A DNA stretch of 64,000 nt from the NCBI RefSeq assembly GCF_000429925.1, contig NZ_AUCU01000031.1, positions 1 through 64,000 of the forward strand. The letters are read 5' to 3'. The position numbers and the translations under genes are program-made. The notes below the pieces were generated by a model. It was not told the DNA's origin and ran no database searches. It saw nothing but the letters and a program-made list of their open reading frames with translations. The DNA is from Desulfatirhabdium butyrativorans DSM 18734 (GTDB taxonomy: Bacteria; Desulfobacterota; Desulfobacteria; Desulfobacterales; Desulfatirhabdiaceae). Of this stretch, positions 1 to 64,000 are shown piece by piece. Numbering within the stretch: position 1 is the first letter of the stretch; the number at the start of each line of letters is the position of its first letter.

Positions 1-257
1 TTCCGAATTTTTCCATTTCGCCAAACTGGCTGAAAGGCCTTTTTACCGTGCGTCCAATGCAAGATTACCGCATGAAACAGTCGGGGGTTCGAAACGGAAT
101 TTCCCTGGTCCGTTTAGGTCTCAGAGTTACACTCATCTCTATAAAGTTGCTCGACCAACACCCGCCCTAGAGGTCTGTAGATAATACTACACTATCCATT
201 TTCATGCACGGGGGCGAGCAAGCCCTTGATCATGAGGGTTTAGGCAGTAGGAAGCCT

Positions 258-284
258 GTAGGGGCGACCGGCGGGTCGCCCCTG
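258..284. repeat. Palindromic GC-rich repeat, copy 1
   Basis: The half site GTAGGGGCGACC is followed by its near inverse complement GGTCGCCCCTGC. Near-identical palindromes occur at 23746-23773 and 58876-58903. This copy has one asymmetry (GGCGGG in the centre). All three lie between genes, so this is a small dispersed palindrome family of REP type. Confidence 0.7.
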
Positions 285-386
285 CGAGTCCCTGCGAATA
301 CCCTGGTCTGTATTACCGCATCAGCCGGAATGGCAACCGGATTTTCATCTCTGGGGACGGCGACCCTCGCCAGGAACATGTATAAA

Positions 387-428
387 AAAAGGCGGATCGC
401 GACTTTCATCGCAACCCGCCTTTTTCCG
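387..428 (-). terminator. Rho-independent terminator of the DUF3373 gene
   Basis: On the minus strand an AAAAAGGCGG arm pairs with CCGCCTTTTTTT and ends in a T tract. An inner stem (GCGA with TCGC) closes the loop. It lies about 25 bases past the stop codon of the minus-strand gene that ends at 451. Because both arms carry A/T tracts it may act in both directions. Confidence 0.8.
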
Positions 429-450
429 AATGGCTAAATCCCCCTATCGA

Positions 451-2178
451 TCAGAAGCGCACCGTCGCTGAAAGATAGACCAACCAGACCTGATCGAGCA
501 CGGCATTGAGGGTATCGAGTGAAGTGGCCTCCGAAATTTTGACCGGCTCACCCAGCGGATTCCCGCTTCCGGTATATTCATAATTGTAATATTGACCGCC
601 CAGGGTCAGGAAGAATGTCTGGGCGAAAATCGGCTGATGGTAATAGGCTTCGAACACATGCCCCCGGGTGGCCAGTTTGCTGCCAACCAGAGAGTCCTCC
701 GCCCCGGTGAAGTTGAACCAGTATTTCGATCCCCAGTTATATTCCAATCCGAATCGCGCATCCAGCGGCATGGGGAAAATCGCGCCTGTATAGATGCTGT
801 ACCCGTCCCGGCTTTGAAGATCGCCATTGGAGCTGAGCAATCCCTGGCCCAGCATTTCATAATAGGGATTGGCCGAAACGCGGGATGGATCGGTATGGCT
901 CCAGGAACTCGCCAGGAAGAAATCGATGTTGTGGCCGAAAGATTCCGTCAGGTTGGTTCTCCACAACAGAGATGCCGCATCCCAGTCACCAATGTTTGTG
1001 GAGGGCTCCATCCTGCTGATGAATCCGCCGGTGTTCTGCTGAAAATGGTATTCCGGTATGCCGTCCCCATTCGTGTCTCCCTTGGAGACGATCATCGGCA
1101 TTACGGTCAATCCGGTAAAGCCGTCCGTAATATCCCATGCATGGGCATAATTGAGCATGACACTGGTTCGATCGTTGTCAAACAAGGTGGCGATGAACCC
1201 AAGAAGATGGACATCCTGAACATCGGACTGGGAGGCGCTCATCGAGTAACTGTTTCCCCAGTCGCCTTCAAACCCTACCCCATAGCATATCTTGAATTCG
1301 GAGCCCGGAAGCCCGGTGAGATTTTCCAGTCCGAAACTGAGCGATGCGCCGTCAAATTGCCAGTTGATGATGGTGGCCAGCGGCGAGCCGCCGACCATGC
1401 CGTAATTGCGATATTCGAGCGGCGGCCCTTCCGTGGCAGGCCGTCTTCCCAATGAGAAATTCATCGGTGTTTCGCCAAAATACTTTTTGTAATTGAAATA
1501 GGCCCTCTCCAGATGAATGGTATCGCCATGCGGGAGGCTCGAGGTATTGCCATCGAAGTTTACATCCCCCAGAGAGCCGCCGTTCACCTTCACCTCCGTA
1601 CTGTCGCCCCACACTTTGTAGGCAGCCATTCTGCCGCCGAATGTCAGGCTGTCGTTGATCTTGGCGTTCATGTTCAGCCGGAAACGGTTGGTGTAGATGA
1701 TGTCGTTGTTGACATCGGATTTTTGGGGAGCCGGAATCATGCCATTGGCTGCCATCTGCGCCATTCCCTGTTGAATCTGGGGAAGGGTTGCCCCATTGAA
1801 ACCATAGGGGGGAGCGGCAAAGAATGCCGAATACAGGGTTGGCGGCGCACTCAGCATATCCTGGTAGTGGATGGAGTCCGCCCGGGTCCGAAGCTCGACT
1901 CCCAGCGAAAGTTTGTCTGTCGCCGTGTGCATTTCGGCCTTGTTCAACCGCTTGTTGACGTCTTCGAGCTCTTCCTTTTTTTCCGAATCCTGTTTTTCAA
2001 GTTTGGATAGTTTTTGCTGGACTTGATTCATCATCTGCTGCAACTGCTGCATCTGCTGTTTCAACTCCTGCACCTCGTCACCGAAAGCCAACCCGGCACC
2101 GGCGACAACCCAAATCATCGAAACCATCCCGATCCAGCGGCCAATTCGGACTGCTGATCGCCATCTCAATCCATTCAT
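451..2178 (-). CDS. DUF3373-type outer-membrane beta-barrel protein
   Basis: Predicted outer-membrane channel-like protein of 575 residues. The N-terminus is a signal peptide (hydrophobic stretch around residues 14-33). A Gln/Lys/Glu-rich coiled coil follows at about 36-80, as in porins that have a periplasmic coiled-coil segment. The rest is rich in alternating aromatic and polar residues, and the chain ends in Phe (VRF), the usual C-terminal signature of outer-membrane barrels. The family is common in Desulfobacterota and Campylobacterota and often lies next to multihaem cytochrome genes, as here. An AAAGGAGG-type ribosome site precedes the start. It is the last gene of the minus-strand cytochrome group but is separated from it by 379 bases that include a repeat element, so it may have its own promoter. 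The substrate is unknown. Confidence 0.8.
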   Translation of the reverse strand: MNGLRWRSAVRIGRWIGMVSMIWVVAGAGLAFGDEVQELKQQMQQLQQMMNQVQQKLSKLEKQDSEKKEELEDVNKRLNKAEMHTATDKLSLGVELRTRADSIHYQDMLSAPPTLYSAFFAAPPYGFNGATLPQIQQGMAQMAANGMIPAPQKSDVNNDIIYTNRFRLNMNAKINDSLTFGGRMAAYKVWGDSTEVKVNGGSLGDVNFDGNTSSLPHGDTIHLERAYFNYKKYFGETPMNFSLGRRPATEGPPLEYRNYGMVGGSPLATIINWQFDGASLSFGLENLTGLPGSEFKICYGVGFEGDWGNSYSMSASQSDVQDVHLLGFIATLFDNDRTSVMLNYAHAWDITDGFTGLTVMPMIVSKGDTNGDGIPEYHFQQNTGGFISRMEPSTNIGDWDAASLLWRTNLTESFGHNIDFFLASSWSHTDPSRVSANPYYEMLGQGLLSSNGDLQSRDGYSIYTGAIFPMPLDARFGLEYNWGSKYWFNFTGAEDSLVGSKLATRGHVFEAYYHQPIFAQTFFLTLGGQYYNYEYTGSGNPLGEPVKISEATSLDTLNAVLDQVWLVYLSATVRF

Positions 2179-2216
2179 CTGTTCCCTCCTTTAGATGTTC
2201 AACATAGACGGCTTCG

Positions 2217-2357
2217 TAAAAAGTCCGGATACTGCGTTGCGCTGCACCCTTCGTCACTGCGGCGTAGGTTAACTACGCCTCATTCCTCAGGATTTGCGCG
2301 CCTTGTCTGCGGCCTTTTTTCAAAGCCGTCTGAATTTTGACTTTTTACGAGTTCATC
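2217..2357. mobile_element. MITE-like element (CGyAAAAAGTC family), copy 1, with 6-bp target duplication
   Basis: The left end GACGGCTTCGTAAAAAGTC is inverted at the right end (reverse complement GATGAACTCGTAAAAAGTC). The 141-base element is flanked on both sides by the direct repeat AACATA (2211-2216 and 2358-2363), the footprint expected of transposition. It has no coding capacity. Related copies lie at 37121-37444 and 41285-41451. Confidence 0.8.
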
Positions 2358-2363
2358 AACATA

Positions 2364-2557
2364 GATATCTGAATAACCAACCCGTTCTCACAAAGGATCA
2401 GACAGGCAGGTTGTTTCCCGTTGAAGGACAAAATGAACCACTCGCCTGCTGCTGGTCTTCTTCAATACAGCTATTTCGTACCGGCACAAATTGGCTCAAG
2501 GCTTGTTGTGATAACGTGTATTCCGGAAACCCCTGGTAACACCCGGGTGACGGCCCG
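2364..2557. other. Short gap between DUF3373 and cytochrome b genes
   Basis: Together with the element at 2217-2357 this makes a 379-base gap. I see no gene in it. The overlapping small open frames on both strands show no recognisable protein features. Confidence 0.4.
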
Positions 2558-3220
2558 TCATTGCAAAACAAACTCGGGTTTTTTTGCCTTCTTTTCCCAA
2601 TCTTCAATCGCCGCATCCGACGGTACGCTTTCCCAGCCCGATATCATGGCCTTGATATGGGCACTGATACTATGTCCTGTTGTCGTCATGTAGACATGGA
2701 CGATGATGAACGAAATAATGGCAAACGCGCCTGCCATGTGCACGACGGCAACCCAGTTCAGGGAAAGCCTCGAAAGGCCCCATGTTCCCCATGAATTGTA
2801 TCCCCAGTACAGCATGCCGCTGACCATCTGCACCGGCAGCAGGAAGGCAGCGAGCGACAGATAGACCAGACGCTGCAGGGGATTGTGTTTGGCATCCTTC
2901 CGTTTGGGTACCGGATGAGGCTCCCCCTTGAAAATGCCATAGCCATAGTAGCGGATCATGGCGAACATTTTACGTGTCGTCGGCACATACTGCCGCCATT
3001 CCCCGCTGGTAAACACCCAGAAAACGAAGAATGCGAATGCCACCAGCCAGGTGATGCCGAGCGTGTTGTGCAGCCAGACGGCCCTTTCGAAGCCGAAAAG
3101 ACTGTAGAGACCATGCACCTCGAGCCCCGTGACGAGCAGTACGACAATGACGGCCATCTGAAACCAGTGCCAGAAGCGCTCATAACGCGTGTACAAATAG
3201 ATGTTGACCAGATGCTCCAT
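2558..3220 (-). CDS. Membrane cytochrome b (formate dehydrogenase gamma / thiosulfate reductase type)
   Basis: A protein of 220 residues with four hydrophobic helices and conserved histidines fitting a di-haem b membrane subunit: FWHWF in helix 1, LHNTLG at helix 2, VVHMAG and VHVY in the last helix. Such subunits exchange electrons between menaquinol and a periplasmic partner. The start at 3220 is preceded by AAGGAG; a longer frame to 3301 lacks this and would overlap the upstream gene. The gene begins four bases after the stop of the octaheme cytochrome, so the two are very probably cotranscribed and work as one quinone-linked complex. Direction of electron flow cannot be told from sequence. 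Confidence 0.85.
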   Translation of the reverse strand: MEHLVNIYLYTRYERFWHWFQMAVIVVLLVTGLEVHGLYSLFGFERAVWLHNTLGITWLVAFAFFVFWVFTSGEWRQYVPTTRKMFAMIRYYGYGIFKGEPHPVPKRKDAKHNPLQRLVYLSLAAFLLPVQMVSGMLYWGYNSWGTWGLSRLSLNWVAVVHMAGAFAIISFIIVHVYMTTTGHSISAHIKAMISGWESVPSDAAIEDWEKKAKKPEFVLQ

Positions 3221-3224
3221 GGGA

Positions 3225-4871
3225 TCACGCTCCTTTGTTTCCACCGTTTTTGCCGTTTCTGCCGTTTGCAAAGACCCGCCCAAGCCCGTGAAGGCATACA
3301 CCGGCCAGGGAACCGATAACGACCAGCCATCCGATGGAATCCAGAATGTTCAAGCGATCCCTGCCCGGCATGTAGAACCCGGCCAGAGAGGCAAGCCTTC
3401 CGCCGTTTCGGGTATGGCACTCCGTACAGGACACCACATTTTCCCTGGGCGCCACCATGTGTGTCGTCGGCATCACATAGGTCGTTGAAATAAAGTCATA
3501 TTGTCCCGAATACGGAATCCCCAGTGCATTCTGGCCCCGCTGGATGGCATCCTGCCAGTTCAATGTCGTCCAGAAACCATGTTCCGTTGACAATAACGGA
3601 CCGACTACCGTCTTGTTGATCTTGTCGTAAGGCTGTTTGCCCCGATGGACTTTAAACGGGAAAATGCGCGATTTGGGGTCTTCCCGATCGCCCAGGGGGT
3701 GGCTCATGGCAACCGTCAATCCGGGATCGATGACATCCTTGGCAGTCACGGACTGGATGGAACCATTGAACCAGAAATATTCGGGCTTGACATGCTTCTC
3801 CCATCGCATGGCGCCTTTGATGGACAAATAGCTGTCCTTGCCCAACTCGTCTTCTTCCTTGTACGGTTTGCCGTCCTTGAGTTTTCCGGCCTGCGACCAG
3901 TCCCACATCATCTTGGTGGGGTTGACGCGCGCGAAGGTCGGAATGTGACAACTCTGGCAGGCGACCTTATCCGTGTGGTCGTTGGCCTTGTGACCGGGTT
4001 TGTGGGGGGTCGCACTGTGACAGGATTCGCAGGTGATTTTCGGGGCAAGATCGTCCTGGATCAGGCTTTTTCGTTCGGTCGCAGCAGGCGCCGTATAGAT
4101 TCTTCCGGCAACCTGATGCTGAATGGTGGTATGGCATCGTACACACTCGAAATTCCTGCCATCCGTCCCCATATGGACATCGAGAGCTTTGTTGGGCATT
4201 GCCATCGATGAATCCAGATCTCCGTGTTTGACGCCGTCTCCCCCGCCTCCGTAGAAGTGGCAAGTGCCGCAATTTTTCCGGGTCGGCCTGCCAATGCTTT
4301 GCGCCGCCGTCTGAACCTGGGAGAGGATTTCGGCATAGATTTCCTTGGATCCCTCGTCCGTTTGATCCTTCAGCGCATTCAAATCTTCAAATGCTTCGTC
4401 CCATTTCACCTCTTTCTGTCCATGGCAAACCAGGCAGTTGACGACCTTGCGTTCACCATTCCAGGATGGATGGCAGGAAAAGCAGCTCTTGTCCGCTCCC
4501 TTGTTGGTGGAAATACAGAAGTTGTTGACGGAATATTGACCTTTGCCCATTTCCACACCCTTGGCGTTCTTGCCCGCATCCCATGTCCAATGGATGGTCT
4601 TGTGGAACTGCGTTTCCGCCTCGGAATGACAGGAAAGACAGGCTTCGGTGATCTGAGCCCCCGACGTGAAAGCCTGCTTCAATGCGGCATGTTTGCTGTG
4701 GTCGCTGGTTGTCCATTGCTCGTAGGATTTGGTGGCCTGAACCGCCATGGTCCTGCCGGGAGCCGTATCGACCCCGATCTCTGCCGCCGACAGATCCATC
4801 GGCCCGGCAAGCATCAGCGAAACTCCCCACAGCCAAACCCATACGGAATAGGTGACACTGGAGCCTTTCAT
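3225..4871 (-). CDS. Octaheme c-type cytochrome, tetrathionate-reductase (OTR) family
   Basis: A secreted protein of 548 residues with eight CxxCH haem sites, at about residues 78, 130, 146, 201, 243, 281, 305 and 482. A signal peptide opens the protein (hydrophobic stretch ending near DLSAAE), and a C-terminal membrane helix lies at about 508-530. The spacing and flanking sequence resemble the octaheme tetrathionate reductase family, whose Shewanella member reduces tetrathionate, nitrite and hydroxylamine in vitro; the physiological substrate here is not known. The start at 4871 is chosen because AGGAGG lies just upstream and a signal peptide follows. The adjacent cytochrome b would link it to the quinone pool. 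Likely under sigma-54 control through the promoter near 5530. Confidence 0.85.
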   Translation of the reverse strand: MKGSSVTYSVWVWLWGVSLMLAGPMDLSAAEIGVDTAPGRTMAVQATKSYEQWTTSDHSKHAALKQAFTSGAQITEACLSCHSEAETQFHKTIHWTWDAGKNAKGVEMGKGQYSVNNFCISTNKGADKSCFSCHPSWNGERKVVNCLVCHGQKEVKWDEAFEDLNALKDQTDEGSKEIYAEILSQVQTAAQSIGRPTRKNCGTCHFYGGGGDGVKHGDLDSSMAMPNKALDVHMGTDGRNFECVRCHTTIQHQVAGRIYTAPAATERKSLIQDDLAPKITCESCHSATPHKPGHKANDHTDKVACQSCHIPTFARVNPTKMMWDWSQAGKLKDGKPYKEEDELGKDSYLSIKGAMRWEKHVKPEYFWFNGSIQSVTAKDVIDPGLTVAMSHPLGDREDPKSRIFPFKVHRGKQPYDKINKTVVGPLLSTEHGFWTTLNWQDAIQRGQNALGIPYSGQYDFISTTYVMPTTHMVAPRENVVSCTECHTRNGGRLASLAGFYMPGRDRLNILDSIGWLVVIGSLAGVCLHGLGRVFANGRNGKNGGNKGA

Positions 4872-4924
4872 CGATTGACTTCCTCCTTGATCCATGATGG
4901 GTCCTCCCATCACGCCGGAATCGG

Positions 4925-5094
4925 CAGTGCCTGAACGGAAACCCCCATGCAACCGGCCGGGTTTAAAACCCGGCCCTACAGCGCCCCGTTGAATGGAAGT
5001 CACAGGGGTGACTTTCCGCAGGAATGTGGCGGCATGACAGCCGCCCTACGGTACTGCCCACTGCCGTAGGAATGGCGTTTTCCTTCAGGCACTG
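4925..5094. repeat. MITE-like element (GTGCCTGAACG family), degenerate copy
   Basis: The left end CAGTGCCTGAACGGAAACC is matched by an inverted right end (reverse complement CAGTGCCTGAAGGAAAACG) about 150 bases on. The interior differs from other copies and holds several small palindromes, such as CCGGGTTTAAAACCCGG. No flanking target duplication is visible. It fills most of the gap between the octaheme cytochrome and the small cytochrome gene, and could interrupt or shape the operon transcript. Confidence 0.65.
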
Positions 5095-5108
5095 GACCCG
5101 GTCATGGA

Positions 5109-5453
5109 TTACTTGCATTTGGCCGGTGATGGGGAATCTGCGGCATATTCATAGAGATAACCGAAAATATCCGAGAGATCCTTATCCGAAAGCTTCGACC
5201 ACTCCTCGGCGCATTTGAATTCAGCGAAATCCTTCTTGTCAAAGACCCGCTCCCACTGGCTCCTGGTCTTGGCATCCGGATTCAAAACGGGTTTGGCCGA
5301 ATCCACGGCCCCGCGTTTATGGCATGCCTCATAGACTTTCCGGTAAGTGTACTTCCCCCGGGTTTTATCGCCCTTTTCCATGGCCATCAGGCCGACTGCG
5401 GTGAATGAAATCATCAAAGCCGTACAAATTGCGATCGAAAACAGTTTCTTCAT
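5109..5453 (-). CDS. Small periplasmic cytochrome c-like protein with a single-cysteine YEACH haem motif
   Basis: A protein of 114 residues with a clear signal peptide (MKKLFSIAICTALMISF). A basic region leads to VYEACHKRG, where an ordinary class I cytochrome would read CxxCH; the first cysteine is Tyr here (codon TAT). The C-terminal half, with SQWERVFD and LSDKDLSDIFGYLYEYA, matches the helix that packs against haem in small cytochromes c of sulfate and iron reducers. It is therefore either a cytochrome with one thioether bond or one that has lost covalent haem. The start at 5453 has AAAGGAG upstream. First gene after the sigma-54 promoter, probably an electron partner of the octaheme protein. 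Confidence 0.75.
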   Translation of the reverse strand: MKKLFSIAICTALMISFTAVGLMAMEKGDKTRGKYTYRKVYEACHKRGAVDSAKPVLNPDAKTRSQWERVFDKKDFAEFKCAEEWSKLSDKDLSDIFGYLYEYAADSPSPAKCK

Positions 5454-5525
5454 GGTACAATTCTCCTTTGTTGGGGTATTGGTTGATCTGCCTCCGTCAT
5501 GGGATGATCGGGTGCCCGAAACGCA

Positions 5526-5542
5526 AAGCAATATCCTTACCA
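5526..5542 (-). promoter_or_regulatory. Predicted sigma-54 (-24/-12) promoter of the cytochrome operon
   Basis: Read on the minus strand the sequence is TGGTAAGGATATTGCTT. The GG and GC pairs are exactly ten bases apart, as in the consensus TGGCAC-N5-TTGC. It sits about 75 bases before the small cytochrome start and is divergent from a sigma-54 activator gene, the usual arrangement for a regulator and its target. The match outside GG/GC is good at TTGC and weak at CAC. Confidence 0.65.
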
Positions 5543-5732
5543 GACCATGAAATCCGGTGACATGGAGTCTTCTTCCATCCGATTTTATTCGTTTTTCATT
5601 TTCCAAAGGCGCCAGCAGACCGATTCGGTCCACCCCTGGGCCGCAAACCAGATGTTGCGTATCCCCCCTGAATATGTTAACCAGAAGGTAACAAACAAAG
5701 AAATGATGGGGGAAAGTCGAAACAGGAGCGGC

Positions 5733-7085
5733 ATGGATTTATCCAAATTCTGGAAAACGATTCTCGATACGATGGAAGACGGCGTCCTGATCGTAGACCC
5801 GAAAGGTACGGTAATCGCCATGAATCCGGCGGCCGAGCGGCTTACCGGATTTACATCCACTGAGCTCATCGGCAAATCCTGCAGGGAGCTCCGTTGCACG
5901 GGATGCCGCATCATCGGCAAAGGCGCCGCTGAAAAATGGTGCGGCCTCTATGCCAAACAAGGCGTTCAGAAAAAGCAATGCCTGATCACGCAAAAAGAAA
6001 ACCGCACCCTCAATGTCCTGAAAAATGCGGCTGTCCTCAAGGATGAACAGGGAAAGATCATCGGCGCCGTGGAAGTGCTGAAGGACCTTTCCGACTTGAT
6101 CCGGCAGCAGCAGGAAATTCTCGCGTTGAAAAAACGGTTCCCCGAAGAAAGCGGCTTTGGCGGTCTGATCGGCAAATCGGTTGCGCTGCAGAACCTGATC
6201 AGTCTCGTTCAGAACGTGGCCGTCAGCGACGCACCCGTGTTGATTACAGGAGAAAGCGGCAGCGGGAAGGAATTGATTGCGCGGGCCATTCATGAAAACA
6301 GCAACCGCCGGGATCGCCCCTTCGTCAAGGTGAATTGCGCGGCCCTGAACGAGAACCTGCTCGAAAGCGAGCTTTTCGGTCATGTACGGGGCGCTTATAC
6401 GGGCGCGATCAGCGATCGTATCGGCCGTTTCGAAGCCGCAAGCGGCGGCACCTTATTCCTCGATGAAATCGGTGACCTGCCCCTCACAACCCAGGTGAAG
6501 CTTCTTCGGACCCTCGAAGAGCGGGAAATCGAGCGGGTCGGAAGCAATCACCCCATACCCGTCGATGTGCGGATCATTTCCGCGACAAACCGCAATCTCG
6601 AACAATTGATCCGGGAGGGGCGGTTCCGGGAGGATTTCTTTTTCCGGATCAACGTATTTCCGGTCCATTGCCCGTCCCTGCTTGACCGCATGGAAGACAT
6701 TCCCATGCTGGTGCAGCATTTCATCGAAGTGAACAACGAGCGCACCGGGAAGCGCATCACCGGCTTGACCCCGGAAGCCATGACGCAACTGATGGCCTAT
6801 GGATGGCCCGGAAACATCCGTGAACTGCGAAATGTCATCGAATACGCCTTCGTTTTATGCCAGGAAGGCCCCATCGATCTGCAACACCTGCCTTCCCGTG
6901 TATACAGTGCGATTTGCACCGAAAACCGCCTCCCCCGGCATACGGACAAGAAAATGGCCCTGATCGATGCGCTGAAGCGATCCGATGGCAATCGGTCGGA
7001 GGCTGCCCGAATTCTGGGGATCAGCCGGGTAAGCGTCTGGAAGCAGATGAAAAAATTCAACATTTCATTGGACGGGAGCAACTGA
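5733..7085 (+). CDS. Sigma-54-dependent activator with cysteine-bearing PAS domain
   Basis: A regulator of 450 residues. Residues ~1-125 form a PAS sensor with a cysteine cluster (CRELRCTGC and further Cys downstream). The AAA+ domain follows, with Walker A GESGSGKE (~173), the sigma-54 contact loop GAYTGA (~220, Tyr in place of the usual Phe), Walker B LFLDEIGD (~241) and an arginine-finger region. A Fis-type helix-turn-helix (SEAARILGISRVSVWKQMKK) closes it. The start at 5733 has AGGAGCGGC before ATG; upstream in-frame Met codons give unlikely sequence. It has no receiver domain, so it probably senses a ligand or redox state in the cytoplasm. It likely drives the divergent cytochrome operon; cysE starts two bases after its stop, suggesting one transcript. 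Confidence 0.88.
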   Translation: MDLSKFWKTILDTMEDGVLIVDPKGTVIAMNPAAERLTGFTSTELIGKSCRELRCTGCRIIGKGAAEKWCGLYAKQGVQKKQCLITQKENRTLNVLKNAAVLKDEQGKIIGAVEVLKDLSDLIRQQQEILALKKRFPEESGFGGLIGKSVALQNLISLVQNVAVSDAPVLITGESGSGKELIARAIHENSNRRDRPFVKVNCAALNENLLESELFGHVRGAYTGAISDRIGRFEAASGGTLFLDEIGDLPLTTQVKLLRTLEEREIERVGSNHPIPVDVRIISATNRNLEQLIREGRFREDFFFRINVFPVHCPSLLDRMEDIPMLVQHFIEVNNERTGKRITGLTPEAMTQLMAYGWPGNIRELRNVIEYAFVLCQEGPIDLQHLPSRVYSAICTENRLPRHTDKKMALIDALKRSDGNRSEAARILGISRVSVWKQMKKFNISLDGSN

Positions 7086-7087
7086 GC

Positions 7088-8038
7088 ATGAGCCAGGATC
7101 AGCAGCAAAGCGTCTGCAGGACCGATGCGGAATCCTGCACCACTTACAGAACCAAGCTTTCCGGAATAGCGGAGCACATCATTTCCGCATGCCACGAGGA
7201 AGGTTGCTTCACCCACATCGATTACGAGCCCATCCCATCGGAAGGATACGTCGATGAGATCATCCAGAAGTTGCGCGAACTTCTTTTTCCGGGATATTTT
7301 TCAAGGGGAAAAATCGACCCTGTCAACCTGAATTTTGCCATGGGGCAGACCGTATCGGATCTGTACGATATCCTGTCGCGCCAGATCATTCACAGCATCC
7401 GCCACGATTGTCTGCGATACAACCAGCCGTGCAGCGAATGCGGCGACCGGGGCCACACCATCGCCCTTTCCCTGCTGGAATCGATTCCGGATTTGCGCCA
7501 AATTCTGGCAACCGATGTCCGGGCCGCCTTCGAAGGAGACCCTGCCGCAAAAAGCAACGATGAAATCATTTTCTGCTATCCCGGCCTGTATGCGATCAGC
7601 GTCTACCGGGTGGCGCACCGTCTCTTCGAGCTGGATGTGCCGCTCCTGCCCAGACTGATGACCGAGCAGGCCCACCGAACCACCGGCATCGACATTCACC
7701 CGGGTGCTGTCATCGGCGAGCGTTTCGTGATCGATCATGGAACCGGGGTCGTCATCGGTGAGACCTGCCGCATCGGTCGCAACGTGCGGATATACCAGGG
7801 CGTCACCCTCGGTGCGCTCTCCCTGCCGATGGGCGCGGGGAAAATGCTCCGGGGAAAGAAGCGGCACCCGACCATCGAAGACGATGTCATCGTCTATTCC
7901 GGCGCCACCATCCTCGGGGGAGAGACCGTCATCGGCAAGGGTTCGGTCATTGGCGGGAACGTCTGGATTACCGCTTCGGTCCCGGCCTACACCACAGTAC
8001 TGATGGAACCTCCCAAGTTGATCTATAAAACCCCTTGA
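7088..8038 (+). CDS. cysE: Serine O-acetyltransferase (EpsC/CysE family)
   Basis: Makes O-acetylserine from serine and acetyl-CoA, the first step of cysteine synthesis. The 316-residue protein has the N-terminal helical domain and the C-terminal left-handed beta-helix (hexapeptide repeats), with the catalytic block TGIDIHPGA, DHGTGVVIGE and GVTLGA. The start at 7088 is two bases past the upstream regulator stop; the frame is open further upstream but overlaps that gene. The chain ends in Lys-Thr-Pro and not in the Ile that docks classical CysE into CysK, so a tight cysteine synthase complex is not assured. Followed by cysK. Confidence 0.93.
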   Translation: MSQDQQQSVCRTDAESCTTYRTKLSGIAEHIISACHEEGCFTHIDYEPIPSEGYVDEIIQKLRELLFPGYFSRGKIDPVNLNFAMGQTVSDLYDILSRQIIHSIRHDCLRYNQPCSECGDRGHTIALSLLESIPDLRQILATDVRAAFEGDPAAKSNDEIIFCYPGLYAISVYRVAHRLFELDVPLLPRLMTEQAHRTTGIDIHPGAVIGERFVIDHGTGVVIGETCRIGRNVRIYQGVTLGALSLPMGAGKMLRGKKRHPTIEDDVIVYSGATILGGETVIGKGSVIGGNVWITASVPAYTTVLMEPPKLIYKTP

Positions 8039-8068
8039 ACCGCTTTTCCAGACGCCAAAGGATTCGCC

Positions 8069-9004
8069 ATGGGCACACATGATTCGATCGAAACGACCAT
8101 CGGAAAAACCCCGCTCGTTCGTCTGAACCGGATCGCCAGAGATGTTCCGGCAGCAATCTTTGCCAAGCTCGAATTTTTCAATCCGCTCGGCAGCGTGAAA
8201 GACCGAATCGGCAAGGCCATGATCGAGGATGCCGAAAAATCGGGAAGGCTCAAGGAAGGCATGCGGATCATCGAGCCGACCAGTGGGAACACGGGCATTG
8301 CCCTGGCCTTTATCTGTGCCGTTCGGGGCTATCGGCTCACACTGGTGATGCCCGAGAGCATGAGTATCGAGCGGCGCAAGCTGCTGCGCCATCTCGGGGC
8401 GGAGCTTGTGCTGACGCCTGCAGCCCAGGGCATGAAAGGGGCCGTCTCCGAGGCCGAAGCCCTCGTCCAGGCCGATCCCACAGGCATCATGATGAACCAG
8501 TTCGATAACCCGGCGAATCCGGCCGTCCATGAGCAAACGACTGCAAGGGAAATCTGGGAGGATATGGGAGGCCGGGTGGACATGCTTGTTGCCGGTGTAG
8601 GCACCGGAGGGACCATCACGGGCTGCGGCCGGGCATTGAAAAAGCTGAATCCGAATTTCCGGGCCGTTGCCGTTGAGCCTTCGGAGAGCCCGGTGCTCTC
8701 CGGCGGAACCCCCGGACCTCATCCCATCCAGGGAATCGGTGCGGGCTTCGTTCCGGCAAATCTCGATCTTGCGCTGATCGACGAGGTGATCTGCGTTTCA
8801 GGCCCACAGGCCATCGAAACGGCAAGGAAACTGGCCCGATGGGAAGGCATCCTGTGCGGCATCTCCTCTGGAGCAGCGGTTTTCGCGGCCATGAACATGG
8901 CCCGGCGTCCCGAATTTGCGGGCAAACGTATCGTCACCATTTTGCCCAGCACCGGAGAACGTTATTTGAGCACGGCCCTTTTCCAAGAGGGATCAGGGGA
9001 GTGA
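8069..9004 (+). CDS. cysK: Cysteine synthase A (O-acetylserine sulfhydrylase)
   Basis: A PLP enzyme of 311 residues that makes cysteine from O-acetylserine and sulfide. Visible signatures: TPLVRLNRI, the PLP lysine in [14 protein letters not shown] (~42), the substrate loop PTSGNTGIA (~71), the phosphate-binding [10 protein letters not shown] (~178) and GISSGAA near the C-terminus. It lies 30 bases after cysE, forming a two-gene cysteine module cotranscribed with the sigma-54 regulator. Length is normal for the family. A tandem-repeat tract begins immediately after the stop. Confidence 0.95.
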
Positions 9005-9437
9005 AGGCAGGAGTCAGAAGTCAGGAGTCAGGAGTCAGAAGTCAGGAGACAGAAGTCAGAAGTCAGAAGTCAGGAGACAGGAGTCTGAAGTCTGAAGGCA
9101 GGAGGCAGGAGGCAGGAGAACTGAAAGCCAGCGCCTGTTTGCCTATATGGTGTGGTCAAGTCTTGATGCAGCGGGCAGTATGGCCCGTCACCCCGGCGAA
9201 AGCCGAAGCCCAGGCCTTTCTGGTTTTGCAATCTGCTCACGGGAATTTTTTGTGCACGACGAATTGATCTTTGCCGCCGACTGTTGTAGGGATGAAATGG
9301 TCGCCTTCTGGTAAAGGCAACATCTTCAATCGATCCGAGCAGGGAGCCACCGCTTTGCTTCCGGCAACCGGCGGTTGAATTCCGATGAATGTTTTCAAGC
9401 GTACAGGCAACACCATGACAGCCGAAGGAGGTTGCAG
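9005..9437. other. Intergenic gap with repeats upstream of the E2 gene
   Basis: 432 bases. The first part is a GTCAGGA/GTCAGAA tandem tract (9008-9118); then a short fragment with CACCCCGGCGAAAGCC, a piece of a dispersed repeat. The last ~200 bases should hold the promoter of the E2/E3 operon, but I see no convincing promoter, riboswitch or gene. Confidence 0.5.
9008..9118. repeat. Low-complexity tandem tract of GTCAGGA / GTCAGAA units
   Basis: Imperfect 7-8-base units (GTCAGGA, GTCAGAA, GTCTGAA, GGCAGGA) repeat for about 110 bases directly after the cysK stop. The same motif in reverse orientation forms a shorter tract at 59020-59059. No coding sense is evident. Confidence 0.75.
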
Positions 9438-10784
9438 ATGGCCATCGACATTCGTATCCCATCGGTAGGCGAATCCGTCCGCGAAGCGGTACTGGCCCAA
9501 TGGACCAAACGGGAAGGAGATCGGGTTCAAAAAGGGGAAGTGATCCTGATCATCGAAACCGACAAGGTGACGCTGGAGATATCGGCTGAAGCCGATGGCA
9601 TTCTGCACATCCTCGTCCAGGAAGGACAGACCGTAGCGATTGGTACAGTAGTTGGCAGCATCGCTGCAGAATCGTCATCATCGGCTGGTTCAGCGCCACT
9701 TGCCGCTGATGCCCCATCCGGGAGCGCCCCCAACCCTGTCATTTCAGCTCCAGAACCCACCCCAGAACAATCGCCGCCGCCGCTGGCGGCCTTCGCATCC
9801 ACCCAGCCCGAGCCGGCCCAGGCTCCAGCGCATGCACCAAATGAACCGCAGGCTCCGGCAAGAGCAACAGAAACGGCATCCCCAACCTTTGTGCTGCCGG
9901 CAGCCAGGCGCCTGATCCAACAACACGGGATCGACCCTGCCCGCATCATTCCGAGCGGTCTTGCAGGGCGCATCACCAAGGGGGATGTACTGCTTTATCT
10001 GGAGAGCAAGCCTCCGGAAACATCCATTGGACCGGCGCCCCAGACGGCACCGGTATCCACCGGCTTGTCCGAACCAGCCGCCGAACCCGAGACGGTTCGA
10101 AAACCCATGAGCCCCATCCGGAAGCGCATCGCCGAGCGGCTCCTCGATGCCCGACGCAACACGGCCATGCTCACCACGTTCAACGAAATCGACATGAGCC
10201 AGGTAATGGCCTTGCGGGCGCAGTACAAGGATGTCTTTCAAAAGCGGCATGGCATCGGCTTGGGCATGATGAGTTTTTTCGTCAAGGCCTGCATTACGGC
10301 ATTGCATGAAATTCCGGAACTGAATGCATTCATCGAAGACGATACAATCCTGTATCACAAGCACTGCAACATCGGGGTGGCGGTCGGCAGCGAGCGGGGC
10401 CTTGTCGTTCCCGTCATTCGGAATGCCGAAACGCTTTCGTTTGCCGGGATCGAGTCGGCCATTGTGGATTTCGTCCGCAAAATCCAGGAAAATCGGCTGG
10501 CTTTATCGGCGCTCGAGGGCGGGACATTCACCATCACCAATGGCGGAGTTTTCGGCTCCCTGATGAGCACGCCCATCTTGAATCCGCCGCAAAGCGGCAT
10601 CCTCGGGATGCACAAGGTGGAAAAACGGCCTGTGGTCATCGGCGATGCCATCGTCATCCGCCCCATGATGTACGTCGCCTTGAGCTATGACCATCGCATT
10701 GTGGACGGGAAGGGCGCTGTCACGTTCCTGAAACGGGTCAAGGAGTGCGTCGAAGCGCCGGAGCGCATTTTTCTGGAGGTATGA
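9438..10784 (+). CDS. sucB: Dihydrolipoamide acyltransferase (E2), succinyltransferase-like
   Basis: E2 core of a 2-oxoacid dehydrogenase complex, 448 residues. Residues 1-75 form the lipoyl domain with the lipoylated lysine in ETDKVTLEI (~43). A long Ala/Pro-rich linker follows (~80-155), then the E1/E3-binding domain (ARRLIQQHGIDPARIIPSG, ~158-195), another linker and the catalytic domain ending in SYDHRIVDGKGAVTFL, which carries the HxxxDG active site. The single lipoyl domain and catalytic sequence favour the succinyl (2-oxoglutarate) type. AAGGAGG precedes the start. The E3 gene follows directly, but no E1 gene (sucA) is beside it, so the complex must take E1 from elsewhere. Confidence 0.88.
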   Translation: MAIDIRIPSVGESVREAVLAQWTKREGDRVQKGEVILIIETDKVTLEISAEADGILHILVQEGQTVAIGTVVGSIAAESSSSAGSAPLAADAPSGSAPNPVISAPEPTPEQSPPPLAAFASTQPEPAQAPAHAPNEPQAPARATETASPTFVLPAARRLIQQHGIDPARIIPSGLAGRITKGDVLLYLESKPPETSIGPAPQTAPVSTGLSEPAAEPETVRKPMSPIRKRIAERLLDARRNTAMLTTFNEIDMSQVMALRAQYKDVFQKRHGIGLGMMSFFVKACITALHEIPELNAFIEDDTILYHKHCNIGVAVGSERGLVVPVIRNAETLSFAGIESAIVDFVRKIQENRLALSALEGGTFTITNGGVFGSLMSTPILNPPQSGILGMHKVEKRPVVIGDAIVIRPMMYVALSYDHRIVDGKGAVTFLKRVKECVEAPERIFLEV

Positions 10785-10786
10785 TC

Positions 10787-12202
10787 ATGACACAACGATA
10801 TGACCTTGTCGTCATCGGCGGAGGCCCCGCCGGATATACGGCAGCCGTTCGTGCGAGCCGCCTTGGCATGAAAACCGCCTGTATCGAGCGATCCAGCCGG
10901 CTCGGCGGCGTCTGCCTCAATGTCGGCTGCATCCCCAGCAAGGCGCTGCTGGATTCCAGCGAAATCTACGAGCTTGCCCGCCTGCGCATGAAAACCCATG
11001 GGGTACTGGCCAAGGAAATTCAACTGGACCTGGCAGAAGCCATGAAACGCAAAGAGGCTGTCGTCGCCGAATTGACCGGCCAGGTCCGCAGGCTACTGGA
11101 AAGCAACCGCGTCGATATCGTGCAGGGAGATGCCCGGCTGATCTCCGCCAACCATGTCGAAGTGTCAACCGAGTCGGGCGCGGTATCCCTGGAAGCCGGT
11201 TTCGTTCTGCTGGCCATAGGAAGCCGGCCGATCGAACTATCGCAATTGCCCATCGACGGCAAAACCGTGGTCGATTCGACCGGCGCGCTGTCCTTCGACG
11301 CCGTTCCCAAACATCTCGCAGTCATCGGCGCCGGCGCCATCGGCTTGGAATTGGGCTCCGTCTGGAGGCGCTACGGGGCGGAAGTCACGGTCATTGAAAT
11401 GCTGCCTCAGGTCGTTCCCAACCTGGATGGACAGATTTCCCGCACGCTCAAGCGCATCCTGTCCAAACAAGGCATGCAGTTTCTGCTGAAAACGAAAGTG
11501 CTCTCCGCCGATGTCCGGCCGGAAGAAGTCACGCTTCACCTGGACGAAGAGGGCCGGCCCGGCAGCCTCACCGTCGATAAGGTTCTGGTAGCTGTCGGTC
11601 GAATCCCCAACACCGATGGTCCCGGACTTTCGGAGATCGGTGTCCAGATCGATCCCAAAACCCGGCGAATCGTCGCAGACAGCCGGCTGCAAACCAGCGT
11701 AAAGGGGGTCTTCGCAGCGGGCGATCTGGTCCCGGGTCCCATGCTCGCTCACAAGGCAATGGCCGAAGGTATTGCCGCCGTCGAAGCAATGACCGGGATC
11801 GAACCCGATTTGTCCGATGATCTGATTCCATCGGTCATTTATACCGATCCGGAAGTGGCTTCGGTAGGCCATTCAGAAGAATGGCTCAAAAATCAGGGAA
11901 TTGCTTACATCAGCGGAGTCTTTCCCTACGGCGGCAACGGCAGAGCCTGGTGCGCCGGAGAAACCGATGGCCTGGCCAAAGTCATCGCCCACGCCAAAAC
12001 AGATCGGCTCCTCGGCATTCATCTTATCGGACCGAGGGCATCAGACATCATTGCGGAATGCGTCATGGCCATGCGAATGGGGGCAAGCGCCGAAGAGCTG
12101 GCCTCTACGGTGCATGCCCACCCCACTTTTTCGGAAGCCCTGATGGAGGCCGCAGGCATTGCCGGCGCAACGAGAAAAGCGAAAGCCCAACCCAAATCAT
12201 AA
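10787..12202 (+). CDS. lpdA: Dihydrolipoyl dehydrogenase (E3)
   Basis: A FAD flavoenzyme of 471 residues that reoxidises the lipoyl group of E2 with NAD+. It shows the N-terminal FAD site GGGPAGYTAA, the redox disulfide GGVCLNVGCIPSKA (~40), a second dinucleotide site GAGAIGLELG (~182), the FAD motif FAAGDL (~308) and the C-terminal active-site pair HAHPTFSE. Two start codons are possible (10781 and 10787). GGAGGT is directly against the first, so the second is preferred by spacing. It starts 2 bases after the E2 stop, so translation is likely coupled. Confidence 0.93.
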   Translation: MTQRYDLVVIGGGPAGYTAAVRASRLGMKTACIERSSRLGGVCLNVGCIPSKALLDSSEIYELARLRMKTHGVLAKEIQLDLAEAMKRKEAVVAELTGQVRRLLESNRVDIVQGDARLISANHVEVSTESGAVSLEAGFVLLAIGSRPIELSQLPIDGKTVVDSTGALSFDAVPKHLAVIGAGAIGLELGSVWRRYGAEVTVIEMLPQVVPNLDGQISRTLKRILSKQGMQFLLKTKVLSADVRPEEVTLHLDEEGRPGSLTVDKVLVAVGRIPNTDGPGLSEIGVQIDPKTRRIVADSRLQTSVKGVFAAGDLVPGPMLAHKAMAEGIAAVEAMTGIEPDLSDDLIPSVIYTDPEVASVGHSEEWLKNQGIAYISGVFPYGGNGRAWCAGETDGLAKVIAHAKTDRLLGIHLIGPRASDIIAECVMAMRMGASAEELASTVHAHPTFSEALMEAAGIAGATRKAKAQPKS

Positions 12203-12215
12203 AGGAGATCAAGCC

Positions 12216-12413
12216 ATGGAAAGACAGGACATTATCGCCATTGCCGAAGGACTGCGGTTGATCGAACGCGGGGTCGAAAAAATCCAGGGCGTCATGCGGG
12301 ACAAGAAAATCAAGTCGATCAAAGATATCGCAGAGGAGCTCATCCCCTTTTTCAAGGAAGACGATCACCAGTTGACCGAGGAAATCATCGGGCATCTCGA
12401 CAAGAAAGGATGA
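12216..12413 (+). CDS. Small conserved-looking protein of unknown function
   Basis: 65 residues, highly charged, predicted helical, with no Cys and no signal. It starts 13 bases after lpdA with AAAGGAG at good spacing and ends 7 bases before the DUF3795 gene, so it is a clear operon member. The sequence alternates short acidic and basic helices (for example IKSIKDIAEELIPFFKEDD). I do not recognise a family. A role tied to the 2-oxoacid dehydrogenase is suggested only by position. Confidence 0.7.
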   Translation: MERQDIIAIAEGLRLIERGVEKIQGVMRDKKIKSIKDIAEELIPFFKEDDHQLTEEIIGHLDKKG

Positions 12414-12420
12414 TGTCGCA

Positions 12421-12912
12421 ATGGAGAGCCGTCCCGAATGGTTGTCTCCGTGTGGGCTTTATTGCGGCGTTTGCGCCATCCGAATCGCCCACCAGGACAA
12501 CAACACGAAACTGAAAGAAAAGCTTGCCCTGCTTTACAAAGGCGGGACCCCGGGCAAGGGCGCTCTTCCCAATGCGGCGGAATTGACAGCCGGAGACATC
12601 CACTGCGGCGGGTGTCTGTCAAACGATCTGTTCCTGCATTGCCGGCAGTGCGACATCCGGAACTGCGCCATCCGGAAAGGATACAGCGGATGCCATGAAT
12701 GCGAGGATTTCCCCTGCCGGTTCATCGAAGAATTTCCGATGACTGTCGGGAAAAAAGTCATTCTTCGGGCTGTTCCCTACCGGAAAGCGCATGGCACCGA
12801 AACATGGGTCCGGGACGAGGAAGCGCGCTATGTCTGCCCGAATTGCGGCAATCCGGTATTCCGGGGCGCCATGCGATGCAATCGTTGCAGAACCGATCTG
12901 AATCTGGATTGA
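12421..12912 (+). CDS. DUF3795 cysteine-rich protein with C-terminal zinc ribbon
   Basis: 163 residues with many cysteines. The N-terminal part (CGLYCGVCAI, GDIHCGGCLSNDL, CRQCDIRNCAI, GCHECEDFPC) matches the DUF3795 pattern common in anaerobes, and the C-terminus adds a zinc-ribbon-like CPNCGNPVF...CNRC. It probably binds zinc or an iron-sulfur cluster; the biochemical role is unknown. It is the last gene of the E2/E3 transcript and is followed by a strong terminator. Confidence 0.75.
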   Translation: MESRPEWLSPCGLYCGVCAIRIAHQDNNTKLKEKLALLYKGGTPGKGALPNAAELTAGDIHCGGCLSNDLFLHCRQCDIRNCAIRKGYSGCHECEDFPCRFIEEFPMTVGKKVILRAVPYRKAHGTETWVRDEEARYVCPNCGNPVFRGAMRCNRCRTDLNLD

Positions 12913-12944
12913 GCCGGATCGAAACAGCCGCGATTCTCCCCCCA

Positions 12945-12983
12945 AAAAAAGAGGACGGCCCCCATCCGGGGCCGCCCTCTTTG
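12945..12983. terminator. Rho-independent terminator, probably bidirectional
   Basis: An A tract, the arm GAGGACGGCCCC, a short loop ATCC, and the arm GGGGCCGCCCTC followed by TTT. One A/C mismatch interrupts the stem. It separates the E2/E3 operon (plus) from the convergent cold-shock gene (minus) and could serve both. Confidence 0.85.
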
Positions 12984-13006
12984 CATGTCATCTTTTTGGA
13001 GATGTA

Positions 13007-13213
13007 TCAGGAAAGTTTTACGACATTCTTGGCTGAAGGCCCGCGGTTTCCGGCTTCGACATCGAAACTGACCCTGTCTCCTTCGGAAAGTGTCCGAAAT
13101 CCTTCCATCTGAATGGCCGAATGATGGACGAAAACGTCTCCGCCACCTTCCTCCTGTTCGATGAAACCAAACCCCTTCTTGTCACTGAACCATTTTACAA
13201 TACCTTGTGCCAA
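13007..13213 (-). CDS. Cold-shock protein (CspA family)
   Basis: A single-stranded nucleic-acid-binding protein of 68 residues with the RNA-binding motifs KGFGFIEQ and VFVHHSAI. The best start is TTG at 13213 (product MAQGIVKWF): GAGGAGG lies at correct spacing before it, and the product then begins exactly where family members do. The frame continues to an ATG at 13243, but those extra residues look non-native. A rare TTG start may limit expression. It acts as an RNA chaperone or anti-terminator in the cytoplasm. Confidence 0.9.
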
Positions 13214-13589
13214 AACGTGTCCTCCTCTAATCCAGCGATTCAAGCATCAGAGCCGAAAACCGTCTGCGCCGCCGGAAGCGTCATACGCCCTGCGCCCTGC
13301 GCCATCTGGCCATCGGCCGGTAAACGATTTCTCTATAAGCCAGTCAATCGCCAAGGTCAAGATAAATTGCCGACTGTAAGATTTACTTGGGATATTCATG
13401 AAGGGGTTTGACCGTTCAATTCTTTCCAATCACCCGGAGTCAACTCGATATGACATTTATCACACTTCATACGGCACCTTTCTGATTCCGAATCCCGACC
13501 TTCCTGTCTGCATGCCCAGGATACGGGCACCGATTGCATACCCATCCCCGTTTTCCCGCGTTCATCGATCATGCTTACTCATTTTTTCC
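13214..13589. other. Gap between cold-shock gene and sigma-54 regulator
   Basis: 376 bases. It should hold the promoter and leader of the cold-shock gene on the minus strand. The only other thing seen is a short cysteine-bearing minus-strand frame (13396-13539), annotated separately with low confidence. Confidence 0.4.
13396..13539 (-). CDS. Very small cysteine-rich open frame, possibly a gene remnant
   Basis: 47 residues from ATG at 13539, or 24 from an inner ATG at 13470 that has AAAGG upstream. It contains CRMKCDKCHIELTPGDWKEL, which resembles the first half of a zinc ribbon whose second Cys pair is missing. It could be a truncated remnant of a zinc-finger protein or chance. No neighbour supports a function. 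Confidence 0.25.
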   Translation of the reverse strand: MQSVPVSWACRQEGRDSESERCRMKCDKCHIELTPGDWKELNGQTPS

Positions 13590-14966
13590 CTATACACCCG
13601 CCTGACGTCTGCAACCATTGCGTCCATCGGTTTCCGGAATACGGATTTTCATGGACCGGATTTTCCGGAACAGTGTGCTGGTGCTGATGCCCAGCGCCTT
13701 GGCCGTACGTATGCGGTTTCCCGAGTGTTTCGTCAGAAGGTCTGCAATCAGCATTTTTTCGACATCATGAAGCGTCGTTGAACGCATGGATGCCGATATC
13801 GGCAATTCACGCTGCCGAAGCTCCGGCGGCAGATGAATGGTTTCGATCTGGTCGTTGCGGCAAAATGCAAATGCCTGCTCGACAATATTTTCCAACTCCC
13901 GGACATTGCCGGGATAATCGTATTCCAGCAACGTGGCCAGGGCTTCGGCTGAAAATCCGGTAATGCGCTTTCCCTGCAACTGATTGAATTTTTCGACAAA
14001 GTGATTGGCCAATAAAGGGATATCCTCCCTTCTTTCCCGAAGCTCGGGAAGGGTCAGGTGAATCACATGGATGCGGTAGTACAGATCTTCCCGGAATGTC
14101 CCGACTTCGATCAGTTTGGACAGGTTGCGGTTGGTTGCTGCCACGATGCGAATATCCACCTTGACCGGTTCAATGGACCCCAACGGTTCCACAAGCCGGT
14201 TCTGGAGCACCCGCAGCAACCGGATTTGGAGCGCAGGGGATATATCTCCGATTTCATCCAGAAAGATGGTTCCGCCGTTGGCCAGAACGAATCGGCCGAT
14301 CTTGTCCTGTCTGGCATCCGTAAATGCGCCGGCCTTGTATCCGAACAGTTCGCTCTCCAGAAGGGTATCCGGTAGTGCGGCACAATTGACCGTTACAAAG
14401 CGCTCTTTGCGCCGGGGGGACAAATCGTGAATGGCGCGGGCGAATAACTCCTTCCCGGTTCCGCTGGCTCCTTCGATCAGAACCGTGCTGTCACTCTCCG
14501 CTATCTGGGGCAGAATATCGAACAGCTCTTTCATGGCCGGGCTGTGGCCGACAATGTCCTTGGTGGTGTAAAGGCCTTGCAGTTGTTTCTGGAGTTGTCG
14601 AACCTGACTGATATCCTGGAACATTTCCACACCGCCAATGATGCTTCCATCTTCCGTTTTCAGAATTGCGGTGGAAACCTGAATGGGGATACTCCTTCCC
14701 TGACGACTGATGATCTGGGCGGAACCGTTCACCACCGGATGGCCGGTTTCAAAGGTATGGCGCAGCGCGCAGGCATTTTGGCAGATATTGGCATGAAACA
14801 CGTCCCGGCAGCGTTTCCCGATCGCATCCTTGCGATCAATTCCGGTGATTCTTTCGGCAGCCCGGTTGAACGTGGTGATTCTCCAGTCGGAATCGACCGT
14901 AAACACCCCCTCGTTGATGGAATCCAGAATGATGTCACGATCCTGACAGCAAGTTTCTGCGTACAT
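13590..14966 (-). CDS. Sigma-54-dependent activator with cysteine-bearing PAS domain
   Basis: 458 residues: PAS sensor (~1-130) containing CRDVFHANICQNACAL, then an AAA+ domain with Walker A EGASGTGKE, the sigma-54 contact loop GAFTDA (Asp where the classical motif has Gly, a variant seen in related regulators), Walker B IFLDEIGD, and a C-terminal Fis-type helix-turn-helix (RTAKALGISTSTLFRKIRSM). The start at 14966 places the PAS domain at the N-terminus; the frame runs on upstream through a hexamer repeat and is not credible there. It is divergent from the HdrCB-like selenoprotein gene and probably activates it; a candidate -24/-12 site lies at 15418-15433. Confidence 0.88.
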   Translation of the reverse strand: MYAETCCQDRDIILDSINEGVFTVDSDWRITTFNRAAERITGIDRKDAIGKRCRDVFHANICQNACALRHTFETGHPVVNGSAQIISRQGRSIPIQVSTAILKTEDGSIIGGVEMFQDISQVRQLQKQLQGLYTTKDIVGHSPAMKELFDILPQIAESDSTVLIEGASGTGKELFARAIHDLSPRRKERFVTVNCAALPDTLLESELFGYKAGAFTDARQDKIGRFVLANGGTIFLDEIGDISPALQIRLLRVLQNRLVEPLGSIEPVKVDIRIVAATNRNLSKLIEVGTFREDLYYRIHVIHLTLPELRERREDIPLLANHFVEKFNQLQGKRITGFSAEALATLLEYDYPGNVRELENIVEQAFAFCRNDQIETIHLPPELRQRELPISASMRSTTLHDVEKMLIADLLTKHSGNRIRTAKALGISTSTLFRKIRSMKIRIPETDGRNGCRRQAGV

Positions 14967-15032
14967 ACACCGGCCTTTCGGGGTTTCATGTCCTTTATCG
15001 TAGAAATCCCCGCGCTCACAATACCGGGATAA

Positions 15033-15071
15033 TCGTTGTCGTTGTCGTTGTCGTTGTCGTAATCGTAATCG
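15033..15071. repeat. Hexanucleotide tandem repeat (GTTGTC)n
   Basis: About six units of TCGTTG changing to TCGTAA at the right side. It lies just upstream of the sigma-54 regulator start on the minus strand. Its copy number could vary, but it is outside the coding region under the chosen start. Confidence 0.8.
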
Positions 15072-15144
15072 AAATTTCCTGGGCCCGTCGCCCCGGCGAA
15101 AACCGGGGTCAAGAAGCTGTCCAATTCCCGCCCGCATCGATCTG

Positions 15145-15170
15145 GATTCCGGCTTTTGCCGGAATGACGA
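15145..15170. repeat. GGATTCCGGC...GCCGGAATGACG palindromic repeat
   Basis: Inverted repeat ATTCCGGC-TTTT-GCCGGAAT followed by GACG. The same unit recurs inside the repeats at 22684-22816, 23656-23724, 29065-29165, 37640-37713 and 42769-42900. It is a dispersed REP-like unit confined to gaps. Confidence 0.75.
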
Positions 15171-15202
15171 TCCTAAGTCTTTTCAGGCTTGGCTGGATCG
15201 TA

Positions 15203-15256
15203 TTTTCATCTCCGGGGGCGGCGCCCCTCGCCATGATCATTTTATCGTGAAAATTG
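15203..15256. repeat. Dispersed TTTTCATCTCC / ATCGTGAAAAT repeat
   Basis: ATTTTCATCTCCGGGGGCGGCGCC...CGCCATGATCATTTTATCGTGAAAAT. Whole or partial copies lie at about 341-375, 15292-15306, 23826-23920, 29019-29223, 36733-36746, 49362-49400 and 62870-62992. The core GGCGG...CCGCC is a hairpin. All copies are intergenic. Confidence 0.65.
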
Positions 15257-15417
15257 GTCTCAAACGCTCCGCATGGAAGCGGGAGAGCTGCATTTTCACG
15301 ATAACGCATCATATTGCATGCTTGGTGGGAAGCAATCATTTCAAAATGCCATGATGCTGTCAACCGGATTTTCTTCAACCAGATGAATTCATGCAATTAT
15401 CATCCGATGCAAAGAGA

Positions 15418-15433
15418 TGGCATGCGTCTTGTA
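15418..15433 (+). promoter_or_regulatory. Candidate sigma-54 promoter of the HdrCB-like gene
   Basis: TGGCATGCGTCTTGTA matches TGGCAC-N5-TTGCA with correct spacing but has GT for the -12 GC pair. It lies ~115 bases before the start and is divergent from a sigma-54 regulator. Weaker than the site at 5526 because of the -12 mismatch. Confidence 0.4.
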
Positions 15434-15547
15434 AGGTAACATGCTCCGTCGGAACGAAGATCAAACTGCAACCGAGGTTGGCGCAACCCTGTGATGAGCA
15501 GACAAGCACAACATGTTGTCTATCCCAGAGAAAGGAGTAGTGAACAC

Positions 15548-16867
15548 ATGACAGAAGAAGTGATCAGGATTGGCAAAAAGAAGAAGGGCATGTTCATCGA
15601 CAAGGTCAAGGCCATGTTGCCGGAAAACGGCAACCTGAATTTGTGCCTGACTTGCGGCGCATGCGCATCCGGGTGCCCGGCCACGGGCCTGGAGGGCATG
15701 GACCCCAGAAAATTCCTGCGGCTGGCGGCCCTCGGCATGGATGATGAAATCATGAAAACGGACTGGGTCTGGATGTGCTCGATGTGCCAGCGATGCGTGT
15801 ATGTCTGCCCCATGAAAATCGACATTCCGCGGTTGGTGTATGAGGCGCGCGCCAGTTGGCCAAGAGAAAAACGGCCCAAGGGTATTCTGGGTTCCTGCGA
15901 CATGGCGCTCCGAAACGACAGTTGCAGCGCCATGGGCGCATCGCCGGAAGATTTCCAGTTTGTTGTGGAAGATATCCTGGAGGAGTACCGGGAGGCGCAA
16001 CCGGAATTTGCAGACATGGAGGCGCCGATCGACAAGCAGGGCGCGGAGTTTTTCCTCAACCAGAATTCGAGGGAGCCGGTAACGGAACCGGACGAACTGG
16101 TTCCCCTGTGGAAAATTCTCCATCTGGTGGGCGCCAACTGGACTTACGGTTCCAAAGGGTGGGGCGGGGAAAACTACTGCATGTTTCTGGCGGATGACGA
16201 CGCCTGGAAACACATTACGGAAACCAGCGCAAAGCAGGCGGACAGCCTGGGATGCAGCATCTTTTTGAATACCGAGTGAGGGCATGTCACCTACTCAGTC
16301 CTGGCAGGACTGAAAAAGTTCGACATTCCCCACAAGTTCGTCGTCAAGAATATCTATGAATATTATGCAAAATGGATCCGGGAAGGCAAACTGAAGGTCA
16401 ATTCTGACTGGAACAAGGATTTGAAAATTAAATTCACGGTTCAGGATCCCTGCCAGATTGTCCGCAAGAGCTACGGGGATGCCATTGCGGAAGACCTGCG
16501 GTTTGTCGTCAAATCCGTGGTTGGGGAAGAGAATTTCATCGACATGGAGCCCAACCGTTCGAACAACTACTGTTGCGGCGGCGGCGGCGGGTTCCTGCAG
16601 TCTGGCTACAACAAGGCACGGCTTGAATATGGCCGTCTGAAGGATGCCCAGATTCAGGCAACGGGCGCGGATTACTGCATTGCCGCATGCCACAATTGCC
16701 ATGCGCAGATTCATGAGCTGAGTGAACACTATGGCGGCGGGTACTCCGTCGTTCATCTGTGGACGCTCATCTGTCTGTCTCTGGGCATTCTGGGTCCCAA
16801 GGAACGCACGTATCTGGGCGATGATCTCAGAGAGTTGAACGTGTTCCATCCGGAAATGGAAGAGTAA
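15548..16867 (+). CDS. HdrC/HdrB-like iron-sulfur oxidoreductase, predicted selenoprotein (TGA at 16277-16279 read as Sec)
   Basis: 439 residues if the in-frame TGA at codon 244 is translated. Residues ~1-115 hold two [4Fe-4S] motifs (CLTCGACASGCP and CSMCQRCVYVCP) as in HdrC and DsrK. The rest is an HdrB/HdrD-like CCG region. Its first half ends in NTE-U-GHVTYSV, where DsrK- and GlpC-like relatives carry Cys (ECGH). Its second half has DPCQIVRKS, CCGGGGGF and CHNCH. The frame continues past the TGA for 195 codons of clear family sequence without a shift. A 7-bp stem with loop TGGCA (16295-16313) starts 15 bases after the TGA and fits a bacterial SECIS. ATG 15548 has AAAGGAG. It probably handles thiol/disulfide or menaquinone-linked electron transfer. 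A nonsense mutation is the alternative. Confidence 0.85.
16295..16313 (+). promoter_or_regulatory. Predicted bacterial SECIS element
   Basis: TCAGTCC-TGGCA-GGACTGA: a perfect 7-bp stem with a 5-base loop whose second base is G. The loop begins 22 bases after the TGA at 16277-16279, inside the 16-37 base range described for bacterial SECIS elements. It lies within the coding region, as SelB-dependent recoding in bacteria requires. Confidence 0.8.
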
Positions 16868-16967
16868 ATTCCGTAATGGGAAGAGCACCGTCTCGATTCA
16901 CGATGACGCCCGAATTGAATCGATGGGCGGGCGTGATCGGGACGGTGCTGCACAAAGGATTCATGTC

Positions 16968-17375
16968 ATGAATACGCCGGTTGCCTTGAGTGTGGATGTC
17001 CTGGAAACCAGGAGGCGCAATGCCCTGCGCTGGTCGGAGAAGGCGATTCAAAGGCATCCGGAAACGTATGCCGCCATCCGGAAAATGCTCCATCGCATCC
17101 TGTGCGCTTCGATGGATGTCTCGGAGTATTATCCGGTCGCTACCGAATTGTCCGGCTTGATCCGCGAGCTGTCCCAAATCGGTGACGAGACCATTTTCCA
17201 GTATTACTACCCCCATATCGATCCGGGTCAAAGCGGGGATCCCCGGTATTTCAGGGCCATGTGCCTGGATCTGTATGAGCAGATGCAGGAACTGGACAGT
17301 TGGCGTATCAGCCATCGCCATCTGCGACTGGTCCGGCGAAAGAATCTGCCAGGATGCCAAGCATCTCGTTTCTGA
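16968..17375 (+). CDS. Uncharacterised protein downstream of the selenoprotein
   Basis: 135 residues, soluble, helix-rich, no signal peptide. It starts 100 bases after the HdrCB-like gene with AAAGGATT upstream of ATG. I do not recognise a family. The C-terminus (HRHLRLVRRKN) is basic. It may be cotranscribed with the selenoprotein gene; an 11-bp hairpin-like sequence (ACGGTGC near 16889 and 16939) separates them. Moderate confidence that it is coding: the frame begins sensibly and codon use resembles its neighbours. Confidence 0.5.
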   Translation: MNTPVALSVDVLETRRRNALRWSEKAIQRHPETYAAIRKMLHRILCASMDVSEYYPVATELSGLIRELSQIGDETIFQYYYPHIDPGQSGDPRYFRAMCLDLYEQMQELDSWRISHRHLRLVRRKNLPGCQASRF

Positions 17376-17408
17376 AGGGAATGGAACGGATTGGTTGGAT
17401 GTGGTTGA

Positions 17409-19247
17409 TCATTCAGCCTGGGATATTATCGATTGCAGCCAGCCAATGGTTGTACCGGCGTCTTTTCTCCTGCCGATGAAAGTGATAAATTGTTCGGATG
17501 ACGGATCAGCCCCGGACGGCGATAGTTCAACCTGCCCCGCCACATATTGGAAAAGTACGGGCTGCTGACAGTCATGAAATTTGAGAAGGCCTTTTGCCCG
17601 GAAGATTCTCATGGGAAATGTCGATACTGCATCGAGAAAGGCTTTGCGATCCATCGGATGTGGTATTCGAATGGTTGCGGACCAGACATCATCAGGCCGG
17701 TGTGTGGTGTGAGATTGCGAAAGATGTCTGGATGTTTCCTTTCCGGACAGACGGCCCTCGGCTTCCAGGACAAGGGCTGGGTTCAGGTTCCCATCCACCG
17801 TTTGAAACAGGGGCGCATTTGGATTGAAACGCCGGATCTGATCCGTAATGGCCTGCAGGGGCTGCGGTCCCACCTGGTCCACTTTGTTCAGCATCAGAAT
17901 GTCGGCTGCCCGAATCTGATCTGCTGCAAGAGGATAATCGGCAAGGGTTTGTTCGATGTTCAGGGCGTCTACAACCGTCAGTGTGCACTCGAACCGCACC
18001 AAATCCTTCACGGCGATCATATCATCCAGCAGATTCAGGGGATTGGCCAACCCCGTCGTCTCGATCACGATGGTATCCGGCTGAAACTCGGAGACGATTT
18101 TCCGTATCGCCTGGCTCAGGCTGCCCGAAAGGCTGCAGCAGACGCAACCATCGTCAATTTCCGTGACCGTATAATCCAGAATCTTACCATCCAGCCCGAT
18201 TTCGCCGATTTCGTTTTGTATGACAGCGACAAATCGGCTGCGCTGGGTCTGATATTCGATGAAGTGTTTGAGAAAGCTCGTTTTGCCGGCGCCCAGAAAT
18301 CCGCTCACCAGGATTACGGGGGGCCTGCCAGCCATTCGAGCGCTTTGCAGCGACGTTTTTTCCGGCTGTTCCATGTGGTTTCGCCACCAGGGACGCTCAG
18401 CGTATGCTTCCGGTATCGGATCCGGGAATCGCCAGTGGATATCGACCGTTGGGATGGCGGGTTCCGCCTGGAGAAGGCAAAAGGCATTCCCAAGATGATT
18501 GCCATAGCCCAGTTCAATGCGGATATCCTCAATATCTGAAGCTTCGCTTTTTCGGGGGTTGCCTGCCTGCCCCAGTATGAAGGCCCAGCCCGGAAAACGC
18601 CTTTCCCGAAACGATGATGGGGATTCTTCCAGAAAAACCGTCAGTGAGGCAGCCAGCACATCGAAAAATGAACGGGCTGCCTCGAATGCCGGAAAATCCC
18701 GTTCGTAGCCACCCGGAGCGATGATTTTGAATTGGTGACCATTTTTTTCCAGGTAAACACCGTCCGGGCAAATGGTCCTCTGGCGGGAGAGGCATGCCAT
18801 GGACAAGCCGATTGCATCTGAACATTGTTGCACCCCGAGGGACAAGCGGCCGATACCAAAGATATCCAGCATTTCGGGAATCATCAGGAAGTTGCGCACA
18901 CGCTTCAGGTAATCCGGTTGCTGGCAGAAGGCTGCGGCATGCAGGGAGCAGCGTTCAACCAGTTCCTCTTCCGGATCTGGAAAATAACACAGCCCAAAGT
19001 TCCCGGCATGCCAGTCCGCATGGAGCGTCCAACTTTCGAAGTAGATGCCAAACACACCCGACCAGCCCCTGATTTTCGCTGTCCACCCCTCTGCGCCGGA
19101 AACGACCTGCTGCAGCCCCCGCCAGCCGATGGCATGCCGAATCGCCGTGCTGAACTGGCTGCGCATCAGAATGGCGCGCATCAATTCCTGGAGCCCGGAG
19201 GCCGGATCGGCTGGAATATCTCCCCGAAAAGAATCTCTCAGATTCAC
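17409..19247 (-). CDS. CobW-family (G3E) GTPase with a ~310-residue N-terminal extension
   Basis: 612 residues. The C-terminal half is a CobW/COG0523 metal-chaperone GTPase: Walker A GFLGAGKT (~316 in this numbering), the metal-binding CVCC (~368), ETTGLANP (switch region), NKVD (~454) and a CobW C-terminal domain. The first ~305 residues are not part of that family; they contain several Cys and His (LHADWHAGNFGLCYF) and no motif I can name. GTG at 19247 is preferred as start because GAGAGGA sits before it; a TTG at 19268 is the alternative. COG0523 proteins deliver metals to enzymes or act in cobalamin synthesis. The partner here is unknown. Confidence 0.8.
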   Translation of the reverse strand: MNLRDSFRGDIPADPASGLQELMRAILMRSQFSTAIRHAIGWRGLQQVVSGAEGWTAKIRGWSGVFGIYFESWTLHADWHAGNFGLCYFPDPEEELVERCSLHAAAFCQQPDYLKRVRNFLMIPEMLDIFGIGRLSLGVQQCSDAIGLSMACLSRQRTICPDGVYLEKNGHQFKIIAPGGYERDFPAFEAARSFFDVLAASLTVFLEESPSSFRERRFPGWAFILGQAGNPRKSEASDIEDIRIELGYGNHLGNAFCLLQAEPAIPTVDIHWRFPDPIPEAYAERPWWRNHMEQPEKTSLQSARMAGRPPVILVSGFLGAGKTSFLKHFIEYQTQRSRFVAVIQNEIGEIGLDGKILDYTVTEIDDGCVCCSLSGSLSQAIRKIVSEFQPDTIVIETTGLANPLNLLDDMIAVKDLVRFECTLTVVDALNIEQTLADYPLAADQIRAADILMLNKVDQVGPQPLQAITDQIRRFNPNAPLFQTVDGNLNPALVLEAEGRLSGKETSRHLSQSHTTHRPDDVWSATIRIPHPMDRKAFLDAVSTFPMRIFRAKGLLKFHDCQQPVLFQYVAGQVELSPSGADPSSEQFITFIGRRKDAGTTIGWLQSIISQAE

Positions 19248-19292
19248 ATGTCCTCTCTGCTGAGCCAATCATCGTTTCTGAGCCAACCAAGG

Positions 19293-20468
19293 TCAAATTT
19301 CGATGCCAAAGCCGATCTTGTCGCCGTTGCCGAGATAATTGTTTTCTTTCGTACGAAAGCGGGCTGTCCCTTTGACAACCGGATAGCCGGCTTCGACAAA
19401 TTTTTTGGCGCACAGAAGACCGGTGCAGTGGTTGCACCCGATCTTCTGGAATCCATATTTGCCAAGGGACAGCACCAGATCGTCATACTTGGGATCCCAG
19501 TCCTCGAATGGGGAGATGTGCAGTCCCCCGTAAATGCCATAAAGCTGATCCTTCTCATATTTGACTTCCCGGTAGGCGGTTTCGGCAAACTGAACGATAC
19601 CGAAATGGCAACAACCGGTGATGCTGATCAGCCCGAGGTCCTTTACGTTGGCGTAGAAAGCCTGCTCACCGTAAACCCGGCAGATGATGGGAACGGCGAA
19701 TACAAATGTGGCAAGGCCCGGGATCAATGGGTTGAGGCCAGGCTTGACTTTGATAACCTTGCCCTTGTGGCCTGCATCCTGCAGATACTGCAACCCTTCC
19801 GGATAGAAACCATCCGGGATATAGGTGGTAATGGTCGGGTCATATTTGTAGGTGACCGGTATGCCCCAGAAATGATCGAAATGCTCATGAGAAATGATAA
19901 AGGCTTCGATTTCCCTGTTTTTCAGCATCTCATCGATGCCTTCGCGTTTGAAGCACTCATCCATCCACTTGTACGACCATCCGCTGTCCAGCAGGAATTT
20001 TCGTTTGCGGCCATCCAGTTCCTCTACCTCGATCAGCGCGGCAAAGCCACCGGCATTCTGCGGGCTTACCGAAAGTTTTTCGGTAATTGCCCAGGCTTCT
20101 TCCAGATTGTTCGGCAGCAGGTGCTTGATCTTGGCAATCCCCTTTTCGTAACTGCCGTTGCCAAGCCCCGTCCCGTCACCGAAAGGCGGCCAATTGTAGC
20201 TGTATTGATTGACCAGAAGCCCGCCTGCGTTTTTGATGTCGGACATGAGAACGGCATTTTCGAACCAGCTCGTTTCGGAAATATTCGTTACTTTGATGGA
20301 TTTGCACACCCCGATGTCCGCCATTTTGCGTTTCACCGGGGGAAAGTAGGCATTTCGGAAGGGGGAGTAGGAAAAAAGCCCCATTCCAAGAGCCGTTCCG
20401 CCGAGAATTCCCATGGCAGCGCCCTTGAAAAAGCTTCTGCGGCTGATATTGACATTATCCTCAGACAT
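19293..20468 (-). CDS. Tat-exported metallo-beta-lactamase-fold protein
   Basis: 391 residues. The N-terminus has a twin-arginine signal (SRRSFFKG followed by a hydrophobic run), so the folded protein is exported. The body carries the metal-binding motif SHEHFDHFWG and later metal-site residues including GCCHFG and a C-terminal GGLHISPF, closest to the MBL subfamily that includes the dihydropterin-ribofuranosyl-aminobenzene phosphate synthase-like proteins. It lies 19 bases after the membrane protein gene and is likely translated from the same transcript. Substrate unknown. The pairing with a large membrane protein suggests a membrane-associated periplasmic enzyme. Confidence 0.8.
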   Translation of the reverse strand: MSEDNVNISRRSFFKGAAMGILGGTALGMGLFSYSPFRNAYFPPVKRKMADIGVCKSIKVTNISETSWFENAVLMSDIKNAGGLLVNQYSYNWPPFGDGTGLGNGSYEKGIAKIKHLLPNNLEEAWAITEKLSVSPQNAGGFAALIEVEELDGRKRKFLLDSGWSYKWMDECFKREGIDEMLKNREIEAFIISHEHFDHFWGIPVTYKYDPTITTYIPDGFYPEGLQYLQDAGHKGKVIKVKPGLNPLIPGLATFVFAVPIICRVYGEQAFYANVKDLGLISITGCCHFGIVQFAETAYREVKYEKDQLYGIYGGLHISPFEDWDPKYDDLVLSLGKYGFQKIGCNHCTGLLCAKKFVEAGYPVVKGTARFRTKENNYLGNGDKIGFGIEI

Positions 20469-20487
20469 GGTTCCTCCTTGTCGTTTC

Positions 20488-21903
20488 TTATTTTTTGATG
20501 ACGGTAATGGATTGATACAACCAGGGAAGAACGCTGAGCGTGATAAAATATACCGCTACCCCGCAAAGAGCGCCCACGCCCAGTCCCCACCCCATGGCCG
20601 GGTTCCAGCGAACCTCTGCAATCTGCGCCTGCTCGGCGGCATGATCCGCTGCAAGTTCATCGGCTGTCTTGGGCACCATCTTCCATGCTGGCCAGTTGTC
20701 CATGAACCAGTGGTGAACCAGCCAGATATTGATCAGCCAGATGGTCGGGATCATCGGGAACTGCTGCTCGTGCATGAATCCTTTCTGGGTACCCAGGAAA
20801 TCATGGGACGTCTTGTAGTAAAAAATATAGAGCAGGGCTGCAGCAACAATCGTGATCGCTGTTCGAATGAGCACATTTACCGGGAGGCTGAAGCGCCGAG
20901 GCCAATTGTTGCAATAGAAGTTCAGAAACAGGGCCGGAACCAGAAAAAATACCGCCATTTCCCCTACATGAAGCCAGCGCCAGTCGGGTGCATTGATGAG
21001 TCGTGTGCCGCGGATGGCCGGTCCCCAGGTCAGTTCCTGCGCAAAAAAGAGGAAAAAGTGCATGGCCCATGCAATGGCGATGATGCCAAAAAAGGCGACA
21101 ACCCGGCGAAGCCAGTTTGTGCGAATCAGCTTGAAGGGAAAACGCTCCCAGATGGTTTCCACGATCCAGACCGTTACCGTGCAGCACATGATCCAGGCCA
21201 CATGAAAATTGCCGGAGACCGTGTTGGCGAATTTTTCCCAGTAGGGCGGCGTGATGGCGGTAAAGGACTGCCAGGGATAGTACAGAATGCCCATGTGTGA
21301 GTGCATGGTCATGAAAAAGACGAGCGTGCTCAGAAAAAAGGTGGCAATCAGGATGCTGATGCCTTTGCCGGGCTGATTCATGTCCTGCCAGGGCACTTCT
21401 TCGCAGGCCACCACCCACGCCGGGCTCAGCCAGGAGGCAATGGCGGCGAACATCAGACAGGCGAGGGAGGCATATTCCAGCGCAAAGAACTCGGTCATTC
21501 GGGGCAGCTTCATCAGGTTGCCGGGGTTGAAATAGGCAATGCCGTAATTTCCGAGCAGAGCCTCGAAAAATCCCCGGATCAGCACCCACAGAATGGCTAC
21601 GGATATGGCTGTTAGAACGACGCCCTTGATGAGTGGATGGGTATTTTCCAGCCAGCTTCGCCGGAATGGCCAATAGTTGAAAATATAGACCATCCAGATC
21701 AGCATGATCAGCCACCAGCGGGTGTACATGTAACCGACATAGGGTGTGTACATGCGCATGTATCCCCGGGGGTCCTGGAAAATCCACCAGGAAGCATAGA
21801 ACATTGCCAGTGTGAGGACAAGCGATACGATGGCCGATATGGGTTGCGGCCAGCGCTGAACGAGCTTGCGTTCCTCGAGATAATGCGTACCGAAACGCTC
21901 CAT
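20488..21903 (-). CDS. Polytopic membrane protein of unknown function
   Basis: 471 residues with about 11-12 hydrophobic helices, many containing Trp, Tyr and His (for example TRWWLIMLIWMVYIF, HSHMGILYYPW, WLVHHWFMDNW). No transporter or oxidoreductase signature that I can name is visible. The number of His residues at membrane edges would allow haem or metal binding. AAAGGAGG precedes the start. Between a small upstream gene and the Tat-exported MBL-fold gene, it probably forms a complex with that protein. An uncharacterised pair rather than a known system. Confidence 0.75.
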   Translation of the reverse strand: MERFGTHYLEERKLVQRWPQPISAIVSLVLTLAMFYASWWIFQDPRGYMRMYTPYVGYMYTRWWLIMLIWMVYIFNYWPFRRSWLENTHPLIKGVVLTAISVAILWVLIRGFFEALLGNYGIAYFNPGNLMKLPRMTEFFALEYASLACLMFAAIASWLSPAWVVACEEVPWQDMNQPGKGISILIATFFLSTLVFFMTMHSHMGILYYPWQSFTAITPPYWEKFANTVSGNFHVAWIMCCTVTVWIVETIWERFPFKLIRTNWLRRVVAFFGIIAIAWAMHFFLFFAQELTWGPAIRGTRLINAPDWRWLHVGEMAVFFLVPALFLNFYCNNWPRRFSLPVNVLIRTAITIVAAALLYIFYYKTSHDFLGTQKGFMHEQQFPMIPTIWLINIWLVHHWFMDNWPAWKMVPKTADELAADHAAEQAQIAEVRWNPAMGWGLGVGALCGVAVYFITLSVLPWLYQSITVIKK

Positions 21904-21915
21904 GATGACCTCCTT

Positions 21916-22206
21916 TCAAACCGCTTTTGGAATGGTGGAGTTGGCGCCCGAAAATGGGCATTTTTCGATCATTTCCATCAAAATCGTTTGTCGCAGGGAT
22001 TCGGCGTTTTCGTTTTCAACGGGGATTCCGCGCCGCTGGGCTTCGATCGCCAGAAGAGAAGGGCTGATTTCGGTGAAGGGTAAATCTGATTGAAGTGCAG
22101 TATGTCTTGAAGTGGCGGCAATCTGCGGCCCTGGACCTGGCAGATCGATGAAGAAACGAAGCCCTTGATACAGCATTTGTTTGAGGAATTGTTTTCTGGA
22201 ATGCAT
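21916..22206 (-). CDS. Small protein upstream of the membrane protein, unknown function
   Basis: 96 residues. The N-terminus SRKQFLKQMLYQGLRFF resembles a degenerate Tat-type leader (SRxxFLK), which may place it at the membrane. It ends 12 bases before the start of the membrane protein, and the ribosome site of that gene lies just past its stop, supporting an operon. AAAGG precedes the start at loose spacing. No family recognised. In related sets a small leader-bearing protein of this kind can be an assembly factor or a third subunit; that is inference. Confidence 0.5.
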   Translation of the reverse strand: MHSRKQFLKQMLYQGLRFFIDLPGPGPQIAATSRHTALQSDLPFTEISPSLLAIEAQRRGIPVENENAESLRQTILMEMIEKCPFSGANSTIPKAV

Positions 22207-22356
22207 GGGCTGCTGCCTTTCGGTTCTGGGCGTTGCCTAATGGCGCCTGCTGGACAGGGGTATGACAAAAAGAGAAAAACGGCAAAGATATGCTTGCATA
22301 TTCGGAAGGTTGATGTGGCGGGTGCAACATCCGGTTATGGGGTCACCCCCGAAATG

Positions 22357-22635
22357 TCAAACCTTTATCCGTTTGAGTTGAACTTTAACCTGATTTTTCG
22401 AATTCGGACAGACCCACTCCATTACATCGGGGTCTCCCATTGGAAAAGTCCCACCAAATTGGAGCATGGCGACCCAATTGAAAATATTGTGATAAAAATA
22501 CCCGCAGAAATTGCCGCATTTGTGAATGCTCAATTCAAACTCATCGCCTTTCTGCATGCCAATTGTGCACTTGTCTTTCGTGTCGATTACTTTGGCAACC
22601 ACTCGATTACCAATTTGTGGAAATGTTGTACCCAT
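22357..22635 (-). CDS. TIGR04076 family protein
   Basis: 92 residues with the family pattern of a small beta-rich protein: KCTIGMQKGDEFEL, CGNFCGYFYHNIF, LQFGGTFP, VCPN and a final basic strand. Four cysteines are spaced as in the family. The function is unknown. These proteins are common in anaerobes. The start at 22635 is preceded by AAGGAG ten bases upstream; the longer frame to 22818 reads into a repeat element. Confidence 0.75.
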   Translation of the reverse strand: MGTTFPQIGNRVVAKVIDTKDKCTIGMQKGDEFELSIHKCGNFCGYFYHNIFNWVAMLQFGGTFPMGDPDVMEWVCPNSKNQVKVQLKRIKV

Positions 22636-22683
22636 AAAACCATATCTCCTTTTTTGCACCCGCCGAACATCACTGGAATCTTT

Positions 22684-22816
22684 GAGCCAATTGCAAAACC
22701 AGCATATTTTGTCACCCCGGCGAAATCCTGCCTCTGGCAGGAGGGGTCCAGATGTACTGAAAAAACTAAATTCTGGCTTTCGCCGGAATGACGAAGAAGG
22801 ACTTTGCAATTGGCTC
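22684..22816. repeat. Inverted-repeat element (GAGCCAATTGCAAA ends), copy 1
   Basis: The ends GAGCCAATTGCAAA and TTTGCAATTGGCTC are perfect inverse complements and extend three more bases each way (TTT/AAA). The interior has CACCCCGGCGAAATCC and GGCTTTCGCCGGAATGACG. A related element is at 42769-42900. No flanking duplication is seen. Confidence 0.75.
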
Positions 22817-22916
22817 AAAGGCTCTCGATGTCCCCCTATTGAAACCCACCTTCCTCGATTTGTTGGGGAAGGTATCCACCTGCCCTGACAGACGAAGAAC
22901 AGGTGGATACGGATGG

Positions 22917-23306
22917 TTATTCCTCCTTTGGTTTAGCTTCGAGATCCCCAAGGCGTTTCTGGATCATATCGAGCTGACTTTGCAGCATCCTGGCCTGGTT
23001 GCTGAGCGCCTGCCGTTCCATCTCGACATTGGCCTGTGCGGATGCAGCAGGATATCCGCCAGACGTCACACCGCCCTGGCGCATCCATCCCGGCATGCCG
23101 GTGGCGTAAAACATGTTGCGCCGACCAAATCTGCCGCCGCCATAGCCGCCGCTCCAGGCGCAGCGTCCTCTGCCGAAGCCAGAACCCATGCCTCTGCCCA
23201 AACCCGGATTGGCATATCCGGGTGTTCCGGCGCCGCTGCAATAGCCCGTTGCTCGTCCACTCATGGCTCCCATTCCCATCGGTCCCGTTCGGTCTCCCCC
23301 TGGCAT
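22917..23306 (-). CDS. DUF5320 family protein
   Basis: 129 residues. The N-terminal half is Gly/Met/Arg-rich (MPGGDRTGPMGMGAMSGR, then GLGRGMGSGFGRGR). The C-terminal part is a coiled coil (MERQALSNQARMLQSQLDMI). This is the typical DUF5320 layout. Such genes are often next to zinc-ribbon and NifX/NafY-like cofactor genes in anaerobes; the function is not known. The ATG at 23306 has AAAGGAG in front; the upstream TTG start is less likely. It lies downstream of a zinc-ribbon gene on the same strand. Confidence 0.75.
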   Translation of the reverse strand: MPGGDRTGPMGMGAMSGRATGYCSGAGTPGYANPGLGRGMGSGFGRGRCAWSGGYGGGRFGRRNMFYATGMPGWMRQGGVTSGGYPAASAQANVEMERQALSNQARMLQSQLDMIQKRLGDLEAKPKEE

Positions 23307-23346
23307 TGTCAAAATCTCCTTTCCGATTGTGTTTCATTGCATGGAA

Positions 23347-23547
23347 TCATTCCCTGGTCATCGTCGCTCCACATTTCGGGCACAGCTTCTGCATGCAGGG
23401 TACGCCTCGCTCGTGTGGTTCACGGTATCCGCATTTCGGACAATGACATGTGCCGCCCGCGCCTGCTGCACGTGAGCCGCCCATTCGACCCTGACCCTTG
23501 CCTGGCGGTCGCCCGCCTCCCTGCCCTTGTTGGTTTCCTGGTCCCAT
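23347..23547 (-). CDS. Small Gly-rich zinc-ribbon protein
   Basis: 66 residues. A Gly/Gln/Arg-rich N-terminus is followed by two CPKCG knuckles (CHCPKCGYREPHERGVPC and LCPKCGATMTRE), a rubredoxin-like zinc site. AAGGAG lies eight bases before ATG at 23547. Precedes the DUF5320 gene by 40 bases, so the two form an operon. Function unknown, probably metal handling. Confidence 0.7.
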   Translation of the reverse strand: MGPGNQQGQGGGRPPGKGQGRMGGSRAAGAGGTCHCPKCGYREPHERGVPCMQKLCPKCGATMTRE

Positions 23548-24277
23548 GACACACTCTCCTTCTTCCATTCGGTTGCCTATCCCACGGTCAGGCCGTGTGG
23601 TTTTCTCCGCTATGTTCATGGCGGCGGCGTCGCCCCCAGGCATACAAATCTGGCTGTCATTCCGGCAGAAGCCTCGGGTCCGTCATTCCGGCGAAAGCCC
23701 GCCCGTGGCGGGAGGAATCCAGAACAATGGTCTACGCGGGACCTCGTAGGGGCGACCGGCCGGTCGCCCCTACAGGCTGCCGACTGCCGACCACTCACTG
23801 CACAATGCCGTATTTTCAGGATAAATGTTAATGGCGGTGTCGCCGCCGCCGGCGATGAAAATAGGCCAGAAACCCATAGCCTATTGCCCATAGCCCATAG
23901 CCTGCATTTTCACGATAAATAATCTCTAGCAAAAACAGCGCCAATGGCTGAATGTTGGATAACCAGAAGAATTTAAAGGATATGCTGATGATAGGGATGA
24001 AGGTTGGCAACGAAGAGCGGACCGTTTAGATGCGTATGTGCGACTCGACTTCAAGCAGATGTCGCAGATATGAGACTGGATCGGGGAGAGGGGCTTGATT
24101 TCCGTCGCGAACGTGCACGCCTGGTCAATACGATTCCGGACGATGGATCCAGTCGAGCAGGGGGGAGGGGGGCTTGGTCATCCAAATTCGGATCATGCCG
24201 ATAGAAAAGCCCAGCCTCGGGTGCCCCGTGCACAGACGATGCGCTGCCCCGAATCAGGGTTTCCGTTCAGATGCGAT
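23548..24277. other. Repeat-rich gap
   Basis: 730 bases with no supportable gene. Contents in order: CCGGCGAAAGCC-type repeats (23656-23724), the GC-rich palindrome (23746-23773), a TTTTCATC/ATCGTGAAAAT element (about 23826-23920) containing a short run of GCCCATAG units (23877-23906), then ~350 bases in which I see nothing. Confidence 0.5.
23746..23773. repeat. Palindromic GC-rich repeat, copy 2
   Basis: GTAGGGGCGACCGG joined to its exact inverse CCGGTCGCCCCTAC; a perfect 28-base palindrome. See the copies at 258-284 and 58876-58903. Confidence 0.8.
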
Positions 24278-24589
24278 CTACCGGTGATGGCAGGACATTG
24301 TTTCGTGGATGTACTGCAACAGCGCCTGATGCAGTTTCCGGGAAGCGCTCTCGGGTATGGGAGAAGATTCATTCTGCATTGCGTGGCATGCGGCGACCGT
24401 TTGGCGCAGCGTTTCCATGCAGACGCGGCAGGGGATGCAGTCTTTGAGGTGATTTTCAATATGCTGAAAAGCGCTCTTGTCGAGCTCATTGTCAATATAT
24501 TCCGACAGATGCCGGAACAAGGCCAGGCATGCCTCGCTTGGATGGTCGGGATGGGAGGCCGTAGGCGTGGGAGAAGGCTCATTTGCCAT
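24278..24589 (-). CDS. Putative anti-sigma factor with zf-HC2 zinc finger
   Basis: 103 residues. The motif HIENHLKDCIPCRVC is the H-x3-C-x2-C zinc-binding anti-sigma (ZAS/zf-HC2) signature. No membrane helix is seen, so it is a soluble member that may respond to redox through its zinc thiolates. It overlaps the ECF sigma gene by 11 bases, the usual arrangement, and should bind and silence that sigma factor. Confidence 0.85.
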   Translation of the reverse strand: MANEPSPTPTASHPDHPSEACLALFRHLSEYIDNELDKSAFQHIENHLKDCIPCRVCMETLRQTVAACHAMQNESSPIPESASRKLHQALLQYIHETMSCHHR

Positions 24590-25193
24590 GATAAAAATAG
24601 TCCTGCATGTCCTTGCGAAGCTGCAACCTGGCCCGATGAAGGCGTACCTTGATGTTGGCCTCCGAGAGAGCCAGAATTTGAGCGGCTTCCTGCGTGCTGA
24701 ATCCTTCGATATCCCGAAGGACCAGCACCACCCGAAGGTTTTCCGGAAGATTGTGGATGGCTGTCTGCAGCCGGTTGCGCAACTCGTCGTTCAAAATCCG
24801 GTCGATGGGCAGCCGGGCCCATGCGGGGGACTCCGTCGGCATTTCACTGGATGCGGCTTCGATCATTTCCTCCAGGGACAGGGGCTCATCCGATGAAAAC
24901 CGGGATTTTCGCCTGATTTTCAAACAAGTGCTGGTTGCAATCTTATAGAGCCAATTCTTGAATCTGGATTCGAAACGGAAATCCTTCAGGTACCGGAACA
25001 CATTCAGAAACGTGTTCTGCACCATGTCTTCAGCATCCTGGGGATTTCGGCACATCCTTCGACCAAAGCCGTAGAGCTGGTTTTCATAGCGCTGAACCAG
25101 CTCGTCGAAGCGGGCGATATCTCCTTCATTGATAGCGCGAATCAGCGCCGTATCGTCGTCATTTTTTGTCGGTGGTTTTTCCGGGTGTTCCAT
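24579..25193 (-). CDS. ECF-type RNA polymerase sigma factor
   Basis: 204 residues. Region 2 (FDELVQRYENQLYGFGRRM, then DAEDMVQNTFLNVFRYL) binds core polymerase and the -10 element. Region 4 (LPENLRVVLVLRDIEGFST, then LALSEANIKVRLHRARLQL) holds the -35 helix-turn-helix. The overlapping zinc anti-sigma gene indicates control by protein sequestration. Its start lies inside the 3' end of the predicted small selenoprotein gene, so translation of the two is probably linked. Targets unknown. Confidence 0.9.
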   Translation of the reverse strand: MEHPEKPPTKNDDDTALIRAINEGDIARFDELVQRYENQLYGFGRRMCRNPQDAEDMVQNTFLNVFRYLKDFRFESRFKNWLYKIATSTCLKIRRKSRFSSDEPLSLEEMIEAASSEMPTESPAWARLPIDRILNDELRNRLQTAIHNLPENLRVVLVLRDIEGFSTQEAAQILALSEANIKVRLHRARLQLRKDMQDYFYHGK

Positions 25194-25320
25194 GAATCCT
25201 TTTGTCTGTCACCTGACAGCTATCCTTCAGTCAGGTGGGTATGCCGAGCTTGGGCAGGATATGCGCCTGAAGCAGATACCATACGCCAACGATGGCGATC
25301 ATCACGAGAATTTCCTGCAT
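25159..25320 (-). CDS. Predicted small membrane selenoprotein (TGA at 25231-25233 read as Sec)
   Basis: 53 residues if the TGA at codon 30 is decoded as Sec; 29 if it is a stop. Residues ~4-20 form one membrane helix, followed by the juxtamembrane ILPKLGIPT-U-LKDSCQV and a basic tail. The U-x4-C arrangement suggests a redox-active selenenylsulfide. From memory, relatives ending PKLGVPT with Cys or Sec occur in Desulfobacterota; I cannot verify this. Eleven bases after the TGA a CTGTC-AGGT-GACAG hairpin puts its loop 16 bases downstream, fitting bacterial SECIS rules. GGAAAGG precedes the start. The reading frame continues past the TGA for 23 codons and overlaps the ECF sigma start by 35 bases. 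A plain 29-residue peptide remains the alternative. Confidence 0.7.
25206..25219 (-). promoter_or_regulatory. Predicted bacterial SECIS element
   Basis: On the minus strand CTGTC-AGGT-GACAG: a 5-bp perfect stem with loop AGGT, starting 11 bases after the TGA at 25231-25233. The 11-base spacing and GGU in the loop match the Escherichia coli fdhF pattern. The stem is short, so a lower stem or tertiary help may be needed. Confidence 0.6.
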
Positions 25321-25466
25321 TGGTTTTTCCTTTCCATGGGTTTTCAGTTCAATCGGCGCCGGAAGCGATCCGGGTATCTGACCTGTCCGGGAGCCCGAAT
25401 CGCGCCGTATCGAAAAGTGGGTCGATTTCAAGTATTGATCCGGGAAATTGGAAAGGGTTACATGGT

Positions 25467-25844
25467 TCAACGGCAAGCGCTTACGGCTTCCTCCAGGCTG
25501 GAAACAATGGTCAGGAATTTGTCGAATCCTGCGATCTCGAAGACCTCGCGAACGTAATCGGCCATTTCGCAAAGAACGAACGCGCCATTTTTGCCTTTGA
25601 GCATTTTGGCGGTTTTGATCATGATGCGCAGACCGGCGCTGGTGATATAATCGAGTTTTTTACAATCGATGACCAGTCGAATGGTTGCTCCTTCGATCAG
25701 TTCCGAGATCTGGCGATCGAGTTCAGTGGAGGAGTTTGAATCCAGTCTTCCATTTAACGAAAGGATGCATACATCGTTGTGTCGGGTTTGAGCGATTTCC
25801 ATGTTGCTTCCTGCTGATGGTGCTTTGGCGTCCGATTCCGGCAT
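25467..25844 (-). CDS. STAS-domain anti-sigma-factor antagonist
   Basis: 125 residues. A short leader is followed by a STAS domain with LNGRLDSNSSTELD, the strand IRLVIDCKKLDYITSAGLRIM (the Ser in TSAG is the usual phosphorylation site) and a C-terminal helix. It resembles SpoIIAA/RsbV-type antagonists that bind a kinase/anti-sigma factor. GGAGGAG precedes the start at 25844; an inner ATG at 25802 is also possible. No serine kinase partner is present in the window. The upstream neighbour is a cyclic-nucleotide-binding-domain protein. Confidence 0.85.
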   Translation of the reverse strand: MPESDAKAPSAGSNMEIAQTRHNDVCILSLNGRLDSNSSTELDRQISELIEGATIRLVIDCKKLDYITSAGLRIMIKTAKMLKGKNGAFVLCEMADYVREVFEIAGFDKFLTIVSSLEEAVSACR

Positions 25845-25908
25845 GGCGCTCCTCCGGGGGGCTGCATAAGGGCTTTTGCTGTTTGGCTATGAGGAAATGG
25901 CCTTTGTA

Positions 25909-26436
25909 TCAGATCATGCTGACGCCGGTGCGTTTTCGACAGACTTCACATTCGGTTCTCTGATCCTGGAGAAATCGCCTTTCCCATTCCCAGATGGCTT
26001 CGATAACCGCCTGAAGCATTCCCGGAACAACCTGCGGAACCTGGGCAATGGCCTTCTGAAATTTTTCACGGGTCAGAATGAGACAGACCGTATCCGATAC
26101 GGCTTTCAGCGAGAACAGCCGCTGCGCCCTTCCCAGAAGGGTCAGCCCCCCGGAAAAATCTCCCGGCCCATACGTGTGAACCAGATAGGCTTCGGATCCT
26201 CGAAGATGGAAAAGCTCCGCCGATCCGGATAAAAAATAAAACGCTTGGCCGTCGTCATCATCCTGTGCAAAGAGATAATCGTCTTTTCGAAAAATTTCCC
26301 GGGTGCACAGATAGGCAAAAATTTTGAGCGCTTCAACGGGGATTTCTGAAAAAAAAGGGATCTGCCGAAGAATTTTCAGGTTTTCCTGAAACTCGCAGGT
26401 TTGGCAGTGGTCATCTTTTCGCTCCGACCAGTTCAT
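25909..26436 (-). CDS. Cyclic nucleotide-binding domain protein
   Basis: 175 residues. A short Cys-containing N-terminus (CQTCEF) leads into a CAP-like nucleotide-binding beta-roll (residues ~20-135, with YGPGDFSGGLTLLG as the phosphate-binding region). No DNA-binding domain follows; the C-terminus has a CEVCRK pair. The gene overlaps the ABC transporter gene by 26 bases, so it is likely a regulatory subunit or sensor for that transporter. Canonical cAMP contacts cannot be confirmed by eye. Confidence 0.8.
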   Translation of the reverse strand: MNWSERKDDHCQTCEFQENLKILRQIPFFSEIPVEALKIFAYLCTREIFRKDDYLFAQDDDDGQAFYFLSGSAELFHLRGSEAYLVHTYGPGDFSGGLTLLGRAQRLFSLKAVSDTVCLILTREKFQKAIAQVPQVVPGMLQAVIEAIWEWERRFLQDQRTECEVCRKRTGVSMI

Positions 26437-28918
26437 AAAACGCTCCTTTTCGATCGATCAGCTCCTGGTAGGAGCCCATTTCAATAATCTTGCCTGCTTT
26501 CATGACGGCAATCTTGTCATAATTCTTGATGATATCCAGCCGGTGGGCCACCATAATGATGGTGGATTTGCCTTTCCACCGGGTTTCAATCAAATTCTGG
26601 ATGCGTGTCTGGGATTTGTTGTCCAGCGCGGAAGTGGCCTCATCCATGATGAGAATTTTGGGTTGTTTCAACAGGGTTCTGGCAATGGCGAGCTTCTGTT
26701 TCTGCCCGCCAGAAAGCCTGTCCCCCTTGCTGCCGACTTCGAATTGCATGCCGATTTCAACGAGCGTTTCCAGAAAGTCTTCTTCGATGATCAACTGAAT
26801 GATGCTCTGGTTGATGGTATCGATGGCTTTGGCATTGCTGGTGGTGATTTGCCCGAACAGAATATTGTTCAAAATGCTTTGGGAGAAAATGTATTCGGAA
26901 GTGTTGTAGAAGGAAAAAGCGCCGGGGTTTTCCCGGGATACATGTTCCCGGAACATAAATCGGCCATCGAGAATCATTTTTTCGAGGATTGGCGGAAGGG
27001 CGGCCAGCTTGTGTTTCCCTGGTTTGAAATGAAGTGCGAGGTTCAGCAGGAAGTCCTGATCTTTCTTGGGGAGCTGATTCAACCGGTAACGCTTCAGTTG
27101 ATCGACAATCCGGCGTACATCATCCCATTGATCCATCAAAATTGGGCTTTGCTCGAAAAACACGGCATCCGGTTCCAATTCGCCCAGAATATCGACCGTC
27201 TGTTTGCCAAGCTCGGCGCCAAGGCTGGTCAATGGCCGAACCAGCTCCGCTTCCGATAAAAATTCCATGAACCGTCTGTTCTGGGTCAGATCCCTGGCGC
27301 TGTAATCCGAGTTGTTTGGGGTGCCGAGGAAGAGGTTCTCGATAATATCGGCATGGTAGAGGTAGTGGTTTTCATCGAAGAATTCCACATAATTGGCGAG
27401 CGCTTCGCCGAACTCTTTCTGGAAATTCCGCCGGACGCGGACAAGCTCCCCGGCGAGATCGGCATGTTTTTCCCGTGAAAGCACGGTGTTGAAGCCGAAC
27501 TGCAACACATCGAGAAAAAGTCCGGTCTGGTGCAGTACGGCGATTTTGTCATCCCGGGAAGGCGCCGGCATGTTTTCGCGGATGTCCTTCAGGGCTTCGA
27601 TGGAATACAGCAGATTTTCTTCGATGGTTCCTGAAAAGGTAAACGGCGCCTGAGACACGAACCCCATGTTGTTGACCATGTCGTTCTTGGTCATTTCCAG
27701 CACTTCATGACCGTCGATCAGGATATGGCCATCCGTATAGGTGTAAAGCTGCCCGATGCACAGGGCCAGGGTGCTTTTCCCGCTCCCGGAATACCCGATC
27801 AGGGCCAGGGATTCCCCGGGCTTGAGGGAAAGGGAAATATCTTCCAGCAACTGGATGCCGCTTTCACTGACAAACGAGAGGTTTTGCACCTCGATGGCGC
27901 CGCTCAGCTCGTAGGCTTGCCTTGTTTTATCTTCAATCTGGAACTCAACGGGGGTATCGAAATATTCCATGGTCCGTTTATAGCTGACAATAGCATCCAT
28001 GTATACCTGATAGAAATCGATCAGCTCCTTCCAGGGATCGTAGAGTTTTTCCTGGGCGGACAAAAACGCGACCATGGCGCCCAGTTCCAATTTTCCGTTC
28101 ATGGCCAGGTATCCGCCCAGCAGAAAAATGATGAAGGGACCCAGGTTGACGAAGAAATTGTTACCGACCTTGATGGCTTGTTTATACACATTCCATACAA
28201 GCCTGATTTTGTACATCTTGTGAACCAGACGGGAGAACCGCTGGTTTTCAACCTTGAAGGTGCCATTTCCCTGGATTTCATGAATACCGCTGATGGTTTC
28301 GCCGATCTTGCTCGACATGGTCCGGGTGGCATCCACCCGTTTTTTATTGGCCTGGTTGGCGCGTTTTTGAAGAATTGGGATCAGAAAAACGATGACTGGA
28401 TAAATGGAAAAGGAAATGGCGGCCAGAAGCAGGTTCTGATGAATCAGGTACCCCGCGAATGTCAGCAATGTCAGGACATTGATCAGCGGTGTAGCGATGG
28501 CCTGCCCTGCGTAGGATCCCGCGGTGGCCAGTTCTGTAACGAGCGCAGAAACGACCATGCCCGGCTGGGCCTTTCGGAAGAAACTCAGAGGTAGGGTGAT
28601 GATGTGCTCATAGAGCGCATTTCGCATGGATGCGAGTACGCGCTCCGAAATCCAGGTCTGGATGAGGGAAATGCAAAATTTCAAGCCGCTGGAAAACAGG
28701 ACTGCTGCCAGATAAATGAGACAGTATCGAATCAACAGGTCCATTTTGCGCAACCCGATCGCCTCGTTTACGATCCGTTTCTGCATCTCGAGCGGGATAA
28801 CCCGGATAAAAACGGTAATGGCGATGAGAACGACCAGAAGCATCTGAAGCTTGAGATTTCCTGCGATGACCCAGGAAAACAGGGATCGCTTGACGATGGG
28901 ATGTGTCGGAGGTTTCAT
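26411..28918 (-). CDS. ABC exporter with a ~250-residue insertion in the ATPase domain
   Basis: 835 residues. Residues 1-320 form a type IV ABC membrane domain with six helices. The nucleotide-binding domain starts at ~340, with Walker A GYSGSGKST (375) and Q-loop FVSQ (420). The signature LSGGQ is not reached until 735, followed by Walker B ILIMDE (755) and the H-loop AHRL (791). In ordinary exporters Q-loop and signature are ~55 residues apart; here they are ~310 apart. The insert is charged and helical and seems to repeat the post-Q-loop phrase (ENLLYS at 434, ENLFLG at 527, NNILFG at 684). The catalytic motifs are intact, so the protein should be active. The overlapping nucleotide-binding-domain gene suggests regulated export. 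Substrate unknown. Confidence 0.85.
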   Translation of the reverse strand: MKPPTHPIVKRSLFSWVIAGNLKLQMLLVVLIAITVFIRVIPLEMQKRIVNEAIGLRKMDLLIRYCLIYLAAVLFSSGLKFCISLIQTWISERVLASMRNALYEHIITLPLSFFRKAQPGMVVSALVTELATAGSYAGQAIATPLINVLTLLTFAGYLIHQNLLLAAISFSIYPVIVFLIPILQKRANQANKKRVDATRTMSSKIGETISGIHEIQGNGTFKVENQRFSRLVHKMYKIRLVWNVYKQAIKVGNNFFVNLGPFIIFLLGGYLAMNGKLELGAMVAFLSAQEKLYDPWKELIDFYQVYMDAIVSYKRTMEYFDTPVEFQIEDKTRQAYELSGAIEVQNLSFVSESGIQLLEDISLSLKPGESLALIGYSGSGKSTLALCIGQLYTYTDGHILIDGHEVLEMTKNDMVNNMGFVSQAPFTFSGTIEENLLYSIEALKDIRENMPAPSRDDKIAVLHQTGLFLDVLQFGFNTVLSREKHADLAGELVRVRRNFQKEFGEALANYVEFFDENHYLYHADIIENLFLGTPNNSDYSARDLTQNRRFMEFLSEAELVRPLTSLGAELGKQTVDILGELEPDAVFFEQSPILMDQWDDVRRIVDQLKRYRLNQLPKKDQDFLLNLALHFKPGKHKLAALPPILEKMILDGRFMFREHVSRENPGAFSFYNTSEYIFSQSILNNILFGQITTSNAKAIDTINQSIIQLIIEEDFLETLVEIGMQFEVGSKGDRLSGGQKQKLAIARTLLKQPKILIMDEATSALDNKSQTRIQNLIETRWKGKSTIIMVAHRLDIIKNYDKIAVMKAGKIIEMGSYQELIDRKGAFYELVGAKR

Positions 28919-29332
28919 GGCTGACCTGGATGAAAAGGTGCGGGGCCTTGAGGCATCGATATGGATTCGGGAAGTGTCGTGATTGTTTGCCTCTTTTTGT
29001 ACCGGGGATCATGCACCGCCGCCTCCGGAGATGAAAATCCGGCAGACATTCCGATGGCAGCCCCGGGTCGTCATTCCGGCGAAATCCCGCCCGTGGCGGG
29101 AGAAATCCAGTTCTGTGGTGGCGGGATTTTGACAGGTTCTGGACCCCTCGTGCCAGAGGCATGATTTCGCCGGGGTGAGGGGCCCAACTGCCGACTGCCC
29201 ACCGCAGTATTTTCCCGATAAATTCATTCAGTCGGGTGCTCTGGCAACGATTCTTCTGGCTGGCTTTGATCCGATGCGCTTGTTGAAACTATAAAAAAGT
29301 GTTATGGAGGTGTCAAGGTAAGATATGGGTTC
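28919..29332. other. Divergent gap with repeats upstream of kdsD
   Basis: 414 bases. It contains TTTTCATC-type ends (29030-29040 and 29210-29223) around a pair of CCGGCGAAATCC / GATTTCGCCGGGG units (29065-29165), that is one repeat family nested in another. Promoters for the ABC gene (minus) and kdsD (plus) must lie here, but none stands out. Confidence 0.45.
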
Positions 29333-30361
29333 ATGATGACGGATCTGATGAACGAAGAAGGGAATATGATTGCAGCAAACACCATGATCGAGCAGGCCAG
29401 AGAGGTGCTTCGGATCGAAGCCGAGGGGATACTGGGCCTTGTCGATCGAATCGATAGAGCGTTCGTGCAAATGGTCGAAATGATCTGCAGCTCCAGGGGG
29501 CGGGTGATCGTCAGCGGCATTGGTAAATCGGGCATCGTTGGCCGAAAAATTGTCGCAACATTGAACAGCACGGGTACCCGGTCGCTTTTTCTGCATCCTG
29601 TCGAGGCCATGCACGGCGATCTGGGCATGGTCAGCAGGGAAGATATTTTTTTGGCCCTCTCCAACAGCGGTGAAACGGATGAGCTGAACATTCTGGTGCC
29701 GAGCATTCGCAGGATCGGATGCAAAATCATTGCGTTCACCGGAAAACCCGATTCCACACTGGGCCGGGCGAGCGATCTGGTTATCGATGTCACCGTGGCC
29801 CGGGAGGCTTGCCCGCTTGGGCTTGCGCCAACAGCCAGTTCCACGGCCATCCTGGCGATGGGAGATGCCCTCGCCGTTGTCCTGATCAATCAGAAACACT
29901 TCAATAGCAACGATTTCAAACGGTTTCATCCGGGCGGTCATTTGGGGCAGCGCCTGCAGAGCCAGGTACGTGAACTGATGCTGACGGGGGAGAACATCCC
30001 GCAGGTGAATGCCTGGGCTACGATGGCAGAAGCTATATCGGAAATGAACCGCCTGGAGTTGGGCGCCGTGCTGATTCTGGCAGAAGGGGGAATCCTGGCC
30101 GGCATCCTGACAGATGGCGATTTGCGCAGACTGTTGTCCAAAAACCGCAATCCGTTCGATTTGTCGGTGACTCAGGTCATGTCAAAGAGCCCGCATGCAG
30201 TGCAAATGGATGCGCTGGCTTGCGATGCGCTCAATCTGATGGAGAAATACCAGATCACGGTATTGCCCATCGTCGACCCCTGCGGTGTGGTGCAGGGCGT
30301 ATTGCACCTACACGACATTCTGGGAAAAGGGGAGTTCAAGTTCAACGGGAGAGCTTCCTGA
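29333..30361 (+). CDS. kdsD: Arabinose-5-phosphate isomerase (KpsF/GutQ/KdsD)
   Basis: Interconverts ribulose-5-phosphate and arabinose-5-phosphate for Kdo and lipopolysaccharide synthesis. The 342-residue protein has an N-terminal SIS sugar-isomerase domain (SGIGKSGIVGRKI, EAMHGDLGM, LSNSGETDELN, and the later HPGGHLGQRL) and two C-terminal CBS domains (~210-335). The start is uncertain: ATG at 29333, 29336 or 29366 are all possible; 29333 gives a length close to family norm. No other Kdo gene is nearby. Confidence 0.88.
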   Translation: MMTDLMNEEGNMIAANTMIEQAREVLRIEAEGILGLVDRIDRAFVQMVEMICSSRGRVIVSGIGKSGIVGRKIVATLNSTGTRSLFLHPVEAMHGDLGMVSREDIFLALSNSGETDELNILVPSIRRIGCKIIAFTGKPDSTLGRASDLVIDVTVAREACPLGLAPTASSTAILAMGDALAVVLINQKHFNSNDFKRFHPGGHLGQRLQSQVRELMLTGENIPQVNAWATMAEAISEMNRLELGAVLILAEGGILAGILTDGDLRRLLSKNRNPFDLSVTQVMSKSPHAVQMDALACDALNLMEKYQITVLPIVDPCGVVQGVLHLHDILGKGEFKFNGRAS

Positions 30362-30458
30362 TTCAGATCTCCCCCCGGCGCGCCAAGCACAATCCCTGAC
30401 CCCCGTGAAGTTTGCAAATGATTTTCATCTTCTTTGCCATACAGTTGGGAAGGATATC

Positions 30459-31778
30459 ATGAATGTAGAAATGATCGATACGGATATCGTCTCTTTGGGT
30501 GAGGCCAAAATACTTTCGCCGATCTCCAAAAGTCGCGTTCAGAATGCTTTGGTCAGTTTTGTTTCGGATACGGACAAGGTCGTCATCGATGTTCATCCGG
30601 ACCGGATTCGCCAATTTGTTCTGGAGGGAAAGACCCTGCCTGCCTTCGAAATGGCCGGACCCCGCGAGCGGATTTATTTCGATCCAAGCAAGCTTCGGGC
30701 GGCCTTGGTTACCTGCGGGGGGTTGTGCCCGGGGCTCAACGACATCATTCGAGCCATTGTGCTCGAGCTCTATTTCGGATATGGCGTGCGCAACATTTTC
30801 GGCATCCGTTACGGGCTTCAGGGGTTCATTCCGGAATATGGGTACGATGTCGTGAATCTCGATCCAAAGAGCGTATCCGGAATCCACGAGCGCGGCGGCT
30901 CCATCTTGGGTTCATCGAGGGGCCCGCAACCCATCGAGGCGATCGTGGACAGCCTCGAAAGGATGAATGTCGGTATCCTGTTCATGATCGGCGGAGATGG
31001 AACCTTGAAGGCGGCCTCTTCCATTTCCGATCTGATCGATGAGCGAAAACTGAAGATCAGCGTGATCAGCGTTCCCAAAACCATCGATAACGATATTTTC
31101 CTGGTGTCGAAGTCTTTCGGGTTCGACACCGCGGTGGACATTGCCACGCTGGCGATCAAGGCGGCGCATAACGAGGCCGAGGGCTATCCCAACGGGATCG
31201 GTCTGATCAAGCTGATGGGTCGATATTCCGGCTTTATCGCATCGACGGTCGTTTTGTCTCAGCAGGATGTCAATTATGTGCTGATACCCGAAGTGGATTT
31301 TGATCTGGATGGTCCCAAAGGTTTGCTGGCCTCTCTCGAGCGCAGACTTGAAACTCGTCGCCATGCCGTAATTGTCGTGGCGGAAGGTGCGGGGCAGAAA
31401 TTTTTCGAGGGGCAGAACGATGAAAAAGATCCGTCCGGAAATGTCCGGCTCAAAGACATCGGTTTGTTCCTCAAGGAGACCATCTTGAGGCATTTCCAGG
31501 CCCTGAATATCGATATTTCTCTCAAGTATATCGATCCGAGTTATATCATTCGAAGTCTTCCTGCCAACGCCAACGACCGGGCATTCTGCAGCGTGCTCGG
31601 AAGGGATGCCGTCCATGCCGGTATGGCCGGAAAGACGCGTCTGCTGATCGGGCATTGGAACAATCAGTTCGTGCACATCCCGATGTCTGCCTCTGTGGGC
31701 AAGCGGAAACAGGTGGATCCGGAAGGGAAACTCTGGCGCAGTGTGCTGGAGGCAACCGGGCAGGGCCTGCTGAAATAG
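30459..31778 (+). CDS. ATP-dependent 6-phosphofructokinase (PfkA superfamily, TP0108-like)
   Basis: 439 residues. Motifs of the phosphofructokinase fold: TCGGLCPGLNDIIR near residue 87, IGGDGTLKA (Gly after GGD points to ATP rather than pyrophosphate), PKTIDNDI (catalytic base and substrate loop) and MGRYSGFIA. The ~75-residue N-terminal extension and length match the long PFK clade (TP0108 type). GGGAAGGA precedes the ATG at 30459. The downstream DsrE-like gene is 43 bases away. Confidence 0.85.
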   Translation: MNVEMIDTDIVSLGEAKILSPISKSRVQNALVSFVSDTDKVVIDVHPDRIRQFVLEGKTLPAFEMAGPRERIYFDPSKLRAALVTCGGLCPGLNDIIRAIVLELYFGYGVRNIFGIRYGLQGFIPEYGYDVVNLDPKSVSGIHERGGSILGSSRGPQPIEAIVDSLERMNVGILFMIGGDGTLKAASSISDLIDERKLKISVISVPKTIDNDIFLVSKSFGFDTAVDIATLAIKAAHNEAEGYPNGIGLIKLMGRYSGFIASTVVLSQQDVNYVLIPEVDFDLDGPKGLLASLERRLETRRHAVIVVAEGAGQKFFEGQNDEKDPSGNVRLKDIGLFLKETILRHFQALNIDISLKYIDPSYIIRSLPANANDRAFCSVLGRDAVHAGMAGKTRLLIGHWNNQFVHIPMSASVGKRKQVDPEGKLWRSVLEATGQGLLK

Positions 31779-31821
31779 TGCTGAAATAGATTGATTCGAA
31801 ACGCCGGAAAGGGAATCGGGG

Positions 31822-32163
31822 ATGAAGAAGACAACTCTCTATATATTGTGGACCAATGACAACCCGGTTACGGCCGAGAAAATGGTATTCATGTATGCCA
31901 TCAATTCTCTTGTTCATGGCTGGTGGGAAAATGTGACCCTCATCATTTGGGGTGCAACGACACAATTGGTCAGCGAGAACGAGCATATTCAGAGCCTGGT
32001 CCAGAAATCCTTGGAAGCAGGAGTTCATGTCACGGCTTGCAGGGCCTGCGCGGATCAATTGGGTGTGACCGAATCCCTGAAGAAAATGAATATCGAAGTC
32101 AAGTATTGGGGGCAGCCCCTGACGGAGATTTTACAAAATGATGAAACGCTGCTTACCATTTAG
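31822..32163 (+). CDS. DsrE-family protein
   Basis: 113 residues with the DsrE/F-like fold pattern: an N-terminal strand LYILWTNDNPVTAEKM, a central LIIWGATTQLV and a C-terminal ACRACADQLGV, where Cys residues sit near the position of the sulfur-relay cysteine. It probably binds or carries sulfur, or is a cytosolic relative of unknown substrate. The stop codon TAG lies within the CATTTA direct repeat left of the repeat element at 32163. Confidence 0.75.
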   Translation: MKKTTLYILWTNDNPVTAEKMVFMYAINSLVHGWWENVTLIIWGATTQLVSENEHIQSLVQKSLEAGVHVTACRACADQLGVTESLKKMNIEVKYWGQPLTEILQNDETLLTI

Positions 32164-32289
32164 TGCATGAACGGAAAGTCCCTATTCGGAGCAGCGCGCC
32201 GCCTGCGGGCAGGCAATTTTGCGATACAGCGTGAAACAGTCTGCCCTCCGGCTCGGGTTGTAACCCAAATTGGGTTTCCGTTCAGGCAC
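32163..32289. mobile_element. MITE-like element (GTGCCTGAACG family), short form, with 6-bp target duplication
   Basis: Ends GTGCATGAACGGAAA and TTTCCGTTCAGGCAC are inverted. The 127-base element is flanked by direct repeats CATTTA (32157-32162 and 32290-32295). The interior has the shared core GCCGCCTGCGGGCAGGC and TTTTGCGATACAGCG. It inserted at the very end of the DsrE-like gene; the left CATTTA copy contains part of the stop codon. Confidence 0.85.
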
Positions 32290-32323
32290 CATTTATTTTT
32301 TTCAGTTCATAAAGGGAAATCGT

Positions 32324-34021
32324 ATGTCCGAAGCACTCACCCCAACCAATTTCATCCGAACCATCATCGAAGAAGACGTGGCAGCCGGGAAAAACGAAGG
32401 GCAGGTCATCACCCGTTTCCCGCCGGAGCCAAACGGCTATCTGCATATTGGCCATGCCAAGTCCATTTGCCTGAATTTTGGCTTGGCCAGGGATTTTGGC
32501 GGCAGGTGCCATCTGCGTTTTGACGACACCAATCCGGTGAAGGAAGATGTCGAATACGTCGAATCCATCCAGAATGATGTCCGCTGGCTGGGCTTCGACT
32601 GGGGGGAGCATCTGCATTATGCCTCCGATTATTTCGAGCGGCTCTTTGAATATGCCGTGATGCTCATCCGGAAAGGATCGGCGTATGTGTGCAGCCTGAG
32701 TGCGGATGAAATCCGTCAATACCGGGGCACCCTGACCGAACCCGGGAAGGAAAGCCCTTACCGCAAACGTTCCATCGAAGAAAATCTCGATTTGTTCCAG
32801 CGGATGCGGGCCGGGGAATTCGAGGAGGGGGCGCATGTGCTGCGGGCGAAAATCGATATGGCCTCTCCCAATATCGTCTTGCGGGACCCGACGTTGTACC
32901 GCATCCGAAAAGCCGTCCATCACCGGACGGGAACAACGTGGTGCATCTATCCGATGTATGATTTTGCCCATTGTCTATCGGATGCCATCGAAGGAATCAC
33001 CCACTCCATCTGTACGCTGGAATTCGAAAACAACCGGGCGCTCTACGACTGGGTAATCGACCAGGTGAATCCGCCCCGAAGGCCCAGACAGTACGAATTT
33101 GCCCGCCTGAACCTGACATACACCGTCCTGAGCAAGCGAAAACTCATTCGCCTGGTTCAGGAAAAACATGTGGAAGGCTGGGACGATCCGAGGATGCCCA
33201 CTCTTTCGGGGCTCCGCAGAAGAGGGGTCCCGCCGGAGGCGATCCGCAATTTCTGTGACCGGATCGGACTTGCCAGGAGAGATTCCGTGGTGGATGTGGC
33301 GCTTTTGGAGCACTGCATCCGGGAATACCTCAACGAGACGGCGCTGCGGGTGATGGCTGTTCTGAAACCCCTGAAGCTCATCATCGAAAATTTCCCCGAA
33401 GATCGGGTCGAAATGCTCGATGCGCCCTACTATCCGGACAGGCCGGAATTGGGATCCCGACCCCTGCCGTTTACCAGAGAGCTGTTCATCGAGACGGACG
33501 ATTTCCTGGAAGCGCCGCCCAAGAAATTCTTCCGGCTGGCGCCCGATCGCGAAGTGCGGCTCCGGTATGCTTATTTCGTCCGGTGCATCGGTGTGGAGAA
33601 AAACCCGCAAACTGGAGCGATCGAAACCATCCGCTGCACCTACGATCCCGAAACACGGGGCGGGGGCGCACCGGATGGCCGAAAGGTCAAAGCCACCCTG
33701 CACTGGGTTTCGGCAAGCCATGGCCGGCCAGCCCAGGTGCGCCTTTACAACCATCTGTTCACCCGGCCGGATCCCGATGATGTGCTGGAAGGAGGCGATT
33801 TCACCGAAAGCCTCAATCCGCAATCCAGGCAGGTCCTGGATAATGCCTGGATCGAGCCCGCGCTGATTCAGGCAAGGGCAGGAGAGCGTTTTCAATTCGA
33901 GCGGCTGGGCTATTTCTGCGTGGACGAGAAGGATTCCCTTCCCAATCGGCCGGTATATAACCGGATTGTGACATTGCGGGACGAGTGGGAAAAGATCCGG
34001 AAGCAATCGCCTGCAACATGA
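32324..34021 (+). CDS. glnS: Glutaminyl-tRNA synthetase
   Basis: Charges tRNA-Gln with glutamine. 565 residues, class I. Signatures: [15 protein letters not shown] (HIGH motif, ~34-48), RFDDTNP, the KMSKS-equivalent VLSKRKL (~268), and a two-barrel C-terminal anticodon-binding domain (from ~340). Presence of a true GlnRS means this organism need not rely only on the amidotransferase route. AAAGGGAAATCGT precedes the start, directly after the repeat element at 32163-32289. Confidence 0.95.
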
Positions 34022-34033
34022 CAGGGGATACAC

Positions 34034-34255
34034 ATGACGACAGATACCGTCATCATTTATGGAAAACAGTCATGCCCCTTCACCCGAGCGGCGCGTCAGT
34101 CCTATACCGAAGCGGGCAGATCCATTCGGTTTATCGATGTGAAAACCGATCCGAAGTATCTGGAAGAGATGCTGCGGCACTCGGGCGGAGACCGGCGGAT
34201 CCCGGTCATTCTGGATGATGGGGCGATTTCCATCGGCTGGGGCGGCAAGGCCTGA
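34034..34255 (+). CDS. Glutaredoxin-like protein, Cys form of the UXX-star selenoprotein type
   Basis: 73 residues with a thioredoxin-fold start (VIIYGKQSCPFTRAARQSY). The active-site block CPFT corresponds to UPFT in the small glutaredoxin-like family called UXX-star, and the remainder (LEEMLRHSGGDRRIPVILDDG...IGWGG) fits that family from memory. Here the position is Cys (TGC). The site has only one Cys, so a monothiol mechanism is likely. AGGGGA precedes the ATG. It follows glnS by 12 bases and may be cotranscribed with it. Confidence 0.75.
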   Translation: MTTDTVIIYGKQSCPFTRAARQSYTEAGRSIRFIDVKTDPKYLEEMLRHSGGDRRIPVILDDGAISIGWGGKA

Positions 34256-34261
34256 AGGGTG

Positions 34262-34402
34262 TGAGCCCGGCCGGAGGCCGGGTTGTTGCGAAAGTAGCCA
34301 ACAAAAAGCGAAATCGGGCGGCTGAGTTTTTCTGATGCAGCGAAAACGGCGTGCCCGCTCCCATGCGGCTCACAGGAGATTCATCGACTTTTTTCGAAGC
34401 CG
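34262..34402. repeat. Partial copy of the CGyAAAAAGTC element
   Basis: The interior GGGCGGCTGAGTTTTTCTGATGC and the right end GACTTTTTTCGAAGCCGTC resemble the right half of the element at 37121-37444. No matching left end is seen, so this looks like a decayed copy. The right end runs slightly past the stop of otsA. Confidence 0.45.
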
Positions 34403-35908
34403 TCAATCATGATTCATCGCGCTGCGTTTTGCTCGCCGTGGAACAAAGAGCTCCATCAGCGGAAAGCTGCTCAGATCATTTTCAATGCCTGCCCTCAAAA
34501 AGGTTTTCACCCAGTGAAAAACGTTTTGCCGGGCGATACTGCGTCTGAGACGCTGCATCCGTGTTTTTCGCTCATCCGGAGCCATGGTGAATGCCCGATA
34601 AATGGCTTCCGCCACAGCTTCGATATCAAACGGATTGACCAGTATTGCGGCCTGATGCAATTGTGCGGCTGCACCGGCAAATTCACTCAGAATCAGAACG
34701 CCGTTTTCATCGACATTGCTTGCACAGTATTCCTTTGCTACCAGGTTCATTCCGTCCTTGAGCGGGGTGATGAGTGCGATTTCGCAGGTCCGATAATAGG
34801 CCACAAGCTCCGATCGGCTCAGGGAACGATACATGTAGATGATGGGGGTCCACCCGACCTCTGTGAACTGGCCGTTGATTTCGCCGACCAATCGCTCAAT
34901 TTCCTGTTTCAGCAGATTGTACTCCCGGATGTTCCCGCGGCTGGGCACGACGACCTGGATGAGGGTGATTTTCTTTCGCATTTGCGGATACCGTTTCAGT
35001 GCCGCGGCAAAGGCCATCAGGCGATTCGGGATACCCTTTGTGTAATCCAGGCGATCGATCCCCAGGATCAGCTGGCGGTTGGGAAGGTTCTGATGGATGA
35101 TCCATGCCTCGTCCGCAACCTCCTTCGTTCCGGCAAGGTCGGCGAAGCCTTGATAGTCAATGCTGATGGGAAAGGTTCCCAGCCGGATTTCCTGTTTTCC
35201 GGTTGTCAGCTTGCAAACATGCCCGCTGCCGAAAATTTTCGCTCCTGGCGTGAGGGTTTGGATACATTCTATGAAGTTTCTCCTGTCCCGAACCGTTTGA
35301 AAACCGACCAGATCGTATTGCATCAGGGCATCCAGCAATTGAAAGCGCCATGGTAGTTTCAAAAAGACATCGAGGGGAGGAAACGGTATGTGCAAGAAAA
35401 AACCGCAATGCCGTTTTTCGCCCAGTTTTTTGATCTCCATGGCCACCAGGATGAGTTGGTAATCATGCACCCACACATAATCGTCAAACGCCGTGTGGGC
35501 CAGAACCGCTCTGGCGAACTTTTGGTTCACCTGTTTGTAAACGCCCCAGTATTCCGGATCGAAATTGCATCGCGTAGGCATATCATGAAACAAGGGCCAC
35601 AGAATTTCATTGGAGAATCCGAAATAGTATTTCCTCAATTCTTCTTCGGTCAATTCCACGGGCTCGAGCGTATAGCCACTTTCCTCATTGCCTTTCTGAA
35701 GAAACTGCTTGAGCTGGAAACCGCTCGACAGGCTTTCCGAGGTGGAACCCAGCCAACCGATCCACATGCCGCCCCGGTTTCGCAGAACTGGCCCCAGGGC
35801 TGTGACCAGTCCACCGGAAGCGGATGTAATGCTCCACTGGGCGTTTGCGTCCTGTTTCAACACAATCGGTAACCGATTGGAAACTACCGCAAGTCTTCGC
35901 GTCTCCAT
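34403..35908 (-). CDS. otsA: Alpha,alpha-trehalose-phosphate synthase (UDP-forming)
   Basis: GT20 enzyme making trehalose-6-phosphate from UDP-glucose and glucose-6-phosphate. 501 residues. Visible: VVSNRLPIV at the N-terminus, the HDYQL active-site segment, HIPFPPLDVF, GIDRLDYTKGIPNRL (sugar phosphate and UDP site) and the C-terminal DGMNLVAKEYCA (nucleotide-sugar binding). Normal length. The otsB gene lies 3 bases upstream on the same strand, giving a two-gene operon for the compatible solute trehalose. Confidence 0.95.
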   Translation of the reverse strand: METRRLAVVSNRLPIVLKQDANAQWSITSASGGLVTALGPVLRNRGGMWIGWLGSTSESLSSGFQLKQFLQKGNEESGYTLEPVELTEEELRKYYFGFSNEILWPLFHDMPTRCNFDPEYWGVYKQVNQKFARAVLAHTAFDDYVWVHDYQLILVAMEIKKLGEKRHCGFFLHIPFPPLDVFLKLPWRFQLLDALMQYDLVGFQTVRDRRNFIECIQTLTPGAKIFGSGHVCKLTTGKQEIRLGTFPISIDYQGFADLAGTKEVADEAWIIHQNLPNRQLILGIDRLDYTKGIPNRLMAFAAALKRYPQMRKKITLIQVVVPSRGNIREYNLLKQEIERLVGEINGQFTEVGWTPIIYMYRSLSRSELVAYYRTCEIALITPLKDGMNLVAKEYCASNVDENGVLILSEFAGAAAQLHQAAILVNPFDIEAVAEAIYRAFTMAPDERKTRMQRLRRSIARQNVFHWVKTFLRAGIENDLSSFPLMELFVPRRAKRSAMNHD

Positions 35909-35911
35909 GAT

Positions 35912-36715
35912 TCATTCCTTCCTTCCGGAAATGGTGAAAAGCCATTGCCGAAGGAAATTCCTTACGGCTTCGCAATCGGGGAGAAAGCCATCGGCGGCAG
36001 AGAAAGTGTCGGGGTTGCCGACCTTGATGCCGATGCCCCGTCCTCGAATGGCCCGAAAAGCATCTTCATCCGTATCGTCATCACCGATAAAGACCGAAAA
36101 TGTATCCGGCTTCAACTCGGCCAGCAGTTCCGCAAGTACATCTCCCTTGTTCCGGCCTGTTGCACGGATTTCGATACCCCCATCAAATTTTCGGCACTCC
36201 AGACCCATGGATACCAATGTCGCCCAAAGCTCGTACATGCAACATTCTGCCTGGACGGCTGCATCGTGCTGCATGATGCGGGTATGGAGGGCAATGCTGG
36301 CCACCTTGAACTCCAATTGCTTGTCGAAACCAAGATCTCTCGCCATTTCTCCGGCCATCTTGAGGCCTCTGAGCTGAAGTGGAGAAGGATTGGTGACCAC
36401 GATTTTCCCATCGGATCTCATCTGCTCAAAACCGTGGCTACCGATGCGTATGATATTCTGAAGTGGTAAAAGCATCAGAAGTTCGGCTATTGGCCTGCCG
36501 GAAACAATGGCCAGTGAAAGGATCCTGCTCCCGGCAAGAGACTGCAGAATCTCGGGAATCCCCGGAAGGGGATAGGCCTTCATGCGATCGGCTTGAAACG
36601 GGGCCAGCGTTCCATCATAGTCAAGGGCCAGAAACATTCGTCTGGAAGCCTGGAGCCGCTGCCAGAAATCCGGAATATGAATGACATGCACCCTACCTGT
36701 ATCAAGATGGCTCAT
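35912..36715 (-). CDS. otsB: Trehalose-6-phosphate phosphatase
   Basis: HAD-family phosphatase of 267 residues that dephosphorylates trehalose-6-phosphate. Motif I is LDYDGTLAPF (nucleophile Asp), motif II AIVSGRPI, and motif IV IGDDDTDEDAF near residue 215. It is the first gene of the otsB-otsA operon; the 3-base gap indicates coupled translation. Normal length. Confidence 0.93.
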   Translation of the reverse strand: MSHLDTGRVHVIHIPDFWQRLQASRRMFLALDYDGTLAPFQADRMKAYPLPGIPEILQSLAGSRILSLAIVSGRPIAELLMLLPLQNIIRIGSHGFEQMRSDGKIVVTNPSPLQLRGLKMAGEMARDLGFDKQLEFKVASIALHTRIMQHDAAVQAECCMYELWATLVSMGLECRKFDGGIEIRATGRNKGDVLAELLAELKPDTFSVFIGDDDTDEDAFRAIRGRGIGIKVGNPDTFSAADGFLPDCEAVRNFLRQWLFTISGRKE

Positions 36716-37120
36716 CTGATGTGCTTTTCGTTCTTATCGTGAAAATTGATGGTCTCGCACAAAGCCCGCTCGCAAGGAGTACAAATCCCGTGGAATGATT
36801 CGTAATTAGGCATACGTCGCAACGACGAGGAATGCAGCACGCCACAGCATCCGGCCTTTTCGCGAGGTCATCCTTTTTGTCTATACAAAATTTTCGAATG
36901 ATCCGTCAACCGGCAGTGATGATTGATGTTCTTTTTTGTTCACCTCTGTAACATTTCGTATAAATTGATGTAAGAAATACAAATCCTTTGGTGTTCCGTT
37001 TTGACGGCAGTCGTCGTTTTGTGGTATAAATTTATAACGCATCAAAATAAAATAGATGACTTCGTAAAAGTCAAATGTCCTGTCAGCCTGCCAGCTCGGA
37101 ACAAGTTAGGATTCAGAATT

Positions 37121-37444
37121 GATGGACTCGCAAAAAGTCGCCTCTTACCGATTTCCTTCCAATGCCGGGCTTCCAGCAGGAGGGCGGGTGGTGTTTTGCG
37201 AAGCAGCGGAAACGTGTTTGAAGCAGCCGGAGATCACGCCAAAGGCGTGATTGGATCGGGCGGACGCACTTCATCTGTTTTGGATTGAAAATCCGGATGT
37301 TGCCTTTCAGAAAACCATAGTTTCCATCTTGGCCTTCCGCCCGATCCTACGAGATCGGGCTGCTGAGTTTTTCCGCTGCGCAAGCAAAATGCACCCGCTC
37401 TCCTGCGGGTCAACCAAGGGCATCTGACTTTTTGCGAGTCCATC
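37121..37444. mobile_element. MITE-like element (CGyAAAAAGTC family), long form, with target duplication
   Basis: Ends GATGGACTCGCAAAAAGTC and GACTTTTTGCGAGTCCATC are perfect inverse complements of 19 bases. AGAATT (extended by overlap to TCAGAATT) lies directly on both sides. The interior shares ~45 bases (GCCGGAGATCACGCCAAAGG) with long copies of the other MITE family, so modules have been exchanged. No transposase gene is inside. Confidence 0.85.
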
Positions 37445-37639
37445 AGAATTAAGGAGTTATTCCATTTTGCTTTCAAAATGATATTCCAGCAAGCATTCGA
37501 GCTGAGACCGCGAAAGCAAGCGAGCAGCGATGAGACCGTACATTCAGTACGTCGAATCGCGGCGCAGCGAAGCTGACAAAGGTATCAGTTTGAATGCGAA
37601 CTGGAATTATAAAGTCGCAAAAAGCCAAAGAACATCTAA

Positions 37640-37713
37640 TGTTGGCATTCCGGCGGAAGCCGGATTCCAGATCATATACCGTATCTGAATCCCGACTTAC
37701 GTCGGAATGATAC
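37640..37713. repeat. Palindromic CCGGCG..CGCCGG-type repeat
   Basis: GGCATTCCGGCGGAAGCCGGATTCC followed by GAATCCCGACTTACGTCGGAATGA. Two small hairpins in a row, related to the CCGGAATGACG units elsewhere. Confidence 0.55.
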
Positions 37714-37786
37714 AGAAATCCCGATCAACCGGCTGAAACACTCAAGTCAATGGCGTTGAATCACCCCTAAGGAAAGGAGGTTACCC

Positions 37787-38443
37787 ATGCCAGAACCTTT
37801 TGCTGTAAAGGACTGCGCACTGATCGCTATCGGAACAGGCGAGCGCGCACAAAATCTTCGTGAACTCAGGGATCACCTGATGACGACCCATCCCGGGTGT
37901 ATCTACTATCATTTCTGGGGGGGGCTCCTGCGGCCCCGTTTCGATGATCCCGAATACCAGAACGATTTTGCAGCATGGGCCTGGCGCGGTCTTCACGATA
38001 TACGCCTGGCAGAAAGGCTGGCGATTATCGACCCTGTCGAATTTCCGGACATCGAATCCCTGCGCAAGGAAATTCTGGAAGTGATCGAAGAAAGGCTGGA
38101 GGAATCGGAAATGGTGCCTTGGGCCAGGCAAGGGTATCTCTTCCATTTTATTCGCTCCCAAATCGTCGTTTTTGATACCGATGTTCGCATTGAGCGCCCG
38201 GAGCAACTCATCGGCCTTTTGAGACGCATGTCCCTCGGCAGTATCTTCTACCATTACATCGATGCCCGGCGCCGGTCTGCCGGGAAACGGGACGATTTCA
38301 GCGAATGGCTCATGGGATTTGGGGGCGAATACGTCAAGCTGGTTCAATGCCTCTCGAACATCGACCCCTATTTCAGCACACTGGCCGAGTTACGTCAGGA
38401 GATTCAGCGTGCTTTTCTCAATTTCACCGCCACGGGAGGATAA
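37787..38443 (+). CDS. DUF5752 family protein
   Basis: 218 residues, soluble, with two similar helical halves (each with an IYYHFWGG- or IFYHYIDAR-like phrase at ~44 and ~164), matching DUF5752. GGAAAGGAGG precedes the start. It sits 2 bases before the trehalose synthase-like glycosyltransferase; such proteins often accompany that enzyme and may be a partner or regulator. Function not known. Confidence 0.8.
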   Translation: MPEPFAVKDCALIAIGTGERAQNLRELRDHLMTTHPGCIYYHFWGGLLRPRFDDPEYQNDFAAWAWRGLHDIRLAERLAIIDPVEFPDIESLRKEILEVIEERLEESEMVPWARQGYLFHFIRSQIVVFDTDVRIERPEQLIGLLRRMSLGSIFYHYIDARRRSAGKRDDFSEWLMGFGGEYVKLVQCLSNIDPYFSTLAELRQEIQRAFLNFTATGG

Positions 38444-38445
38444 TC

Positions 38446-39684
38446 ATGGCTGGTACGCTTGCACAATATTCGGAAATCGTAGGAGAAGAAGTCATCGACC
38501 ATCTCAAGCAGCTTGCCAAAACGCTCTCCGGTGCAAGGGTGGTTCATGTGAACTCCACACGTCAGGGAGGAGGTGTGGCGGAAATTCTGAGCTGGCTGAT
38601 TCCGCTCAAGAATGAATTGGGACTCAATGCCAGTTGGGAAGTCATCGAAGGTGATGAAAGCTTTTATCAATGCACCAAAAGCTTTCACAACGCCATCCAG
38701 GGCAACCACATTCCCATCCCGCAGCACCTGCTCAACAGCTATGAGGAAACCAACCAGCGCAACGCGGAAAGACTTCGCTCCAAATTGGAAGAGGCGGATT
38801 TCGTTTTCATCCACGATCCCCAACCGGCTGCTTTTCTGAAGTCCTGCCCTGGCCGCAAAGGCAAGTGGATATGGCGCTGCCATATCGATGTCAGTCACCC
38901 GTATCGTCCTGTCTGGAAATATCTTCGGCAGTTTGTGGAATACTACGATGCAAGCATCTGGTCACTGGCTGAATTCGCCCAGCCGCTTTCCCATCCAGCT
39001 TACCTGGTACCGCCCAGTATCGATCCACTCAGCGAAAAGAACATCGAACTGAGTAATCTGGAACTCAGGAAGGTCCTTGAGGAGTTTGACATCGATCCCG
39101 ATCGACCCATCGTGGTTCAGGTCTCCCGTTTCGACCGCTTCAAAGATCCGGTCGGTGCTATCCAGGCCTGTCGTCTGGCCAAGTCGTATACTCCCTTTCA
39201 ATTGATTCTGGCTGGAGGCGGTGCAACAGACGATCCGGAAGGTGATATGGTGTTTCAGGAAGTTAAAAACGCTGCAGATAACGATCCCGACATCCACATT
39301 CTGCTCCTGCCTCCCGATGCGCATCGCAAAGTCAATGCGTTGCAGCGCATTGCCGACATCATCCTGCAAAAGTCGGTTCGTGAAGGTTTCGGCCTTACGG
39401 TAACGGAAGGCTTGTGGAAAGGGAAACCGGTTATCGGCGGCGAAACCGGCGGGATCAAACTGCAGGTGGTCAATCACTATACAGGGTTTCTGGTGAAAAC
39501 ACCCGAGGGAGCCGCGCTTCGCATTCGATATTTATTGAAGCATCAAAACAAAATTGACGAAATGGGGCGAAAAGCGAAAGAGTTCGTCCGGGAAAATTTT
39601 CTATTGACGCGGCATCTTCGGGAATATCTGACGATCATGGCTGCAGTTGTGCACAACAGCAGTGAGCGCATCGAAATTCGTTGA
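38446..39684 (+). CDS. treT: Trehalose synthase-like glycosyltransferase (TreT, GT4 family)
   Basis: 412 residues. The N-terminus has VVHVNSTRQGGGVAEIL, the acceptor-side loop of TreT-type enzymes. The GT-B core shows WRCHIDVSHP, QVSRFDRFKDPVGAI and the C-terminal donor site SVREGFGLTVTEGLWKGKPVIG. TreT makes trehalose from NDP-glucose and glucose reversibly. GGGAGGA precedes the ATG. It follows the DUF5752 gene in the same operon. A second trehalose route in addition to otsAB. The exact acceptor cannot be proven by eye. Confidence 0.85.
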   Translation: MAGTLAQYSEIVGEEVIDHLKQLAKTLSGARVVHVNSTRQGGGVAEILSWLIPLKNELGLNASWEVIEGDESFYQCTKSFHNAIQGNHIPIPQHLLNSYEETNQRNAERLRSKLEEADFVFIHDPQPAAFLKSCPGRKGKWIWRCHIDVSHPYRPVWKYLRQFVEYYDASIWSLAEFAQPLSHPAYLVPPSIDPLSEKNIELSNLELRKVLEEFDIDPDRPIVVQVSRFDRFKDPVGAIQACRLAKSYTPFQLILAGGGATDDPEGDMVFQEVKNAADNDPDIHILLLPPDAHRKVNALQRIADIILQKSVREGFGLTVTEGLWKGKPVIGGETGGIKLQVVNHYTGFLVKTPEGAALRIRYLLKHQNKIDEMGRKAKEFVRENFLLTRHLREYLTIMAAVVHNSSERIEIR

Positions 39685-39705
39685 GCCGCTCACAGGGATC
39701 AAATC

Positions 39706-39797
39706 GAGCCAGGAGGGTAGGAACTCCTCAAACCGCTGCCACCGGTAGGACAGGTGGATAACCGTGTGCGCAAAATACAGAGATTCCCTCCTGGCTC
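39706..39797. other. Long inverted repeat between convergent genes
   Basis: GAGCCAGGAGGG at 39706-39717 is the exact inverse of CCCTCCTGGCTC at 39786-39797. The 68-base loop contains a second hairpin, CCACC...GGTGG. It lies between the convergent ends of the treT-like and mscS genes. It could be a factor-dependent or structured terminator or a small RNA. Confidence 0.6.
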
Positions 39798-39807
39798 CAC
39801 GCCATGG

Positions 39808-40890
39808 TCATGGGGTGGCAGCGTTCGCCAGCCCCGCTCCATCAGGTGAAGCTTGCATAATCAAGGCCTGTGTCGGATAGGCGAACTGGATGCCTGCATC
39901 ACTGAACCGCCTGAATATCTCCAGGTTGATGGCCTGTTGAATGTCCATATACACGTTGTAATCCGGATTGAGAACCCAGTAGACGACTTCAAATTGCAGC
40001 GCATAATCGCCATAAGCGGAAAAATGTGCCCGGTCAAAACGGACCTGGTCCATCTTTTCAATGATTCCCTGTAATATATTGGGGATGCTCTTGATCTGCT
40101 CATATGATGTTTCATATACCACATCGATGCTGAACACGACCCGGCGATCCATCATGCGTTTGTAGTTTCGAATGCGGCTTTTCAGCAGATCGGCATTGGA
40201 AAAAATCAATTGTTCCCCGGAAAGACTGCGAATGCGGGTGGTTTTCAGTCCAATGTGCTCGACCGTCCCCATGTAACTGTCAATCACAATAAAATCGCCA
40301 ATCACAAAGGGTTTGTCCAGCACGATCGAAAAAGAGCCGAATAAATCGCTCAGGATGTTCTGGATGGCCAGCGCTACGGCGATACCACTGATTCCAAGAC
40401 CTGCAATCAGGGTGGTGATGTTGATGCCAAGATTGTCCAGCCCGATCAACAGCAGAATGATCCATGTCACCATCCGCAGCACAAATCCTACCGAAATCAG
40501 GGTGGTGACGGCGCCGGCATTGCTCTCGATCTTTTTTTTGCGAAACCGCTCTACCCAGAAATGGATGGCATGGGAAAGGAGAATTCCAAACTGAATCAGG
40601 GCGATGATGCCCAATGTATGGCCGAGAAAAATATGGGTATTGCCGGGAAGCACGATTTTCAGCGAACCGAAATAGACAGCCAGGACCAAAATGAAAATGG
40701 GATTCAAGCGATCGATGAATCCTGCAAGCAGATTATCCCAGCCGGTGGCGGTTTTTTCGGCGAATGATGCCAGTTTCCGATGGATGACGCGTTTTGCAAC
40801 GTAAACCGCCGCGTAGAACAGAATGGCAATACCGGCAGCGATCAACCAATCCTGGATGGGATTTTGATAGATGATGATTTTCTGAAACAC
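39808..40890 (-). CDS. Mechanosensitive channel, MscS family
   Basis: 360 residues. Five N-terminal helices precede the pore helix (LGISGIAVALAIQNILSDLFGSF, Gly/Ala-rich as in MscS TM3). The beta domain (DFIVIDSYMGTVEHIGLKTTRIRS, with FSNADL) and a C-terminal domain follow. It opens on membrane tension to release solutes at osmotic downshift. It lies near two trehalose pathways, which fits an osmotic-stress group. Confidence 0.92.
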   Translation of the reverse strand: MFQKIIIYQNPIQDWLIAAGIAILFYAAVYVAKRVIHRKLASFAEKTATGWDNLLAGFIDRLNPIFILVLAVYFGSLKIVLPGNTHIFLGHTLGIIALIQFGILLSHAIHFWVERFRKKKIESNAGAVTTLISVGFVLRMVTWIILLLIGLDNLGINITTLIAGLGISGIAVALAIQNILSDLFGSFSIVLDKPFVIGDFIVIDSYMGTVEHIGLKTTRIRSLSGEQLIFSNADLLKSRIRNYKRMMDRRVVFSIDVVYETSYEQIKSIPNILQGIIEKMDQVRFDRAHFSAYGDYALQFEVVYWVLNPDYNVYMDIQQAINLEIFRRFSDAGIQFAYPTQALIMQASPDGAGLANAATP

Positions 40891-40950
40891 GATTTGTCCT
40901 TTCCATGTAGTGCATGAACGCCCCCCGGCGTTCTTCGGGTTAACAAAATA

Positions 40951-41277
40951 GTGCCTGAACGAAAAACCCGTTTTGGGTACAAACTGAGCCGGAGGGCGGG
41001 CTGTTTTGCGATGCAGCGGGAACTTGTCTGAAGCCGCCGGAGATCACGCCAAAGGCGTCACGCCAAAGGCGTGATTGGGTCGGGCGTTCTCAACGAGAAA
41101 GCACGATATAACCCCCATGAATCCATAGGATTCGACTTTTTTTGATGGATGCGGATCCGCCCGACCCGTATGAGATCGGGCGGCTGTCCTGTGTTCCGCA
41201 GGATTTCACGCTGCATCGCAAAATTGCCTGTCCGCAGGCGGCGCACTGCTCCAAATAGGGGTTTTTCGTTCAGGCAC
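40951..41277. mobile_element. MITE-like element (GTGCCTGAACG family), long form, with 6-bp target duplication
   Basis: Ends GTGCCTGAACGAAAAAC and GTTTTTCGTTCAGGCAC are perfect inverse complements. The direct repeat AAAATA lies on both sides (40945-40950 and 41278-41283). It is 327 bases, with ~200 extra bases relative to the short form, including ATCACGCCAAAGGCGT, partly duplicated. A closely similar copy is at 56350-56661. Confidence 0.85.
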
Positions 41278-41284
41278 AAAATAT

Positions 41285-41451
41285 GATGGTCTCGCAAAAA
41301 GTCAGAACCATTTTATTGACCCGCTGGCGGGCGGGGGGGGGCCGCTGCTTCGAAAAACACCGCCCTCCCTCCTGCTGGACGCCCGCCATCAATGCCATTA
41401 GGCCCGGCATTTCAAGAAAATCGGGAGATGGCAACTTTTTGCGAGTCAATC
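41285..41451. mobile_element. MITE-like element (CGyAAAAAGTC family), short form, with 6-bp target duplication
   Basis: Ends GATGGTCTCGCAAAAAGTC and AACTTTTTGCGAGTCAATC are inverted. The direct repeat AAATAT flanks both sides (41279-41284 and 41452-41457), overlapping the duplication of the neighbouring element, so one has inserted at the edge of the other. 167 bases, non-coding. Confidence 0.8.
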
Positions 41452-41642
41452 AAATATGCGGGTTTTGCAATTCGCTCAGGAAAAATTCGAGCCGTCCGAT
41501 CACGCTTCGGGTGTGACCATAAGCGTAAATCCGGTGGTTTCAGGCAAGCTTCGATTGCAGCATGAACAGGCGTTTGCGCCTCTCCTGTTCATGCCGAACA
41601 ATAGGGGAAAACCGGTGCTGGATAAGACTTCTGGCGAGTCCA

Positions 41643-42521
41643 TCAGGCTTCGTGCGGTTTTGGAATATGGTCCATGCAGGGCACATCAACCTGGCAAAGG
41701 CCGCATGCATACGTCTCGATGCCGAAATTGCTTTTCATATAGGCATGCATCGCATGTTCGGTATAGGCCATACAGCGCTTTTTGTCGTGCCCGGATGGAC
41801 CGATGGCCTGAACGGGGCACCGGCCCATGCACCGACCGCAGGTTCCATGCGCATAAAACAGGCAATAGGCATGCCGGTCGCTATAAGGTCTTGGTGTTGG
41901 GGGGATTGCACAGCGCGCCACGACCGAGCCGATGCGAACCGCTTTGCCCACGGCGGTGATCAGGCCGTCGCACAGGCCGAATGTTCCCAGGCCTGCCGCA
42001 AACGCCGCATGCCGTTCCGACCAGTTGGAACACGGCGCATAGCGCTCCCCATCCATGATTTTCCGCCAGAAAGGCGCCAGAACCGGCGCCACGGCCGGAA
42101 TCCCTGCCCCGGACAGCAGCTCAACCACCTGATGTCTCAGAAATTCGTTGAATTGTTCACCGAAATACCGGGTTTCGGCCCATCGCCTGGCCGGGTACCT
42201 GTCCTGGGCCGCATGTTCCTGCCGGGTCAGGCTCGTCGATGGCAAAATCCAACTGATGACGGTCAATTCGTCAGCGCTGATGCCTTTCTGTTCCGGGAAC
42301 GCCTGCCGAAAAATATCCAGCGGCTTGAGATAAAATTCGCCGATATGGGCCACATATTCCGTGTAAAGTGCATCCGCACCGCTGGAAAAACCGACCAGCG
42401 GCCTGGCAAAGGCGGGCTCATCGGTGTGCCGGTTCAACCGGTTTTGGACCGATTCGCAGACCAGACGCTGAATTTCCGATTCAACCCATGCCGCAGTATC
42501 CATGGGTGCCAAATCCATCAT
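41643..42521 (-). CDS. 4Fe-4S double-cluster protein, epoxyqueuosine-reductase-like
   Basis: 292 residues from the ATG at 42521 (AAGAAGGGAT upstream); the open frame extends to 42728 but the extra N-terminus is not protein-like. The C-terminal third has ferredoxin motifs GTCGRCMGRCPVQAI and ACGLCQVDVPCMDHIP, as in the QueG-like and 'epoxyqueuosine reductase' families of anaerobes. The N-terminal two thirds hold GLGTFGLCDGLIT, the cofactor-side motif seen in QueG. The cobalamin-binding motifs cannot be confirmed. Not obviously in an operon. Confidence 0.7.
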   Translation of the reverse strand: MMDLAPMDTAAWVESEIQRLVCESVQNRLNRHTDEPAFARPLVGFSSGADALYTEYVAHIGEFYLKPLDIFRQAFPEQKGISADELTVISWILPSTSLTRQEHAAQDRYPARRWAETRYFGEQFNEFLRHQVVELLSGAGIPAVAPVLAPFWRKIMDGERYAPCSNWSERHAAFAAGLGTFGLCDGLITAVGKAVRIGSVVARCAIPPTPRPYSDRHAYCLFYAHGTCGRCMGRCPVQAIGPSGHDKKRCMAYTEHAMHAYMKSNFGIETYACGLCQVDVPCMDHIPKPHEA

Positions 42522-42960
42522 GATGCCGATCCCTTCTTGAATAATGGGTAAGAGAGGGTTTTCATCAAGCCTTCCACTCAGTTGCCCGATGATACCGTTT
42601 CCATGCAAATACTGCAACCTGTCCGGATGCCTCTCCGGGTATATTCCCGGATATATGCCTGTACAAGAAGGAAAATGGCTTGAAGGGAATTGGCTTGACA
42701 TGACGATATCAAAAGCATAGGTTGGCAAAAAACCGACTGGTCAGTATTGAGAAATGGGAATTTGGGGGGCAATTGCAAAACCCCCATTTTTTATCGCCCC
42801 GGCGAAACCCGGCCTCCGGCAGGAGGGGTCCATAAGTCTTTGAAATGCATGGATTCCGGCTTTCGCCGGAATGACGCAGAAGGGCTTTTGCAACTGGCTC
42901 GGGTGATGGCGGTTCTTTGTTGCGAATTTATTCTTCTGCCTGCCGAAAGGAATGCCTTCA
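42522..42960. other. Gap containing a GAGCCA...TGGCTC type repeat
   Basis: 439 bases. The minus-strand frame continues into it but lacks protein character. The repeat at 42769-42900 and a GGCGGTTC region before the cytidylate-kinase-like start are all I see. Confidence 0.45.
42769..42900. repeat. Inverted-repeat element (GAGCCAATTGCAAA family), copy 2
   Basis: Left end CAATTGCAAAA and right end TTTTGCAACTGGCTC, with an interior CGCCCCGGCGAAACCCGG and GGATTCCGGCTTTCGCCGGAATGACG. Same organisation as 22684-22816, but the left end lacks its GAGCC part. Confidence 0.65.
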
Positions 42961-43632
42961 ATGAATCCAGTGATGCCGTTTCATATTACGATTTCCAGAC
43001 AACTGGGGAGTGGGGGATCGGAACTGGGCGAGCGGATCGCCCGCCGGATGAAGTTCGCCTTCATGGATCGCCAAATTCTGGATCATGCCTGCCAGGAGCT
43101 GGGAATGAACGAGGAAGAGCTCGGCTGCCGGGAAGAACGAATCCAGGGATTCTGGACCCGGATGCTCGAGTCGTTTGCAACCGGATGTCCCGAATACATG
43201 CCCAGCCTCCCGCCGCCGAGAATCATTTCCGACAAGACGCTCATCGATGCGGAACAGCGGGTGCTGCTCCGGCTGGCTGCCAGGGGCCCGAGCGTGATCG
43301 TGGGGCGAGGCGGCTTCCATGCACTCCAGGGCCAGGCATGCCTGCTCAATGTCTTTGTCCATGCACCGAGGGATTTTCGGATTCGGCGCATGATCCGGTA
43401 CTACGGCGCCGCAGATGAGCGCGCAGCCGAAGAGATGATCGATCGCAGCGATGCCGACAGGGAGCGCTATATCGCCCATCTGAGCGGGTGCTCCTGGTAT
43501 GACGTCCGCCAGTATCATCTGGCCATCGACATGGCGATTGTCGGCTTCGATGCGGCAGAGCAGATCATCGTATCCCTTGCCGAGCGGCTTCGCGCCGGCC
43601 GACCCTGCGGACCGGGCCATGATGCGGCCTGA
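42961..43632 (+). CDS. Cytidylate kinase-like family protein
   Basis: 226 residues matching the Cytidylate_kin2/AAA_26 family: an N-terminal ISRQLGSGGSELGERIARR (P-loop variant), then an alpha-helical core including VIVGRGGFHAL. This family is distinct from true cytidylate kinase and its substrate is unknown. AAAGGA precedes the ATG at 42961. It stands 29 bases upstream of the efflux regulator and may be part of that operon. Confidence 0.75.
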   Translation: MNPVMPFHITISRQLGSGGSELGERIARRMKFAFMDRQILDHACQELGMNEEELGCREERIQGFWTRMLESFATGCPEYMPSLPPPRIISDKTLIDAEQRVLLRLAARGPSVIVGRGGFHALQGQACLLNVFVHAPRDFRIRRMIRYYGAADERAAEEMIDRSDADRERYIAHLSGCSWYDVRQYHLAIDMAIVGFDAAEQIIVSLAERLRAGRPCGPGHDAA

Positions 43633-43661
43633 ACGATGATGCGGTTTCGGAAAGCGATGCC

Positions 43662-44246
43662 ATGCAGGTGATGGATGAGCGCAAACGCGCCAAAATCCTT
43701 TCGGCGGCAGCCGAGCTGTTTGCCGCTCAGCCCTTTCACAAGGTGCTGCTGAGCGAGGTGGCCGAGGCCGCAGCCGTTGGGAAGGGAACCCTGTATGTCT
43801 ATTTCAAGAACAAGGAAGAGCTCTATCTGTCCGTTCTCTACAGCGGATTTTCCGACCTCGTGGATCGCCTTCACGAGCAGATGGCTACAGGCTCAGCCGA
43901 TCCGGTGGAAAATCTGCAGACGGTCATTCGGGAAACGATCCGCTTTGCCTTTCAAAATCCCCATGTGTTCGAGCTGATGCGTACGGTCTCCGGCCGGCAT
44001 CCGGTCGATCGGGCGCAATGGGACGCCAAACGCCGGGAATTGAAGGCATTGATCGAATCCATCATCCGCAAGGGCATCGCCCAGGGCATTTTCATCGATG
44101 CGCACCCGCAGTTGACGGCGCGCTACATTCCCGGCATGGTGCGCGGGGCGCTGATCGATGGCATCGAGTCGGTCGATCCGGAGATGCTGACGGCGCATAT
44201 CGTGCGCTTTGTTCTGGGTGCAATCGGTACGACGGAGAACGTATGA
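43662..44246 (+). CDS. TetR/AcrR-type transcriptional regulator
   Basis: 194 residues. The N-terminal helix-turn-helix is RAKILSAAAELFAAQPFHKV followed by EVAEAAAVGKGTLYVYFKNK, the hallmark TetR pattern. The C-terminal ligand-binding domain is helical. It overlaps the TolC-like gene by 4 bases (ATGA) and probably represses this efflux operon, induced by the drug or metabolite it exports. Confidence 0.9.
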   Translation: MQVMDERKRAKILSAAAELFAAQPFHKVLLSEVAEAAAVGKGTLYVYFKNKEELYLSVLYSGFSDLVDRLHEQMATGSADPVENLQTVIRETIRFAFQNPHVFELMRTVSGRHPVDRAQWDAKRRELKALIESIIRKGIAQGIFIDAHPQLTARYIPGMVRGALIDGIESVDPEMLTAHIVRFVLGAIGTTENV

Positions 44247-45661
44247 TCAACGGTCTTCCACGACAATGGATCGCGGCGCTGGCGCTTGTCCTCTCTGGCC
44301 TGTGCGGCTGCGCGGTGAATCAGGCCCGGGACGTGCAGACGTATCGCGACGTGCTCGATGGCGCGCATGCCGCAGCCGAGGTCTCCTTCCATCCCGATGG
44401 CCCCCTTACCCTGCGGGAGGCCCTACGCCTTGCCAATGCGCACAACGAGCAACTGGCCATCGCCGGTGAAAATTATCTGCAGGCGCTGATCGACAAGGAC
44501 CGGGCTTTTGCCGCCTTTCTGCCGACCATAGGTTTTGCGGCGACATTCATGTCCCAGGGCAAAACCGATTTTGCGGCGGACAATCCCCTGATTGCGGCTT
44601 TCGAACCGCCGCATGCCACCGATGCGTTGCTGGGTGCGCGGATGAATGTGCATCCGTTCCGGGATGCGCCAGCCATGCAGGCGGCCGGCGCGGCAAGCCG
44701 GGCGCAGCGGGCGCTCTTGCTGGATCGGCAGGCCATCGTTTTGCTGGATGTGGCCAGGACGTATTTTCAGGTGCTCCGTTCCGAAAAGCAGGTGACGCTC
44801 CTCGGCGCTTCGATCGAAACCGACGAGCGCCGGGTATCGGACATGCGGATCCGGCTGCAGGCCGGGGCTGGCCGGCCTGCCGATTTGTCCTTGACCGAAG
44901 CGCAGTTGGCCAAGACCAGAAACATGCTCATTCAGGCCCGAGACGATGTGAAAAACGGCCGGGCGATGCTGGCCTTTCTGATCGGCGCGCCCGAAGTGGC
45001 CGGTCCGCTCGGCGACGATCTGGAAATTCCGCCGATAGCGCAGCAGTTCGATCCCCTGCTGCATCTGGCCGATGGGCGTCGGCAGGATCTGATCGCCGCC
45101 CAAGAGCAGGTTCAGGCGGCTGCGGCGGCATTGGAAGCCGCCTGGGGGCAATATTTTCCATCAGTTTCCCTCGATCTGACGCGCTACCTTTCCCGGGAGA
45201 CCTTTCCGACCGATCTCAACTGGGCCTCGATCATCCAGCTCAACGTGCCCCTGTTTTCGGCCGGCCTGATCCATGCCGATGTGCGCACCGCCTATTCCCG
45301 TCTGCGGCAGGCCCAGCTTTATGAGAGCAGCGTCCGAAGGCAGGTGCTCAAGGACATCCGGGTCGCCGTGGAAAACCTTCGGACCGACGACCAGCAGATC
45401 CGAAATTTGGCCATCCAGGTTCAGGCCGCCCGGGATGGCGCGGATCAGGCAAAGGCCGAATTCGACGCGGGCGTTGGGACGAATTTGCAGTTTCTGATTG
45501 CCAGAAGCAGGCTGCTGTCAGCGGAGCTGGACCTCGCCACGGCACGCTACAACCGAAGTATCGACTATCTGATCGTTCTCCGGGCGACCGGGTCCCTGAA
45601 CCCGGATGTATCCGCAAGCCTCCCATCGGATCAGGGCGCCGTTTCGGAAAGCGCTTCGTGA
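44243..45661 (+). CDS. TolC-family outer-membrane efflux lipoprotein
   Basis: 472 residues. N-terminal lipoprotein signal LALVLSGLCGC (acylated Cys likely in GLCGC). Two TolC-type repeats of paired coiled coils follow (LTLREALRLANAHNEQLAIA and LLHLADGRRQDLIAAQEQVQ as starts). It forms the outer channel for the EmrA- and EmrB-like proteins encoded next. The ATGA overlap with the regulator indicates coupling. Confidence 0.88.
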   Translation: MINGLPRQWIAALALVLSGLCGCAVNQARDVQTYRDVLDGAHAAAEVSFHPDGPLTLREALRLANAHNEQLAIAGENYLQALIDKDRAFAAFLPTIGFAATFMSQGKTDFAADNPLIAAFEPPHATDALLGARMNVHPFRDAPAMQAAGAASRAQRALLLDRQAIVLLDVARTYFQVLRSEKQVTLLGASIETDERRVSDMRIRLQAGAGRPADLSLTEAQLAKTRNMLIQARDDVKNGRAMLAFLIGAPEVAGPLGDDLEIPPIAQQFDPLLHLADGRRQDLIAAQEQVQAAAAALEAAWGQYFPSVSLDLTRYLSRETFPTDLNWASIIQLNVPLFSAGLIHADVRTAYSRLRQAQLYESSVRRQVLKDIRVAVENLRTDDQQIRNLAIQVQAARDGADQAKAEFDAGVGTNLQFLIARSRLLSAELDLATARYNRSIDYLIVLRATGSLNPDVSASLPSDQGAVSESAS

Positions 45662-45697
45662 AGAACGGACAAGAATGCCTCAACCCATGAGCGAAAC

Positions 45698-47053
45698 ATG
45701 ACAACGACAAACGAACCGCAAGAAACGCGTCCGGCTGGAACGGGGGAAGGGGTGGCGGCAGGCGCTCCCGCCCGAACGGCAGGACTTTCCGCTCGCAAGA
45801 AACTGATCCGGATCTCGGCTGCAGCGCTGGTGATCCTTGCGCTAGCCTTTGGCATACCGGTATTCATCCACTCCCTGTCGCACGAATCCACCGATGATGC
45901 CTTTATCGATGGCACCGTCGTCGCCATCAGCCCCCGGGTGAACGGATACGTGGCAAAAGTCCATGTAACCGATAACCAGCGCGTCAAAGTCGGGGACCTG
46001 CTGGTCGAGCTGGATCCGAACGATTTCACCGCCCGGCTGGACGCCGCCCAGGCTGCGCTCGAAGCGGCGAGGGCAACGGATCGGGCGCGCCGTGCCGCCG
46101 TCGAGCTGACACGGATCACCACCGCAGCGAGGCTTGAAGAAGCGAAGGAAAATGTGGAGGCCGCCAAAGCGGCGCTGCTGCAGGCCAGGGCCCGGTTGGC
46201 CGTCTCGAAGGCATCCCTGGATCAGGCCAGGGCGGAGGCGGCATCCTCAGGCGCCAGACGAAAGCTGGATGCTGCGGACCTGCAGCGTTCTGTGGAAATG
46301 GCCAAAACCCGAACCATATCGCCCCAGGACCTGGATCATGCGAGAACGGCCGCGGAAATTTCGGAAGCGGCGCTGACGGCCGCAACGAAGAAAATCGAGG
46401 TGCAGAAAGCGCTGGTTGCCGAGGCCGAGGCTTCGCTGAAGGCGGCGCAGGCAGGCGTCGCGCAGGCTAGGGCCAGACTTGCAGAAGCGCAGTCCGCCCC
46501 CCATCAGATCCGCCAGAGCAGCTCCCAGGCGGAAGCGGCCAAAGCCGATATCGACAGGGCTTCGGCCGAGCTGGCCCAGGCGAAGCTGAATCTTTCCTAT
46601 ACCCGGATTCAGGCGCCCTGTGACGGGTTCGTAACGAAAAAGGGCATCGAGCCCGGGCAGTACGTTCAAGCCGGCCAGTCGCTGCTGGCCCTGGTGCCGC
46701 ACGATGTCTGGGTGAGCGCCAACTTCAAGGAAACCCAACTGACGCGCATGCAGCCGGGGCAGCCTGTCGAAGTGACGGTGGACGCCTTTCCCAAACGCCG
46801 GTTCCATGCGCATGTGGACAGCATCCAGCGGGGCACGGGCGCCCGTTTCAGCCTCCTGCCGCCGGAAAACGCAACGGGCAATTACGTCAAGGTGGTGCAG
46901 CGGGTGCCGGTGAAAATCGTTTTCGATCGGCCCGAGGAAATCGCAGCCGTGCTGCTGGCGCCGGGGATGTCCGTGATTCCCGATGTCGATGTCGGCATGC
47001 GGATGCAAAGCGGCGCCGAAGCTCCCAAACAGCGGGCGGCATCCACACCATGA
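45698..47053 (+). CDS. emrA: EmrA-like membrane fusion protein (HlyD family)
   Basis: 451 residues. One N-terminal membrane helix (RISAAALVILALAFGIPVFI), a biotinyl-lipoyl-like half (STDDAFIDGTVVAISPRV... NGYVAKVHV), a long alanine-rich coiled coil (~110-290) and the second lipoyl half with NLSYTRIQAPCDGFV. The adaptor bridges the inner-membrane EmrB-like pump and the TolC-like channel. It overlaps the next gene by 4 bases. Confidence 0.9.
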   Translation: MTTTNEPQETRPAGTGEGVAAGAPARTAGLSARKKLIRISAAALVILALAFGIPVFIHSLSHESTDDAFIDGTVVAISPRVNGYVAKVHVTDNQRVKVGDLLVELDPNDFTARLDAAQAALEAARATDRARRAAVELTRITTAARLEEAKENVEAAKAALLQARARLAVSKASLDQARAEAASSGARRKLDAADLQRSVEMAKTRTISPQDLDHARTAAEISEAALTAATKKIEVQKALVAEAEASLKAAQAGVAQARARLAEAQSAPHQIRQSSSQAEAAKADIDRASAELAQAKLNLSYTRIQAPCDGFVTKKGIEPGQYVQAGQSLLALVPHDVWVSANFKETQLTRMQPGQPVEVTVDAFPKRRFHAHVDSIQRGTGARFSLLPPENATGNYVKVVQRVPVKIVFDRPEEIAAVLLAPGMSVIPDVDVGMRMQSGAEAPKQRAASTP

Positions 47054-48639
47054 GCGGCGCATCCGCAACAGCAACGGGCCAGAGCCTTGACGCTCAGGCA
47101 GGCCCCCCGGTCCAGGCTCTCGAAGTCAACAAATGGGTCGTGGCCTGCACCGTCATGTTCGGAGCGTTCATGGCCGTGATGGACATCAGCGTCGTCAACG
47201 TGGCCATGCCGCACATGATGGGCACTTTCAGCCAGGATCTGTCCTCGATCACCTGGGTGGCCACCGCCTACAGCATCGCCGAAATCACCATGATCACGAT
47301 GGCAGGCTGGTTCAGCGCCCTCATCGGGCGAAAACGCCTGTACCTGTGGTCATTCGCCCTGTTCACGCTGGGCTCCGTGCTGTGCGGAACCGCCGTATCC
47401 TTCCCCCAGATGCTGGCCTACCGCGTCCTGCAGGGAATCGGCGGCGGCTCCCTGATTCCCGTTTCCCAGGCCATCCTGCGGGAATCCTTCCCCAAGGAGG
47501 AGCAGGGTATGGCCATGGCCATCTTCGGCATGGGGGTAGTGCTGGCGCCGGCCATGGGGCCGATTGTCGGCGGGTGGCTCACGGATTTTTACGGGTGGCC
47601 CTGGATTTTTTTCATCAACGTCCCGGTCAGCATCATCGGCATGTTCATGGTGGGGGCTTTCGTGCACGATCCGCAATACCTGCGCCGCGGGGTCCGAAAG
47701 ATCGACCGGCTGGGGATCATCCTGCTGGCGACGGCGCTGACATCCATGCAGATCGTACTGGAGCGCGGCCAGCGTGAAAACTGGTTCGAATCCCGCATGA
47801 TCATATCGGGCACCATCATCTGTGCGGCGGCGCTGATCGGCATCATCTATTGGGAACTGCGCAACCCGGAGCCGGTCATCAACCTGCGGATTCTGAAAAA
47901 CACGCATCTGTCGCTCGGCTGTGCGATCGGGCTCATCTTCGGGGTGGCGCTTTTCGGCACCACATTCATCCTGCCGCAATTCACCCAGGAGCTGCTGGGG
48001 TATCCGGCGTTCAATTCCGGCCTGGTTTTGGCCCCGAGGGCGTTCATGCTCCTGCTTTTCATGCCCATCGTCGGACGTCTCTACAACCACATCGATGCGC
48101 GCATTCTGGCCCTGACCGGTGTCGGGATCACGTTTTGGGCGTATTACGCGCTTTCTGGGCTTTCGATCGAGGCGGGATTCTGGAACCTGGTTCCCATGCT
48201 GCTGATCATGGGTATCGGGATGCCTTTCGTCTTCGTGACGATCAGCACCCTGTCACTGGCCTCGGTGCCCCGGCCGGACATGACCGATGCCGCGAGCATG
48301 TATACGCTGGCCAGGCGCGTGGGGGGCAACATCGGCTATGCGGTGGCTGCCACCATGGTTGCCCGCGGCCAGCAGATTCACCGATCCGTTCTGGTCGATC
48401 ATATCAATCCCTTCAATCCGGCATATACCGAATACAGCCGGACGGTGGCAGGGGCGCTGGGCAGACTGGGGCTCAACGCGCAGGCCATGCAGCATGCCAT
48501 CCAGTATCTGAGCGACCGGATCGTGAACATTCAGGCGACGATGCTCGCCTATAACGATGTATCCTGGTTTTTTGGGCTGTTGTTTCTCGGAACGATTCCG
48601 CTGGTTCTGATGCTGCCCGGAAAATCCCGCCTCAAATAA
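47050..48639 (+). CDS. emrB: EmrB/QacA-type drug efflux transporter (MFS, DHA2, 14 helices)
   Basis: 529 residues with 14 predicted helices. DHA2 signatures: AVMDISVVNVAMPHM (helix 1), the loop motif AGWFSALIGRKRLYLW (motif A) and MGVVLAPAMGPIVGGWL (motif C, antiporter). Proton-driven export of hydrophobic compounds across the inner membrane, in a tripartite complex with the two upstream proteins. Last gene of the operon; a repeat fragment follows. Confidence 0.92.
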   Translation: MSGASATATGQSLDAQAGPPVQALEVNKWVVACTVMFGAFMAVMDISVVNVAMPHMMGTFSQDLSSITWVATAYSIAEITMITMAGWFSALIGRKRLYLWSFALFTLGSVLCGTAVSFPQMLAYRVLQGIGGGSLIPVSQAILRESFPKEEQGMAMAIFGMGVVLAPAMGPIVGGWLTDFYGWPWIFFINVPVSIIGMFMVGAFVHDPQYLRRGVRKIDRLGIILLATALTSMQIVLERGQRENWFESRMIISGTIICAAALIGIIYWELRNPEPVINLRILKNTHLSLGCAIGLIFGVALFGTTFILPQFTQELLGYPAFNSGLVLAPRAFMLLLFMPIVGRLYNHIDARILALTGVGITFWAYYALSGLSIEAGFWNLVPMLLIMGIGMPFVFVTISTLSLASVPRPDMTDAASMYTLARRVGGNIGYAVAATMVARGQQIHRSVLVDHINPFNPAYTEYSRTVAGALGRLGLNAQAMQHAIQYLSDRIVNIQATMLAYNDVSWFFGLLFLGTIPLVLMLPGKSRLK

Positions 48640-48655
48640 TGCCTGGCCCAACGAT

Positions 48656-48757
48656 GATATCCCGCTGCTTTAGTCGCGTTCCCGTTGCATCGCACAACAG
48701 ACCGTCCTCCGGTTCGGATAAGGCAAAAAGCGGGGTTTCCGTTCAGACACCAGCCAG
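48656..48757. repeat. Partial GTGCCTGAACG-family element
   Basis: A short region with GCTGCTTTAGTCGCGTTCCCGTTGC and a right end GGGTTTCCGTTCAGACAC. The left end is missing. It lies just after emrB and is a decayed copy. The adjoining gap to 48955 contains a single CATAGCCCATGCC stretch and nothing else that I can interpret. Confidence 0.55.
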
Positions 48758-48955
48758 ACAAGCCATAGCCCATGCCCCCTTTTCACCCAAAATTTCGCCT
48801 TGCGATTCCGGATCGGCTATGGTATGGTCCGTTACCAGTTGGTGCTTGTATCGGTTTTCCAAGGGCGATAGATTCGTTTGCCCATCAGATTGAATTGACA
48901 TCGGTAAGGCCATCTCAGGGAAGATCATTTCTCAATCAAAGGAGGACGAGGTATC

Positions 48956-49234
48956 ATGAAGACATTAATCGGTGGAGCGGTAGCGGCGGTTCTCGGGCTT
49001 ATCGGCCTGGCCATTTGGTTCAAGGATTTTCTGCAGATTCTTTCGGGTACCCTGCCGATCATGCTGTTGTTGGGTGGTGGTCTGGCTTTGTATCTGGGAT
49101 TCGATGAACTGAAGGATACCTGGAAAAAAGATGACAAGACCCCGGCCCCTGCCACCGACAGTGTTGATCAGTACAAACAGGAAATCGATCAACTGAAGAA
49201 GGAAATAGAGACCCTGAAAACGGGAAAAGCCTGA
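48956..49234 (+). CDS. Small membrane protein with two helices and a coiled-coil tail
   Basis: 92 residues. Two hydrophobic helices (~4-22 and ~30-48, joined by FKDFLQILSG) are followed by a charged coiled coil (DQYKQEIDQLKKEIETLK). AAAGGAGG precedes the ATG. No family recognised. It may be a small membrane scaffold. It is a monocistronic unit with its own terminator at 49331. Confidence 0.7.
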   Translation: MKTLIGGAVAAVLGLIGLAIWFKDFLQILSGTLPIMLLLGGGLALYLGFDELKDTWKKDDKTPAPATDSVDQYKQEIDQLKKEIETLKTGKA

Positions 49235-49330
49235 TATCGGATATGTCGGAAAATTCCGGCAGGTTTTCCAGCGGGTTGCCGAAATTCATCCGCTGAGCGA
49301 GCCCGCTGGCATAACGATATGGCAGTAGAA

Positions 49331-49360
49331 AGCGGAATATGGACGCATATTCCGCTTTTT
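49331..49360 (+). terminator. Rho-independent terminator
   Basis: GCGGAATATG-GACG-CATATTCCGC followed by TTTTT: a perfect 10-bp stem and four-base loop. It lies ~100 bases past the small membrane protein gene at 48956-49234. Confidence 0.9.
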
Positions 49361-49404
49361 CATTTTCAATCTCGGGGACGGCGGCGGCCGCCATGCGCAT
49401 TGAT

Positions 49405-49484
49405 TGCCTGAGCGGGAAGCCTTCTTTTCGACTGACCAGAGCCGGATGGTGAGCTGTGCCGAAGTTTGGACTCCCGTTCAGGTA
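49405..49484. repeat. Degenerate GTGCCTGAACG-family element
   Basis: GATTGCCTGAGCGGGAAGCC at the left and GGACTCCCGTTCAGGTAC at the right form imperfect inverted ends. About 80 bases, so it is internally deleted. The right end overlaps the last codons of rnhA. Confidence 0.45.
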
Positions 49485-49903
49485 CGATCGGTAATGGCCG
49501 AAGTGGCCAGTTTATCGGCAGCCTCATTTCCTGCGACACCGCTGTGACCGCGCACCTTGATGATTTCCAGCCGTTTGAACCGGGTCATTTGTTTTTTGAT
49601 ACGCTCCACCAGCTCCTGGTTTTTCTTGGGTTTCCAGCCCAGAGTCAGCAATCCCAGTGCATACCCGCTATCCGTGTGAAGCCTGATCGGAATATCGGTT
49701 CTGCGAATGGCAGACAAAGCCGTTTCAATGGCTGTCAATTCTGCGATATTGTTGGTTGAAACGCCGATATACCGGCTGATTTCCCTGGTTTTTCCCTTGT
49801 ATTGCAACAAAACGCCGATACCCGCCGGTCCGGGGTTGCCGCTCGATGCGCCGTCGGTATAGATCAAAATCGGTTCTTCATCCTGCGCCGGCACGGATTT
49901 CAC
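49478..49903 (-). CDS. rnhA: Ribonuclease HI
   Basis: 141 residues. Cleaves the RNA strand of RNA:DNA hybrids. The active-site acidic residues are visible in YTDGASSGNPG (Asp), NNIAELTAIETAL (Glu), LHTDSGYA (Asp) and GNEAADKLA (Asp). It overlaps the upstream DUF1343 gene by 4 bases. Somewhat short of the usual 155 residues but complete. Confidence 0.92.
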   Translation of the reverse strand: MKSVPAQDEEPILIYTDGASSGNPGPAGIGVLLQYKGKTREISRYIGVSTNNIAELTAIETALSAIRRTDIPIRLHTDSGYALGLLTLGWKPKKNQELVERIKKQMTRFKRLEIIKVRGHSGVAGNEAADKLATSAITDRT

Positions 49904-51087
49904 TTTGATGCATCTCCAATACCATACAGCCAGAAACGTCTTCGCATCTGCTCATACCTTTCGAGTTCTGCCATCCATGAGGCAGCCATTTCTCCGATAT
50001 CTTCGCCGGCTTCGAGCCGCTGCCGAACCTGTCCGCTTCCCAGAATCAGATCGATGGGCGCTTTCTGCGTTTCATATTCATAGGGAGGTGACTTCCACCG
50101 GAAATGATCCGGGTGATATGTTCGAATGCGTTGCAGAAGCTGCAGCGCCGTTTCATAAGGGCGAAAGCGCCTCGCATCGGTGACATGAATCTGGTATCCC
50201 CTGCACAGAAGGCCCGCCCATTTTCCGGAAACCGGCTCGAATGCGATTTCCCGAAGCACCGCTCCCTCAAAATGATCCGGTTCAAACCCGAGCCAATCCG
50301 GCTGGATAAACGGCGCACCAAAACACTCGAAGGGAAGTGTCGTGCCCCGTCCTTCCGAAACATTCGTACCTTCCCAGATGACCTGGCCGGGATACACCAG
50401 GGCCGTTGCGGCAGAAGGCATATTGGGTGATGGCATCACCCAGGGAAGTCCGGTATCGCCAAAATACATCCGCCTGTTCCATCCCGCCATCTGAAAGACA
50501 TCGATTCGGCAACCGATATGCCCCATCTCGTTGAACATCAGGGCAAGCTCCGCAATGGTCATGCCATGCCGCATCGGTATGGGATACCTTCCCACAAAAG
50601 ATGCGTATTCGGGCTCCAGCAGATTGCCTTCGATCTCTGTTCCGCCAACCGGGTTGGGACGATCCAGGATCAGAATCTGTTTCCCGCATGCCGCAGCAGC
50701 CTCGAGGCAGTAGGACATGGTATAGATGAAAGTATAGACCCGGGTACCGACATCCTGAAGGTCGATGATGAGGATATCGATGGGATCCAGCATGTCGAAG
50801 CTCGGTATGCGGGTTTCCCCGTAGAGACTGTAAATGGGGATTCCCAAAGTCCCATCTACCCCGTGGTCCGATTCCACCATATTGTCCTGCTTGTCCGCAA
50901 AAAAACCATGCTGTGGGGAAAACAAGGCCTTCAATTGCCCGGGAAAGGCATTGGCGATCAGCTCCTTCGCATGGCGGAATCGCCGGTCAACGGAGGCCGG
51001 ATTGCATAGCAACCCGAGACGGCGTCCTTTCAGCGATGCCGGTGGTGATTCGGCAAAACGCTCCAATCCGGTTTTCACCTGGGTCAT
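49900..51087 (-). CDS. DUF1343 protein, NamZ-type exo-N-acetylmuramidase-like
   Basis: 395 residues. The family acts on terminal N-acetylmuramic acid of peptidoglycan fragments (NamZ in Bacillus). Signatures: LGLLCNPASVDRR near the start, FSPQHGFF, ILIIDLQDVGTRVYTF, RPNPVGG, MPSPNMPS and EGTNVSEGRGTTLPFE. No signal peptide, so it would work on recovered fragments in the cytoplasm unless exported another way. An AmpG-like muropeptide permease gene lies 8 kb downstream. Confidence 0.88.
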   Translation of the reverse strand: MTQVKTGLERFAESPPASLKGRRLGLLCNPASVDRRFRHAKELIANAFPGQLKALFSPQHGFFADKQDNMVESDHGVDGTLGIPIYSLYGETRIPSFDMLDPIDILIIDLQDVGTRVYTFIYTMSYCLEAAAACGKQILILDRPNPVGGTEIEGNLLEPEYASFVGRYPIPMRHGMTIAELALMFNEMGHIGCRIDVFQMAGWNRRMYFGDTGLPWVMPSPNMPSAATALVYPGQVIWEGTNVSEGRGTTLPFECFGAPFIQPDWLGFEPDHFEGAVLREIAFEPVSGKWAGLLCRGYQIHVTDARRFRPYETALQLLQRIRTYHPDHFRWKSPPYEYETQKAPIDLILGSGQVRQRLEAGEDIGEMAASWMAELERYEQMRRRFWLYGIGDASK

Positions 51088-51263
51088 TTGTTTGTCTTTC
51101 TGGGATCTGCAGTGGCAAAAAGCGCGGTCTCCCCGGCGGGAGAATATCGAACGGTTCTTTCTTCTTCCAGCAAATTCGTTTGACCGCTATCAGGTTATAC
51201 CCTATACTTTTCAGGATCAAGAGCGATTGAACCGCAGCGCTTCAGGAAATGGGCCGATCGCCT

Positions 51264-53111
51264 ATGGACATCGAAAAGGCGTTCCAACTGTTGCAGGTCC
51301 CGAGGGGAGCTTCGCCTGAAGCAATCAAGGCGGCTTATCGGGATATGGTTCGTGTATGGCATCCGGATCGATTCGCTTATAACGAGCACATGCGTCTCAA
51401 GGCAGAAGCGCAGATTCGGTTGATCAATGCCGCATACGAAACGCTGAAGCACGCCACCCCGACACCTTCTTCCGATCCTTCTCCGGAGCAACCGCCGGTT
51501 GCCGAATCGGATCTTCCTCCGGTATCGAGGGAAAACATCCGGGCGTCTCTGGTTTGCCGCGGGATGGCCAGAGTTATCGACCTACTGCTGCTGTGGACCT
51601 GCCTTGGGATCATGGGTGCCTTTCATCTGTTTCCATGGGGCACCTGGCGTTGGCTCTTTATTGGATGGGCATCTTCCTTGCTTTGGGTCTTTATCGAAGC
51701 CAACCTCGTCAGCCTGTTCCGAACAACTCCCGGCAAGTGGATGTTCGGATATTTTTTTCAAGCCAGCTCTGGCAACCAACCGAATCTACTCCCGTGCCTG
51801 CATCGCGCCTTCAATGTATGGGTACTGGGTATGGCGGCAGGCATCCTTTGTCTGGCTCCCTTTGTCTGGGCCTATCTGTTTTTCCAGGGCAATATCCGGA
51901 AAAAGCCCATGCCATGGGAATCTTCCGGCGGGTGCACTCTGGAGCGGAAGGCGTGCTCCGTATCCCGTTCGTTTGCCGGTTTTTTTTTGGCAGTGATCCT
52001 CGCAGGTTTGGTCACCATGATGATTGCCAGGGAATCTGGCGGGTTAGGCCGCATTGCGGCGACTTTTTCCAGAAGCGAACAGGAGCGGCAGACACCGGTT
52101 GTCTCCACCACCATGCCTTCCAGCCCGCTTGTCGTTTCCGCTCCGAGATCTTCATCCGCAAAGCCAAGGCAGTTTTCTGGAGAGAAACCAGACCAAACAT
52201 TGCATGGCAACATGGAAGCCTACAAGGCTTTCCTGGAAGCGGAGCTCGCCCGCTGCAGTCAAACAGTCGAATGCAGGCCTGAGCATACGGCGTCGGCCAT
52301 CCGCGACCTGCTGATTTCCGGGTATGATATCTGTTCCGGGCCCTGCGAGAATCTGGATGCATTGCCCGAGGGGCTCCGGTTCGTGGGGGTCGATCAGCTT
52401 GCCGAATTGCTGGCGGAAGTTTTTCGCACCATCGATGCCATTCAATCTTTCCGTATCGAAACCCAAGGTATATCCGCCTCCCGTTCTGTTGAGCCGGAAA
52501 GACTGAACAGAAGGCTCGACGCATTGATGAAGAACATTTCCGGGAAGCATTTCGGAGCCGCGCAGGCAAAAATCGATCAGATCATCTCCGGTTACGCGGG
52601 GCTTAGCGAAATGTTTTTTTCAAGGCGGATGGAGATGCTTCCAAGACTGATTGAAAAATTGGAGGCCCAGCGGCGAGCGGAGGATGCCAGACAAAAGAGC
52701 TTCCGCCAAAAGCAATTGGAGCGAAACCGCAAGATTCTTGCAGGGCAGGCACAGGCCACCAGCAGGCAGGAAGCCATCGCTGCGTATGCGCCTGAGGATG
52801 GCATGCCCATCGTTTGGACACCGCCGCTTCCTCCCCTTTCCGAAGCACTTCGAAAACCGCGCTATATGGTCTATGGAACGCTGGAAGGTGTCGAGAATAC
52901 GCAGGAGGGAATCCGCTATCGTGTTCATACCGTCTTGCGGAACAAGCCCAGGTACTTCCTGTTTTTCCCGACGTCCCGCCTTGCGCCCAGACAATTTTTG
53001 ACCGGGGAGCCTATCTGGATGATCGGCACGATGGAAGAGATGATCCGTTATCTGACCAAAGGCGGCGAGAGTCGCTACATGCCCGTTTTTCAGGCGGAAT
53101 ATATCGAATAA
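51264..53111 (+). CDS. J-domain protein with an RDD-type membrane domain
   Basis: 615 residues from 51264; an upstream ATG at 51249 adds 5 residues. Residues 1-70 form a DnaJ J-domain (AFQLLQVPRGASPEAIKAAY, then HPD at ~33-35, which recruits Hsp70). Residues ~95-200 are an RDD membrane domain (CRGMARVIDLLLLWTCL, TTPGKWMFGYFF). A third hydrophobic segment (~233-255, FAGFFLAVILAGLVTMM) precedes a long soluble C-terminal half with a coiled coil (EAQRRAEDARQKSFRQKQLE). The C-terminal part is not recognised. No strong ribosome site is seen. A membrane-anchored co-chaperone is the simplest reading. Confidence 0.75.
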   Translation: MDIEKAFQLLQVPRGASPEAIKAAYRDMVRVWHPDRFAYNEHMRLKAEAQIRLINAAYETLKHATPTPSSDPSPEQPPVAESDLPPVSRENIRASLVCRGMARVIDLLLLWTCLGIMGAFHLFPWGTWRWLFIGWASSLLWVFIEANLVSLFRTTPGKWMFGYFFQASSGNQPNLLPCLHRAFNVWVLGMAAGILCLAPFVWAYLFFQGNIRKKPMPWESSGGCTLERKACSVSRSFAGFFLAVILAGLVTMMIARESGGLGRIAATFSRSEQERQTPVVSTTMPSSPLVVSAPRSSSAKPRQFSGEKPDQTLHGNMEAYKAFLEAELARCSQTVECRPEHTASAIRDLLISGYDICSGPCENLDALPEGLRFVGVDQLAELLAEVFRTIDAIQSFRIETQGISASRSVEPERLNRRLDALMKNISGKHFGAAQAKIDQIISGYAGLSEMFFSRRMEMLPRLIEKLEAQRRAEDARQKSFRQKQLERNRKILAGQAQATSRQEAIAAYAPEDGMPIVWTPPLPPLSEALRKPRYMVYGTLEGVENTQEGIRYRVHTVLRNKPRYFLFFPTSRLAPRQFLTGEPIWMIGTMEEMIRYLTKGGESRYMPVFQAEYIE

Positions 53112-53124
53112 CATCTCTTAGGTA

Positions 53125-53251
53125 GTGCCTGAACGGAAACCCAGTTTTGGTTACAACCTGAGCCGGAGGGCAGACAGGTTCCCGCTGCATCGCAAAATCG
53201 CCTGCCCGCAGGCGGCGCGCTGATCCAAATAGGGATTTTTCGTTCAGGCAC
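53125..53251. mobile_element. MITE-like element (GTGCCTGAACG family), short form
   Basis: Ends GTGCCTGAACGGAAACCC and TTTTTCGTTCAGGCAC are inverted. 127 bases, nearly the same size and core as the copy at 32163-32289. The flanks TAGGTA and TGCGTA agree at 4 of 6 positions, which may be a decayed target duplication. Confidence 0.8.
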
Positions 53252-53282
53252 TGCGTATCCACAGAAGAGGAAAGAACCGCCC

Positions 53283-54818
53283 ATGGAGACCATTCAAACC
53301 ATCGATATCGCCACCCCCATCACCAAGACGGTGCTGGAAGTCTTCGATATGATGCTCGGCTTGAAGATCGAACCTGCTGAAGCATCGTTTGAATCGGAGC
53401 TTACGGAAAAGCGTATTGTCGGCTCTGTAAACATGGCAGGGGTCGTTTCCGGAGTGGTCAGCATTCATGTCAATTATGATTTCGCCGTTTTCATGGCCTC
53501 GTCCATGCTCGGATCCACCCCTGAAGAGACCGGGGAATCCGAGGTCAAGGACGTGATGAGTGAGCTGGTCAACATTGTCGGCGGAAACGTCAAATCCTTC
53601 CTGAACGATTCGGGACTGACCTGTGTCCTGTCAACACCTTCGATTACCTACGGCACCGATTTTATCATCGAGACGCTCAATGTCGAAAAATACGAAAAGT
53701 GTCTCTTCGCCAAAGATGCCCATCCATTGATGGTTGAAGCCGGGTTGCGTTTCCATGGCGACCAGGGAAGCGATGCTGCGGCCATCGCTGCAGCGAGGCC
53801 TCCCATCGATATCGAACGCATCAATGCACTCGACATCAGCGTCATGCTGAGCGATTTTGTGCCGACGGTTTTCGAAACCATGCTTTCCTTGAAAGTCTCC
53901 CAGGCGGGTGCGGTTTACCAGTCCGAACTCGAGGGACTCAAGATTGTCGGCGGGGTGAGTTTTGCCGGGGATGTTATGGGGGTAGTCACGATCCACGTCG
54001 ATTTCGTATTTGCGCAAAAAATGGCTAAATCCATGATGGGCATGGCGGATGAAGAAACGGCCAGCGAATCGGACGTACGGGACGTGATCGGTGAGCTGGG
54101 CAACATCATCGGCGGGAAACTCAAGTCATACTTCACCGATGCCGGACTGATCTGCGAGCTGTCGACCCCGAGCATTACCCGCGGCAAGGATTTCCATGTA
54201 GAAACCCTCAATCTGCATCGTTACGAGCGCCTCGCCTTTCAGCACCAGGACAGTTATTTTTTTCTCGAGGCAGGGGTAAAATTTGCCGAAAATCTGAATA
54301 TCCGGGCAAAGCAGGAAAAGGAAATCGCCTATGAGGTGATCCCCGATATTCCGGAGCAGCCCCGTGAGCCAACCCCGACAACGGCGGAAACCGCCGACGC
54401 GCCGACCGACCGGAAAGGTGAGCAAGCGCCTCCAGAGCCTGCGGGGCATACGGAGCAGCAGCCAACCCGGCTCGGCGATATTTTTTTTGATGGAAAGACT
54501 TCCTTGGCGGAAAAATTCCCGGATCTGGAACGGACACTCCAGATGCCGACCGAGCTGAACATTGATTTGCTGATGGACGTGCCCCTGGAAGTGTCCGTTG
54601 AAATCGGCAGAAAGCGCATCCAAATCCGGGATCTGCTCAAACTGCGGGAGAAATCGCTGGTGGAACTCAATGCGCTCGCAGAGGATCCGGTCAACATCCT
54701 GGTCAATAACCGATTGATCGCCAAAGGCGTCGTGATGGTGGAAGGTGGGAAGTACGGCATTAAAGTCATTGAAATTCTGAGCCGCATGGACAGAATTCGA
54801 AGCCTGCAACTGGATTGA
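53283..54818 (+). CDS. CheX-CheX-FliN fusion, FliY-like flagellar switch protein
   Basis: 511 residues. Two CheC/CheX-type phosphatase-like domains occupy ~10-150 and ~185-335. Each carries the E-x2-N helix (MSELVNIVGGNVKSFL and IGELGNIIGGKLKSYF) that dephosphorylates CheY-P. A Pro/Thr-rich linker (~345-400) leads to a FliN/SpoA domain at ~420-505 (VPLEVSVEIGRKRIQIRDLL, ending VKVIEILSRMDRI-like). This layout matches FliY (CheC-FliN) but with two CheX-type domains. It would sit in the flagellar C-ring or a similar switch. No other chemotaxis or flagellar gene is in the window. Confidence 0.8.
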   Translation: METIQTIDIATPITKTVLEVFDMMLGLKIEPAEASFESELTEKRIVGSVNMAGVVSGVVSIHVNYDFAVFMASSMLGSTPEETGESEVKDVMSELVNIVGGNVKSFLNDSGLTCVLSTPSITYGTDFIIETLNVEKYEKCLFAKDAHPLMVEAGLRFHGDQGSDAAAIAAARPPIDIERINALDISVMLSDFVPTVFETMLSLKVSQAGAVYQSELEGLKIVGGVSFAGDVMGVVTIHVDFVFAQKMAKSMMGMADEETASESDVRDVIGELGNIIGGKLKSYFTDAGLICELSTPSITRGKDFHVETLNLHRYERLAFQHQDSYFFLEAGVKFAENLNIRAKQEKEIAYEVIPDIPEQPREPTPTTAETADAPTDRKGEQAPPEPAGHTEQQPTRLGDIFFDGKTSLAEKFPDLERTLQMPTELNIDLLMDVPLEVSVEIGRKRIQIRDLLKLREKSLVELNALAEDPVNILVNNRLIAKGVVMVEGGKYGIKVIEILSRMDRIRSLQLD

Positions 54819-54934
54819 AGCGGTTGTGAGCAGCGGCCGTTTCCCACATTGGTGCTTGAAAAGTTTGCCCAAAGGGGCTATGAAAATCGTATTCGTAGTC
54901 GAGTTGAAACAACCGCCATTTCAGAAAAGAGTAC

Positions 54935-55594
54935 ATGATGGAAACATCGACACTGGTCATAGCCACCAGAAATCCCGGAAAGTTGAAAGAAATCGAGTCG
55001 CTTCTTTCGGATTTTCCGATCCGGCTGCTTTCGTTGGACGCTTTCGGCCCCATTCCGGAATCTCCGGAAGAGGGACAGACCTTTGACGACAATGCCTATC
55101 AGAAAGCATCCTTTGTAGCGAGGGTGCTTGGACTGCCTGCGCTGGCGGATGATTCGGGGCTTGTCGTGGAAGCCTTGAACGGTCAGCCTGGGGTGCATTC
55201 CGCCCGCTTTGGCGGTGAGAACCTTACGGATACAGACCGGTGCCGTTTGTTGCTGGAAAAAATGCAGGGGGAGCCCAATCGCCGGGCCTCTTTCCAATGC
55301 GTCATTTCCATCGCCGTCCCCACTGGCGCCGCCCTGACCTATGAGGGCATATGCGAAGGGGTGATTGCGACGGAAATGATGGGTTCAGGCGGGTTCGGTT
55401 ATGATCCCGTGTTTTTCTATCCACCGCTGGGCAAAACATTTGCCGAAATTTCGGCGGAGGAGAAAAACCGTATCAGCCACCGGGCGAAAGCGCTTATGGA
55501 AGTCCGGGAGGAATTTCCCAAAATATTGAAATGGATCCAACAGAACATGCCGATATGGGAAACGTTTACATGCCAGGAGGGATGCCATGATTGA
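54935..55594 (+). CDS. rdgB: XTP/dITP diphosphatase (RdgB/HAM1)
   Basis: 219 residues. Removes non-canonical purine nucleotides from the pool. Family signatures: VIATRNPGKLKEIESLL at the N-terminus, GQTFDDNAYQKA, LADDSGLVVEAL, GVHSARFGG, and GSGGFGYDPVF. A second ATG at 54938 is equally possible. The stop overlaps the next gene by 8 bases. Confidence 0.93.
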   Translation: MMETSTLVIATRNPGKLKEIESLLSDFPIRLLSLDAFGPIPESPEEGQTFDDNAYQKASFVARVLGLPALADDSGLVVEALNGQPGVHSARFGGENLTDTDRCRLLLEKMQGEPNRRASFQCVISIAVPTGAALTYEGICEGVIATEMMGSGGFGYDPVFFYPPLGKTFAEISAEEKNRISHRAKALMEVREEFPKILKWIQQNMPIWETFTCQEGCHD

Positions 55595-56168
55595 GGAGTT
55601 GATTATCAAGAATCGATCTTGTCGACGATTTTATCAGAGCAAGCCCGTTCACAAGGATACCCTCATCGATCTGGTCAATCTTGCCCGCCTGTCCGCATCT
55701 GCCGCCAATCTTCAGCCACTGAAATACATTCTTTCCAATGATCCGGACAGGAATGCCGAAATATTCTCCTGCCTTGCCTGGGCCGCCTATTTAAAGGACT
55801 GGGCCGGGCCTGCTGAGGGCGAGCGACCCGCTGCCTACATGATTCTGCTTGGGGATACCGGCATTACATCCAATTTCCATTGCGACCACGGCATCGCCAG
55901 CCAGAGCATTCTGCTCGGTGCGCGGGAAAAAGGGCTTGCCGGATGTATTCTTGCGGCAGTAAACCGGGAAAAACTGCGAACCTTGCTCGCCATCCCGGAT
56001 CAACTGGAAATTCTTCTGGTTCTTGCCATCGGGTATCCGAGGGAAGATATCGTCATCGATCCGGTGGGGAAAGACGGAAGCATTCGCTACTGGCGGGATG
56101 CCAACGGTGTGCACCATGTGCCCAAGCGGGATCTGCAGGAAATTATCGTAACATCCTATTTTTCATGA
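55587..56168 (+). CDS. Nitroreductase-family FMN oxidoreductase
   Basis: 193 residues with the nitroreductase opening (IKNRSCRRFYQSKPV, then LARLSASAANLQPLKY, the FMN-binding Arg and Ser/Asn). The central GIASQSILLGAREKGLAGC is the second FMN motif. Likely a reductase of flavin, nitro or quinone compounds. The substrate cannot be set. Overlaps rdgB by 8 bases, so coupled translation. Confidence 0.85.
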   Translation: MIEELIIKNRSCRRFYQSKPVHKDTLIDLVNLARLSASAANLQPLKYILSNDPDRNAEIFSCLAWAAYLKDWAGPAEGERPAAYMILLGDTGITSNFHCDHGIASQSILLGAREKGLAGCILAAVNREKLRTLLAIPDQLEILLVLAIGYPREDIVIDPVGKDGSIRYWRDANGVHHVPKRDLQEIIVTSYFS

Positions 56169-56737
56169 TGGAAGATTCCCCATTGCATGATCCCAAAAAA
56201 GGCAATGCCTCCCTTTCCTCTCGCGAGCCTTCCTCCAAATTGCCCGTTGACCCCACAGTTGCCTTCTGGGTGCATCCCCCATGATTCCGCCACCTGAATT
56301 TTTCGCGATTTACGCACCGATTCCAAAGAATATCCGTTTATTGTATTCGGTGTCTGAACGGAAACCCCGTTTGGAGCACAACATGAGCCGGAGGGCAGGC
56401 TGTTTTTCGATGCAGCGGGAACTTGTCTGAAGCCGCCGGAGATCACGCCAAAGGCGTGATTGGGCCGGGCGTTTTCAAGGAGAAAGCACGATATAAACCC
56501 CTTCATTCATTAGATTCGGCTTTTCTGGAAGAATCCGGACCCGCCCGGCCTTCACGATATCGGGCGGCTGTCCTGTGTTCCGCAGGATTTCGCGCTGTAT
56601 CGCAAAATTGCCTGCCCGCAGGCGACGTGCTGCTCCGAGCAGGGGGGTTCCGTTCGGGCACGATTCAGTTTGAATTTTCGTCGATCCGGCTTGGATCGCA
56701 TATTTTTCATTCACTTTTTCAACCAAAGGAGAACGAT
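56169..56737. other. Gap upstream of pckG with a long MITE-like element
   Basis: 569 bases. 56350-56661 is a long inverted-repeat element. The rest (about 180 bases before it and 75 after) holds no recognised gene; the pckG promoter probably lies in the part just after the element. Confidence 0.45.
56350..56661. mobile_element. MITE-like element (GTGCCTGAACG family), long form
   Basis: Ends GTGTCTGAACGGAAACCC and GGTTCCGTTCGGGCAC are inverted with a few substitutions. Flanks TATTCG and GATTCA agree at 4 of 6 positions, compatible with an old target duplication. The interior is a close relative of 40951-41277 (GCCGGAGATCACGCCAAAGG, GAGAAAGCACGATATA). Confidence 0.75.
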
Positions 56738-58696
56738 ATGTTTTTCAAGAACCAGGGTGTCGATATCGTCACCGAACTGGGCAACATCCGAACAGCGGAA
56801 CAAGCCGATTCCCTGTTCCGTACCCGGATGGATGCCGCACAGTACAATCGCATGCAAAAGCTCAAACACCCGCAGGTGCTGCTGAAAATCGCCAACACCA
56901 TTGCCATGGCCGATCCGGACCGGATCTTCGTGAATACGGGAACGGAAGAGGATCGCCAGTTCATTCGGGAACTTGCCTTGCAAACCGGGGAAGAGGCCAA
57001 GCTTGCCATGCCAGATCATACGATTCATTTCGATCTCAAGGAAGAGCAGGGACGGATCATCGATCGGACGTTTTATATCGCCAACCCGGGTGAGCATGTC
57101 AGCACACTGGCCAATCACAAGAATCGCGACGAGGCGCTGGTGGATATCCGGGAAAAAATGCAGGGCATCATGCGTGGCAAAACCCTGATCGTCGGCTGTT
57201 ATGTTCGCGGGCCCGCAGGCTCTCCCGTATCGAATCCTGCCCTCGAATTGACGAGCAGCGCCTATGTTGCCCACAGTGCGGAGCTTCTGTACCGAAATCA
57301 TTTTCAAGGGTTCGACGAGGAAGTTGCCCGGCAGGGCCATTTTTTCACCAACATCCACAGCCAGGGACTCAATCGGGCGGAAGATCTCCCGCATGCCCGT
57401 GTCTACATGGACCGAAGCTATTGGACAACGTACAGCTTCAATTGCACCTACGCCGGCAACACCTTGCTGCTCAAAAAAGGAAACCACCGTTTCTGTGTGG
57501 ACAAGGCCGTCTATGAAAATCGGGGCAAAGAGCTTTCGGAGCACATGTTCATCACCGGGATTCAGGGACCGAAGGGGCGGGAGACTTGGATCATCGGTGC
57601 CGCACCCAGCGGGTGCGGAAAAACGACGACCGCCATGGCCGGGGATTTGTTCGTTGGGGATGATCTGGCCCAGGTCTGGATCGCAGCGGATGGATCGGTT
57701 CGCGCCGTCAACCCGGAAAACGGTATTTTTGGCATTCTGGAAGACGTCAATTGGGAAGGCGACCCCAAACTGATGGAATTGCTTCGCAAGCCCGGGGTTG
57801 AAGTTATCTGGTCCAATGTGCTGGTGGACGATGCCGGAGTGCCGCACTGGCGTGGAAACGGCGAACCCGTTCCGGAGAGCGGGATCAATTTCCAGGGACC
57901 CTGGAAAAAAGGCATGGTCGATGCCAAAGGAAAGCCTGTCCCCATCTCCCACCCCAACTCCCGGTGCACCCTTCGCTCATCGGGACTTGCCAACTATTCT
58001 CCCAAGGCGCAGGATCCGGCCGGTGTCGAGGTGCGGATTATCACCTACAGCGGCAGGGACAGCAACACCATGCCTCCTGTGTGGGTCGGGCTGACGCCGG
58101 ATCATGGAGTCGTCATCGGCGCATGTATCGTGTCTGCGGCAACCGCCACCGAAGTCGGTGCAACAGGCGTCAAGCGTGCGCCGTGGGCCAATGCGCCATT
58201 CATTCCCGGAGCGCTCGGCGACTACATGGAGGCGCAATTCCAGTTTTTCAACAACCCGGCCATCAATCCCGAAAAGCAGCCGATCATGGCGGGACTGAAT
58301 TATTTTCTCACCCATGAATCCAGGGGAGGGATCGGTAAAGGACTGCTTGGTGAAAAGCGGGATGTCAAGGTGTGGCTCAACTGGCTGGAAAGACTGGCCA
58401 GGAAAGAGGTTCAGGCCATTCGGACGCCCATTGGTCTCATTCCGCGTTACGAAGACCTGAAGGCGCTTTTTGCGGCCATCATTTCCAAACCCTATCCGGA
58501 AGACCTCTATCGGTGCCAGTTTTCGCTCTATCTCGATCACATTTTGGATCGGATCGATATGCAGATGAACGCCTATCGGAAGGAGATCAATCTGCCGCCA
58601 AGACTTTTCGAAATTCTCGAAGCCGAGAAAAGAGAACTTCTCGAATGGAAGGGCGCACATGGTGCAATCGTTGTTCCCTGGGAAATACAGGGGTGA
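56738..58696 (+). CDS. pckG: Phosphoenolpyruvate carboxykinase (GTP type)
   Basis: 652 residues. Interconverts oxaloacetate and PEP with GTP/GDP. Landmarks: RTFYIANPG and TLIVGCYVRGPAGSPVSNPALELT, YAGNTLLLKKG (substrate loop), the kinase P-loop GAAPSGCGKTTTAM (~294), GDDLAQVW, NPENGIFGIL, and GGIGKGLLGEKRD near ~530. Somewhat longer than the ~600 residues usual for GTP-type enzymes. ATG 56738 is preceded by AAAGGAG; the long frame reading back to 56423 runs through a repeat. It anchors gluconeogenesis. A 7-bp tandem repeat begins at its stop codon. Confidence 0.9.
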   Translation: MFFKNQGVDIVTELGNIRTAEQADSLFRTRMDAAQYNRMQKLKHPQVLLKIANTIAMADPDRIFVNTGTEEDRQFIRELALQTGEEAKLAMPDHTIHFDLKEEQGRIIDRTFYIANPGEHVSTLANHKNRDEALVDIREKMQGIMRGKTLIVGCYVRGPAGSPVSNPALELTSSAYVAHSAELLYRNHFQGFDEEVARQGHFFTNIHSQGLNRAEDLPHARVYMDRSYWTTYSFNCTYAGNTLLLKKGNHRFCVDKAVYENRGKELSEHMFITGIQGPKGRETWIIGAAPSGCGKTTTAMAGDLFVGDDLAQVWIAADGSVRAVNPENGIFGILEDVNWEGDPKLMELLRKPGVEVIWSNVLVDDAGVPHWRGNGEPVPESGINFQGPWKKGMVDAKGKPVPISHPNSRCTLRSSGLANYSPKAQDPAGVEVRIITYSGRDSNTMPPVWVGLTPDHGVVIGACIVSAATATEVGATGVKRAPWANAPFIPGALGDYMEAQFQFFNNPAINPEKQPIMAGLNYFLTHESRGGIGKGLLGEKRDVKVWLNWLERLARKEVQAIRTPIGLIPRYEDLKALFAAIISKPYPEDLYRCQFSLYLDHILDRIDMQMNAYRKEINLPPRLFEILEAEKRELLEWKGAHGAIVVPWEIQG

Positions 58697-58697
58697 T

Positions 58698-58822
58698 AGG
58701 CTATGGGCTATGGGCTATGGGCTATGGGCTATGGGCTATGGGCTATGGGCTATGGGCTATGGGCTATGGGCTATGGGTTATGGGCTATGGGCTATGGGTT
58801 ATGGGTTATAGGTTATAGGCTG
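58698..58822. repeat. Tandem heptamer microsatellite (GGGCTAT)n
   Basis: About 17 copies of GGCTATG, some with a GGTTATG variant toward the right. It starts immediately after the pckG stop (58694-58696). Short similar runs are at 23877-23906 and 48767-48778. A 7-base unit changes phase by one base per copy, so it would be a frame switch if transcribed as coding, but no downstream frame depends on it. Confidence 0.9.
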
Positions 58823-58875
58823 TGGACGATTTGAACGAAAGCCGGAATCCAGAACGTCGGCCTGCGTTAGAGCTC

Positions 58876-58903
58876 GTAGGGGCGAGCGGCCGCTCGCCCC
58901 TAC
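58876..58903. repeat. Palindromic GC-rich repeat, copy 3
   Basis: GTAGGGGCGAGCGG joined to CCGCTCGCCCCTAC, a perfect 28-base palindrome containing a GCGGCCGC core. Related to the copies at 258-284 and 23746-23773, differing at the base pair that is C/G there. Confidence 0.8.
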
Positions 58904-59019
58904 AGGCCACCCACTGCCGACCTCAGACTTCTGTAGGAATCGCTCATGAAACCTGGGTTTCGCCCCGGTTAATGAAAGTCGCAGGAGCAAGCTACAAAAA
59001 ATGGGAGCCATCCGCTTTC

Positions 59020-59059
59020 TTCTGACTCCTGACTTCTGACTCCTGACTCCTGACTTCCG
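59020..59059. repeat. Tandem TCCTGAC / TTCTGAC units
   Basis: Reverse orientation of the GTCAGGA tract at 9008-9118: five or six 7-8-base units. Non-coding. Confidence 0.75.
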
Positions 59060-59198
59060 TAGGAATCGCCCATGCAGCCGGGGCTGCACCCCATTGGATG
59101 AAAGCCTCCAGCGCGAATTTCAAAGGAATATGGCGGTATGACAGCAGCCATACTGCCCACTGCCCACTGGCCACTGGCCACTTTCGTAGGAATCGCTA

Positions 59199-60437
59199 GT
59201 GAGCTCTATCCAAAAGCGTATGCCGAGCAAAGCGGCTGCACTCCGCATGGTCATCACCTTCATGATGGGGTTTTCCTGCGGGCTGCCCTTGCTGTTGACC
59301 CTGACCCTGCTGCAGGCATGGATGAAGGCGCTCGGCGTCGATTTGTCCCTGATCGGCCTCATGTCGCTCGTTGGCCTTCCCTACACCCTGAAGTTTCTGT
59401 GGGCCCCTTTTCTCGACCGGTACGTCCCCCCGTTTTTGGGCAGACGCAGGGGGTGGCTTCTGATGGCGCAGATTGGACTTGTCTTTGCCATCCTCATCCT
59501 GGGCTGGATCGACCCGGCCAGGCACGCCATGATGACTGCTGCTGCAGCCTTTGCCGTCAGCTTTCTCAGCGCTACCCAGGATATCGTTGTCGATGCTTAC
59601 AGAAGAGAGCATCTACCGGCCGAGGAACTGGGACTCGGCTCGGCCATGTACGTCAACGGTTATCGGCTGGCCATGCTCTTTTCCTCCGGGGGAGGCCTGA
59701 TCCTGGCCGATCATTTCTCCTTCCCCATTGTCTATACCATCATGGCCCTGTGCATGATCCCATGCGCGATCACAACGGTTCTTTCTCCCGAACCTGCAGC
59801 GGAGTGCGGTATTCCCCGAACCCTCCGGGAGGCGGTCATCGATCCCCTCCGGGACTTTTTTCAAAAGCCCCAGGCCATTCTGATCCTCTCGTTCATCCTG
59901 CTGTATAAAATCGGCGATACCATGGCCAATGCCATGACCATCCCATTTTATCTGGAGTTGGGCTTCAGCAAGACCGAAATCGGCGCAGTCGTCAAGCTCT
60001 TCGGGTTCTGGGCTACGATAGCAGGCAGCATGATCGGCGGATTGTGGATGCTCAGAATCGGAACCATGAAGGGTTTGTGGGTCTTCGGATTTTTCCAGGC
60101 CATCTCGACGGCGGGATTCAGTCTCCTGGCTTACATGGGTCGCATAACGGCCATGCTGGCGGGTGTCGTAGCCCTGGAAAATCTGACTGGCGGCATGGGA
60201 ACTGCGGCCTATTCGGCGTATATGGCCCAGATGACCAACAAACGGTTTACGGCGACCCAATACGCTTTGCTGAGCAGTCTGATGGGTATCCCGCGGGTGA
60301 TTGCATCCGCACCTACAGGATACCTTGCCCAGGTGACCGGCTGGACGGCGTTTTTCTTATGGTGTACGGCTGCCGCCGTCCCGGGACTTGTCGCATTGTA
60401 CTGGATCGAAAAAAGACCGCATGAATCCGTCGTCTGA
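59199..60437 (+). CDS. ampG: AmpG-like muropeptide permease (MFS)
   Basis: 412 residues with ~12 helices. The AmpG-type features are the opening helix MGFSCGLPLLLTLTLLQAW, YTLKFLWAPFLDRYVPPFLGRRRGW, and ATQDIVVDAYRREHL (all typical). It imports anhydro-muropeptides for cell-wall recycling. The start is GTG at 59199, with AGGA 7 bases upstream. A DUF1343 (NamZ-like) gene at 49900 may act on the same recycled material. The stop overlaps the next gene by 17 bases. Confidence 0.85.
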   Translation: MSSIQKRMPSKAAALRMVITFMMGFSCGLPLLLTLTLLQAWMKALGVDLSLIGLMSLVGLPYTLKFLWAPFLDRYVPPFLGRRRGWLLMAQIGLVFAILILGWIDPARHAMMTAAAAFAVSFLSATQDIVVDAYRREHLPAEELGLGSAMYVNGYRLAMLFSSGGGLILADHFSFPIVYTIMALCMIPCAITTVLSPEPAAECGIPRTLREAVIDPLRDFFQKPQAILILSFILLYKIGDTMANAMTIPFYLELGFSKTEIGAVVKLFGFWATIAGSMIGGLWMLRIGTMKGLWVFGFFQAISTAGFSLLAYMGRITAMLAGVVALENLTGGMGTAAYSAYMAQMTNKRFTATQYALLSSLMGIPRVIASAPTGYLAQVTGWTAFFLWCTAAAVPGLVALYWIEKRPHESVV

Positions 60438-61062
60438 ATCCCCTCTGCAGATGTCTTGCCGAAGATGCGGCACCTGCTGCAAAAAAGGCGGACCCAGTCT
60501 CCATCTGGAGGATCGGGAGCTTGTCCTGAGCGGTGTCCTGCCGCTTTCCTCACTGGTTACCATTCGGAAAGGCGAGTGGGTATACGATGGGAAAACGCAA
60601 ACCATCAGAGCCTCAGAGACCGAGTTTGTTCGGATACAGGGTACGGGGTCAGGCTGGCGATGTCTGTACTGGGATGAAGCTACCCGGAACTGCACCCTGT
60701 ATGCGGATCGCCCCATCGAGTGCCGGGCGCTGAAGTGCTGGGATACTCGGGAAATCGAGGCCATTTACGATCGGCCCCGATTGACAAGGGCGGAAATTCT
60801 GGAGGATGTTCCCGGATGGCTGGATCTGATCCGGACCCATGAAAAGCACTGCAGCATCGATCGATTGACGCGGCTTCTCCTTCAGTGCGGCAACCACCTC
60901 CCTGATGCAGGAATCGAGGAGCTGGTTGCCTTCGACGGGAACATGCGAAAGCTCACGGTGGAACGATCCGGGATATCCCCGGACATCCTGCCCTTTCTCT
61001 ATGGGAGGGCGCTTCGTGAAGTGATTGAACAAATCCGGGTTGCCAACAGAAGCCTCATATAG
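60421..61062 (+). CDS. YkgJ-type cysteine-cluster protein
   Basis: 213 residues. N-terminal CRRCGTCCKKGGPSLH and a middle CLYWDEATRNCTLYADRPIEC pattern (Cys cluster, with RPxxC) match the YkgJ/UPF0153 zinc- or iron-sulfur-binding family. Function unknown. It overlaps the AmpG-like gene, so the two share a transcript. An alternative start at 60451 would give a product that begins MSCRRCGTCC. Confidence 0.75.
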   Translation: MNPSSESPLQMSCRRCGTCCKKGGPSLHLEDRELVLSGVLPLSSLVTIRKGEWVYDGKTQTIRASETEFVRIQGTGSGWRCLYWDEATRNCTLYADRPIECRALKCWDTREIEAIYDRPRLTRAEILEDVPGWLDLIRTHEKHCSIDRLTRLLLQCGNHLPDAGIEELVAFDGNMRKLTVERSGISPDILPFLYGRALREVIEQIRVANRSLI

Positions 61063-61121
61063 TTCAAACACGGCACTCGCCGGTTTTGGAAGGCGTCCAG
61101 CCGAAATGATCCTTTTTTCGA

Positions 61122-61676
61122 TTATTTCCCCGGTTTTTTCTTTGTCGGGGCCAGTTCGTCCGGCAAACGGGAGATATCATCCGACAATACCCATACCCCA
61201 CCCTTGGCCTCACATGAGGCCCGATCCCTGGCAATGGGCATCCAGATGCCACCCTGAACCTGGCATGCGCCCGGCTCTGTTGCGTTGGCCCCCTGACAAA
61301 CCGAAAGATCTGCCCTCCCGTCGGGCCGGACACAGTATGCGCAGCGGTATGCTTCTCCGCGCATGATGGCATTTTCACCCGGGTTTACAAAAAGATGCGT
61401 AGCCCCTTTCATCGCAGCATGTTCCATCAAATCGCCCAGGGCATTGTGATAGGCGACGGAGCTGGAAAGACTCGAGGATTTTCCCGTAACGTTGGCGATA
61501 AACTCGCATTTTGCCTTGCAGTCTTCCATTTCCTCCGCAGCCAGCAGATGTACCTTGGCTGCAGGGGCCGATAATCGGTTGGCTGCACAGGAAACGATGC
61601 CACCCAGCGCCACCGGCGCCAGGAGCAGGAAAGTACACAATCGCAGAGCCCGATTGTTCCGATTCCATCGCTTCAT
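61122..61676 (-). CDS. Lipoprotein, DUF4156-like
   Basis: 184 residues. Lipoprotein signal with lipobox GGIVSCAAN. The middle (EMEDCKAKCEFIANVTG, then ALGDLMEHAAMKGATHLFVNP) resembles DUF4156, a family of small envelope lipoproteins. The C-terminal part has extra Cys pairs (CAYCVRPDG). ATG 61676 has GGAGGA in front. Nothing in the context points to a function. It is the end of the minus-strand set that includes the polysaccharide genes. Confidence 0.7.
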   Translation of the reverse strand: MKRWNRNNRALRLCTFLLLAPVALGGIVSCAANRLSAPAAKVHLLAAEEMEDCKAKCEFIANVTGKSSSLSSSVAYHNALGDLMEHAAMKGATHLFVNPGENAIMRGEAYRCAYCVRPDGRADLSVCQGANATEPGACQVQGGIWMPIARDRASCEAKGGVWVLSDDISRLPDELAPTKKKPGK

Positions 61677-61730
61677 CAAGTCTTCCTCCGGTTTGTTCTT
61701 CCGAAATGACGCCTCCGGAAAGGTGTTTTC

Positions 61731-62846
61731 TCAGGAAATCCTGGGAACCCTGCCAATCACGGGAAATTTTGTTACAGAGAGGATGTCTCGGGAATGCCGG
61801 ATCGGTGCTGCAAGATAGTCAAGCAGCAGACAAAGCCCGACTCCCAATCCCAAGCCTCCCACTACGCCCCCGATCAGGATTTTCTGTGTGGTTTTCTTGG
61901 ATGGTTCGCTTGCCGGGGCGGGATAACTCAGCACCTTGATGTTGCCGGTGATACCGGCTTCCTTCATGACAATCCCCATATAAATCTTGTCGAGGGTTTC
62001 ATAACGCTCTCGATAGGTATCTACTTTTTTCCGGAGCTTATCGAGTTGGAGCTGCAATTCCACATCTCCGGTTACCTGAACTTCCGCGGGGATCTGATAG
62101 GCCCGCTTGAATTCGATCAATTCGTTTTGCGCTTCCTGTAATTTTCTATACGCTTCGTTTTTCTGTTCTTCCGCGAAGACATGTTCGCCGGAAATCTCCC
62201 GTTTGTTTTCTTCGAGGTTGAGCGCGGTCCAGACATCCAGATAGGTTTTGACGAGCAGTGCCGCATTTTCGGGAACGACGGCCCTGGCAAAAATCCAGAT
62301 CATGCTTGTGTGTGGCCGGCTGTAAACGGTTACCCGTTCCTTGAGCTCCCGGACCATAATATCCTGATGCCGCTCCTGAGCTGCCATTGCAGGTTCCCTA
62401 CCGAGCAGTTTTTTGATGAATTCGAGACGCTTTTCACCGATAACCATTTTGAAGGCCCTTGCAATGCCGCCAATAATCTGATCGCGCAGGTTGAGCGGTG
62501 TCTCCAGATCTTTCTTGACCGAGGCGGGCAGAATTTTGACCACTTCGATCATGAACGAATCGCTCTGCAATTTGGCCTCTTCCGTACTGACATAGGCAGG
62601 CGAGGCCTTTTGGGGAATGACGTCTTCCTGGTTGACGCTGGAGGTGATTTTGGACCTGGGTCTTTCCAGAAGGATGGTGGCCTGAGAAATGTATTCCGGG
62701 TTGATCAACGTGACCAGTCCGATGGACAACAGGAGCCCGACAATCAGGCAGATCACCACAAGCATCCTTTTTTCGACTATGGGTTCGATATATTTGGCAT
62801 AGAGAAAACCAAAATCGATTCCTTGCTCTTGGCCTGTTTCAGCCAT
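61731..62846 (-). CDS. Wzz-type polysaccharide chain-length / export protein
   Basis: 371 residues. Two membrane helices flank a long periplasmic coiled-coil region: helix 1 at ~30-50 (MLVVICLIVGLLLSIGLVTL) and helix 2 at ~322-345 (KILIGGVVGGLGLGVGLCLL). The segment after helix 1 (NPEYISQATILLERPRSK) and a C-terminal coiled coil (ELQLQLDKLRKKVDTYRERY) are typical of Wzz/GumC polysaccharide co-polymerases. Lies 140 bases after the kinase-like gene (same strand), part of an exopolysaccharide cluster that runs past the window. Confidence 0.85.
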   Translation of the reverse strand: MAETGQEQGIDFGFLYAKYIEPIVEKRMLVVICLIVGLLLSIGLVTLINPEYISQATILLERPRSKITSSVNQEDVIPQKASPAYVSTEEAKLQSDSFMIEVVKILPASVKKDLETPLNLRDQIIGGIARAFKMVIGEKRLEFIKKLLGREPAMAAQERHQDIMVRELKERVTVYSRPHTSMIWIFARAVVPENAALLVKTYLDVWTALNLEENKREISGEHVFAEEQKNEAYRKLQEAQNELIEFKRAYQIPAEVQVTGDVELQLQLDKLRKKVDTYRERYETLDKIYMGIVMKEAGITGNIKVLSYPAPASEPSKKTTQKILIGGVVGGLGLGVGLCLLLDYLAAPIRHSRDILSVTKFPVIGRVPRIS

Positions 62847-62986
62847 GGGGCTACCTCGATACTTGTCTTTTATCGTGAAAATGCGAGCTCAGGGAAAAGG
62901 GATGGATGAAAACGTTTTGATTTTGTAGGAGCATCGTCTCTGTTGGCATTTTCATCTCCGGTGGCGGTGAAATCCGCCATGAGCAT
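62847..62986. repeat. TTTATCGTGAAAAT / TTTTCATCTCCGG repeat in the polysaccharide cluster
   Basis: The end TTTATCGTGAAAAT at 62870 and a GGCATTTTCATCTCCGGTGGCGG end at 62945 flank ~70 bases. Same family as 15203-15256. It separates the Wzz-like gene from the kinase-like gene. Confidence 0.55.
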
Positions 62987-64000
62987 TTATTGATTGTAAA
63001 CGATTCCGACAATGTTGCCACCATCCTGTGCAATCGCCTGCACCGTGTTCATGAGAGCGCTTCGCGAAGTATGCTTGTTTCGGGTCATGACCAGCACCAG
63101 ATCGCTCATTCGGCCCAGCAGAATGGGATCGACATTGTTCCGGTTCCTGACCATTACCGGCGAGGTATCCAGCAGCACCATATCGAATTCGTTTTTGACT
63201 TCCATCAGGAGGGATTCCAGAAACTCCTTGTTGAGAAAACGGGCCATATCTCTGACGGGAGAACCGGCCGTAATGAGCTTTAAATTCGGCAACTCGGTTT
63301 CCTTGACCGTATCCGACCAATGAACCGCACCCTGAGCGATTTCCCCAAAGCCGTTCGCAAGCGGACGGCCAAAGGCCACATGGAGCTGGGGGCTTCTCAT
63401 ATTCAGATCGAGCAGCAAAAGATTCAACTGGGTATAGGCTGCCGCATTCATACCGAGTACGGAAACCATGAAGGTATTGCCGGTATTGTCATAAGGGCTG
63501 GCCACCATGATGGCTTTGTGCGGTTGGTTGTCCAGCGTCGTGAGGATTTTTTCCCGGATGCGGTAGATTTCTGCGTAATTGAATGCCTGCTTGATCAGTT
63601 GTGCGGACAATGGAGGTCTGGCGCCATTTCCCATTGGCCTTGGAAGCAATCGGGACAAAAAACTGGTTTTCGGTTTAAAGGGTTTGGGGGGCTGAATTGC
63701 CACAACTGCAGGTTTTGCGGCGGCCGCTTCAGAAGGAGGCGACGCCTTGGCTTTTGGGTGATGGGCAGCAGTGTCGGGACGGCTTTCAGAAGCCGCTTCG
63801 GATTTCCTGAAAAAAAACCGTTTGAGCTTTTGGGAGAAGCCTTCCGCCGCTTCTGCCCGGGGCAGGGCCGCTTCAACCGGGCCTTTCGAAGCGGTTGGCG
63901 GATGAATATCGTTCAGACCTTCGAGATGTTCTTCCTCGATCGGATTGATTTCGACGATTTCAAGATAATCCTCCGGTTCAGAACTTCTGAAAGGCAGGGC
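62987..64000 (-). CDS. Tyrosine-kinase-like polysaccharide regulator (CpsD/BY-kinase fold), 5' end beyond the window
   Basis: Only the C-terminal 337 codons are visible. The frame is open without a stop from 62987 to the window edge at 64000, so the gene starts upstream. The last ~200 residues form a CpsD/CapB-like P-loop domain (LLLLDLNMRSPQLH as Walker A'-like and DMVLLDTSPVMV as Walker B). The phosphate loop reads SPYDNTGNTFMV where a functional one would have GKT/GKS: the lysine codon is AAT (Asn). The upstream ~100 residues are Pro/Ala/Lys-rich and probably a linker. It may be a pseudokinase or regulatory homologue. No C-terminal tyrosine cluster is present. Paired with the Wzz-like gene, as expected in exopolysaccharide loci. 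Confidence 0.8.
   Translation of the reverse strand, partial: ALPFRSSEPEDYLEIVEINPIEEEHLEGLNDIHPPTASKGPVEAALPRAEAAEGFSQKLKRFFFRKSEAASESRPDTAAHHPKAKASPPSEAAAAKPAVVAIQPPKPFKPKTSFLSRLLPRPMGNGARPPLSAQLIKQAFNYAEIYRIREKILTTLDNQPHKAIMVASPYDNTGNTFMVSVLGMNAAAYTQLNLLLLDLNMRSPQLHVAFGRPLANGFGEIAQGAVHWSDTVKETELPNLKLITAGSPVRDMARFLNKEFLESLLMEVKNEFDMVLLDTSPVMVRNRNNVDPILLGRMSDLVLVMTRNKHTSRSALMNTVQAIAQDGGNIVGIVYNQ

Follow-up and report, generated by a model that had tools for sequence, protein, structure and literature searches.

Gene content of the locus

The window, the whole stretch of DNA analysed here, comprises 64,000 nt (64 kb) from Desulfatirhabdium butyrativorans DSM 18734. It contains, in this order, genes for a cNMP-binding protein, a STAS protein, a small predicted selenoprotein, an ECF sigma factor and a zinc anti-sigma factor (Table 1). 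The selenoprotein frame opens with an ATG (25320-25318), runs for 29 codons to an in-frame TGA (25233-25231) and continues for another 23 codons to a TGA stop (25161-25159). The first-pass annotation, made from the letters alone, had proposed a 53-residue, single-pass membrane selenoprotein read through this TGA; its coordinates were right for the minus strand, relatives appear to read through the same codon, and a single hydrophobic helix was found at residues 4-22. On the plus strand, the same coordinates give an unrelated reading. The proposed placement upstream of an ECF sigma factor holds in the window, where the sigma start codon (ATG 25193) overlaps the final 11 codons of the selenoprotein ORF. 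Family-wide it is confined to one branch: in 19 of 46 named loci, with start codons chosen mechanically, the last 32-74 nt of the selenoprotein ORF overlap the beginning of a sigma ORF.

The predicted zinc anti-sigma factor carries an H-x3-C-x2-C motif, as read from the ORF translation. The D. butyrativorans genome encodes a tRNA-Sec (77.1 bits versus a gathering score of 47 bits) and SelB (E 2.2e-106). Elsewhere in the window, the stretch PPRAGFRRND is common to the ORFs at 23616-23891 and 28608-29162 (both minus) and resembles an interspersed intergenic repeat.

Table 1. Features of the selenoprotein locus in the 64-kb window.
Feature	Position	Strand	Basis or remark
Predicted selenoprotein ORF, 53 codons, MQEILVMIAIVGVWYLLQAHILPKLGIPT-U-LKDSCQVTDKRIHGTPGKTTDKK	25162..25320	minus	stop TGA at 25159-25161
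In-frame TGA, codon 30, predicted to be read as Sec	25231..25233	minus	TGA/Cys pattern of relatives; tRNA-Sec and SelB in the genome
SECIS-like hairpin CTGTC-AGGT-GACAG, loop 16 nt after the TGA	25206..25219	minus	weak alone; compensatory change in relatives
Single hydrophobic helix, residues 4-22	25255..25311	minus	Kyte-Doolittle 19-residue maximum 2.21, from residue 4
Cys35, at Sec +5; codon shared with the hairpin stem	25216..25218	minus	Cys at +5 in 201/234 members; stem pair 18-25
ECF sigma-70 factor	24579..25193	minus	TIGR02937, PF04542, PF08281
zf-HC2/RsrA-like zinc anti-sigma factor	24278..24589	minus	TIGR03988 (E 1.8e-5) and PF13490 (E 0.0015), both below curated cut-offs
STAS anti-anti-sigma protein, upstream	25467..25844	minus	TIGR00377, PF01740

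Relatives with an in-frame TGA occur in three phyla

The first-pass annotation had named two results that would speak against it, a loss of conservation beyond the TGA and homologues ending at this codon. Neither was obtained: the similarity continued past this codon in six of the seven other genomes of the same taxonomic family, whose matches to the window protein (E < 1e-10, 45-51% identity) each contained one internal TGA. By profile search, 123 of 146 genomes of the order matched at E <= 0.1 and 121 at E <= 1e-8, with a TGA inside every one among the matches listed at the latter threshold. Across the phylum, 167 of 395 genomes matched at E <= 0.001, or 165 once two chance matches were subtracted. 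These two emerged when 24 genomes with weak best matches (17 of them outside the matches listed) were searched again and read by eye: 22 had TGA at the Sec position, and in the other two (G151 and G218) the match was a chance helix. The corresponding candidates L146 (G218), L150 and L151 (both G151), in which only the hydrophobic helix matched, were dropped.

A pattern scan of named species genomes yielded 46 loci, all with TGA. Most were from Desulfobacterota, and one locus each came from an Eisenbacteria MAG, a Geobacteraceae MAG and a Terriglobia MAG. In two phylum samples centred on such MAG loci, which we infer to represent Acidobacteriota and Eisenbacteria, 56 of 247 and 6 of 47 genomes, respectively, matched at E <= 0.001; each of the six was listed with TGA in the match table. 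A search of plasmids and viral contigs found no relative. Tandem pairs of selenoprotein genes, the two copies about 100 bases apart, were seen at two places (G045:C244:4657-5031 and G099:C62:29017-29382). As judged by sequence similarity, the window gene is a member of a widespread family with hundreds of related genes in three bacterial phyla.

The reading frame on both sides of the TGA

Among 193 profile hits in the fetched loci, 192 had U at the motif, and the remaining one, L135, had one extra residue before U. We kept 165 distinct members; L135, which also has TGA, was excluded by the motif filter. With loci added later, the set grew to 234 distinct members, 232 with TGA and two with a Cys codon at this position. 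At least ten in-frame codons were open after the TGA in 165/165 members, compared to 39% and 65% in the other two frames, a figure that is partly built in because these members were found by homology.

Changes by codon position were counted in 37 independent pairs of members. At the first, second and third positions, they numbered 145/48/323 upstream of the TGA; downstream of it, codons 1-9 had 33/17/42 and codons 10-16 had 61/48/84. This pattern clearly points to coding before the TGA and more weakly to coding after it, as would be expected under a hairpin followed by a free tail. The Sec position is constant across relatives while its surroundings drift. A ribosome-binding-like sequence preceded the start in 171 of 215 cases versus 144 of 702 random places. 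The final stops of the 165 members were TGA in 64, TAA in 60 and TAG in 41; since 64 of them end with TGA, this codon is still a stop in member genomes.

A hairpin downstream of the TGA is maintained by compensatory change

The hairpin CTGTC-AGGT-GACAG that had been described 11 bases after the TGA is present at 25219-25206, its first base following 11 intervening nucleotides. Folded alone it reached -6.0 kcal/mol, and 54 of 200 shuffles folded equally well; a 66-nt piece of the window preferred another fold that pairs across the TGA, with 7 of 200 shuffles equally good. According to the bacterial SECIS rules in the available part of a review (PMC13188914), the stem has at least 4 pairs and an energy of at most -7.5 kcal/mol, and the loop has 3-9 nt, a G in its first two places and a distance of 16-37 nt from the UGA. 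In a scan with these rules, the place and loop of the window hairpin were right and its energy was -6.9 versus the published cut-off of -7.5. Because the hairpin was ordinary when taken alone and fell short of the energy cut-off, the question could not be settled from the window alone.

The hairpin conservation that the first-pass annotation had pointed to as a check was apparent at the level of the family. The SECIS rules were passed by 133 of the 165 members, compared to 39, 43, 48, 44 and 52 in five synonymous recodings of the same set; the other controls gave 22-39/165 for base shuffles, 86/259 for ordinary TGA stops and 160/400 for positions inside ORFs. A later GC-rich, mostly acidobacterial set behaved likewise, with 67/69 members passing versus 37-48/69 recodings and 112/203 ordinary stops.

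Two registers of the hairpin were distinguished, one with the loop at +16 (86 members, with a C-Q/R-V/L/A motif) and one with the loop at +23 (53 members, with other motifs); 23 further distinct members fell in neither class. In the +16 register, 79% of the stem cells were paired, compared to 27-65% for slid stems and maxima of 73% for shuffled and 70% for recoded sequences; double changes appeared in 63 cells versus 14-33 for slid stems. Pair 18-25 of this stem joins the silent third base of the Cys codon to the opening base of the third codon after it; it was intact in 98% of these members, and its 26 double changes combine TGT with A or TGC with G. Because this pair is kept, Thr is replaced by Ala, Gly or Glu. 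In the +23 register, 69% of cells were paired versus 29-44% when slid, at most 57% when shuffled and at most 59% when recoded, with 90 double-change cells versus 28-41 when slid. Counting how many stem pairs had any double change did not tell true from slid stems (3 versus 2-4 in the +16 register, 6 versus 7 in the +23 register). Compensatory change maintains the hairpin downstream of the TGA, which reflects selection on the RNA separate from that on the protein; the hairpin also accounts for part of the CQVT conservation.

Comparison takes the finding beyond chance, as the relatives share a predicted readthrough codon, a constant Sec position and a covarying stem. We consider it nearly certain that the gene encodes a genuine selenoprotein, with predicted Sec insertion, of an apparently uncatalogued family.

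Sec and Cys forms and the occurrence of SelB

In the acidobacterial sample, SelB was detected in 165 of 247 genomes, and the family was present in 52 of these 165 versus 4 of the 82 genomes without detected SelB (Fisher p 6e-7, lists matched by eye). The same test is weak in Desulfobacterota because 375 of the 395 genomes have SelB; there the family occurred in 163/375 SelB-positive genomes versus 4/20 others (p 0.06, and the same when the two chance genomes were removed).

Cys homologues, the search for which had been suggested with the first-pass annotation, turned up twice, both times in genomes without detected SelB. One of the four acidobacterial genomes that carry the family without detected SelB (G717) had Cys at the Sec position. 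In its order, 60 of 150 genomes matched at E <= 0.01, including a second Cys form in G790, and SelB was detected in 125 of the 150, in neither G717 nor G790. Comparison of Cys and TGA forms against SelB in this order gave p 0.004, for 54 TGA and 2 Cys genomes, most of the 54 being called from the stop column of the match table and the weak matches G818, G841, G888 and G894 being left out. TGA forms in genomes without detected SelB were present in G585, G648, G657, G845 and G902, and in four more genomes of Desulfobacterota; incomplete MAGs are the likely cause in all of these. G648 (L235) and G657 (L252) are close relatives; for them and for G585 (L249), either incomplete assembly or lost machinery may apply.

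The two Cys forms paired with different Sec relatives (94/92 and 94/75) in a 77-member tree, and they formed one group in 0 of 200 bootstrap trees; the columns were few, the bootstrap had not settled and neither fork was strongly supported. This topology fits two separate Sec-to-Cys changes after loss of the machinery, and the strong branches would also allow a single origin. In one of the two Cys members, the hairpin still passes the SECIS rules.

Protein anatomy and predicted membrane orientation

The 165 members have a median of 29 residues before Sec. In the larger set of 234, Pro was followed directly by K or R in 225 members and T preceded U in 216. The U-x4-C arrangement proposed for the window protein proved to be the usual one, with Cys at +5 in 201 of 234 members; it is not universal, Cys being at +6 in 11 and no Cys following U in 8. 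In a divergent set of 28 members, Pro, Gly and Sec were the sole invariant columns.

The tail of the 165 members carried a mean of 5.4 K+R versus 3.6 D+E, and their first eight residues a mean of 0.59 K+R versus 0.81 D+E. By the positive-inside rule, which relates charge to membrane orientation, this pattern suggests an N-out, C-in protein whose tail faces the cytoplasm, with Sec just inside.

Gene neighbourhoods across the family

Neighbours were tallied in 130 loci; where a shorter locus carried an identical member, the named locus was left out. Related genomes are included, so the loci are not independent. The profiles were built from first-round clusters, and clusters were named by the Pfam matches of one or two representatives each, and by NCBIfam as well for the ECF sigma factor. 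Each set of three counts below gives all loci with the neighbour, those that have it on the same strand within 2 kb and, of these, those that have it within 400 nt. The FmdB-type zinc ribbon (PF09723, which we take to be FmdB) was found in 27/27/27 loci, a universal stress protein in 12/10/10, an ECF sigma factor in 15/11/10, thioredoxin in 14/10/6, ArsR in 10/8/6, DUF302 in 7/5/4, a YgaP-like protein in 9/6/4, CcdA in 7/3/1 and an RND pump in 8/6/1. In 71 of the 130 loci, none of these partner kinds, the RND pump apart, lay on the same strand within 2 kb. Two first-round clusters proved to be mixtures and were recounted with separate profiles: an 'ArsR' cluster of 27 loci, which combined ArsR, universal stress and YgaP-like proteins, and a thioredoxin cluster, which held TlpA-like and peroxiredoxin proteins.

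At L245, two genes lie upstream of that for the Cys form (3120-3275, minus): one encodes a pyridine nucleotide-disulfide oxidoreductase that bears a rhodanese domain, the other a YgaP-like (PF11127) protein whose last residues are GISTC. YgaP-like proteins also lie within 400 nt of the Sec forms at L250, L252, L262 and L300. These neighbours of both forms may provide a lead to sulfane sulfur chemistry, or to sulfur handling as a common role. In six loci (L162, L174, L184, L185, L190 and L202), all of which also have FmdB-type genes, a gene just 3' of the selenoprotein and on the same strand encodes a small, Cys-rich protein of about 68 residues (cluster 22, no Pfam match).

Proposed function and alternatives

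Our model is a SelB-decoded, membrane-anchored selenoprotein that probably acts as a selenol/thiol relay, and we put the probability of this explanation as a whole at about 0.7. SelB would decode the UGA at the hairpin directly downstream, a structure supported by covariation. The one N-terminal helix would anchor the protein in the inner membrane, the motif LP[K/R]-x-G-x-x-T-U would set Sec at the membrane face, and the short tail, basic on average, would carry the Cys that usually lies five residues past Sec. Sec could then attack an oxidant, disulfide, persulfide or metal(loid) at the membrane. The Cys, as the usual resolver, would resolve the adduct as a selenenylsulfide, to be reduced by the thioredoxin pool or a CcdA-type partner. 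In D. butyrativorans, the selenoprotein would work together with the zinc anti-sigma/ECF sigma module encoded after it. The redox relay itself, which the Sec/Cys pair, the two Cys-x4-Cys homologues and the neighbours suggest, stands at about even odds. Since no Cys follows Sec in 8 of 234 members, a resolving Cys within the protein is dispensable in some cases; in those members, it is presumed either that a partner resolves Sec or that resolving is needless.

That such Cys-less members exist would suit a metal ligand as well as a catalyst, and the main rival is a soft-metal or metalloid site in which Sec and Cys bind mercury, arsenic, copper or similar, as a sensor-chaperone or a trap instead of a redox catalyst. 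The FmdB-type zinc ribbons in 27 of 130 loci, the ArsR-type regulators in 10 (6 on the same strand within 400 nt) and the RND-type pumps in 8 (1 within 400 nt) are consistent with this idea. However, ArsR-fold regulators also sense redox, there is no conserved third ligand, and thioredoxin, CcdA and the zinc anti-sigma factor suit redox chemistry at least equally, so that we regard a metal site as unlikely. About the same standing is given to a small accessory subunit of a larger membrane complex, with Sec in a fixed bond to a partner. Its single helix, its near-constant length (median of 29 residues before U) and the restriction of invariance to Pro, Gly and Sec in the 28 divergent members would all look like docking, yet no one partner gene is common to most of the 130 loci.

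The weakness of the window hairpin, and its place just before the sigma start, could also suggest that no selenoprotein is made, and that a 29-residue membrane peptide ending at the TGA is followed by a regulatory hairpin for the next gene. This is very improbable in view of the in-frame conservation, the Cys homologues and the co-occurrence with SelB; moreover, TGA and hairpin are also found in loci without an adjoining sigma gene. Chance readthrough, a local reassignment of TGA or an assembly error has nothing but the short length of the frame in its favour. As the family occurs in hundreds of separate assemblies and 64 of 165 members end at a TGA that is still a stop, these explanations are scarcely credible. 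A rather doubtful extension of the selenoprotein reading is that the UGA also works as a selenium/redox switch, in which Sec supply sets sigma translation; beyond this branch, the family would be Sec-first, with Cys forms apparently derived from Sec on two occasions where SelB was lost, the opposite of the usual Cys-to-Sec view. The switch idea starts from the sigma/selenoprotein overlap conserved in the 19 named loci. With charged Sec-tRNA, ribosomes would read through, end 32 nt past the sigma start and melt the leader; in its absence, they would stop 37 nt before the sigma start.

Comparison with catalogued families and known systems

The available part of the 2026 review (PMC13188914) lists 119 bacterial selenoprotein families in its Table 1, none of which fits by name or motif. 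The window protein had no match in NCBIfam or Pfam. The matches of other members were isolated: for 35 members, the best NCBIfam E value was 0.024 (in one) and the best Pfam E value 0.0062 (in three), and for the 28 divergent members the best NCBIfam E value was 0.015 (in two). The NCBIfam models of the deep-Sep families DG, DW and DF, as named in the available review table, were absent from the hits of the scanned members. In its accessible text, the 2025 deep-Sep paper (PMC12013277) screened Desulfosarcina widdelii PP31 and gave 'DW' as the sole new family for this genome, which holds a member of the present family (L068). According to the same text, selenoproteins that lack Cys homologues could escape the method, and such homologues now seem to exist for all known ones. 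In the portions available, PMC1242214 used ORFs of at least 80-90 residues and PMC8318568 names other families. Nothing among the titles and abstract starts listed by searches of an open-access library suggested the family (subscription papers and supplements lay outside this scope), and a sequence-motif search in papers gave no match. The family is apparently uncatalogued. Since its members have about 50 residues and carry Sec in 232 of 234 cases, length limits and Cys-based filters would hide it, widespread as it is. Such a family implies that bacterial selenoproteomes are undercounted; it would provide a minimal bacterial membrane selenoprotein, built on a single helix, and a natural example of Sec giving way to Cys upon SelB loss.

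The catalogued thioredoxin-like selenoproteins with U-x-x-C share with the new family a nearby Cys after Sec, a SECIS-type hairpin and a presumed redox role (PMC13188914, available part). They differ in spacing, the present motif being U-x4-C. To our knowledge, a thioredoxin fold is impossible in about 50 residues with one helix. TsoA, the selenoprotein with the LULAxC motif (NF045695), likewise has a Cys a few residues after Sec, but its spacing is U-x3-C, its motif is another one and its model was absent from the hits of the scanned members. The YgaP-like transmembrane domain (PF11127, DUF2892) offers another likeness, in that the protein of this kind encoded next to a Cys homologue has G-I-S-T-C at its end, comparable to G-I-S-T-U; however, no member matched the domain in the Pfam scan, and only nine residues align, with 4.8 bits. 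Among eukaryotes, SELENOK and SELENOS are small selenoproteins that span the membrane once and carry Sec in a cytosolic tail; their decoding system is a different one. The SECIS of Escherichia coli fdhF starts 11 nt after the UGA and has an AGGU-type loop, like the window hairpin, whereas many family members differ from it in having the other hairpin, with its loop at +23.
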